From the NCBI GenBank assembly GCA_009602725.1, contig WELB01000215.1, forward strand, positions 110,124-151,222: 41,099 nt of DNA, given 5' to 3'. Within the stretch, counting starts at the first letter, position 1; every line of letters starts with the position of its first letter. Both the position numbers and the translations under genes were made by a program. Shown here in pieces: positions 1 through 41,099 of this stretch. The notes below the pieces were generated by a model. It worked only from the letters and a program-made list of their open reading frames with translations, was not told the origin of the DNA and ran no database searches. The DNA comes from Spirogloea muscicola (Eukaryota > Streptophyta > Zygnematophyceae > Spirogloeales > Spirogloeaceae).

Positions 1-118
1 GGGGCTGGAAAAGCCAGCCCAAAAAAGAATGAACAAAGTACGAGAAGGGGGCCAGAGGAAGCGCTAAGAAAACAAAGCACACAAAGAAAGAAAGCAGCTA
101 CAAATCACTCAGTAACCC
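1..118 (-). repeat. 3' end fragment of the dispersed hairpin element, at the window edge
   Basis: On the minus strand this is the 3' part of the repeat superfamily of this window: the stretch after the conserved stop codon (CAGTAACCCC at its right end), the GAAGCGCTAAGAAA and GAACAAAGTACGAG blocks read from the plus strand, and the GGGGCTGG-AAAA-GCCAGCCC hairpin at the left edge. The same order recurs at 15.66, 18.7, 19.7, 24.4, 30.1 and 32.0 kb. It lies directly before the first exon of the neighbouring plus-strand gene, so it may form part of that gene's promoter or intron. The copy is cut by the window start. Confidence 0.75.
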
Positions 119-136
119 CTGCGATTGAAAAAAGCT

Positions 137-403
137 GATTCTCATATGTTAGCGGCGTTTGCGGCCTGGGCGGACGTGCGGCCTCGGGCCAGGACTTGTG
201 CGGCCTGGTGCCCGAGGAGCGCGGGCAGCCGGAAGGCCGAGGCGGGCGCTTGGCGAGGGGGCCTTCGATTTTCTCTTCTGATAGCAGACCGGGGCCGGAG
301 CTGCCCGGGAGCGTCGAATCGGATCCGTGGGCTAATGCTTCGGCCGCGGCAACTGCCTCGCCAGACGGTGGTGGTGGCTCCTCCACCACCAGTGCCGCCG
401 CCC

Positions 404-443
<40 letters not shown>

Positions 444-1089
444 CTCCGATACCACAAGCGGCAGCACAGGCGGCGCCGTCGCCAGCGCCGATGTGAGCGC
501 GTACCGCAGCCAGCTCGTGGCGCCGCCGCTGATGCAGAGGATGCGAAAGCAGGCTCTGCCAGGTTGCTGCGGAGGCGCCAGCAGAGGTGAGCCGCAGGGC
601 CCACAAATTGGGCTCTGGTTTAACCAGAGCCAACAGGTAGTCTGCTTGTACTTTTGCCTCTCTCAAAGGGTAGAGGTTCTCCGCTTAGGTTCTGCTCAGA
701 GTCACTTAGTGGTGCTGGGTGAAGTCAATGCTTTGAAGGATTCCGGGTGGTTATCTCCTTCATACCAATTCTGCCTATAGTCACTAGATGAAGCTGAGTG
801 AAGTCACGGCTGTGTAGGCTTGCAGGTGGTTTACTCTGGCACTCAGGTGTCTGCCAGGGATTGGGAACGCAGATGAAGTGAACTAAGTTGAAGCTTGTTA
901 GAGTGCTGATTTGCCTGCCATCTGGTATTCTCTTGCACAGGCAGGCAGCGCATGCCACGACTGGCTGGTAGTCGTCACTGCTGTCCCTACGGCCACCATC
1001 ACCGTTGTCAGAGCGTGGCTGGGCGGCCAGGGGCGTATCTGGTCCCAGCAGGCCGTGAAGGTGCACCGCAGCCAGGACTTATATAGCTG
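137..1089 (+). CDS. Gene A: two-exon gene of unknown function, probably 5'-partial
   Basis: Modelled as an exon from about 137 to 586 and a second exon 945-1089. The donor is GCAGAG/GTGAGC and the acceptor CACAGGCAG/GC; the phases fit (one base plus two). The first exon is G/C-rich at third positions and encodes a low-complexity segment: Gly/Ser and Thr runs, then a poly-Ala tract from the CCG repeat at about 393-443, then a basic motif MQRMRK. The second exon encodes a hydrophobic stretch DWLVVVTAVPTATITVV and a basic tail ending VKVHRSQDLYS before TGA. No ATG lies in this frame between the upstream stop at 136 and codon 526-541, so the true start is probably in an exon outside the window or under the repeat. 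I do not recognise the family. Its 3' end converges on RRP6L3. Confidence 0.4.
393..443 (+). repeat. (CCG)n triplet tract encoding poly-Ala
   Basis: An almost pure run of GCC/CCG triplets inside the first exon of gene A. It reads as poly-Ala in the chosen frame and as poly-Pro or poly-Gly in others, so it opens long reading frames on both strands. A similar Ala-coding run occurs in the first exon of RRP6L3. Confidence 0.9.
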
Positions 1090-1676
1090 AAGTGTGTATT
1101 AGCCAGTCAGCCCGTAACATACAACTTGCTGGCACGATGAACGTCTTGTTGCTCGGCCCCTCTGCAGTAGCTGCGTCTCCTGTAGCACTTCTGCAGTATG
1201 AAGTAATTGAAAGATGGCAACTCCCCCGATCGACATTGACTTATGGCCAGACCTTGCAGCCATGCTTTTGGCGGCTCCCCACTGGGCTTATATTTGATAT
1301 ATTTTCTTTTTGATGTGCTGGACGAGCTTATGCACTGATGCCAACAGGCGGGTACTGCGTTGTGACCAAAAGGACGGGCCAATGTGGCCCATGTTCTTTA
1401 ACTGCCAATATGGCACCATCTCAATTGCGAACTAGCAAAATATCGATGTGCCCTCTCTCCCCTCTCTACCTCTCGCTGTTGCCCCCTGACCACCAGCACA
1501 TACTCCCTCTACCTCCCATCTCAATCTGTCCGGCTTAAACCCAACTTAACCCCTCTCAATGCTTCTACCAAAATGCCTGAGGGCCGCCTTCCTGCCATCT
1601 AAGTCATGCAACTATACCATTACCATTACCATTTCAAAGTGCTTGCCAGGAGTTCATCCTGACTTCATTCGCCAGC
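1090..1676. other. Intergenic gap between the 3' ends of gene A and RRP6L3
   Basis: No convincing exon on either strand. The middle part (about 1440-1560) is pyrimidine-rich on the plus strand, and there is a short ACCATT repeat near 1614-1633. This is where the two converging transcripts should end, but I see no clear polyadenylation signal. Confidence 0.5.
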
Positions 1677-4600
1677 TCAATGGTCCTCACGCTTGACTCC
1701 CGCCACCGCCGGCGCCGCCGCCGTGACCACTGCGGACGATGGTTCCGGGGGTGCTGGCGGCTTCCGGTCGGGGTTGTAGACGCTGTAGTCCCCAAATTCT
1801 CGGTGGCCGCTGCACCACAGGCATGCCTATCTGGGCCGCTTTACATTGCTCCTCCAACAGAGGCTGCTATATTAGCATGCCAACTTACTCAAGACCCTTA
1901 TGAGCTGTGAAACCAGACTTGACTCTTCGTGAAGTCGGCCTCTTGATTCCAGGACTGACGAGAAGAAGCACATCATGTGGGCAGTCTCATGAGCAGCATA
2001 CCAATGTGGTTTTTTTCTCAGAAAGATGTAAGCACAAACTGTTGCACAATTACTAGGGTAGCAGGATTCCACGGGAAGCATGGACCAGGTGGTCATATAG
2101 TGGTGGAGTGTGCACGAAGACAACGAGCTTCATCTAGCATTGATGTTTATGGCTTTGACCATACCTGTGCTCAACGGCCCAGCCGGCGGGCAGGAATCGC
2201 GGGCGCACGGCTGCCACGAACGTGCTGCGCCATACCTGGGAGAAGACGCGCAGCGCGCCCTCGCCGCCCGACGCCAGCAGCACGCCCACAACACGCCGCC
2301 CGTGCTCCGAGTGGCCCAGCGGCGCCTCCGCCTCCCGTCGGGCCGCCGCCTCTGTGGCACTGCCGAACCTCGGGCCCGGGAGTATCGCCGCCACAGTCGA
2401 CGGCAATGACGTCTGCTGCAGGAGCTCCCTCCCCCCTTGCTTGGCTCCACAGTTCTTCAACTGCGCTCCACATTTGTTCCCTGTAGCTCTCTCGCCTTCT
2501 TCCTGCAGCTCAAGCTGAAGGCTCTGGCCTCGACTGTCCACGCCACACAGTGATGCCAGGCCGTTCACACTGTCAGTAACTCTGTGGTGATCCGCTTGTC
2601 CAGCCAGGCGCAACTTGCCATGCTCCGTGAAACTAGTAAGATCATCGTCGTGGCCTCCAGCTCCCGTGATCTGTCCTCCTTCCTGCCTCAGTGTTCCTCC
2701 TACCAACCCAGCATGTGCAGCGGCTTGGTCGTCCGTCTTGCCAGCCAGCGATGCAGCCCGCCGCAGGCCTCGGAGCACCTTTGGCCGGACCCCTGCGTGC
2801 AGCAATGCCTGCTCCAGGTCGTCTCGACTTACGTCCTCCTTTCCGGTGTACATCCTTAGGACCTGGCGGAGTCAACGGCCAGGGATACGACCAACTGAGC
2901 ATGAGAGAAGAGCATTATCAAGATACTACACACACACATATGGAGCCAATTGGCAGGTTTGACCAAAGACGAAAGATGCAGCCAGTTAGCATATACAGTC
3001 AAGTTACACCAATTAGTTTCGGTGGAGATCGGCCTGCGCCAATTGCCCCTTGTGACATGAGGTCCAAGTCAAGCGCTCGGATGACATGAGACGAGACTTT
3101 GAAGGGCGTGCAACATTGACGTGCTGCTGTGATGACTGCCCACCCACCTCCTCGAGCTCCTGAAGCCGTGCTGGCGGCATTGACTTGCCGTGCCGGAGCA
3201 GCGCCATGGCTGACCGGCGCAGGAGCGACGGCTCCACGCCGGGCCTCCTTAACTCTTCGCCGCCTGCGGCCTCTGCCGTTATCTCCAGGCCGCCCAACGG
3301 GGCGCAGATGCGGGCGGGCACGAGGGGGATGCCAAAGTCCTCGGCCACCTGGCGCTTCTGGCGCTCTGCCGCCTTGTGGGCTACCTGCCAAGTCAAGTGG
3401 CACAGCAGGGCATCTTCATAACCAAGGCAAAACAGCCATCAGTACTGGCATATGCTTTGGCATGTGAATGAAGCCAGGGGGTTGCAGCTAAAACAGTTAC
3501 TGAATATTAATATTGATGATGATCATCCTAAGTACACACATCGAATATTCTAGCACGGAAGCACAGTGCTGAATGGCGAGCCCCATAGAGCACATGTGCC
3601 AGATCCAGAGCCTGAATTCTTATCTCAGTGACTTAACCAAGAATGTAATAGCAAATCAGGGTCCAGAAGTCGAGGTCCAAGTCACCTCATGACAGTCGAT
3701 GCAGAGGAGCACAATGTCGTGGCTCCGGTGGCTCTTGAGGTGCTCGGGGAAGTACTGGCGGTAGCACGATGGCACCAGGCGGTAGCGCAGGTAGTGTCCG
3801 GCCTCGCCACACCCCACGCAGCGGTTGGCCTTGGACTGGATGTAGAACTCGTTCGCCGAGTCCTCTGGCCGCCCATTGGGCTCGAAGAGCAGCCGCACGC
3901 TCGGCGGCTCTTCGTCGAGGTACTCTGCAAGGCTCCTCTGCACGTACCTAAGCCATCACACGCACACTAAATATCTCATAATGGATGTTCAGGAGCAAAT
4001 GCCTACGTTGCCAAGCTGATATCTTTGGGTTAGTGGCAAGTGATGCCTGACACTCTTGACTTGTGAGAAGCTTATTGTATTCTCTGGGGGCACTTCCACT
4101 CTGGCTTTGGATGTCAAGGGGCCAGGATATGTAAGACCGAGGCTGCATTATGCATTATTCTGTTTCAGGAGATGGTCAAAATTGTGCCAAGCTAAACCAT
4201 ACATAATGAAGATGTCCATGCTGAATGAGATCAAGCCGTACAGGGCCACTCAGAGGTTCTGATCTTGGAGGAACCACCAAGGAGATGACCAGCATCTCAC
4301 CAGTCAAGCTTTTTGCGGTCGCAGTAGCAGAGCAGCCGCCCGTCGCCCGCGTAGATCCGGCAGTTTTGGTACACGGGGTTCTTGCACGAGAACTTGGACA
4401 CAAACTGCTCCCGCATTTGCACATAGTCCTTGCGGCGCCACGCCCTGGGGGCACCGTTGGCAACTGGTTTTGCTGACAGCGTACTCAAAGCCGCAGACAA
4501 AGCCCCATTGAGTGGTCTCGGCAGCCCACTGTTTGCAGCCGACGAGGCTTCCTCACAGCTGTCGCCTGTCTCGCCAGCTGTATCCAACGGTGTGTCAAGG

Positions 4601-7600
4601 GCGAGATGCGCAGCAAGTGGGTTGCTCTGAGACTCCTCCCTGCTTCTTCTATTTGGCTCGTCTCTTGCCATCTGGATGAGCTGCATGAGGGAGGGCGCAT
4701 GCCTCCTCAGCACCAGCGAAGGGGTCTGCTCAGCCCAACTCAGAGCCTCGTCTAAGGGCTTCAGTCCATCATCAACGCAGTGGTCGTCTTTTCTTAACGC
4801 AGCCAGGTCCGCGGTCCGGATCATCGAAAAGAGGTCTGCTTCTGTGGCGGGCGCTGATGCTGCCACCGCCATCAGTGCGGCGTCCGAGAGGACGTGGCGG
4901 CTGCTCTCGTCCTCGGTGCGTGCCTGTGACAGGCCGTATCTGCTTGTTAATATGGCCATGTTATACTTATCCAATGGTTTCTGAAACATCACTCTATTGC
5001 TGTGGCTTTCAAGGCAGATGAACAAGGCAAAGCAAGACCCAGTATCAAATTTAAATATTGAGGGTTAATACTGAGACTGTGAAGTATAATAGCTTCAATA
5101 AGAACGCATGCGACTTGTTAGTGGCACCTACTTACAAGCCAAAGGAAGTCAAGACTAAGCAGCCACTCATGAGAGACTTGGTCCACTAAGCTTCGAAAGA
5201 ATCAGGTAATGGGAGACATTGTTGTTCAAGGGGTTGACAGTGTCTTACGGACAAGGCAATCTCTCCAAGCGCACATCTCCCGCACAATGATGGCCAGCCT
5301 TTCATCTGCAGCCTGACCAACAGGACAACCAAATGCTCAGCCTTAATCAAAACAAACAGCAATGACTGCAAATTTCTCCGATTGCTGAGCAAGCTGGGTA
5401 GGAATTTATTCTTCAGGTGACTACACAAAAAAAGTCCTGACCTCGACACTCGATTGACGTGCAAACAGGGCTGGTGCTTTGCAGATAGGGAACCCTTGAT
5501 TATTCACAAATACTTCACATGCATCCTCATAGAGCTAATTACTGAGCATTTCAGACCGAATTGCACAGAAGGAGGAAAGTTGGGGGCAGGTCAGTATTAC
5601 AGGCTGGATCCACTTGGCATTAAAGTAACCACGATGTAACCATGCAAGTGAGCTAGGATGGGCAAATGCTCACCATTGGCTGGCCATTGTGCTTGACCAT
5701 GTAGCGGGAGAGCAGGGAGGTCGCGACCGTGTCAGCCGAGAACTGCTCCTTCTTGTAGAGGCTCAGGGTGGTCAGGTTGGACCTCCCTGCAGCCCTCTCG
5801 TACAAACTGCATCAACTCTCCCACTTAGACGAGGAAGTCAGAGGATGGCCTCGGTTAGTGGTATACTTGCCTCCTACTACCACCACTTAAGTCTGCTAAT
5901 TTGACTGATAAATTGCTAAGGTGCTCATTGATATTTACGCACGTCCTATTTTTGGGGCTCCCAGAAGACGCGTCCTGGCTCCCAGACTGTTCTGCATCAG
6001 GTGTAATCCCAGGTTTCACCTGAACTTACAGCATGTTGAAAGAGCTCAGATAATGCCTAAAATGCTATGTTCTGCAACTCCCCAAATTATGCCCTGCAGG
6101 GCAGAGTGCCAGCAAGAGTGTATGCTGCTGATGACGAACGTCACAAAGACTCCTGTCAAGAGGCTAGGAGAGTCGCACTGGCACGTCTCGAGTCCCTATT
6201 CACTGCTGACGTTTGGGGTTCGGGGTTAAGGAGTTCCATCTAGTGTCCAGAGGTATGAGCTTCAGAACAAAGTCAAGGCATACATTGCAAGAGCTCCAGG
6301 GACCGGCGGCACGGAGGAGCTCGTGGCGTAGCTGCGCCGCAATGTGCAGGAGAAAGTGGGCGTCAACCCGGGCATACGCCAGCTGGCCGGGAGACAGCGG
6401 TCTCCTTGTCCAGTCGGACTTCTGCAGTGCACAGCCGCAGGCAGCTGAACTGCATCAGATTCAAAAAGTATGCTTTTCTACCAGCAGGCAGGACCCATTG
6501 ACGGCCACAGTGACATCCAGAAGTTTCAATAGTCAGGTTCTCAGGCAGGTGAACGAGACCAGTACTGGGGCTCCTCGAAGTATACAAGACTGTGAAAAAG
6601 GATATGAAAATAAATAGAGAATGAAGTATGTCATAATGCAATGTTGAACGCACTTTGCAGATGATTGGGAGAGGCCTCTGCCAAGGAGGAGCGTGCCGAG
6701 CTTATAGAGGCCAATGGAGGGCCTTCTTGCTCACATATGGATAATTATGCAGGTAACATGAGGTGCTACCATACCTGATAGCGTTTCTCGGTGTTGATGC
6801 CACAGTATTGCGGAAGGAGGTATGCTAGGGACCGCTGGGGCTTTCCCAGCACATCGCATGCCTGCCAAACAACAATTGCAATCGATTGCTTGTTCCTTTC
6901 TAAACAAGAAATGCAACAATCAGTGTAACAGGAATCTCAGGTTGATGCTATACTAGCTCGAAAGTTTCCTATAGGAGCAACAAGCGGGTGCCACCGCAGC
7001 ATCCATAAACACAAGAGAGTTATGAGCCTGTTGTTTCTGAGTCTATCCTGCAATATGAAGTGAGAGCAATGACATGTGGGCTACCCATTGATGGAGGTGG
7101 GGTGCTGACCCTGGCAGTATCAAAGAGGTTGACAACGTAGATTTGGAAGTCACGCTGGAGCCACAGCACGTCATTGTCTGCTCCATGGAACACCTGCAGG
7201 CAGCAGAGCACGCTTATGGTCCTCAACACTCTCTACGTCTAGATACTGAAACATCAGACGAACCTGCCAACACTGCAGCTCTGAGCTATGGAGACCTCAT
7301 GGACAAGACCAGTGCAACACTAGAACTGCGAGTAAAGTCACGGTCTTTATGTGGAGCTGGTGATGTACTTTGGTTTGCACCCAACTCCAACCAACCGGGA
7401 CTACAACTGATAAACTATGACACATCTAGCAGTCATCAATCTTATCCATTCACTCGGTCCTTAAAGGGGCATAGGCATGGATATATACTTTGGTGATCCT
7501 AGGGTCGGCGAAAATGGGCCGGAGGAGGGGAATAAGGTCATGGAGACAAATCGTGTCTACCAGAAAGTCCCAGCCTGGGATTGAAATCTGCTGACTTAGA

Positions 7601-8947
7601 GACAGAATAAGTACTTCAAGCAATTGTGAACACTCCTTAACTGCCATACATTCTTGGGCAGCTACTAAGCAAGATTGTGAAGGATGGTCACTTCAAGACC
7701 ACAAGCACAACAAGACCATAGAAAGGGCACAAAGAAATTAACACTACATTAGTGCTCGCAGCTATTGCAGCTTTCAGAAGCAGAATTATGCTTAAATACG
7801 TCTTCTGATGACTCTGAGAGAAAAGATGGCCTTGGCAGCTGGGGCTCGCACCTGGAGGAGAGCGGTGTAGCCGCGGTATGAGTGCAGACTGTGCTGCTCG
7901 GTGTCGACGCCGATCTCGCGCTGCTGCGCCAGCAGCACCACGAGGTCCTCGAGCCCACAGCGGTCGGCCACCCACTTGCAGGCGGTGCTGGCCAGCGGCG
8001 CCGGCGGCACGCCGCCCGGCGGCTCCGCTGGAATGCAGGGTGGCGGGCACGCCAGGACCCTTCGAATGACGTCTTCAAATGGGTGTTGATCCGCTCTAAA
8101 TTCTGCAGAGAATGAATGAGATATCAGTCGTGAATGGAGTGTCTAGCCTGACAGGATGAAGTGTATGAAGCTTCATCACGAAAGCTTAATTATGGTGTTG
8201 AAGGCACCTCCATTAGCAATGGCAGCAGTCCTGATGAGCGATCAAACTTCTTTTCTTACGTAGTGATCGTTTCCGGGCTACGTGTCAGGTCAACAGTGTT
8301 GCACCCAACAGTCATCTACATCCCCTTTTAAGTCATAACCTGGTAGAGTCCTGCACACAAGCTAAGCGGTGCCTCCAGCAGGCAGCCTGGTCCATAGACG
8401 TCCTTGCAGGAAACGGAGAGCCTACTTCAGGGGAGCCTCTGCTAACCTTAATCTGACTTCTAAAACCAAACCCCTGAACATCAAACCCTACAACAATCCA
8501 CCTCCTCACCTGAGGCGCTACCTGGTCCTCCATCGAGCTTGCGGCTTCTCCACAACAGTAGAGCTAAGTCTTAGACTCACATGGGGCTAGGCCCTTCAAG
8601 GGCGAGGTCCACTGTCTACGGGCTTAAGGGATCTCAGGTATCAGGGTTATAGTTTAGGGTTTAGGACAGACTTGCCCGGAGCCCCGCCGAGGGCCTCGTG
8701 TGCAGGAAGGGACACGAGGTTACCAACGAGCTGCAGCTCTTGCGGCGGGGGTACGACTCCGCACCTCCGCCGGCGAGGTGCCGGAATGGCGCGTCGGAGT
8801 TGTCGGCCAGCACCATCCGGAAGCCGGGCCTCACCACTATCGCCGCCGTCTCCTCCAACGACTCATCGTCGTTGGTTAGCCATTCGACCTCCGCCTCTCC
8901 ATCTTCAGAGGCGCCGTCGCCGCCGTCGCGGCGCCGCTTGGCCACCA

Positions 8948-8978
<31 letters not shown>

Positions 8979-9023
8979 AAAGGAGGTCGCCAGGCCCCAC
9001 CAGCCCGCNGCGGCGGCGGTCAT
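1677..9023 (-). CDS. RRP6L3: RRP6-like 3 (RRP6L3): DEDDy 3'-5' exonuclease with HRDC and EXD2-like C-terminus
   Basis: Thirteen minus-strand exons join in frame to 1007 codons: 9023-8765, 8102-7852, 7587-7489, 7193-7110, 6861-6775, 6421-6304, 5786-5674, 5312-5253, 4923-4301, 3947-3686, 3384-3148, 2862-2165, 1809-1677 (TGA). The N-terminus is a short Trp/Ala-rich hydrophobic segment followed by KRRR, like a membrane anchor. The exonuclease domain has VDTE (Asp153, Glu155), HGADND (about residues 206-211) and YARVD (Tyr276, Asp280), the full DEDDy set of the Rrp6 family. An HRDC-like region follows (CAWRD; DESSRHVLSD, about 350-390). The C-terminal half carries RLLCYCDRKKLDWY, then CVGC (608-611) and CIDCH (647-651) around HLKSHRSHD, as in EXD2 and plant RRP6L3. 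The protein should trim RNA or DNA 3' ends; plant RRP6L3 is thought to be non-nuclear. The start ATG follows an ambiguous base region (N at 9009, inside codon 5). Confidence 0.93.
8940..8985 (-). repeat. (GGC)n triplet tract encoding poly-Ala in the RRP6L3 N-terminus
   Basis: A GCG/GGC triplet run inside the first coding exon of RRP6L3. Read on the minus strand it gives the alanine stretch of the putative N-terminal anchor. Nearby, the single N of the window (9009) lies in another GCG run, so the exact alanine count is uncertain. Confidence 0.85.
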
Positions 9024-10613
9024 GCCAAGCTCAGCTGCTGCTCGCCCTAATAGTTGCCGACCTAATAACGACCTAATTGCGGCTCCACATTAATCTCTCA
9101 GCTCTCGAGATGGCCTTCTGATGCTGCACGTCGTTCTGAAGGGGAGCCGTCGTCCTACAATAAGCTCTTACTGGTCGACGATTCTTCTTCCGCAATTTTT
9201 TCCAGTCGATGTCACACCAAAGCATGTGGGATTTGGCTCATGCACTTAGCAGACCATGGGCAAACCACCACCCTCGCATCATGTGGGGATCCCGTTGATT
9301 AAAGATGTGTAATCTAATAATCGCGTGGATCTAATATTCGCGAGGATGCTTGCATGAGCTAACTCGAGCAGGACTTGGCATCAAGCAACGCCTGATCTTC
9401 GGCGGTCATTGATCACGTACTGGTTGAACAAGGGCGCGTCCAAACTGAGAGCAGTGGCCGTGAGAGGCCAGCTCAAAGAACAGACAAGGTCTGAAAGGGC
9501 GGATGGCGCAAGAAGCACAACACTAAACGTTAAGACGTCAGCAAGAAGGCTCTCAGTAACCTCTAGTCAGTAAATGGAGGTCGGAATTATCCAATTCAAC
9601 ATGCCCCCAACTTGCAGCACCCCCCTCCTTAGGCCAGGGTTTCCTCCTTAGGCCAAAGGTCATACAGTGTTGTACTCCCGTATGAAGGTACTGAGTACGT
9701 GAAAAGCGACCAACTCAACAACGATAACCGTCAGAGCTCGAGGCCACTGATTGATAAAAGGGTTCCATTGCGTCATAAACAAGGCCATAAGAGAAGAGGC
9801 TGCTCAGTGGACGGATCAGAAGCGCATGATCTCCGGTAGGCTCACCAAGGGTTCGAAAGTGCAGCATGAGCTTGGGCGGATCCTTATGATGAGCCTGCTT
9901 GACTGTGAATCATCCGATAGTATTTGAATAGACATTGACATCCCCTAGGGACATGACCTGGCAGCTGGCTTGGCAGGGCACGGCTACTATACGGAGCTAC
10001 ATCGTGACGACACCAAAAGAGTGCCAGGGGTATATGAATGAGTTGGACATGACCAGTATTGACAGTATTGACAGTATTTTACCCACCATTTCAAAGAAAC
10101 GCCATTTCAAGTAACGACTTTACATTCTAGTGTAATTTTGCAGCAGGCCTCTTTTGTTACAGTGAGCTGCAAATCGTAACTTAACGCATGTTTCATCTGC
10201 ACGTTTTTCTGGTAACACTCACAATGTATCGTGCAATATGGTAACTTGTAGCTATACCAAACTGTCATTGTGTAGGAGACTACACGAATTGTTCGGGTTT
10301 GAGATGCAATATCATACCAGATTTGTGAAGGGTTCAATCTGCCTCTTACGCTTCGACATTATTAGCATCAACAAGACGAGCAAAACTAGCACATCGAAGG
10401 TACGGATCTGTGATCTTGTGGATTGTGGCGCTTACTACTAAAGGCAAAACGACAGTCATAGAATGAAGAGTTCGCCGACGCATTTGTTGCAAATGTGACG
10501 GGTCATTGGCCTGTTGCCAGGCCTGGCTATGGCACCGCCAGAATACATGAGGCACTTCTGCACCTATCAGGATCCCTATTAGGATCCTAAGTCATGGGCG
10601 CTGAGCTAAAGGT
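9024..10613. other. Gap between the RRP6L3 start and the transferrin 3' end
   Basis: This holds the presumed RRP6L3 promoter and the transferrin 3' UTR. One repeat copy lies at about 9434-9580. The part from 10100 to 10440 is A/T-rich, with modest open frames on both strands. The minus-strand one (10337-10107) is rich in Cys and Tyr and could be an old gene fragment, but no splice-consistent model or known family supports it. Short direct repeats (GACAGTATT, three times) occur near 10058-10078. Confidence 0.5.
9434..9580 (-). repeat. Dispersed hairpin element, GCGCG-tail variant
   Basis: On the plus strand it reads GCGCGTCCAAACTGA, then GTGGCCGTGAGAGGCCAGCTC (hairpin), then AACAGACAAGGTCTGAAAG and GGATGGCGCAAGAAGC, ending near CAGTAACCTCTAGTCAGTA. 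The same order occurs at 34.6 kb. This is the minus orientation of the family, inserted just upstream of RRP6L3. Confidence 0.65.
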
Positions 10614-13396
10614 TCAGATGAGCAGATGGGCAGCGAGCAGAAGGGTACAGGAGACAACAGCAATAGCCATGCTCGCAGTGGTGACAACCGCAGAGCTGGG
10701 AGGGGCAGCTGTAACAGGCGTGGAGTCCAGCTTCTTGACGTTGGTAATGGCGTCATACAGCGGGCCGATGTAAGTGATGGCGCTGGTGCCATTGGGAACG
10801 CGCTCCAAGCCCAAGGCTTCTGAGTCGAACACGTATCCCATGGTATTCTTCCCGGACCAGAAGAGCGCGACAGCGCGAGTGTCGGTGTTAAACTTATCCA
10901 TTGTGGCCAGGAATTCGTTGATTTCGTCCTCAGCAGCACTCGGAGCTACCATGAGGGCGTGCGCCACCGTGGTTCCAAAGTTGCAGGTGGCGTAGTCGGT
11001 GACATCAGCACAGCCACCCTGGTCATGAAAGAGCGACACCGATCAAACATGGTTTGTCACTTACGTGAATCTGCAACTATTTGTTGAGAACACCTCAACA
11101 CTTGGTCTAGGAGGCAGTCAATGATCGGCAGTCTAAGCTCAAACAAGACGTATATCAAGGCTGATTGCAGAGTCAACTCTTGCGGCTGCGTTAGCTGAGT
11201 TTGGACATGGGGTGTAGGCCAACTTCTCACCGCAGGGCAGACAAGCTTGTAGCTGTCAGCAGTCTCGAGATTTTTCCAGCTGACGTCAACCAGGGGCCCG
11301 CCTAGGGAGTAGTCGATGGCTGTTGTGTGCTTGTTGAAAGTTACGTATTGGCTTCCACCCTCCACCATACACCGGAAAGATCCTTCATAATTGTAGTACT
11401 GGAAATTGAACAAGGTACAAGCACATCAGCATCACATGTTTGATGACGGGTCCCAAGTAGACTGAGAAGCGAATGTCAAGCTGCTACAGAATGGATTCTT
11501 TCTCAGGGGCAGAGAGGAGGTCGAGAGACTCATAGGCAGCTTGCTTACAGTGTCTGTGTTGTCACAGCCGCTTTTGACAGCACAGCCGGAGCAGATTTGG
11601 CCATCCCCATCATCATCATCAGAATCCTCTGAGGGTGCGCATGTCGTGGAAAAGAAAGCCTCCACCGTTTGGATGTCAACCTCCACACTGCCATTGCTGC
11701 TCAAGGTGCCCCAGGTATTTTGAAGTGACACTCAGTACAATATGAACTTCAACCGCTCACCACAAATTTTCAGGTCGCTACTTTGGAAGTCCTGCAAGTC
11801 TCTTGAATTGCATCACAAATACTTAACGTTCATATGCTTAACACTGAAGCACAAACAAGGCAGTGAGTATAAGGTAAAGGTAGAGTACTTGTTGACAATT
11901 GGCATGATGGGAGGACTGCCACTGGTCATGTAACTGACTGGCAGGTACCAGCCTTCATCGTCGTGGTAATAAGTGTGGCAGGAGTGATAGCCCTTAAGGT
12001 CTGCCAGAGTCATACCCGTCCTGTGAAGGCACCCAGCAGCAATCACAACTGGATCAGGCAAAGTTGACTGGAGCCCATGCTCATGCTGATGCAAGCAATG
12101 GCGGCACCAACAAATTCCTACTAAGCCAGCCGCGGCAAAGGGCGCCAATTATGCAAGCTCCTTAAAAATGTTCTTTTGGCAGTGAGCACTGCATGATGCA
12201 AGAACACTTGGAGCTTTGATTTGGTCAATCAAAAATTCCTTGATGGCAGTCAGCCTAATCTGCCGGGGAACTAAGCCCAGTATACTTGGGCTTGGGACAC
12301 AGCAATAAAAAAGGACACAGAAAAGGACACAGGGTTGCCTTACTTGCAATCAGATGCATGGACAACAGCGACCGCGTAGTTCAGCACGCCGTCGCCCGGC
12401 AATTTTTCCTTCAAAAGGGGGTACAGGCCATAGTCCTCGTACGCGTCAAAGACGGCACCAGCATCCAGAAGAACGTACTCAGCTTCACCTTTGCCGACCT
12501 TCTCAATGCAGTCATCATCGTCATCGCCCTGGACGCTGCACATTGTTCACAGGCATTCATGAGGGTAAAGAGGATAAGAGGCAACACTCAAAGCCAAGAT
12601 GAGTACATTCTTCTGGGGTGATGCTTCCAGATATGCACACTACCTCAAATCTTGCGAATCGCACAAGCTTCCATCGCCATAGTGTCGTTTGGCATATGGG
12701 AGCTACAGCATATCGGCAGATAGGCTCGCATGCTTGACTGAGCTAAGGTACAAGATGACTGAGGAGCGGGCCCCACCAGCTCCAGGTGTGGTCATCCTCG
12801 GAGTCAAGCGACTTAAGGATCGCGGTCATGTTCAGGCAGGTGCCAAGCTCCTCCTTCAAGACGCAGAACCGACGGTCTGCACAGCAAAATCGCACCTACA
12901 GCAGCTGTCAGCTCGTTCAAGAAAACACCAACGACTGGAGCTGCATTAGCGGCTGAAGTCGGACTAAAATACAGCGAAGAATGACAGCGCAACCAGCTCA
13001 ATTCACTAGCAAACTGAATAGCGGCTGTGAAGTTGCAACAGTGCAGTGACAGTGGCGTCTCCAAGACACCTAAAGAAGGCTGAACCCTCTCCACCGTACA
13101 GGCCCACACCAGCAGCTCAGCGAGCGGGCAATTTGGAGTCACTCTTAAATGTAAAAGCCAGCCTGGTGCATGAAGAGGGTGTTCACGACTACGTGAGCGG
13201 AGCCACAGGATAGGCAGACAGGGCGCTCGTACTGATCCAGAGTATCAGCAATGTAAGGCAGACAGACGGGCTCACGCTCGTTGGTGTTGGGGGCGTCGTT
13301 GTCGTCGTCGTCGTCGGCGCGGGCGCCGGGAGCGGCGGCCAGAAGGACGGCGGCGAGGACCAGGAGGCCCGAGACGGCGAGCCGGAGCCGGGCCAT
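10614..13396 (-). CDS. Single-lobe, secreted, GPI-anchored transferrin
   Basis: Eight minus-strand exons join to 480 codons: 13396-13193, 12895-12777, 12535-12344, 12020-11889, 11801-11761 (or from 11791), 11730-11549, 11398-11231, 11018-10614 (TGA). There is a clear signal peptide (VSGLLVLAAVLLAAAPGARA), one transferrin lobe (about 69-435) and a C-terminal Thr/Pro/Ser stretch with a hydrophobic end typical of a GPI signal (MAIAVVSCTLLLAAHLLI). All four iron ligands of the family can be placed: Asp132 (LLDAG), Tyr161 (NYAVAVV), Tyr294 (YNYEGSF) and His366 (VAHALMV). The anion-site Thr188 is present (SCHT), but the usual Arg falls on Asp192. Acidic runs (DDDDDND; GDDDDD; SDDDDGDG) and a short Cys-containing segment before the lobe are unusual. 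The expected role is surface iron binding or uptake, as for algal transferrins. The boundary between exons 4 and 5 is the only uncertain join. Confidence 0.92.
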
Positions 13397-13544
13397 GGCG
13401 GCGGCTCGGCGGCGGCTGCTGGCCCGAGGAGACGGCGGGGAAGCGACGGGCCGAGCGGCTCTGCTAGTGTAGTTTGGAGCGGCGGGGAGACGGCGGACGG
13501 GGAGGGAGTCTGCTGATGGGCACCGGAGTGGGGCGGGCTGCTGG

Positions 13545-13790
13545 GGGCTTTATGGGGGCTTCTTAGCGCTTCCCCTGGCCCCCTTCTGATCCTTTGTTGA
13601 TTCTTTTTTGGGCTGGCTTTTCCAGCCCCTATTCTCAATGGGCGAGCACCTTCTTCTGATGGTGGGCCGAGTGGCTTTCCGAACCAGCATCTCCGACCTA
13701 CGGCTGCTCAGCAGAGGCTACTGAGTGATTCGCAGCTGCTTTGCTTCTCTGTGTGCTCGTTTTTCTCAGCGTTTCCGAACGGCGGGGCTC
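13545..13790 (+). mobile_element. Two adjacent truncated element copies upstream of transferrin
   Basis: The first copy (13561-13665) begins in the 3' UTR block TTAGCGCTTCCCCTGGCC, carries the TGGGCTGGC-TTTT-CCAGCCCC hairpin near 13608-13629 and ends ATGGGCGAGCAC. The second (about 13682-13790) begins in the coding end: read in frame it gives FRTSISDLRLLSRGY-stop, then GTGATTCGCAGCTGC, and breaks off near TTTCTCAGCG. Both lie within 150-400 bp of the transferrin start codon, on the opposite strand, and may supply its promoter sequence. Confidence 0.75.
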
Positions 13791-13797
13791 CCACTGA

Positions 13798-14240
13798 GTG
13801 CCCGGCGCCGCCATGATGGCCGCCATCGCCGCGGGCGCGCGCCGCCACGGCGGCAGCACGCGCCCGGCACGTGCCGCTCCGGGATATTCGCCGGGGACGC
13901 GCCGGGATATGCTCAAAGTCCCCGCCCAATCCCCGGCCCGCCGCCGCCCGTCGGTGGTACGCGGCATCCGCGGCGCGAGATAGGGCTCGGGATCTCGAAT
14001 AATATCAAAGACTGATACCAAGATACTGGAATGCAGGGACGGCTTTTACGAGAACCGGGAAAAGGGGTGGCCGGCGTTCGAGCTTCCCGGTCTGCACGTG
14101 GACTGCTTGACCCGGCCTTGTTTCTCATCTGCCAAATCGACTGAAGGCCTTGCCAGCACCCGACTCTGCAGCAGCTGCCGCCCTCTCGAAGCTTGGGCCT
14201 TGGGCCGCTCTTCCGAAGGCCTTAGCACAAAGTACCTTTG
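13798..14240. other. G/C-rich stretch with a short ATG-led frame
   Basis: A start-like GCCGCCATGATGG lies at about 13807-13820 and opens a 57-codon frame (Arg/Ala/Pro-rich) ending at 13983. It could be the first exon of a gene divergent from transferrin, but no downstream exon fits, and C/G-rich sequence opens frames by chance. From 14150 the sequence passes into repeat fragments. Confidence 0.25.
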
Positions 14241-14470
14241 CTTTCTGCTCCATCCAGCTCCTTCAGTCTTTTTCCATTTCTTTGGGCTGGCCGCTCTTCC
14301 GAAGGCCTTAGCACTTAGTACTTGAGGATAGGGGCTGGACAAGCCAGCACTTAGTACTTGCTTTCTGCTCCATCCGGCTCCTTTGTCCATAACTTTGGGC
14401 TGGCCTCTCACAGCCACCAGTCAATCTGGCCGCGCTTTCTCTTCCGAAGGCCATACAGCAACTTCGGGAA
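14240..14470 (+). mobile_element. Chimeric repeat copies with hairpins and GGCCGCGCTTTC tail
   Basis: Repeated blocks CTTAGCAC(A/T)AGTAC, TTTCTGCTCCATCC and TTTGGGCTGGCC occur twice within 200 bp. The second unit has GGGCTGGCCTCTCACAGCCACC followed by the tail CAGTCAATCTGGCCGCGCTTTC, a tail variant also found at 15.8, 17.0 and 30.96 kb. The tandem arrangement suggests local duplication or nested insertion. Confidence 0.6.
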
Positions 14471-15650
14471 TTAAGACTCGGCCATGCTGCACATCACACG
14501 CTACGAAGCCCGAGCTAGGGCACGAGGGAAATTTCGTGTGTAACAGGGTAAGAGGAGGCTGGCCGCTCGCTGCGCCTGCTCGCCTAGCGTAGAGACGCTG
14601 CCCAAGGCTGCTGAATTACAGCTGAATTTCTTGAGTGTTCTCCGGAGTTCTTGAGGGCCTTCCGGAAATCTCAGGGCCTTCCGGAAAACTCGATGATGCT
14701 GTTTGGGGTCCTCTCACCAATACATCAGTAACCAGTCTTTGAGCTTGTCACATGATTACATGCTGCAAGTGTGTAGATCTACCATCTAATACAGCGCGTA
14801 GTAATAGAGCTGAAGCACAGTCCTTCGCTCTGCTGTAGTATTGCAGTCTCAAGTGCGGAGTCAAGCTGCAGACAGCTGAACAAAACTGCAGGACAGGTCT
14901 TTGCAAAATATGCAGCAAAAAGCAAGCTCCTCTCCTCTTTACCAACCACCAACTTAAAGCTCAATTGCACTTGCCGAAAGTAAGTGTGCGATGTGGAATC
15001 GGCAACGGTTAGTAAGACATCACTGCTATCGAGTGAGCGACCACTTTTGTGGATCTGGTCGGTTCAGACGAGAGGGGTGATGAACGATGCTACCTCTCAT
15101 ACCCGTTCCTTCGTCTTGCCTCTGATTTTCGAGGTCAACGTGCTGCTCAGGGGCTTGATGAGTCCTCTCCAAGAGACTTCCTGCGATGGCGACCTGGTGC
15201 AGTTTTCACGATTCGTGCGGCTCGATTGGGCTGGCAATCATAGCCGTGCGCTCTGTCAAAGAAGAAGAAACAGCTTCTCGGGGACTCGAAGGCCGCGCCA
15301 GTAGCCGGCGGCTGCAACAGTGTCCCGCCCATTAATAGATAACTCGTCGACAAGCAGCACGTACCCGATTCCTGGCATTAGCGAGGTGCCGCCGCCGAGC
15401 CACCACACGCTAACGCCTGGACGCACTGACGCCTTGACGCGGCGGCACGAGGGCGGCCAGTACAGCTTCGTGGCAAGCACGCGCCCGCGGCGTGGCCAGC
15501 GCACGCGCGGCGTGTGGCGCGCTCGAGGCGACGCGGGCGCCGCCGCAGCATCCTCCAGCGTTGGCGTCAGCCTTTCCCTACCGATTTACACATGCTGTGA
15601 GCCAATCTCTTTTGAAGTGAGCTGTCTCAGATAAAGAAGAAAGTAGTGCT
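14471..15650. other. Unassigned stretch with overlapping open frames
   Basis: No recognisable gene. There are modest open frames at 14984-15304 (plus) and 15320-15634 (plus), and opposite the latter at 15504-15256 (minus; GVSVWWLGGGTSLMPGIGYVL). The part from 15380 to 15560 is G/C-rich, so frames open on both strands. The minus frame reads somewhat like a protein, but I cannot place it in a family or join it to other exons. Confidence 0.3.
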
Positions 15651-15659
15651 CGCCCTTTG

Positions 15660-15782
15660 AGAATAGGGGCTGGAAAAGCCAGCCCAAAAAAGAACAACAA
15701 AGGACGAGAAGGGGGCCAGGGGAAGCGCTAAGAAATACAAGCACACAAAGAAACAAAGCAGCTACGGATCACTCAGTGACCC
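15660..15782 (-). mobile_element. Truncated element copy, canonical 3' UTR and hairpin
   Basis: A minus-strand copy very similar to that at position 1. Read from the plus strand it has the hairpin GGGGCTGG-AAAA-GCCAGCCC (15666-15686), GACGAGAAGGGGGCCAGGGG, AAGCGCTAAGAAA, AGCAGCTACGGATCAC and then CAGTGACC at the position of the stop codon. Confidence 0.8.
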
Positions 15783-15794
15783 AAGGCTCTCCTT

Positions 15795-16440
15795 TTCCAT
15801 TCTTTTGGGCTGGCCTTTCCCAGCCACCAGTCAATCTGGCCGCGCTTTCTTCCTAGAGGAGGCGAAGGCCTGTGAACAGCCAGCCCGAAAAGAACTGACA
15901 ACCAACTGTTAGAGAGTGGCATTCCCAAATGGGGCAAGGGCTGTAGACAGCCAGCCCGACAATAGTTGACAAGGTCCGAAGGGGCCCCGGCTGTGATGGG
16001 CCACTAGTGTTGCAGTGTGCTTTACTTCTTCTTACTTGCACCTGCTGACTAGAAGAAGTGGCACTCCCAATGGGGGCAAGGGCTGCGAAAAGCCAGCCCA
16101 AAAAGAATTCACAAAGGTTCAGAGGGGCCTAAGAGCGGTGAGCAGCTACAAAGGGGCCTGAGGATGCAATGGTAAAACAGGGGGAGGATGGATCACTCAA
16201 TAAGTACGAGTGAGGAGCCTCAGATCCGACAGACTAGCTGCCGGGAAGCTATCACCCTGACGAAAGCCAGAGCCCGCAGCGAGAGCACGGCCAGCTCGCA
16301 GATGCAGAGCGTGGGCCATGGACCGCTGCAGGGATACAGAGAGGCGCATCCGATATACCTGAGCCCACGAGCCCGCGGCGTTGAAGTCGGCTGGCTCGCC
16401 GCGTCTGCGGGACACAGCCCGCCGCGCAAGCCTAGCCAAT
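15795..16440. mobile_element. Repeat cluster; one minus copy keeps the element's C-terminal coding region
   Basis: A plus-strand hairpin copy (15795-15860, GGCCGCGCTTTC tail) is followed by three minus-strand copies of the GGGGCAAGGGCTG subfamily (about 15870-15920, 15940-16000, 16060-16440). The last extends into coding sequence. On the minus strand it reads YRMRLSVSLQRSMAHALH, then LRAGRALAAGSGFRQGDSF and PAASLSDLRLLTRTY, then TGA. The same protein segment, with many synonymous changes, occurs near 23.7 and 33.2 kb. This is the longest piece of the element's protein seen here. Its superfamily is not recognised. Confidence 0.75.
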
Positions 16441-16489
16441 AGGTCAAGCCACTGGGACCCAAGAGCCCTGGGGGGTATTGAGCTTGCCG

Positions 16490-17090
16490 TCTTGGAGACT
16501 TAGTATCCAGAGTTTTGCGCCAGCTGGCCCTTTCTGTGTAGTTTTCCTTGTCGGCACCTTTTTTGGCTCTTCGGATGTTTGTCAATTCTATTTGGGCTGG
16601 CCTTTGCCAGCCCCTCTTCTCTATGAGCGAGCCACTTCGTTTAGGCCGTGTCCATTCCTTTGGGCTGACCTCTCACAACCATTGCCGTAAACTGGAAGAG
16701 CTGCTTTCGCGGCCCCTTCGAACTTTGATAGTTCTATGTCTGGGCTAGCCTGTCACAGCCATTGGCCTCGTCTGGGAAAGTCTTCCTCTGTAACGATATC
16801 GACTGCCCATTGACGTGAGTGCTAACATCTCCCGCGGAGCCAACACGAGTGCCTCGATCAGTTGGAGAATGAGCTCCCGGTCAGCCATCACTGCTTCTCC
16901 AGGGCGACGTCTTTTTGCCGGCTAGCTACTCAGTCTTGCATCTCCGGACTAGAGGTTACTGAGCGTTCCCTGGCTGGTGTCTTAGTCCTAGTTCTTCGTA
17001 CTCCGGCTCCTTCAGACCTTGTCCATTCCTTTGGGGCTGGCCTTTCCCAGCCACCAGTTAATCTGGCCGCACTTCCTACTTCTCCCAGTG
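16490..17090 (+). mobile_element. Array of plus-strand truncated element copies
   Basis: At least four hairpins of the family occur in the same orientation: GGGCTGGCCTTTGCCAGCCCC near 16594, GGGCTGACCTCTCACAACC near 16659, GGGCTAGCCTGTCACAGCC near 16742 and GGGGCTGGCCTTTCCCAGCCACC near 17034. Their tails differ (ATGAGCGAGCCACTT; ACTGGAAGAGCTGCTTT; CTGGGAAAGTC; TTAATCTGGCCGCAC). The block at 16930-16970 (TACTCAGTCTTGCATCTCCGG...GAGGTTACTGAG) is a decayed coding end of the same element. Confidence 0.65.
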
Positions 17091-18110
17091 TGCCTACTCA
17101 AGCTTGTGCGAGTACTTGTCTGAGATTGCTAGGTGCTTGGACCTGGAGTTCTTATCTCAATCGAGGTGGCTACTGAGAGGGCCAGCTAAGAAGAAGGGAC
17201 AGAGTGACGAGCCTCAAAGCGGATGTAAGCTCTCAATTATTCAGTCGCTGATTATCCTTCTCTTCCTTCTGAGGAGCTCTCACGACATTGGAGTCGAAGA
17301 TGAGCTTGCAGAGCAGCCTCTCAGTCGCAATATCACATCAAGGGAACCAGCTACCGGCCGCCGGCGGCGAGCTACAGGTCAGCGAGCAGGGGGCGGCAGC
17401 CGCAGCGGCAGCTGCGGCAGGCAGTCGCCGGATGCCTCCGTTTTCGGAAAAGAGACGGCGCTTTTAAATGAAGACAATGGCTGTTCGATATAAGTGAGCA
17501 TATTCCCAGGGGAACTAGGGCAAAGCCAGCCCGAAAACCATTGACAAAATCCGACAGGGAGCTGTCCCAAGCTCGGCCCTGCTGCCTGACAGTCCCCATG
17601 CCACCCTGTGTCCGGCTCTGCCGGACTTGAAGGGTCTGATCGTCCAATGTCACCAAGCCGTCTGCCACTGGGACGAGCTGATCATCAGGCGATGGACATG
17701 GTACAAGTGCCAAGCCAGCAGGAGCGTGCTCTGGGACTTAATGACGTAATTAAGTTACCAGAAGGGGCGATGGCGGTGGAAGGAAGAAGAAGTCTCAGGC
17801 TCATACTTTTCACCTGTAAGCAGGATGAGCTTCTGATGGTGGCAGAAGGGCTTTCACTCTGACGATATGCCAGCCCGCGAACGTGGACAAGTTCCAAATG
17901 GTCCTGTCAGCTAAGCAGCAATTGACTTATATCTGTAGATGTGCTTTTCTTCCTACTTCGCCACTCAGGCCAAGGGGTGGAGAGCAGCCTGCTACCCCTA
18001 CCAACACTTCCTGAGACCCGCCCCTTTATGCTACTGAGATTTGGCGGAGCCCTGCGTCCGGCCTCAGATTTAAGAGCGTACAGGCACTTGCGACAGAATA
18101 TCCTCCCAGA
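17091..18110. other. Unassigned stretch with scattered repeat fragments
   Basis: A minus-orientation hairpin fragment lies near 17516-17560 (GCAAAGCCAGCCCGAAAACCATTGACAAAATCCGA). A frame at 17104-17493 (plus) ends in an Arg/Gly/Ser-rich part without family features. A repeat block GATGTGCTTTTCTTCC...CACTCAGGCCA lies at 17938-17978. No supported gene. Confidence 0.4.
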
Positions 18111-18115
18111 TTAAG

Positions 18116-18666
18116 CAATTGCAGCTGCCACATTCGCTGCTGGAGCTGCCGCTGTCTCAGAGCACTGGTCTGGAGAAAGAAAGAGACTCTTAACCCAAAA
18201 AACATACCCCGTTATAGATCTATACAGTACTACCGAAGAAATTGCGGCAAAGATACTTAATCTACGTGACCAAATATTGTTTTTCTTGACATCTACAAAG
18301 AGTCCTTTTCATAATGAGCGGGTTGGAGACTATCATTCTTTTCGTGTTATAAGCCACCCTTTATTTGCTTTTCCCCAAGGAGTAACAGAAGCCGACCACC
18401 TTTACTACGTCTATCATGAGGATGGTCTACTGGATTCATTGCAACACCACGAATCAGGTCTTCGTCATAACCATCTACTCTGTCCTGCATTTCGTAAGTG
18501 TTCTTGTTGACGAAACTCAATACAGACAGTACCTACCATAGCACGACAGCTCATATCTATCATTTGATCAGTACCTGAACATACGCATTGTCCTTTATCT
18601 TCCACTTTAGAGAGCAGATGGACGCTCAATAAGCTCTCGTCAGCAAGTGCAGATCAGAGTAAATAG
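18116..18666 (+). CDS. A/T-rich orphan two-exon gene fragment, unknown function
   Basis: Exon 18116-18493 is open throughout and ends at a perfect donor (GTAAGT). The next exon, 18611-18666, follows a pyrimidine-rich acceptor (CTTCCACTTTAG), keeps phase and ends in TAG. The conceptual peptide starts with an Ala-rich hydrophobic stretch (IAAATFAAGAAAV), then SGERKRLL and KTYPVIDLYSTTEEIAAKIL. After that come SFRVISHPLFAFPQG and DHLYYVYHEDGLLDSL. The composition is protein-like, with charged and amphipathic segments, but third positions are A/T-rich, unlike RRP6L3 or transferrin. The 5' exons are not found: a stop at 18112 in this frame requires a splice just downstream. I do not recognise a family. 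It could be a decaying gene or foreign DNA. Confidence 0.4.
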
Positions 18667-18689
18667 AGGGCGGATAAAGAAAAAGGGCT

Positions 18690-19330
18690 CGCCCATAGAG
18701 GATAGGGGCTGGGAAAAGCCATCTTAAAAAAGAATGAACAAAGTACGAGAAGGGGCCTGGGGGAGCACTAAGAAAATCAAGCACAAAATGAAAATAAGCA
18801 GCTACGAAGCACTCAGTGACCCCCCCTATTCTCTATAGGCGAGCACTGCGGCCTGCTTAGCAGCCTCAGGTCAGAGAAACTTGGCTTCTTGAAGCGGGTC
18901 CCCTGGCCAAAGCCAGAGGCAGCGTCGCCCTGTCGCATTCGGGAGGCCAGCAGAAATGGCGCGGGCAAACCTAAGGAGCCCGTGCCAGCTGCAACACGTG
19001 GCGGTGGTCGGCCACGCTCCTGCCCGCCGGCCGGCCCTGCCCGCCCTGGCGTGGGAATGGGGTGACGCTTTCTCAAGGAAAGAAAAGCTTTTCGGGAAAG
19101 CTTCCTTCATTTTGGGCTGCCCATCGAAATCGAAGAAGAGCATGTTTAGAATATCCCCAAAAGGGGGTGCGATGGCTGTGAAAGGAAAGAGCTGCTCTAG
19201 ATTGATCGCGATGGCAGTGGCATTTGACAGCGAAGAAGTAAGCGCATCCGAAGGGCGACGAGCGCTGTGAAAGGCCAGCCCAAGAAGGAATGTGAAGGGT
19301 GTATAGGAGGGAGAGAAAGCGGAGGAAGAG
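18690..19330 (-). mobile_element. Minus-strand element copies with coding end
   Basis: One copy (18690-18825) has the CCTCTATGGGCGAGC tail, a partly decayed hairpin (GGGGCTGGGAAAAGCCAT) and the 3' UTR blocks. A second (about 18838-19075) retains coding sequence: the minus strand reads GDAASGFGQGTRFKKPSFSD and then LRLLSR before breaking off at CCGCAGTGCTCGCC, so it lost its stop codon and UTR or was joined to another copy. Further hairpin fragments lie at 19080-19300 (CTGTGAAAGGCCAGCCC at about 19266). Confidence 0.65.
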
Positions 19331-19589
19331 CTAGCTCTCTTACAGAAGGAAGGGGCTGGGAAAAGAGAGAGCGCGCGGTGCGCATGCTCTGGAATGGAAG
19401 CCAAGCTGAGCCAGTACACTCTTTGGGCGAATTCTGAGCAAAGGAAAGTGCCACAAAAGCGAAGCCTTTTGACTAAGAGGGGATGGAGGGCGAGCAGCCC
19501 TAGCTGCGCTTTGGAGCCCTCGCCAGGCCCAGGACCCCGCGTTGCAGCGAGCAGCAAAGCGGCAGCCTGGCCTCCATTAGTAGACGTGC

Positions 19590-19920
19590 GTGCCTGTGTG
19601 CTCTGGCCTCTGACTCTGGCCAGGGGACCCACTTCCAGGAGCCTAGCATCTCTGATCTGCGGCTGCTTAGCAGGGGTTACTGAGTGATTCGTAGCTGCTT
19701 TGTATTTTTGTGTGCTTGTTTTTCTTAGCGCTTCCCCTGGCCCCCTTCTCGTACTCTGTTCATTCTTCTTTGGGCTGGCTTTCCCAGCCCCTATCCTCAA
19801 TGGGCGAGCACTTTCTTTGTGCTCGGCCGCCGCTCAGTGGCCCCTGTCCTTGTCCATGCTATGAGGCTGGCCTTTCACAGCCATCGCCTCCGTCTGGAAG
19901 AGCTTCTTCTCTGTCACAGT
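19590..19920 (+). mobile_element. Well-preserved plus-strand element 3' end
   Basis: In frame with the TGA at about 19679 it reads SGQGTHFQEPSISDLRLLSR-GY-stop. This is followed by GTGATTCGTAGCTGCTTTG, TTAGCGCTTCCCCTGGCCCC, CTCGTACTCTGTTCATTC, the hairpin GGGCTGGC-TTTC-CCAGCCCC near 19771 and the tail TCAATGGGCGAGCACTTTCTTT. It serves as a reference copy for the 3' organisation of the family. A second, shorter hairpin copy with a CTGGAAGAGCTTCTT tail follows at 19863-19910, just before the first cysteine-rich paralogue. Confidence 0.8.
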
Positions 19921-20032
19921 CTATACTGTCGCCCCGCGGCACTCGCGAGACAGGCCAGGGTCCGGGCTCGCAAGTTCTTCCTGCTCTTGTCTCAGCTGCC
20001 GCAGCTGGTGCCCGCTAGCGACTGGCGCAGAG

Positions 20033-21278
20033 ATGGCCGTCGGACAGCCCGGCGGTAGCAAGCAGTGGGTGCAGCTCGTCGCGCTTCTCTTTGGTGCAGG
20101 GGCCCCTGCTTGCGTCCGAGCTGCCAAGCACGAGCTGCAGTACGCCATATTCAGCGATGACAGCGGGGAGCTATTCTATGCCAAGGAGGTCGCGGCGGGT
20201 CTGACGCTGGACAGCCAGGACTGCCTCCTTGTTCATCACAGCGGCTGCACTGCCAGAGCCAAGTGCGCATGCAACAACTCCGAGTCTAAGACGTTAGCAA
20301 CATCTGCTCCAGCGTTGTCCTCTCGTCTCACATGGCCATTGTGAGTTGAGCGTCACAGCAGTGTCAAGCACAGCCAAGAGATGATGTCACTATGTAAGAG
20401 GAGCATGACCATTTTTGCAATGTGAGCAGGTATTGCAAGATGTGACATACATGAGGCACTGAGCCACACTATGGATCGTCACAGATGGCGGTGCATGACT
20501 TGCGAGGGTGGCGACCACGTGGCTGCTGACCAGCACACTAGTTGTCACGTCACGTTTGAGCCTATGGAGGGAGCTTTCCTGGTTCGACTGACCTGCAAGG
20601 CAATGATCACCTAACAGAGGGTGTCTTATTGATGCTCTTATTGATACTGGTTACTATCCAAGCAGATTCCCCAAGTCCCTGCGGAGATGTAGCTGGCCAC
20701 ACGAGTTGCTTCCAGCCAAACGACCTCATCGCCGAAGACTCTGCAATGATATTCAGGAGCTTTTTGAAGGGTTACGCCGAGAAAGGCTGCTCGAAACTGA
20801 GACTTGCTCCAATGTGGACTGCAAGCCCAAGCCCTGCTCAGATACTCCTGGTGGCACAGCAGGCATTGGCTGCGGTTGCACGGGCACTCGCTGTTCTTTG
20901 TCAGGCGAAGGTCCAGGTACACGCTGCGCTACTTCTGTACACCACTGTGGTTGTTGCCTATGACAGTAGCATCCATACTAGATCTGCAGTTTGCTAGCTG
21001 CTCCTCTTTGACTTGCATCGATGTCCCTACGTTGAAGAGTTGTTAGAACTCTCTGCTCTGTGTCCGTGCATTGATGTCTGTTTGCTAGGAGTCGCGAAGT
21101 TGCTCTTGTGTAGCCAACTTACTTGTCCAAGCTAAGGAGGCAGAAGGTTCCTGACGACTAGGATAACATTATGTACTTGCACTAGGACGATGTGAATGCC
21201 GTGATGTGGGCGCCAAGCATGGTAGGAGCAAGTGCAAATGCCAAGGACTGCCTGGTGGCTATGCTACTCCAGATCGAG
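20033..21278 (+). pseudogene. Cysteine-rich secreted protein family, copy 1 (frameshifted)
   Basis: Exon 1 (20033-20262) starts with ATG and encodes a signal-peptide-like N-terminus, then ELQYAIFSDDSGELFYAKEV and DCLLVHHSGCTARA. Exon 2 (20485-20916, or ending 20910) continues WRCMTCEGGDHVAAD, CHVTFEPMEGAFLVRLTC, then meets an in-frame TAA and a frameshift near 20612-20640, where TATTGAT is duplicated. After the shift, DTGYYPSRFPKSLRRCSWPH and RRLCNDIQELFEGLRRERLL match copies 2 and 3. Exon 3 (21186-21278) gives CECRDVGAKHGRSKCKC. All splice sites and phases match those of the other copies. No known family is recognised. Copy 1 looks like a recent pseudogene, or the lesion is a sequencing error. 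Confidence 0.65.
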
Positions 21279-22180
21279 GTACAGACTTTGTGAGTTGTAG
21301 GCCTTTACGACTGCTTGACTTGAGCACAAAGAAACGACATCATACGACTCCTTAGTCTAAACGTCACAAGCGATGATAGTACAGATATAAGTTCTCTTTG
21401 TGTGCCAAGTGTACAATTCAGTGATGTCAAGTGGTTCCGGTCAGAGAAAGAAGGCGTCCTTTTCAAGGCTTTCACTGGAAGGTGCTTTGACTGCTCACAT
21501 TACATAAGCTGCTTGCTTGTACACCGTGAAAGTCACGTACTTAAGCATAAGCTTGAGATGTGACAGTCAGGTCGAGGTTTGCCTCCACTGCTTGACGTAT
21601 TTGAGGCCTGACTTAGCTCATCATCTCAAAGGAAAGTCCTTGTACCATGGTATAAATCTGTGTGGAATACAGGAAGATGACCATGGCACCGTGAATCATG
21701 TATAGAACATCATGATTTTAGAATTATCATCCCAAACTTGTTAGGAGTTGTTCTGTTGGCAGGGATGAGCGCAAGGTACTGTCTGAGGTTATGCAACAAC
21801 AAAATGGACATAATGGATTAGTGGTGTCTAGGGGTGCAAGGGCACCCTGCACTCGCCCTCACCAAGATGGGCGCCCAGCGTCGCAGGCCACGCAGCCTGG
21901 TAATTCACAGCTTGGCCTCAGAGGTCAAAGACGTGTAGCATGCGCTGGCTCCATGGCCACCTACCAAGAGCGCTGGCGCCCCGTGCCTGACTGAAGGCCT
22001 GGGTAATACTGTAGCAAGACGAAAGAGTTGCAGCGTAACAAGAGAGCCCGCGAGCAATTTCCGGCTGCTCCTTGCTCTATGCGTCTCGCCTCGCTCTTGA
22101 CCTTGCCTGCGAGGCAGGCAAGTCTTGCTGCTGACGCCTCGTGAGTACTGAAGCTGAGAGGAAGGTAGTATCCCCTCCAA
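21279..22180 (+). other. Region after copy 1, with a possible further exon
   Basis: An open stretch at 21418-21560 reads DVKWFRSEKEGVLFKAFTGR and CFDCSHYISCLLVHRE before a TGA, preceded by a TTCAG acceptor. It could be a 3' exon of cysteine-rich copy 1, but the phase does not fit exon 3 directly. No counterpart was found in copy 3. The rest, including a frame at 21791-21994, shows no family feature. Confidence 0.25.
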
Positions 22181-22480
22181 ATTGCGCAGTGGCTGTGCAC
22201 AGCCAGCTCACGCACATCTAGACAAAACGAACATGAAGGACAGTGGTCTTGAGAAGGAAGAGAAAAGACGCTTCCAAAGGTCTCTGGAAAGGTCTCTTCG
22301 GGACCGCGGCTGGTAGAGAATAGCGCCGCCAAATTGACTGGTGGCTGTGAGAGGCCAGCCCAAAAGAGTTGGAAAAAGGAAGACTCTTCCAGTAGAGGGC
22401 GATGGCTGTCATTGGCCAGCCCAGGAAAGAGAATGAAGAGGAGTCGAAGGGGATAGAAAAGAACACAACGACCCAAGATG
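22180..22480 (-). mobile_element. Minus-strand hairpin element copies
   Basis: Three hairpin cores lie in a row: CAGTGGCTGTGCACAGCCAGCTC (about 22187-22209), GACTGGTGGCTGTGAGAGGCCAGCC (about 22336-22360) and GGCGATGGCTGTCATTGGCCAGCCC (about 22399-22423). They belong to three different tail variants. None keeps the coding end. Confidence 0.6.
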
Positions 22481-22654
22481 GGTGCCCAAAACTGGGTGCC
22501 CAAAACTCCTCAGTGAGCCGTTGCAGGTCAGAAGGGAGGGGTTGTGTTTGAACAGACTTGAGCAGACGACTTGACACAATAGGCCTAGACGGGCAACGAC
22601 CGGTAAAGTGCAGCTGTGCTGCTCCAAGCCTTGGCCGAGAGCAAGACACACACG

Positions 22655-23269
22655 CATGGGGCCGTCTGTTAATGATATGTTAACACCCTTCCTATACCAC
22701 TGGGAGGAGCTCTGGCAGACGCCTCTTTGGGAGCTCAGATTCGTTCTGTCAGATCATTGCATCATGATGGCTTCATGCTTTGCTGAGTCAGCATTCCCTG
22801 CTGGAAACATTGATATCATATTGAATCTCGCTAAGCACTAGATGCGGAGAAGAATGAGTCGAGCACGACAACTCATAAGTTCTATGAAACTGCTCGGCAG
22901 CTCCCTGCTGCGCATGGCTCTCCTTCAGCAGTATATAGTACAGTCCTTTCAGTAGCTTGGGCGTACTACGTTGTTTGGCCTTTCAAAGTGATCTGTAGCG
23001 CCATCTCTAGACCCTTCTTGGTTCCTCACCACCAGCTTCTGGCAACCACGGAGCCACTGCCTGCATGCTCATCTGCATTGAGCCAATTCATGGAGTTTGC
23101 TTCTCCAAGTGCTGCTCTCAGCTTGTTGGCGGCTGGAAATGTTGGGCGCAAGATTGAATTTGCTGATTTTTGCGACCAATCTGAGATTTTCGCAGCCCTG
23201 AGTCACTATGGCGACTTGATCCATACAATCAAGCGGCCTGATTTTCATAAGAGCAGTAATCACTGAACT
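22655..23269 (+). CDS. Orphan exon-like frames, unknown function
   Basis: Frame 1 (22655-22841, ATG start) reads MGPSVNDMLTPFLYHWEELW and later SAFPAGNIDIILNLAKH, then TAG. Frame 2 is open from about 22842 to 23269 (TGA), about 140 codons without an internal stop. It includes a hydrophobic segment VLSVAWAYYVVWPFKVICSA, then LSQFMEFASPSAALSLLAAG, then KIEFADFCDQSEIF. A possible acceptor (GCACTAG/AT) sits where frame 1 ends. Frame 2 is protein-like with one likely membrane segment, but no family is recognised and no full gene model can be built. It may be the last exon of a gene whose earlier exons are not identifiable. Confidence 0.3.
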
Positions 23270-23690
23270 CGACTTAGGCAGGGCGCCAAATGCAGGTCAT
23301 AGTGCTACAGCACGAACAGGCCAATGTGTCACACGCTGCTGATGCTTGCAGGATTGATGCTGATATCTATAGGACATGTCGTTAAAGCAGTGGTAACTGT
23401 CTTGCAGCACCTTGCTCTGCCTGAACCCGCATCTGCTGATGTCTGCTTAATGCATGTAAGGCAAAGTGACGCGGCTTTAGAATTAAGTCAGTCCTAATTT
23501 ATGATAATGTATTGCTTTGGGACGTCACACAAGTTGTCCGTGCTTTTTGTCTGATTCAGTGCAAGTACATTGCGGATTAGCATGGACATGCTTCTAAAAT
23601 AAGGTGTCTAAGGGGACATCAGTACCCACGGGTGAGCACAAACAAGTCTGACAAGCTAACTTGGGGAGCTAGAGCGCCGCCACGAATGCC
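23270..23690. other. Gap with no gene or repeat recognised
   Basis: Mixed composition, no sustained open frame, no hairpin repeats. Confidence 0.4.
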
Positions 23691-23696
23691 GGAGGC

Positions 23697-23780
23697 CTAA
23701 CTTAGAGCGCGCCCTGCATGTTGATGAAGAGCCAATGCTTGCGAGCGCTGCAAACTAAACGAGAGCCGCATTCTATAACA
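23697..23780 (-). mobile_element. Coding fragment of the element's protein
   Basis: The minus strand reads YRMRLSFSLQRSQALALHQH and then AGRAL, matching the copy at 16.2-16.4 kb (YRMRLSVSLQRSMAHALHLR). Most codons differ at the third position while the amino acids agree. The fragment ends abruptly and has no UTR or hairpin, so it is a broken piece. Confidence 0.6.
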
Positions 23781-24059
23781 TGCAACTAAGGCCTGCGGAA
23801 TGCTGGAGTAGCCCAAGCTGCCCCCCCGACTTCGACGACGCGCATTAACCAGCCGGGCCAGATGCTGGATCAGGGAGGACCTGATTCTGAGGCATTTTAC
23901 GCCGTAGCCTCTGTTGATATCCATGGCACACGGATAAAGATGGTCCCCTCGGGGGTGGTCCTGGTAGTGCGCTCCTTCTTGCACTCCGCGCTGGACGTGG
24001 CCCAGTCAGAAACGGTTGACGTGGGTGCGCCAGCCTTGTATAGAGGAAGACGCTTCCAG

Positions 24060-24570
24060 TAGATGACGATTGCAGAGGTCACTGAGTGTCTCGTGGCCAC
24101 TGGCTTTCGAGCTTTCTCTAGCCCCTTCGAATGTCGTTCATTCTATTTCCGGGCTGGCCTCTCACAGCCACCGCCCCCTTCTCGTACTCGGTTCATTCTT
24201 TTTTGGCTGGCTTCTGCCAGCCCCTCTCTTCTATGGGCGAGCTTTTTCTCTTTCTTTCTGCCAGCCCCACTCTTCTATGGGCGAGCTCATCCCCCCCCCC
24301 TCCTTTCTAATGGAGGCGTCCTTTCTTCCCGGCTGCTTAGCAGGGGTTACTGAGTGTCTCGTAGCTGCTTTGTTTCTTAGCGCTTCCCCTGGCCCCCTTC
24401 TCGTACTCTGTTCATTCTTTTTCGGGCTGGTTGTTCCAGCCCCTATTCTCAATGGGCGAGCACTTTCTTTCTTCTGCTGTGAGAGGCCAGCCCAAAAAGG
24501 AATGGACAAGGCGCTGAAAGAACCCCCAGCCACCAGTCTATCTGGCCGCGCTTCTCTCTAATGAAAGTGG
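24060..24570 (+). mobile_element. Tandem plus-strand element 3' ends
   Basis: Consecutive hairpins: GGGCTGGCCTCTCACAGCC (about 24150), TGGCTGGCTTCTGCCAGCCCC (about 24205), a tail-only fragment CCAGCCCCACTCTTCTATGGGCGAGC (about 24262-24287), and a well-kept copy (24325-24475) with stop codon, UTR and GGGCTGGTTGTTCCAGCCCC. A minus-orientation hairpin (CTGTGAGAGGCCAGCCC, about 24476) follows, then a GGCCGCGCTTC tail. The direct repeats suggest repeated insertion into the same kind of site. Confidence 0.65.
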
Positions 24571-24571
24571 C

Positions 24572-24735
24572 CTCTCAAGATGTTGAATATTGCAATATGT
24601 TGAATCGGCGGGTCGGCGGGGTGGGTGACCATCCCGCCCGTCTCATTGGGCCCTGAGAGTCTCCCCTGGATAAGGGATTCCTCGGGCACCCGTCGGGCTT
24701 ACTCCCTATATCGGAAGGCGCGCGGTGCGCATGGT
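24572..24735 (+). repeat. Second repeat family (family D), uninterrupted copy
   Basis: The segment from GATGTTGAATATTGC through GTGACCATCCCGCCCGTCTC, ATTGGGCCCTGAGAGT, CCCCTGGATAAGGGAT and CTCGGGCACCCGTCG to GCGCGGTGCGCATGG recurs at 35.80-36.17 kb, where it is split by an inserted hairpin-type element. It carries no open frame of note. Confidence 0.7.
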
Positions 24736-24779
24736 ATGAACGGTGGCCAACTAAGCCAGTACGTTGTTCTGGGAAAAGA

Positions 24780-25345
24780 GAAAGAGGCTCTCCCAATGAG
24801 GGACGCGGGCTGTGAACAGCCAGCCCGAAAAGTATGGGCAAGCTTCGAAGGGGCCGGATAGAAGCAGCTCCTCCAATAAAAGGCAGTGGCTGTGAATGGC
24901 CAGCTCGAAGGAGTGTACAAGGGGCTGAAAGTGCTTTCCAAAGAAGGTGCTCGCCCATTGAGAAGAGGGGCTGGCAAAGCCAACCCAAAAAGAATGGACA
25001 ATGTTCAAAGCCAAAGAAAGAGGTGCTGAAAAAGGACTACACTACAAAGTGCAAGATGGTGCAGAGGGAGATGCAGATGGCTGCTCAGTATCCACGTGTG
25101 AGCAACAGCACTTTCCAAAGGGAAAGTGGCTTTCCAAAGAAAGTGGCTTTCCATAGGGGGCGAGGGCTGTGAGTAGCCAGCCTGAAAACAGTTGACAAGG
25201 TCCTGAGATGCCGAGAAGCGCTTTTCTTGGTAGAATAATCACTTGGTAACCTCCAGTGAGGACCCGCAAGGCAGAAAGACTAGCTGTGGAAAGCAATCCC
25301 TTGACGAAAGAAGACCTAGCCGTTAAAGTCTTCAGTCTGGTGCCA
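24780..25345 (-). mobile_element. Minus-strand element copies including a decayed coding end
   Basis: Hairpins occur at about 24807 (GGGCTGTGAACAGCCAGCCCG), 24887 (GGCTGTGAATGGCCAGC), 24966 (GGGGCTGGCAAAGCCAACCC) and 25162 (GAGGGCTGTGAGTAGCCAGCC). The last is followed in minus-strand frame by FVKGLLSTASLSALRVLTGGY, a diverged version of the conserved C-terminus FRQGDSFPAASLSDLRLLTRGY seen at 16.2 kb. Confidence 0.6.
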
Positions 25346-25399
25346 GGAACATCTTCCCTCCAGGAGTCATTATTTAAGAAGAGGCCCACGGATTACCAG

Positions 25400-26850
25400 C
25401 CAATTTTTATAGGGGGTGATGTCAAGCTTTGAGAATCAAGATGGCTATGTCAACTGCGTGTCCTTCTCAATCGGGTCCCGAAACTGGAGGGGGATGCTAA
25501 GATTTCGGCAGCAGAAGGCAGTGGGAGTCTTCGTCTTCACCTACCAGTGATTGCAGTTACTCACGACCATTCGACCAGTGCATCGACAGGTTTTAGATGA
25601 ATATCATTCCTTCAGCACTTTGAGAAGCATCTTATTGATCCACTGCCTTTGATAAAGGCGACCAGCAAATATTACTTTGGTCCGTATGCAAGCAGCCTCG
25701 TGGATCCTGGCTTAATGACCCTTCAACTTTCTCGGAAGGCAAGCTACGAAGCTGCCCATACAGGGCCAAGCGGCAACGTAGGGTACGAGCTTGACAAGGG
25801 TCTCGTTAGCAGACTGTGTACGAGTCGAGAATGTTGCCACACTGAGAAACGTTTAAGGCCAACCATGCTAATGCCAAGGGAAAGAGGGCGTTTGAAGCGC
25901 TACACCTTGGAGTGAAGCTGTGTTGTGATTGGAAATGGCCGGGACGTCGATGCCGTCAGACAACGGCTTGACCGGTACTTGCGAGAGACTAGCCACCTCA
26001 CCAGTCGAGCCAACGATGGCACGCGACATCAACAAAATAACGCAACCACGGTGCGCAAAAGCAGCAGAAGCTCAGTACGAATTCAATCATAGCGCGCAAT
26101 GGCGAGGAAGGCGCAAAGTGCAGATCTGACGCACAATGGTGACGAAGGGGAAACCCCGAATCATTGCTCCCATCAGTGTTAGACCATTAGGTCTGCATAA
26201 CCCATGACACTTAATTAACGGGAGGTCGATGAAGCTTTCCTTCCTTCTCTGAGGGCCGGGGATTGATTTCAGGGGAACTTTTGCCATCAGCTGGCGGAGG
26301 CGGCGTCGCAAGCAGAGGCGGCAGCGGCCACGAAGATGCAATCCTTGAGGGTCTAATCACATCGAAATGGGATGCATCTTTAGGACCACGAGGGCCCGAA
26401 ATTGACCCGTTCCTGTAGCCCGATGGTTGTCAGGTGTCTCACTGCAGGGAGAAGTACGCTAAAATTAACCCTGGCCGTTATTATATATTGCCTTGTTATA
26501 CTTGGGATGCTTGCTACCATCCGGCCCCACTCTCTTCCTTGGCTCTGGGCTTGGTAATCCAGAAGCTTTAATCATCCCTCACCCTGTCACTTAGACTACA
26601 TGTGCTCTTAAAATCACTCCCTCGTTCCTCTCAATGCTTTCCAGCAATGGCAACAAGCAGTCACGACCGCCGTAGTGGTCCTGCCCTGCTTACCTAATAC
26701 TCGTTGCAAGACTGTTGCATGATGTGCATCTCGCACATTCCCACTGGAGCCTGACGACTGCACTCCATAGTCATACATACCTGTAACTGCAGCTTGCAAT
26801 CATATCATCTTGCTCAAGTTATCCTGCTTTGGCGGTCTTCAACACACATG
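25400..26850. other. Unassigned stretch without a supported gene
   Basis: Open frames at 25649-25915 and 25929-26129 (plus) are short and show no splice-consistent extension. The first (KYYFGPYASSLVDPGLMTLQ) could be a degenerate coding fragment. The rest is mixed sequence without the hairpin repeats, which is notable beside the dense fields on both sides. Confidence 0.3.
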
Positions 26851-27029
26851 TATTCTTAAAGTGCCAGTTAAAAGTATCTCCGGATGTTACTATTGTCTTA
26901 TGATACTGATAAGAGAAGGTTGTGCGTAGGCTGTCCTGCACACGCATCAGAGCAACTCCATAGCAGTTTACCTTCTGGACTTAGTTCTTTGACTCTCCCA
27001 ATGAGTTACAGGTCGAGCTCGTTAAGTAC

Positions 27030-27210
27030 AGTGTCCACAATCAACTCCCAAACACCCAGTCATACTACCTTCAATTCCACCGCCCGAGCACCCACTACAT
27101 CGATCTATGGGACATGTGCACTGGTACCCCCCAAGCCCCCCTCCTGCGGTGGTGGTACACGTACACTTGAACCCTCCACACTTATATGGAGGAGGTGGCG
27201 CCCGACAAGC
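27030..27210 (-). CDS. Cysteine/glycine-rich frame downstream of copy 2
   Basis: The minus strand reads YKCGGFKCTCTTTAGGGLGG, then CTCPIDRCSGCSGGGIEGSM, ending CLGVDCGHCT before a stop. The spaced CxC and CxxC pairs resemble the third exon of copies 1 and 3 (CKCQG; CECQDTG), and the position fits a 3' exon of copy 2. The phase with its exon 2 could not be matched, so it may be a separate or decayed exon. Confidence 0.25.
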
Positions 27211-27735
27211 TGCCATAGCAATGATCAAGTCATAAGATCTGCTGCAAGACGAGCAGAAACGCACAGCAGACGTGTGGATGCAAGATTGATGCAGCTTGCT
27301 GGAGCCTACAACCCTGTCAGTCATTCAAGGGCACCTAGCAGACAGAGACGACTTTGCAAGTTTAATCTCGTCCAGCCAGACAATGGAGTTCTACTTAAGC
27401 CAGGCTGGTCAGCTGTGAGCAACATTCACCTGCATCTGTTGTAACTACGCAATGGCAGTCGTCGCCTACGTTTTGGCAAGTGCATCCGCCTGCTAAGAAG
27501 AAGCTATGAGATAAGTAGAACTTTGCAAAATCACACGCTCAAGGAAGACAATATATTTAAACACTTGAAGTTTAGTGCACATACAATTGCACTAATTGCT
27601 GATCGTGCAGGAGGTGTCCAAAGTGGCTCTATGCATGTGAATTCATACTGCAAATTTATGACTCATATCCCTAGACATTAGACCCTAGACCCCGAAACCC
27701 GGGGGTTCGTGCAACTGGGTAAAGACATCGCACAC

Positions 27736-28581
27736 ACGAAGGGTTGCAGTCTCCAGCGCAGCCACAACTGCCTACGGTTCCGCCGGAACCGCCGCTGCAC
27801 TGCTATTGGCAGCCATCATTTGAGCACAAGAAGCCACCACCTGCTTGTCGCCTCTCGCGTTGCAGCCCTTCGTAACGCTCCTGGATTTCGTTGCAGAGCT
27901 TTGTGCGATAAGGCCGGAGTGGAGGGACACGCTAATGCGGCCAGGTGCACTTGCGGAGCGCTTTGGAAAAGAGCTTGGGGTAGTAGCCTGTATCTACGAG
28001 CGTGGAGACTCCTGTCATGTCGTTACGAGCCTGACAAGTCAAACGAACTAAGGAGGCTCCTTCCACGGGCTCAAATTTGACATGGCAGCAGGTGAAGCGG
28101 TCAGCCGCCACGTGGTCCCCTGCCTCACATGTCACACAGCGCCATCTGCCACATCGACAGAGGAGTATTGAATACAAGGTCCACATTGCAGGAGATGTAC
28201 ATGAGACGCCCGGCTCTGCAGATCTATGCAGACATATATGAAAACACATTGTTGGGACTGCGTAAGCTTCAAGTTACGTGACGGACGGGAGTGCGCACGC
28301 AAGAAGTGATGGCAGTAGCAAGGGGATCGTTTGTTTATTCACCTTGCCCTCGAAGTGCACCCTGTGTGATGCACCAAGATGCAATCCTCGCTGTTAGTTC
28401 TTTGGCCGCTCGGTACTACTCTTGCTTGAAACATCTCCCCTGTCTCGTCGCTGAGGATGGCGTACTCAAGCTCCTCCTGGGCATCGACACAGTGGCAGCT
28501 GAAGGGTGCAAGAGTAGCAAGCAGCACAAGATACCGGAGGAGCAGCGGCTGAGCTTCGGAAGCCATCCTTAATTTCGCCAT
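27736..28581 (-). pseudogene. Cysteine-rich secreted protein family, copy 2 (two in-frame TAG)
   Basis: Exon 1 (28581-28343) encodes a signal peptide (LLLRYLVLLATLAPFSCHC), then ELEYAILSDETGEMFQARVV and DCILVHHTGCTSRAR. Exon 2 (28145-27736) continues WRCVTCEAGDHVAADRFTCC, FEPVEGASLVRLTC, VSTLVDTGYYPK and RKCTWPH. A TAG stands where copy 3 has GAG, and a second TAG lies in the CxxQC region where copy 3 has a Lys codon. The reading frame otherwise stays aligned to the splice donor (phase 1, as in copy 3). The pattern of lesions without frameshift suggests recent loss of function. A 3' exon is uncertain. Confidence 0.65.
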
Positions 28582-29080
28582 CTGCGCAGCCGCAGTCTGG
28601 CAAGTCAGATTCAGGCGCGTGAGTGCCGGCGGCCCGAGCACTGCGAGAGGGTCCGGAAGAAGCAGAGAGAGAATAGGGGATAGACGAGCCCCGGAGGCGC
28701 ACGGGGAGGACAAGTGGCAGGGGAGGGAAGAGTTGTGCACTGATTGACACAGAGAACAGTAAAGAGAAAAAGGAAATAGCTCTTCCAAAGTAAGGCAATG
28801 GCTGTAAGAGGTCTACAGAGGGCTAACGTGGCTAAGTGTGAAGGCAAGCACGTCAGCCGCCTGCGGGGGAGAAGGGGAGGGGGGAGGGGGAGGAGGGGAG
28901 GAGGGGAGGGGTTGGGGAGGAGGACAAGCGTGTAGAGAGAACGACGCTTCCAGGAAAAATCTAGTGTTGAAGAGCTTCACTCTCGGAAAAGATGTGTATT
29001 AAGAGATGGGGACGCCCATGTGGCCAAGTACAAAGGCAAGCACATTGACAAATGTACGTCACCTGCTGCTAAGCTGACCC
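28582..29080. other. Upstream region of copy 2, with polypurine tract and repeat fragments
   Basis: The presumed promoter side of copy 2. It contains a G-rich polypurine tract at about 28862-28922 and a repeat block AAGAGATGGGGACGCCCATG...GCAAGCACATTGAC (28999-29050), also found at 35.95-36.0 kb, which is the tail region of one element subfamily. No gene. Confidence 0.5.
28862..28922 (+). repeat. G-rich polypurine tract
   Basis: Runs of GGGG separated by A or GA over about 60 bp on the plus strand. The minus strand is correspondingly C-rich. At least four G-runs are close enough to allow a G-quadruplex. Confidence 0.85.
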
Positions 29081-29082
29081 GC

Positions 29083-29380
29083 TCAGTATCCACGAGTCAG
29101 CACATAGAGGTCGCTAACTGATGCTCGAATATCGGACGGCAATCGGCAAGCTCTTGAACTACCAGCTAAGGCTCGACCAGCTAACCCAAAGCGAACGGCT
29201 CCCCTCCGCCCCCCGCCCCCCGCCGCCGCCGCCGCCCATAGAAATTGCTCGCCCATAGAAAACGACTCACAGCCATCGCCCTCTACTGGAGGCTGTGACT
29301 GTTCAGCCCGGAGGAAAGAGTGAACAAAGTTCGAGAGAATGGCTCTTCCAGTAGAGGGCGATGGCTGTGCTTGGCTTGGT
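29083..29380 (-). mobile_element. Minus-strand element copy with coding end
   Basis: The minus strand reads LAGRALAGSSRACRLPSDIR and ASVSDLYVLTRGY before a stop at about 29083, the conserved C-terminus. Tail-type fragments (CTCGCCCATAGAAA; CTCTACTGGAGGCTGTGACTGTTCAGCCC) follow to the right, so several broken copies are joined here. Confidence 0.6.
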
Positions 29381-29985
29381 ACGAGTGGGGCGGAGCGTGG
29401 CCGACACGTGCCCCAGAATACAGTGGCCGAGCCCCGCCTCCAGCATTCGACTTCTTCGCCCCTCAGCTCATCTGATTTCCTTATTGCTGACACGTGGTCT
29501 ACTAAAAAGTGGCGCTTTAGGTCTGTCCCTGTCCGCCTAGCATGTTGGCTCCGCTAACATAGTCATGAACACCCTCTGCATGCACCTGGCTGGACTTTAC
29601 AGCCGCTCTTGAGTATCAGCAGCCGACATTCTCTTCTCTACTTATCCACCAGCAGGGCGGGCGCCGGACGGTCGGCGCCCCGGCAGGCTCGCTGACAGGC
29701 CGGGCGGCTTGTTCCCGACGCGCATGATGGGGCTCGCGCCCATCAGAGAAAGTGCTCGCCCATCCGGCGCCGCCACGCCTTCCCGCCCCGTGCGCACCTG
29801 CGGCTCCTATAGGTGCCGACACAGATGAACAGCTCTCATTCGCTGTAGTTTCTTGCATAGCCTGTATGTATGGCTTTGGCGCCTTTTCGGCCTTTGGACC
29901 TCGTTCATTTGTCATTTTCTAGGCTAGCCATTCACATTTCGGATGAGGCTGGCGAATTCGCTCCAGCGCTCTCCGTGCCGGCAGA
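29381..29985. other. Repeat-poor stretch without a supported gene
   Basis: A short frame and a G/C-rich part (29650-29800) are present, but there is no splice-consistent model. A tail-like fragment AAAGTGCTCGCCCAT lies at about 29749. Confidence 0.3.
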
Positions 29986-29989
29986 GCCC

Positions 29990-30480
29990 TCGCTGCTGCC
30001 TCTGGCTCTGGCCAGGGGACCCACTTCGAGGAACCTAGCATCTCTGATCTGCGGCTGCTTAGCAGGGGTTACTACGAATTTCGTAGCTGCTTTCTTTCTT
30101 TGTGTGCTTGTTCTCCTTAGCGCTTCCCCTGGCCCCCTTCTCGTACTCTGTTCATTCTTGTTTGGGCTGGCTTTTCCAGCCCCTATCCTCAATAGGCTAG
30201 CACTTTCTTTGGCTCATGCGGTCCCCGCGCACGCTGGCCGCGCTATGGCTGCTGCCTCCGGGTCTCGACAAAGTGCCTCTTTCCCTGCAGTGAGCTACTC
30301 TGACCTGCTGTTGCTTACTCGCGGGTACTGAGCTTCCCTGCATCGTCTTGTGTTCTGTTATGTAGTCCTTTTCTGGCTTCTTTCTCTTTGGCTTTGGACA
30401 TTGTACATTCTTTTTGGGCTGGCTTTGCCAGCCCCTTTTCTCTATGGGCCAGCACTTTTCTTCCATTCACAGCCCCCCCC
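29990..30480 (+). mobile_element. Two plus-strand element copies with coding ends and hairpins
   Basis: The first copy (29990-30210) contains the sequence for LLPLALARGPTSRNLASL in the standing frame; shifted by one it gives the conserved ...SDLRLLSRGY end, then UTR, the hairpin GGGCTGGC-TTTT-CCAGCCCC at about 30163 and a TCAATAGGCTAGCAC tail. The second (30219-30480) reads AHAGRAMAAASGSRQSASFP and AVSYSDLLLLTRGY-stop, then UTR, GGGCTGGC-TTTG-CCAGCCCC and a TCTCTATGGGCCAGCAC tail. They are different subfamilies inserted side by side. Confidence 0.75.
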
Positions 30481-30659
30481 CCTTTCGTATCTGACCTAGT
30501 ATTCAAGCATCGATTAGCGACCTTTATGTTTAGACCCGTGGATACTGAGCGTGTCAATCTGCTGTAGGTTATGTAGATCTTTAGATGTGCTTGCCTCTGT
30601 ACTCGGCCATTTGGCCTACGTTTGTTTCAAATACACGAAATCTTTCTCATTAGAAGAGC

Positions 30660-32120
30660 TCGCTCTCAGAATAGTGACTCTTCCAACGTGGACGATGGCT
30701 GTCAGAAGCCAGCCCGAAGAGCATTGACAAGGTTCAAAGTCGCAAGAAACGCGTGCAAGAGCAGGTAATGTGTGCAAGCTCTTCCAACAAGAACGAAGGA
30801 CGCTTTCTAGAGAGGGCGGTGACTGTGAGAGGGCAGCCCAGAAACAAGAACGAACAAGAGGGCGAGGGACTCTTGTCCCATCATCTCAAGGTTGGGTCTC
30901 TTTCCTTCAGAGAGCTATTTCTGTTGTCCATATCTTTGGGCTGGCCTTTCCCAGCCACCAGTCAAGTTGGCCGCGCTTTCTTAGCTTTAGTTCTTCCTTG
31001 ACAAAAAGCGGGAGGGAGGAGAGAGGGAAGAGTGGAGAGGACGGAGGGGGGGGGGAGGGGGGGGGGGGAGAAATAGATGCCACTTATTTCGCGGAGTTTG
31101 GTTTGTCTACTCTATTTAAGCTCTCCCCAATAGATACCGTCCTTCGTTCCGGCCCCTTCGGTGGTCGGAAGTGAGGTTTCGGAGCGTCCATTCAGTCAAG
31201 GAGAGTAGTCCCTCAGATTTGCACCTTGCGGCCCTCTCAGACATTATGCATCCGTTTGGGGCTAGCCTCTCTAAGCCTTTGCCTTACTTGGATGAGCTGT
31301 TCCATCAGTACCTTGTCCATTCCTCTTTGGGCTTCTTTCTTCTTTGGGCTGGCCTTCTTTGGCTTTGGACATTGTCCATTCTTTTAGGGCTGGCTTTGCC
31401 AGCCCCTCTTCTCTATGGGCGGGCACTTTCTTTCATTCACAGCCATCGCTACCCTTTACAAAGGCAGTGGCTCTCATAAAGGGGGCAAGGGCTGTGAACA
31501 GCCAGCCCGAAAAGAATTGACAACGTCCGAAGAGGCCAAGAGCTCTGACTCAGAGGTTGGGGAGGATGGATCACTTAGTCACTACGAGTGAGGAGCCGCA
31601 AATCCGAAAGACTAGCAGCCGGAAAGCAATCCCCCTGGAAGCTTTAGCGCTTCCCCTGGCCCCCTTCTCGTACTGTGTTCGTTCTTTTTTGGGCTGGCTT
31701 TTCCAGCCCCTATCCTCAATGGGCGAGTACTTTCTTCTGCAAGAGAAAAGCGCGGCCAGATTGACTGGTGGCTGTGAGGAAAGAAATTGCTCGCCCATAG
31801 AGAGGCCAGCCCAAAAAACTGGACAACGTCTGAAGGAGCCCGATGGAGCAGAAAGCAAGGTAATCAGTGCTAAGACCGCAGCAAGGGGACTTTCAGGGGA
31901 CCCACTTCCAGGACCCTAGCCTCTCTGATTTGCGGCTGCTTAGCAGGGGTTACTGAGTAATTTGTAGCTGCTTTCTTTCTTTGTGTGCTTTGGTTTCTTA
32001 GCGCTTCCTCTGGCTTCCTCTGGCCCCCTTCTCGTTCTTTGTTCATTCTTTTTTGGGCTGGCTTGTCCAGCCCCTATCCTCAATGGGCGAGCCCTTTCTT
32101 TCAGTAACCTCTAGTCAGTA
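30660..32120. mobile_element. Dense field of element copies in both orientations
   Basis: Hairpins or ends occur at about 30697 (minus), 30820 (minus), 30935-30995 (plus, GGCCGCGC tail), 31255 (plus), 31385-31435 (plus), 31480-31620 (minus), 31645-31740 (plus), 31765-31850 (minus) and 31890-32105 (plus). The minus copy at 31480-31620 keeps coding sequence ending FPAASLSDLRLLTRSD. The copy at 31890-32105 has the full stop-UTR-hairpin-tail order with a short internal duplication (TTCCTCTGGC twice). Confidence 0.65.
31025..31072 (+). repeat. Poly-G/polypurine tract
   Basis: GGAGGACGGAGGGGGGGGGGAGG followed by a longer G run, on the plus strand, between two element fragments. It is likely to be length-variable and may be imprecisely sequenced. 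Confidence 0.8.
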
Positions 32121-32440
32121 GATGCAAAGCAGAATAGCTAGCAGGCGGATAGACGCCCTGACGGAGCCGAAGAGCTTTTTTGCAAAGCTTTTTGGAAGAG
32201 CCACTTGCTGAGGGGAGGGGGGAGGGGAAGAATAAAGCTGCTGATATTAAAAGAGCGGCAAAAGAAATGAGCGGGGGGGGGCGGGCCCACACACACGCTC
32301 ACGGCGACCTCCCGCCCCACGCTCCCGTCCAACCACGCGGCGAGGGGCCGAGGTGCCGTGGCCAGATGCCGCACTGCCGACCGCTGCCGATTGAGTCGGC
32401 AACAAGTCGGCGCCAGGGGCCTGACGCCCGCAGCCCCCTG
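32101..32440. other. Decayed element end, then G-rich unique sequence
   Basis: On the minus strand the left part reads LRLRQGVYPPASYSALHLLT-RGY before a stop, again the conserved C-terminus. To the right are purine-rich tracts (32206-32232, 32270-32285) and a G/C-rich stretch with no supported gene. Confidence 0.45.
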
Positions 32441-32449
32441 GTCGGCCGC

Positions 32450-32600
32450 AGAGGTTACTGAGTGATTCGTAGCTGCTATGTTTCTGTTTCTTAGCGCTTC
32501 CCCTGGCCCCCTTCTCGTACTCTATTCACTCATTTTTCGGGCTGGTTTTCCAGCCCCTTTTCTCAATGGGCGAGCACTTTCTTTCCTGGTCGGCCGAAGG
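32450..32600 (+). mobile_element. Plus-strand element 3' end
   Basis: Starts at the stop codon region (GAGGTTACTGAGTGATTC), followed by UTR blocks, GGGCTGGTTTTCCAGCCCC (about 32540) and TCTCAATGGGCGAGCACTTTCTTTC. It is 5'-truncated almost exactly at the end of the coding region. Confidence 0.75.
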
Positions 32601-32884
32601 TCCTTTAAGCAACCTGTTTTTTGGTTGCTCTGCCTTGGAAGCGCTGTTTCTTCTACCTTAACTGTCGTTTCAATCTTGGGTGCATGGTCTGCGCTTTCCG
32701 GCCCGATTCCTCACCCAAATTACTCTGGGCTGGTTTCACGGCAACCGCTCCGTTTGTATAAAGTGGCTATATTAGAGGGGCCGAGGGCTGTGCAAAGCCA
32801 GCCTGAAATTGACTAGCAGAACTTGGAGAAGCTTTCGTTATTTGGTCAATCCTTTCTGCCGTCCTTTTGTTAGTCTACGGCAGC

Positions 32885-33480
32885 GAGGGAAAGGACGCTT
32901 CCAGGAGAGGGCGGTGGCTGTGAGAGGCCAGCCCAAAAAAAAGCGCTGAAGGACACAGGGAATGAAGTAGCTGCGAAACACTAAGTAACCTCTGCTGATG
33001 AGCATCCGCAGGTCGGAGAAACTGGTTTCCTGGTTGCAGGTCCGCTGGCCAGGGCCAGAGGCTGCAGCTAAGGCACGACCGGCACGCAGATGCAGCGCGC
33101 GTACCGTGGACCTCTACAGCGAGATGACCAGGCGAATGCAACACACCTGCACGAGCGAGCCTGCTGCTCGGAAATCCGTCTGCTCCTCATGGAACCGGCG
33201 GGGAATAGCGCTACGCGAGAGCTGGTGCAGCGGTCAGTGGCACACGCGTTGCATCTGCGTGCCGGTCGCGAATTAGGTTTAGCCTCTGGCTATCGGCAGA
33301 CGACCTGCTATCCAGAGAGTAGATTCTCTGACCTGCCGCTGCTCACTGGGGGATATCTGAGAGGTCAGCCCTTGACCTCTCAAAAGATGGACAAGGAGCT
33401 CTCTCCTTTCGTCGACTGGCCTGGCGCTGGCACCGGTCCGACGACCGAGGATTGGCCCCGCCGCGTGCGACACAGATTAC
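32885..33480. mobile_element. Head-to-head pair of element copies, both with coding sequence
   Basis: The left copy (about 33110-32885) is on the minus strand: it reads ALHLRAGRALAAASGPGQR, then FSDLRMLISRGY, then UTR and the hairpin GGTGGCTGTGAGAGGCCAGCCC. The right copy (about 33195-33480) is on the plus strand: ELVQRSVAHALHLRAGRELG, ASGYRQTTCYPESRFSDLPL and LTGGY, where a one-base change shifts the stop. The two truncated 5' ends face each other. Confidence 0.65.
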
Positions 33481-33950
33481 CATGGCGCTGCCATTTCTAC
33501 CCATTCCCTGCCTCTTTCGGCAATTGCTGCGGAATTGCAGTTGTTGCGAGCCAGAAATTGCTGACTTGTCTTTTGGTGCCATCCACTTGTTCTACGGAAT
33601 GGAGGTCGTCCTCCTCACGTCTGGGCAGAACAAGGATCACTCCCAATGAGACCGATACCATGCGTGCGCCAAAGGTATCTACAACGGTGATAAGTGTTTC
33701 TCGTCCTCCAGCTCAGCAGGTCAACGCGCCACCTTATTCAGCAGTCTGCAGTTGCATGTCACAGGATGAAGCTCTCGCTGAGCCTGCAATCTTACAGGCC
33801 TCGCCCTTCATCAGCGTGCTGGGCGTGAACTTAAGCCAGGCCACCCGCTTCTGAAAAGGTGCACAACTCATAAGCGCTTCTCCTGCGTATGTGCCTACCT
33901 AAAGTCTTTCTTCCCTGCTGTGCCAGTCTCCGATGCTGGCGCCGTCCTCC
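33481..33950 (+). other. Unassigned stretch with open frames
   Basis: A plus-strand frame continues through 33480-33854 without stops but without recognisable features. It runs on from the element's coding end in the shifted frame, so it is probably chance. No supported gene. Confidence 0.25.
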
Positions 33951-35210
33951 CTCTAAGAGAGAAAGCGCAACCAGATTGACCGGTGGCTGGGGAAGGCCAG
34001 CCCAACGGAATGGACAGCCCTCTAAGGCTTTCTTCGCAGTCCTTTTGAACCGGCCACTGCGGCCAACACCTTCACATTGACGCTTGCTTTCTCGCCTTGC
34101 AAGCTTGGGATGACCGTCAACTGGCTGCTCCCCAAAACCTGGTGAAACAAGTGTGATTCCTGACCCGACAATCTCCAAGTACTCTAGTATCTAACTACAC
34201 TCTTGGTTGGCTTGAGCTGGCAATATCAAAATTTCCACGAAAGATGTAAAGCAGCTGCCCTGCTCTGAGCAAACAAGCTCACCGGGAGCGAGGTTGACGC
34301 GCCTGGCTCCACTTGGGCGGCCCAGGCGGGCCGTGTAGCTCTGAGAGATGAAGCTCTTCCAGATCGACTGGCTGTGAAAAGCCAGCCCACGAGAAGTGGA
34401 CAAGGTTGAAAGAGGCCAAACAGCGCGGGCGAGGGGACGGGGCAGCTGCCAAACGCTGCCAGGACTGGCTCTACAGGCGTGCCGCTTAAGTGCTGGGAGC
34501 TGAGGCCCTCGCAGCAGTCGGCGAAGCTGGCGCGGCACTTAAGTCGATCTGCCTGGTGCGGCTGTAGAGAAGGTGATGGCGGTGAAAGAACAGCGCGTCC
34601 AAACTGACTGGTGGCTGCGAGAGGCCAGCTCAAAACAGTGGACAAGGTCTGGAGGGGCCGGATGGCGCAAAAAGCAAGATACTACGGTGAAAGGCTAGCT
34701 CAAAAGGATTGAGGCTCTCCTATAGGGCGTTAATGGCTTTGAAAGGCCAGGTCAAAAGAAGCGATTTACCAAAGGACAATTGCTGTGAATGGCCAGCCCA
34801 AGATAAGAGAAGAAGCTCTTGCGACAATTAGCTGTGAGAGGCCAGCCTTGAAGGAACAAAGGTTTGGACATTAACGAAGAGCCCGGAAAGTGCAAGCGGC
34901 CGCGGAGTGCAAGGCTGTGCTCGTCGTGACCCGCCAGTGCATAATTGCCCGACAAGGCGACCGCGAGTCACTGGCACTCGTGCTGGGTGCCGCTCGCTGA
35001 TGCTTCCTCAGCCGCAGGCCTCACGAGCGTCGGCGGGTGCACAAAGACAGAGCGCTTGTTTGCATGGGCAACGTAGCTCCAGGGCTTTGGCGAAAGGTCG
35101 GATAGAGAAGAGTGCCCCCCTTTGGCAGAGCGTCGTGGTGTCGTGGCTGTGACTTGCCAGCCCGCAATGATTGAAGAAGAGGATAATCAAGAGCCTAAAG
35201 GAAAAGGACA
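33950..35210 (-). mobile_element. Run of minus-strand hairpin elements
   Basis: Cores at about 33975 (GACCGGTGGCTGGGGAAGGCCAGCCC), 34366 (GACTGGCTGTGAAAAGCCAGCCC), 34606 (GACTGGTGGCTGCGAGAGGCCAGCTC), 34780 (TTGCTGTGAATGGCCAGCCC), 34829 (AGCTGTGAGAGGCCAGCC) and 35141 (GTGGCTGTGACTTGCCAGCCCGC). All lie in the same orientation and most lack coding sequence. The copies near 34.6 and 9.5 kb belong to the same GCGCG(T)CCAAACTGA tail variant. Confidence 0.6.
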
Positions 35211-35666
35211 TAACAATTAGCGAAATTTCTGGCTGCCAAAATTTTCGTCTAGTGACCACTTACTTTTCAAGATCCGCATTTGAAGTAGGGATCACAAGAC
35301 ACATGTGCTTTTATGATTGGCATCTCTTTGCAGACCTATTGCAACCCCCTTTGGACTGACCCTTGCGGCAACCGTGCTGTAGGAAAGGGGTGTATTCTAG
35401 TTTTGTCTTGCAATAGGCTGCAATGAATAGCAATCCAGTAATCCGGCCGACAGCCTCAGGTTGGATACGTCAAGGACGGACGAGCAGTGTATCATTTTGG
35501 CCCTAATTTGCAAGTAGGAGCTGAATGCGTCCTTGATGAGTTCGGGGCAACTTGCCCGCAATTATATGCTTACCATATACGTGTTAACGGCACTACTTGG
35601 CGCTTACAAGCCTTGAAAACTTCATCAACGCCCTGGTTCCTAGCTAAGGGTTACAATTTTCTGTAG
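35211..35666 (+). CDS. Orphan exon-like frames, A/T-rich, unknown function
   Basis: The frame 35171-35359 includes EISGCQNFRLVTTYFSRSAF and then MCFYDWHLFADLLQ before TGA; its left part overlaps a repeat end. After a clear acceptor (GACAGCCTCAG) a second frame runs 35460-35666: VGYVKDGRAVYHFGPNLQVG, then ECVLDEFGATCPQLYAYHIR and NGTTWRLQALKTSSTPWFLA, then TAG. It looks strongly protein-like, with A/T-rich third positions as in the orphan exon at 18.1 kb. No family is recognised, and the exon before it is not established. Confidence 0.35.
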
Positions 35667-35804
35667 CGCCATTATCTACACTCACCTTGGCTTATAGCAT
35701 GAACAGTGTACTGGCTCGGCGTGGCCTCCCTCACATGGACATGCGCTACAAGCCTCCTCCTTGCCTTTCGCACGGCAGCCCACCGCCTCGTTGGCCTTCC
35801 CCCT

Positions 35805-36168
35805 GTTGAATATCGTGATATGGTGATTCAGCAGGTCGGGTGTTGAATATAGTAATACGGTGAAACAGCGGGCCGGGCTGGGTGACCATCCCGTCCGTCT
35901 CATTGGGCCCTGAGAGTTACCCCTGGATAAGGAATGCGTGTGTAGTAAGAGATGGGGAGGCCATGTGTGGCCGAGTACAGAGGCAAGCACATTGACCAAT
36001 GTAAGTCACCTGCTGCTAAGCTGACCCGCTCAGTAACCTCGAGTTTTAGCGAGAAAATGCGGCTGCTGATAGTCAGCTAAGGGAGGCCTCGGGCACCCGT
36101 CGCGCTCAGTGGCGCTCACTCCACACATCTGAGGCCACGCGGTGCGCCCTTGCGCCCTAGCCATGGCT
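35805..36168 (+). repeat. Family D repeat split by an inserted element
   Basis: Left part (35805-35933) and right part (36078-36168) together match the uninterrupted copy at 24572-24735. The junctions carry TAAGGA and TAAGGGA, matching a single TAAGGGA in the empty site, so a duplication of about 6-7 bp flanks the insertion. Confidence 0.7.
35934..36077 (-). mobile_element. Complete short insertion of a truncated element (about 144 bp)
   Basis: On the minus strand it starts within coding sequence, ADYQQPHFLAKTRGY-stop, continues through a UTR with CTTGCCTCTGTACTCGGCC-ACACAT-GGCC and ends CCCCATCTCTTACTACACACGCAT. The same UTR/tail occurs at 28999-29090, 30.57 and 37.14 kb. Its boundaries are defined by comparison with the empty site in family D. 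Confidence 0.65.
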
Positions 36169-36241
36169 GCCACCCACCTTGGGTGAGGGCGGAGCCTGTG
36201 CTGTCTGACTGACTGTCTGAGCACCTAATCTGTCTGCCGCC

Positions 36242-36424
36242 ATGAGCGCATCTGCATCTGAGCCGCCGCGTAGAGGGCGATCCGCTGGGCCGCCCCCTCA
36301 ACGAGGGCGGTCTGCTGAGCCTGGGGACAAGCTCAGCGAGAGCGATGGAGGACTCCGACTGGGGGAAGTAGCAATCGAGGACGCTTTCTACAGACAGGAG
36401 CAGTCACAGGAGCGGCCAGGGCAG
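36242..36424 (+). CDS. Possible first coding exon, unknown function
   Basis: An ATG in a strong start context (CTGCCGCCATGAGCG) opens 61 codons ending at a donor GGGCAG/GTATTC in phase 0. The peptide is Ser/Pro/Arg-rich with two GRSA repeats (PPRRGRSAGPP; QRGRSAEPGD), then an acidic stretch EVAIEDAFYRQEQSQ. No downstream exon could be linked because the next kilobase is repeats and low complexity. It may be a first exon cut off by insertions, or chance. Confidence 0.3.
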
Positions 36425-36548
36425 GTATTCCGACACCCCCGCGCTCTCTCTTGGGGGTGTTGCGGTGCAGGTATAGTGAATGGGAGAAGGAATAGATGGA
36501 GCTGGCGGCACAAGTACCCCTATGTCTGAATGGACACACGCCTTGTCG

Positions 36549-36611
36549 GTCGGCAGCCGGCGCCGGCGCCGTCACGGCCGGCAGCCGGCGCCGTCGCGGC
36601 CGGTAGCCGGC
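36549..36611 (+). repeat. G/C-rich tandem repeat (GGCAGCCGGCGCCG units)
   Basis: Three imperfect copies of a unit of about 24 bp containing GGCAGCCGGCGCCG and GTC(A/G)CGGCC. Each unit is itself partly palindromic (GCCGGCGCCGGC). Confidence 0.75.
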
Positions 36612-36654
36612 TCGTCATGCGCGCGGGAATCATTGGGAGGACCAATGATTAGAA

Positions 36655-37360
36655 GAATGAGCTCGCCCATAGAAGAGAGGGGCTGGCAGAAGCCAGCCAA
36701 AAAAGGATGGACAAAATCCAAAGAGCTACAACAGGTGCCGAAAAGAAGGGATGATTGGCGCTGGCGCCATTTCACCGCTTGCATCGTCCACTACTTCTGT
36801 ACCTTCTTTTAGGCTGCAGCCTCTGGCTTTCGTCAAGGGGACTTACTGCTTTTTCTTGTCCATTTTATGGGGCTGGCCTCTCCCAGCCACCCAGTCAAGT
36901 TGGAAGTGCGATTTCTTTTCGGCCCCTTCGGCCCTTGTCAATTCATTCGGGCTGGCTGTTCACAGCCTTGCCACCTTTAGGAGAGCCACTTTCTGGCGGC
37001 TAGTCTTCTGACTGCGCGGCTGCTCACTAGAGGTCACTTGATAACTATCCTACATGGGACTTGCTTGTTTGTGCTTTCAGCGCTTTTCGGCCCCTTAGGA
37101 CCTCGTCTATTCAGGCTGGCTCCCAACAGCCCTCGCCCCCTACGATGTGCTTGCCTTCGTACTTGGCCACTCAGGCCATCCATCACTCAATAGACCAATT
37201 CTACGGATGAGCTTACATTTCTTACAGCCATTGCCCTACTTTGGAAGAGCTATTGTATATTCCTTCCCTCTATTTCCGGGCTGGCCAGTCACAGCCATCG
37301 CCCTCCACTGGTAGAGTTTCTTTTAATTTTTGTGGCTGGCTTTGCCAACCGGGCCGCGCC
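36655..37360. mobile_element. Element copies in both orientations
   Basis: A minus copy (36660-36735, CTCGCCCATAGAAGAG tail, GGGGCTGGCAGAAGCCAGCC hairpin) is followed by plus copies at about 36872, 36947, 37111, 37280 and 37333. At 36990-37035 the frame FLAASLL...RLLTRGHL is a decayed coding end. The block GATGTGCTTGCCTTCGTACTTGGCCACTCAGGCC (37145-37178) is the tail region of the subfamily inserted at 35934. Confidence 0.6.
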
Positions 37361-38465
37361 CTTTCTCCGTCTCTCCGCGCGCCTCTACTCCGTCTACACA
37401 GCTCAAAACCCATTGGCTATACCCAGTCTGCTGTTCATCGAACCTCCTTGCCATCTTCTTCACAATGGTCCGCCAATGCACGATACCCATCTCTCACTCT
37501 TTGAATCTCACCCAGAAGTCATTGGTCCCCTGCGAATACCTCAGTATCCTTCTCACAGCTTGACAACGTCTCCACCCAAATCTATGGACAACAATTGAGC
37601 TACTCCCACTGCTGCTATTGTCCCATACTGCTATATATCAATATGTCACCGCTTCTCAATGAGGCACCTGTGCCATCTGTTGCCTGTCTTGAACATCCTT
37701 GAGTTCCTGCTCCACTTGCACATCATCTTGCTCAAGCCTTCACTCAGCCTTCGGGCTACGAATTGCAGTCTCCACAGCTCTACTCCCACTGCACTTGAAG
37801 CACCTCAGAAACATGCCAGGCTACTCTGCTACTCATCTCCTATGCTTTGCTGCTCAGGTCTTGCTACACAGCTGCTGCTCTGCTGCAAAGCTCCTACTAG
37901 GAACTCTTCTCTCGTATCTCCTTGGTTGCTCACTCACAAGTGCAACTCAAGTTGCCACTATCAATGCCTTCACTCAGATCCCCAAAGCAAGTGCAGCTTC
38001 ATCAATATCAACTGAATGTCTATTGGCCACGCAGATGCCCCAGCTTGAGAGGGCTGCCAGATCTCGTCAATGCCACACTTGCGCGGCTTGCGCGGTGCCT
38101 GCCTGACTGGTCATGCCTTCAACTGCAGCCCTGCGCACTTCCTCCTGTGCCATTCTTTGCTGCAAATGCGCATGAAGCCATGCGCCTCTCAGATCTCCAA
38201 CTTCAGATTGCACCTGTATCTGCCGGTCCCTGCTTCTGAACTTACTTTGCCTACACCTGATCCTGCTCCTGCGCCGGTTCTTGTGTCTGCAACCGCGGCT
38301 CCTCCATTCAAAGTCCTAGTGTTACCTACACCATTTGCTCAACACACATCGCCAGATTCTCATATCTCCACATGCCGCCAATTCCAGATACCTCAGATAC
38401 CTCAGGTACCTCAGATAGCACAGGTACCTCATACCTCATATACCTCATACCTCATATGCTGCTAA
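37361..38465 (+). other. Pyrimidine-rich, strand-asymmetric stretch
   Basis: Over about 1.1 kb the plus strand is strongly C/T-rich, so all three plus frames stay open for long distances (for example 37659-38015 and 38070-38465) with Leu/Ser/Pro-rich translations. No frame is clearly favoured by codon bias or motif, and none is accepted as a gene. It lies downstream of the minus-strand copy 3, whose 3' end is at 39128. Confidence 0.5.
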
Positions 38466-38640
38466 TTGCAGCCAGATTCAGCTTGACTGCTAGATGTTCA
38501 TCTTACATGTCGCCAGATACTAGATACGTCGGATACCTCAGATGCTGCTAGCTGCAGCCTGATCTAGCGAACTGCCAGATGTTGAAGTTGACATGTTGCC
38601 AGATACCAGATAGTTCAGATGCTGCTCGCTGCAGCCAGGT
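38386..38640 (+). repeat. ATACCTC-type microsatellite and CAGATGCTGCT minisatellite
   Basis: From 38386 to 38458 there are some nine units close to (C)ATACCTC/AGATACCTC/GGTACCTC. The unit ATATGCTGCTAATTGCAGCC / AGATGCTGCTAGCTGCAGCC / AGATGCTGCTCGCTGCAGCC then occurs three times at about 80-bp spacing (38453, 38538, 38617), each with flanking AGATAC(T/C)AGATA. Confidence 0.75.
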
Positions 38641-39127
38641 CTTTCTACTCAGATTCAGGGTTCCGGGAATGTAGCCAAGCATAGCAATGTCAGCTTGTTG
38701 GATCTTTTGAGTCAACAGAAGAAGCCGAGATTCAAAGCAGCTTAAAGTTTCAAATATACATGTGGCCGTGCTGCTACTCAGAACAGCATCAAAGCCAAGA
38801 GGATAGCAAGCTGTGCGTGAGCTACTAAACTTGCACTAAGACAGTTGTGGATTCAGTGAAGTGGGTCAAAGTAATCAGACAGCTGATATCCACGTTCAAC
38901 TCTGCCTAATGTGGCTGGTTTTAGCAATTCAACAACGAAAAGGAAGGATAGGCAATAAGTGCTCACAGGCTGTAGAGTGGAGTGATCTAGATCGGTTTCA
39001 TACAATATCATTTAGGAGGCTTGCAGGCTGTCATCAACAGGCTTGTAAGGCTTATAATGAATGGTGTTAATTCAGGGTTGCTGGTGCTTGGAATGTTAGT
39101 GGTTCCGTGGATGGTTATGGTCATGGG
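38641..39127. other. Gap downstream of cysteine-rich copy 3
   Basis: This holds the 3' UTR side of copy 3. A plus-strand frame at 38861-39070 shows no supporting feature. No repeats of the hairpin family. Confidence 0.4.
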
Positions 39128-40740
39128 TCAACTGCAAGCACAAGTCGTCTCCACATTCCCACCAGTGATGGTTACCTCGACACGGCAGCTTTGCCCCATT
39201 GGACAATTGCCTTTTCTGCACTTGTAAGTTACCTCATTACCGTGTGTTGTGGTTTGGAGCGAATTGTGGTCACAAGCAGGTGGTGATGGCGGCGGCGGGT
39301 GTGGGGGAGGAAGGGGAGAACCACAAGTGTTCCCTGCAAATACGCCAAGAAATAAAGTCTGAGAAAGACTACATCAAGAGTAGTGCGATGCAGCAAGCCA
39401 CAGCTGGATTTGGAAGGCAACTCTTAGTGTCACCGAGTTCTGCCCTGCTTCGTGACTGGAAAGGACCTAACATTTCAAGCCAAAATCCTAGGAAGCATAC
39501 GGCATGGAACGCCTTCCCCTGTCCCTCCTTACCAGGACCGCCTTGATCCTGAACTCTGAAGCTAAAAGAACTGTACGCCATATTTAAATGAGAGCAAGTG
39601 TGTCTAACCCACGTTCCAAGTCGAGGTAGTACCTGTTTTAACGCACTGGCAATTGGTTACACCATTAGAGCCTGTATCCTGGCACTCACATCCACCTGCC
39701 ACAGGCAGCAGTCACATGTTGTTGTCGTCCAATGCCACGATGTAGAGCACAAATCTAAGGAAAAATCCCCGGCAACAATCTACATGGGCTGTGCAACCAG
39801 AGGACCTGCATGTGGATCACAATATGGCAAGATAAACAAAATTACATGCTACATCATTCCAGATTGCAGGGAGACGATTCTTACATGAAGGGGAGCAGCC
39901 TCCACCGCAGGGACAACTGCCTGCAGTCCCGCCAGTAGCACCATTGCATTGCTTTGTGCAGCCATTATTTGAGCAAGTCTCTGTCAGCCGTCTCTGGCGC
40001 TGCAGTCCCTCATAACGCTCTTGAGTGTCATTGCAAAGCCTCACACGATGGGGCCGAAGGGGAGGGACACTCTCATGAGGCCAAGTGCACTTGCGCAGTG
40101 CTGTTGGAAACTGCCTGGGGTAGTATCCGGTGTCCACCAGCGTTGAGACTCCAATTGTCATATGATTGACGGCCTCACAAGTCAGACGGACCAGGGAGGC
40201 TCCCTCCACGGGCTCGAATTTGATGTGGCAGCTGGTAAAGCGGTCAGCCGCAACATGGTCCCCTGCTTCGCACGTGACACAGCGCCACCTGCCCAGCAAC
40301 AGGACTAACATCAATAGAGGTCAGACTTAGGGTGCTTGGCAAGCATCAAGCACATGCCTATGTTGCCTTCGCAGACGTACAGCGCTCCCTCTCTTGTGCT
40401 GCACGTCCTCGTCAAGTGAGCATACAAACAATGTGCTGGTCGCAGCAATCACGGCATACCAAAGGCAAGGCCTGGCTGGTCCGACCAGCTCACCTCGCTG
40501 TCGAAGTGCAGCCTGTGTGATTTGATGGACCAGAATGCAGTCCTCACTGTCTGTCGTCATGCCAGCCGGCAGCTCCTTGGCTTGGAAGATCTCCCCTGTC
40601 TCATCGCTGAGGATGGCAAATTCCAGCTCCATCTTGACAGCATTGGCCACAGTGCAGCTCAAGAGTGCGACAGCCGCGAGCAACGCAAAGCCAAAGCGGA
40701 GCCGGCTCCACGCAGCCATGGCCAGCCTGCTTGTTGCCAT
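39128..40740 (-). CDS. Cysteine-rich secreted protein family, copy 3 (best preserved)
   Basis: Exons on the minus strand: 40740-40460 (or 40494), 40288-39885, 39695-39633, 39555-39533 (23-nt microexon), 39220-39128 (TGA). With the donor at 40460 the model is in frame for 287 codons. The N-terminus has a signal peptide (LRFGFALLAAVALLSCTVANA), then ELEFAILSDETGEIFQAKEL and SEDCILVH. Exon 2 has WRCVTCEAGDHVAADRFTSC, FEPVEGASLVRLTC, STLVDTGYYPRQFPTALRKC, RVRLCNDTQERYEGLQR and a Gly/Cys-rich end. Exon 3 adds CECQDTGSNGVTNCQC and exon 5 CRKGNCPMGQSC...TTCACS. It is presumably secreted and disulphide-rich. No known family is recognised. Relative to copies 1 and 2, exon 1 carries a 5-nt insertion (AAATC) after the VH codons; using the conserved donor (40494) would shift the frame. 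Confidence 0.7.
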
Positions 40741-40960
40741 CGCTCACGCAAAGGGCAGAGGGCAGCAGGGGTTACTTTGGTCTGCACTGAGTGGCAAGCA
40801 AACTGAGCTTCGAGACTGGTATACTTGTGTAGAACACGATGAGGGGCTCGAGAGCGAGGGGCTTGAAGTACAGAGGACACGAGGGGCTGAGATGAGAGGG
40901 AAGGAGTGCAGGGAAGGAGAGAGGGGTGTGGGGTTGAGGAGGGCGATAGAGAGGGAGAGA
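40741..40960. other. Upstream region of copy 3
   Basis: Short 5' flank turning into purine-rich sequence (GAGGGGCTCGAGAGCGAGGGG; GGAGAGAGGGG) before the AG microsatellite. No gene. It may contain the promoter. Confidence 0.4.

Positions 40961-41099
<139 letters not shown>

Follow-up and report, generated by a model that had tools for sequence, protein, structure and literature searches.

A single-lobe transferrin gene with an altered iron and anion site, and its paralog with a complete site, in the green alga Spirogloea muscicola

The transferrin family is known mostly from animals and Dunaliella, the transferrins of Dunaliella salina being multi-lobe proteins. The locus described here comes from a green alga, Spirogloea muscicola, whose introns, genome size of 153 Mb and 68 hits to the chlorophyll a/b-binding proteins (1 of 14 controls also matched) point to a photosynthetic eukaryote, and lies in a stretch of 41,099 nucleotides that was analysed as a whole and is called the window below. 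It encodes a transferrin lobe that stands alone and bears an aspartate at the position of the arginine that anchors carbonate, and it raises the question of whether such a lobe would still hold iron in the ordinary way. The original prediction had answered that all four ligands hold iron and that only the anion chemistry differs. This inference fails because the position of hTF Tyr95, one of the two tyrosine ligands, holds Asn126.

Gene model, family and protein ends

The gene was recovered on the minus strand at exactly the predicted span, 13396..10614, with the ATG at 13396 and the stop codon ending at 10614. In place of the eight exons and 480 aa predicted, the alignment of the window gene (on contig C215) with the two other copies that this assembly contains, C248 (L009) and C288 (L010), supports seven exons and a product of 421 aa, the exon boundaries having been hand-picked by conservation across the copies. 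In DNA, C248 and C288 are 82-86% identical to the window over the main matched blocks; all seven exons are open in all three copies, and the products of C248 and C288 are about 423-424 aa long. Compared with the 421-aa model, the original prediction numbers Asp and the first Tyr 34 higher, and the second Tyr and His 59 higher.

Exon 1 (13276..13396, on the minus strand like all the others) holds the ATG, a signal-like peptide and an acidic, Asp-rich stretch, and its ATG and donor, GTGAGC, are conserved in the three copies and in a paralog on contig C3, called C3 below. The lobe starts in exon 2 (12777..12876) with HRRFCVLKEELGTC..., which aligns with hTF VRWCAVSEHEATKC, and continues in exon 3 (12344..12535), which is 192 nt long in all four genes and carries LDAG, with the Asp ligand, and LNYAVAVV, with the lost Tyr ligand. 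The anion-site helix, SCHTYYHDDEGW, is encoded by exon 4 (11889..12020); exon 5 (11549..11696) uses the same acceptor as was chosen in C3; exon 6 (11231..11398) holds Tyr235 within YYNYEGSFRC; and exon 7 (10614..11018) holds His307, the GPI-like C-terminal signal and the stop. Two candidate additions to this model were rejected. Readthrough of exon 1 stays open to residue 83 in the window gene, and in C248 and C288 a 4-base gap loses the frame and a stop follows after 71 residues; a possible 31-nt exon in the intron that follows exon 4 carries one extra base in C248.

A Pfam scan assigned the protein to PF00405 (E 1.4e-44, 153.1 bits against a cut-off of 20.3, profile positions 4-326 of 328), the sole family listed for it, and gave no profile match to PF07692, the phytotransferrin or Fea1 family to which we take the ISIP2a and FEA proteins to belong. 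Those phytotransferrins, described in passages of PMC7972479 and PMC7676907 as algal surface iron proteins and functional analogues of transferrin, are another family than that of the window protein. At an E cut-off of 0.001, a phmmer search of PDB sequences yielded 94 different ones, of which the best 60 were inspected; the top one is melanotransferrin 6xr0 (E 9.9e-61). Transferrin matches numbered 38 in the genome and six on C215, and all six fall inside the gene, giving one lobe only, where a melanotransferrin would have two.

The N-terminus is signal-like, the 19-residue windows that begin at residues 4-7 being hydrophobic, and the C-terminus consists of a Ser/Thr/Pro-rich linker and a hydrophobic tail that ends at the stop with no cytosolic part; outside the 40 residues at either end no other 19-residue hydropathy window exceeds 1.6. 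Judged by hydropathy, these ends are consistent with GPI anchoring. The prediction of a single GPI-type lobe that lacks the Arg of the anion site finds support in the one-lobe matches, the hydropathy of the tail and the Asp at the Arg position.

Several further features of the window and the genome were recorded. Besides the three copies of the present locus (C215, C248 and C288), another transferrin-like locus also occurs in three (C145, C61 and C284), as does a flanking open frame, whose copies are 92-94% identical to that of the window; the triplicated loci are 82-88% identical over the main blocks, and the assembly has the look of a set of three related subgenomes, for example those of a hybrid or of a mixed culture. 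The open frame at 4297-5064 (minus strand) matches the HRDC domain (24.6 bits, with a cut-off of 23.8; E 2.5e-5) and has three copies in the genome. Two open frames, at 19865-20344 (plus strand) and 28339-28812 (minus strand), have in common a 47-residue stretch with 26 of 47 residues identical, following a part that is hydrophobic by eye, and neither has a Pfam match at E 0.01. A short repeat, TTCCAGCCCCTNTTCTNNATGGGCGAGC, lies at 13620-13647 and at 14 further places (15 at no more than three mismatches, none expected), and a 37-base repeat form with GGCTGG...CCAGCC, in which a hairpin is possible by eye, has 4246 occurrences with no more than two mismatches across the 153-Mb genome, against none for the reversed control. 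Rfam at gathering scores gave no match in the window.

Residues of the iron and anion site

An iron-binding transferrin lobe is taken here to have the ligands Asp, Tyr, Tyr and His and a carbonate held by Thr and Arg. These six positions were read from a MAFFT alignment of the four algal genes (the window gene, C248, C288 and C3) with six animal lobes, some of them partial. On the minus strand of the window, Asp98 (codon 12463..12465), Tyr235 (11387-11389) and His307 (10959-10961) correspond to hTF Asp63, Tyr188 and His249 and are kept as iron ligands, and Thr154 (11972..11974) corresponds to hTF Thr120 and is kept as an anion ligand. Asn126 (codon AAC, 12379..12381) stands at hTF Tyr95, where C3 and the six animal lobes compared have Tyr, and an iron ligand is lost; Asp158 (codon GAC, 11960..11962) stands at hTF Arg124, and the anion anchor is lost with its charge reversed. 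Four of the six key residues (Asp, one Tyr, His and Thr) are retained, with one Tyr and the Arg missing. Neither the set of four iron ligands nor the carbonate-holding pair is complete in any of the three window-type copies: Asn126 holds the place of Tyr95, though 4 of 10 printed phmmer alignments set Tyr127 there, and Thr154 is kept beside an Asp158 that holds the place of Arg124.

At the anion site the predicted Asp at the Arg position, with the spacing kept, was borne out, both in the MAFFT alignment and by the 12-residue motif SCHTYYHDDEGW, which is identical in all three copies. Asp158 stands opposite Arg (Ser in the C-lobe of melanotransferrin, MTf) in all seven pairwise lobe alignments, and the MAFFT, profile and C3 alignments likewise set it at hTF Arg124. 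Asp159 and Glu160 adjoin it, Gly161 is kept, and the hTF Gly121 position is Tyr155. A six-frame scan for the pattern C[HYN][TSA]...GW found one motif each in window positions 10000-15000, L009 and L010 and no second one, and therefore no alternative exon that would restore the Arg in another splice form was seen with this pattern.

The iron ligands required closer reading. Of the four that had been predicted, Asp, the second Tyr and His stand; the first Tyr does not, since the residue named Tyr161 is Tyr127 of the present model and lies at hTF Tyr96, next to the ligand position occupied by Asn126. The MAFFT alignment with the six animal lobes and C3, the profile of the six animal lobes (in the alignments of both the window protein and C248) and BLASTP with C3, ungapped around the residue (NYAVAVV), all place Asn126 at Tyr95. 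The printed phmmer lobe alignments do so in 6 of 10 cases (MTf N, hTF N, hTF C and three ovotransferrin N) and set Tyr127 opposite the ligand Tyr in the other four (MTf C and three ovotransferrin C). Pairwise local alignment with seven lobes put Asn126 opposite the ligand Tyr in four (MTf N, ovotransferrin N, hTF N and C3); the other three gave Tyr127 (MTf C), a gap (ovotransferrin C) and Val124 (hTF C), and the outcome was the same at three gap settings. The exceptions to the register are all C-lobes, in which the loops beside the motif differ in length. C3 and the C-lobes of ovotransferrin and hTF carry Phe at the position of hTF Tyr96, and the ligand list in the excerpted part of PMC9957567 does not include hTF Tyr96. 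Because exon 3 measures 192 nt in four genes and the match to C3 is ungapped at 67% identity, there is no room for a register shift. A realignment that would rescue the Tyr ligand, favoured by some C-lobe alignments, was rejected on the strength of that ungapped alignment and the equal length of exon 3, and among these sequence comparisons it is the ungapped C3 alignment that decides for Asn126 as the putative equivalent of Tyr95.

A paralog with a complete site and selection on the variant

The paralog C3 (L017), a nearer relative that came out of a protein search of the alga's own genome, encodes 427 aa that are 67% identical to the window protein (265 of 394 aligned residues), and its seven exons match those of the window gene in number and phases. 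Common to both proteins are the single lobe, the signal-like and GPI-like ends and the same 14 lobe cysteines; C3 has Tyr (VLYFGVAIV) and Arg (SCHTGYHRASGW) where the window protein has Asn and Asp, and in the MAFFT alignment its site is complete, with Asp, Tyr, Tyr, His, Thr and Arg. A single-lobe GPI-type transferrin in this genome does not, therefore, by itself imply unusual anion binding. A DNA search with the last exon of C3 gave four matches, namely C3 itself and the three window-type copies, and C3 is therefore single copy in the assembly at that sensitivity.

Other transferrin-like loci were read in pieces, as unassembled gene fragments, and among the transferrin-like groups read the full set of site residues is found in C3 only. 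At the C7 locus the first Tyr is kept; Asp is replaced by Asn, the second Tyr by Pro, His by Lys and Arg by Gln, which has an Arg immediately before it. In the partial C39 locus the second Tyr is replaced by Ala and His by Lys. At the C145, C61 and C284 loci Thr takes the place of the first Tyr, Ala that of Thr and Ser that of Arg, and in C147 and C33 the second Tyr is replaced by Met. Two of these loci were noted in their own right: L011 (C145), at about 2980-6020, is a transferrin-like gene of another type, which has changed site residues and, as judged by eye, more than a single lobe as well as a transmembrane segment and a tail, and L018 (C39), at about 4060-5190, is a C7-like transferrin relative of which the second half alone was recognised.

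Among the three window-type copies dN/dS was 0.068, 0.096 and 0.073 by NG86, at dS 0.145-0.201, and 0.084, 0.118 and 0.078 by YN00; against C3 it was 0.174-0.200 (NG86) at a dS of 1.15-1.31, which is near saturation. These codon comparisons show the window gene to be under purifying selection. In the tree, the branch of the variant stem (0.27, support 0.985) and that of C3 (0.25), joined with a support of 1.000, are alike, which therefore gives no sign of relaxed constraint. The window-type copies break one of the 32 positions common to C3 and all six animal lobes, Tyr95, and five of the 45 common to C3 and at least five animal lobes (hTF 64, 95, 105, 124 and 243); C3, for its part, differs from the animal lobes at five and at seven such positions, respectively, at which the variant matches them, and no site residue is among these. 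With two site positions among the five broken (hypergeometric 0.125), an excess of broken positions at the site is suggestive and not strong. Because C3 has the complete site, sequence comparison makes the window gene the derived copy, that is, a derived and conserved duplicate of an ordinary single-lobe transferrin.

Proposed role, alternatives and relation to known transferrins

The explanation that we consider likely overall is that the window gene encodes a constrained, duplicated surface variant of a single-lobe transferrin without the canonical Fe(III)-carbonate site. Duplication would have separated the variant lineage from the paralog with the complete site; in the variant lineage the first Tyr ligand would have changed to Asn and the carbonate-anchoring Arg to an Asp flanked by Asp and Glu, and the lobe sequence, the 14 cysteines common with C3 and the two hydrophobic ends would meanwhile have been retained. 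The variant protein would lie outside the cell and form no canonical high-affinity Fe(III)-carbonate complex, C3 would take on ordinary iron capture, and the variant lobe would stay apo-like, with an accessory or binding function at the cell surface, or would alternatively be a weak metal binder via its remaining Asp, Tyr and His. In this account the sequence, the exon structure judged by conservation, the residue changes, the paralog and the purifying selection are observed, and the surface location, the loss of canonical iron binding and the division of labour are steps that we infer. The lobe most likely lacks canonical carbonate-anchored iron binding, and since the fold is kept, two of the six site residues are lost and a sister copy is complete, the job of the protein is probably other than ordinary iron capture. 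Contrary to a flat reading of no metal at all, three of the four iron ligands and the Thr are kept in the lobe.

Of the alternatives, the one that survives best, unlikely as we consider it, is that Fe(III) or another hard metal is bound in a new mode by Asp98, Tyr235, His307 and a carboxylate of Asp158 (or of Asp159 or Glu160), which would act as a built-in anion. In its favour, Asp, Tyr and His are kept in all three copies, and the Arg has been replaced not by a neutral residue but by a DDE cluster that is fixed in all three; the carboxylates of this cluster could, however, face the solvent. The strongly acidic lobe (63 D+E versus 21 K+R) would fit the same mode, but C3, with its ordinary site, is likewise acidic (54 versus 24), and bulk charge is therefore no sign of a new site.

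Next in order, and also improbable, is canonical binding in a weakened form, in which carbonate would sit on Thr154 and the helix end, Asn126, water or Tyr127 would replace Tyr95, and surface iron would be easily released. Such binding would draw on the retained Thr154, Gly161 and three iron ligands, and passages of PMC7804310 and PMC3125230 cite work in which binding is weakened by substitutions of the Arg, but the loss here is double, and one of the two changes reverses the charge where the anion must sit. Fainter still is the prospect that, with the change of Tyr to Asn and of Arg to Asp within the DDE cluster, a protein carboxylate replaces the synergistic anion and makes the protein a bicarbonate-independent surface metal binder beside C3, for example in low-carbonate habitats. 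A decaying pseudogene or an assembly error, which the loss of two normally conserved residues might suggest, is very improbable and was set aside, as identical residues and open frames recur on three contigs at a dS of 0.145-0.201 and a dN/dS of about 0.1.

A surface variant without the canonical site, the reading preferred here, can be set beside known lobes. According to passages of PMC7804310, the C-lobe of melanotransferrin (MTf, CD228) binds no iron, its Asp, Thr and Arg being changed, and transferrins with single Thr or Arg mutations are impaired. MTf is like the window protein in that it can be membrane-anchored and has an inactive C-lobe with a changed site; it differs in having two lobes, at 29-31% identity to the window protein, and in its C-lobe both Tyr remain and Asp, Thr and Arg are gone, whereas the window lobe loses one Tyr and the Arg. 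Passages of PMC3125230 present cod OMP as a monolobal protein, linked to otoliths, in which one Tyr is all that is left of the key residues for iron and anion. Compared by that description, fish OMP is, like the window protein, a single lobe in which residues for iron and anion are missing, and it took another role, but it is an animal otolith protein with nearly all site residues lost, and the window lobe has lost two of six. The same passages state that Arg124Lys hTF still binds iron and releases it more easily, and that cod lobes have Lys or Thr at the Arg124 place, so loss of the Arg alone need not abolish binding. The MTf C-lobe and fish OMP thus indicate, in these parts of PMC7804310 and PMC3125230, that transferrin lobes can lose the site and yet persist. 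Among green algae, reference titles in PMC12207447 and passages of PMC7676907 point to a plasma-membrane transferrin in Dunaliella salina, and the parts of the searched, mainly openly accessible literature that were covered describe no green-algal transferrin with such a site change.

Searches for relatives and for other iron systems were also made. One profile scan each of viral contigs and of bacterial and archaeal contigs gave no relatives of the window transferrin; the genome contig collection being bacterial and archaeal, absence there says little. Fea1 gave no match in the alga's own genome, but the control genomes gave none either, so that this negative carries no information; an exon-by-exon search for FTR1 gave no match in the own genome at E 0.001, with 4 of 14 controls matched, which does not prove that FTR1 is absent.

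Transferrin lobes with lost site residues are already known, as passages of PMC7804310 and PMC3125230 describe, and the altered site of the window protein overturns nothing in that record. The present locus adds single-lobe GPI-type transferrins from a photosynthetic eukaryote to the transferrin family. With C3 it forms a natural pair, in which one genome and one architecture combine a complete and an altered iron site, and, if both genes are expressed, this pair would offer a direct test of the function of an algal-surface transferrin lobe without the canonical site.
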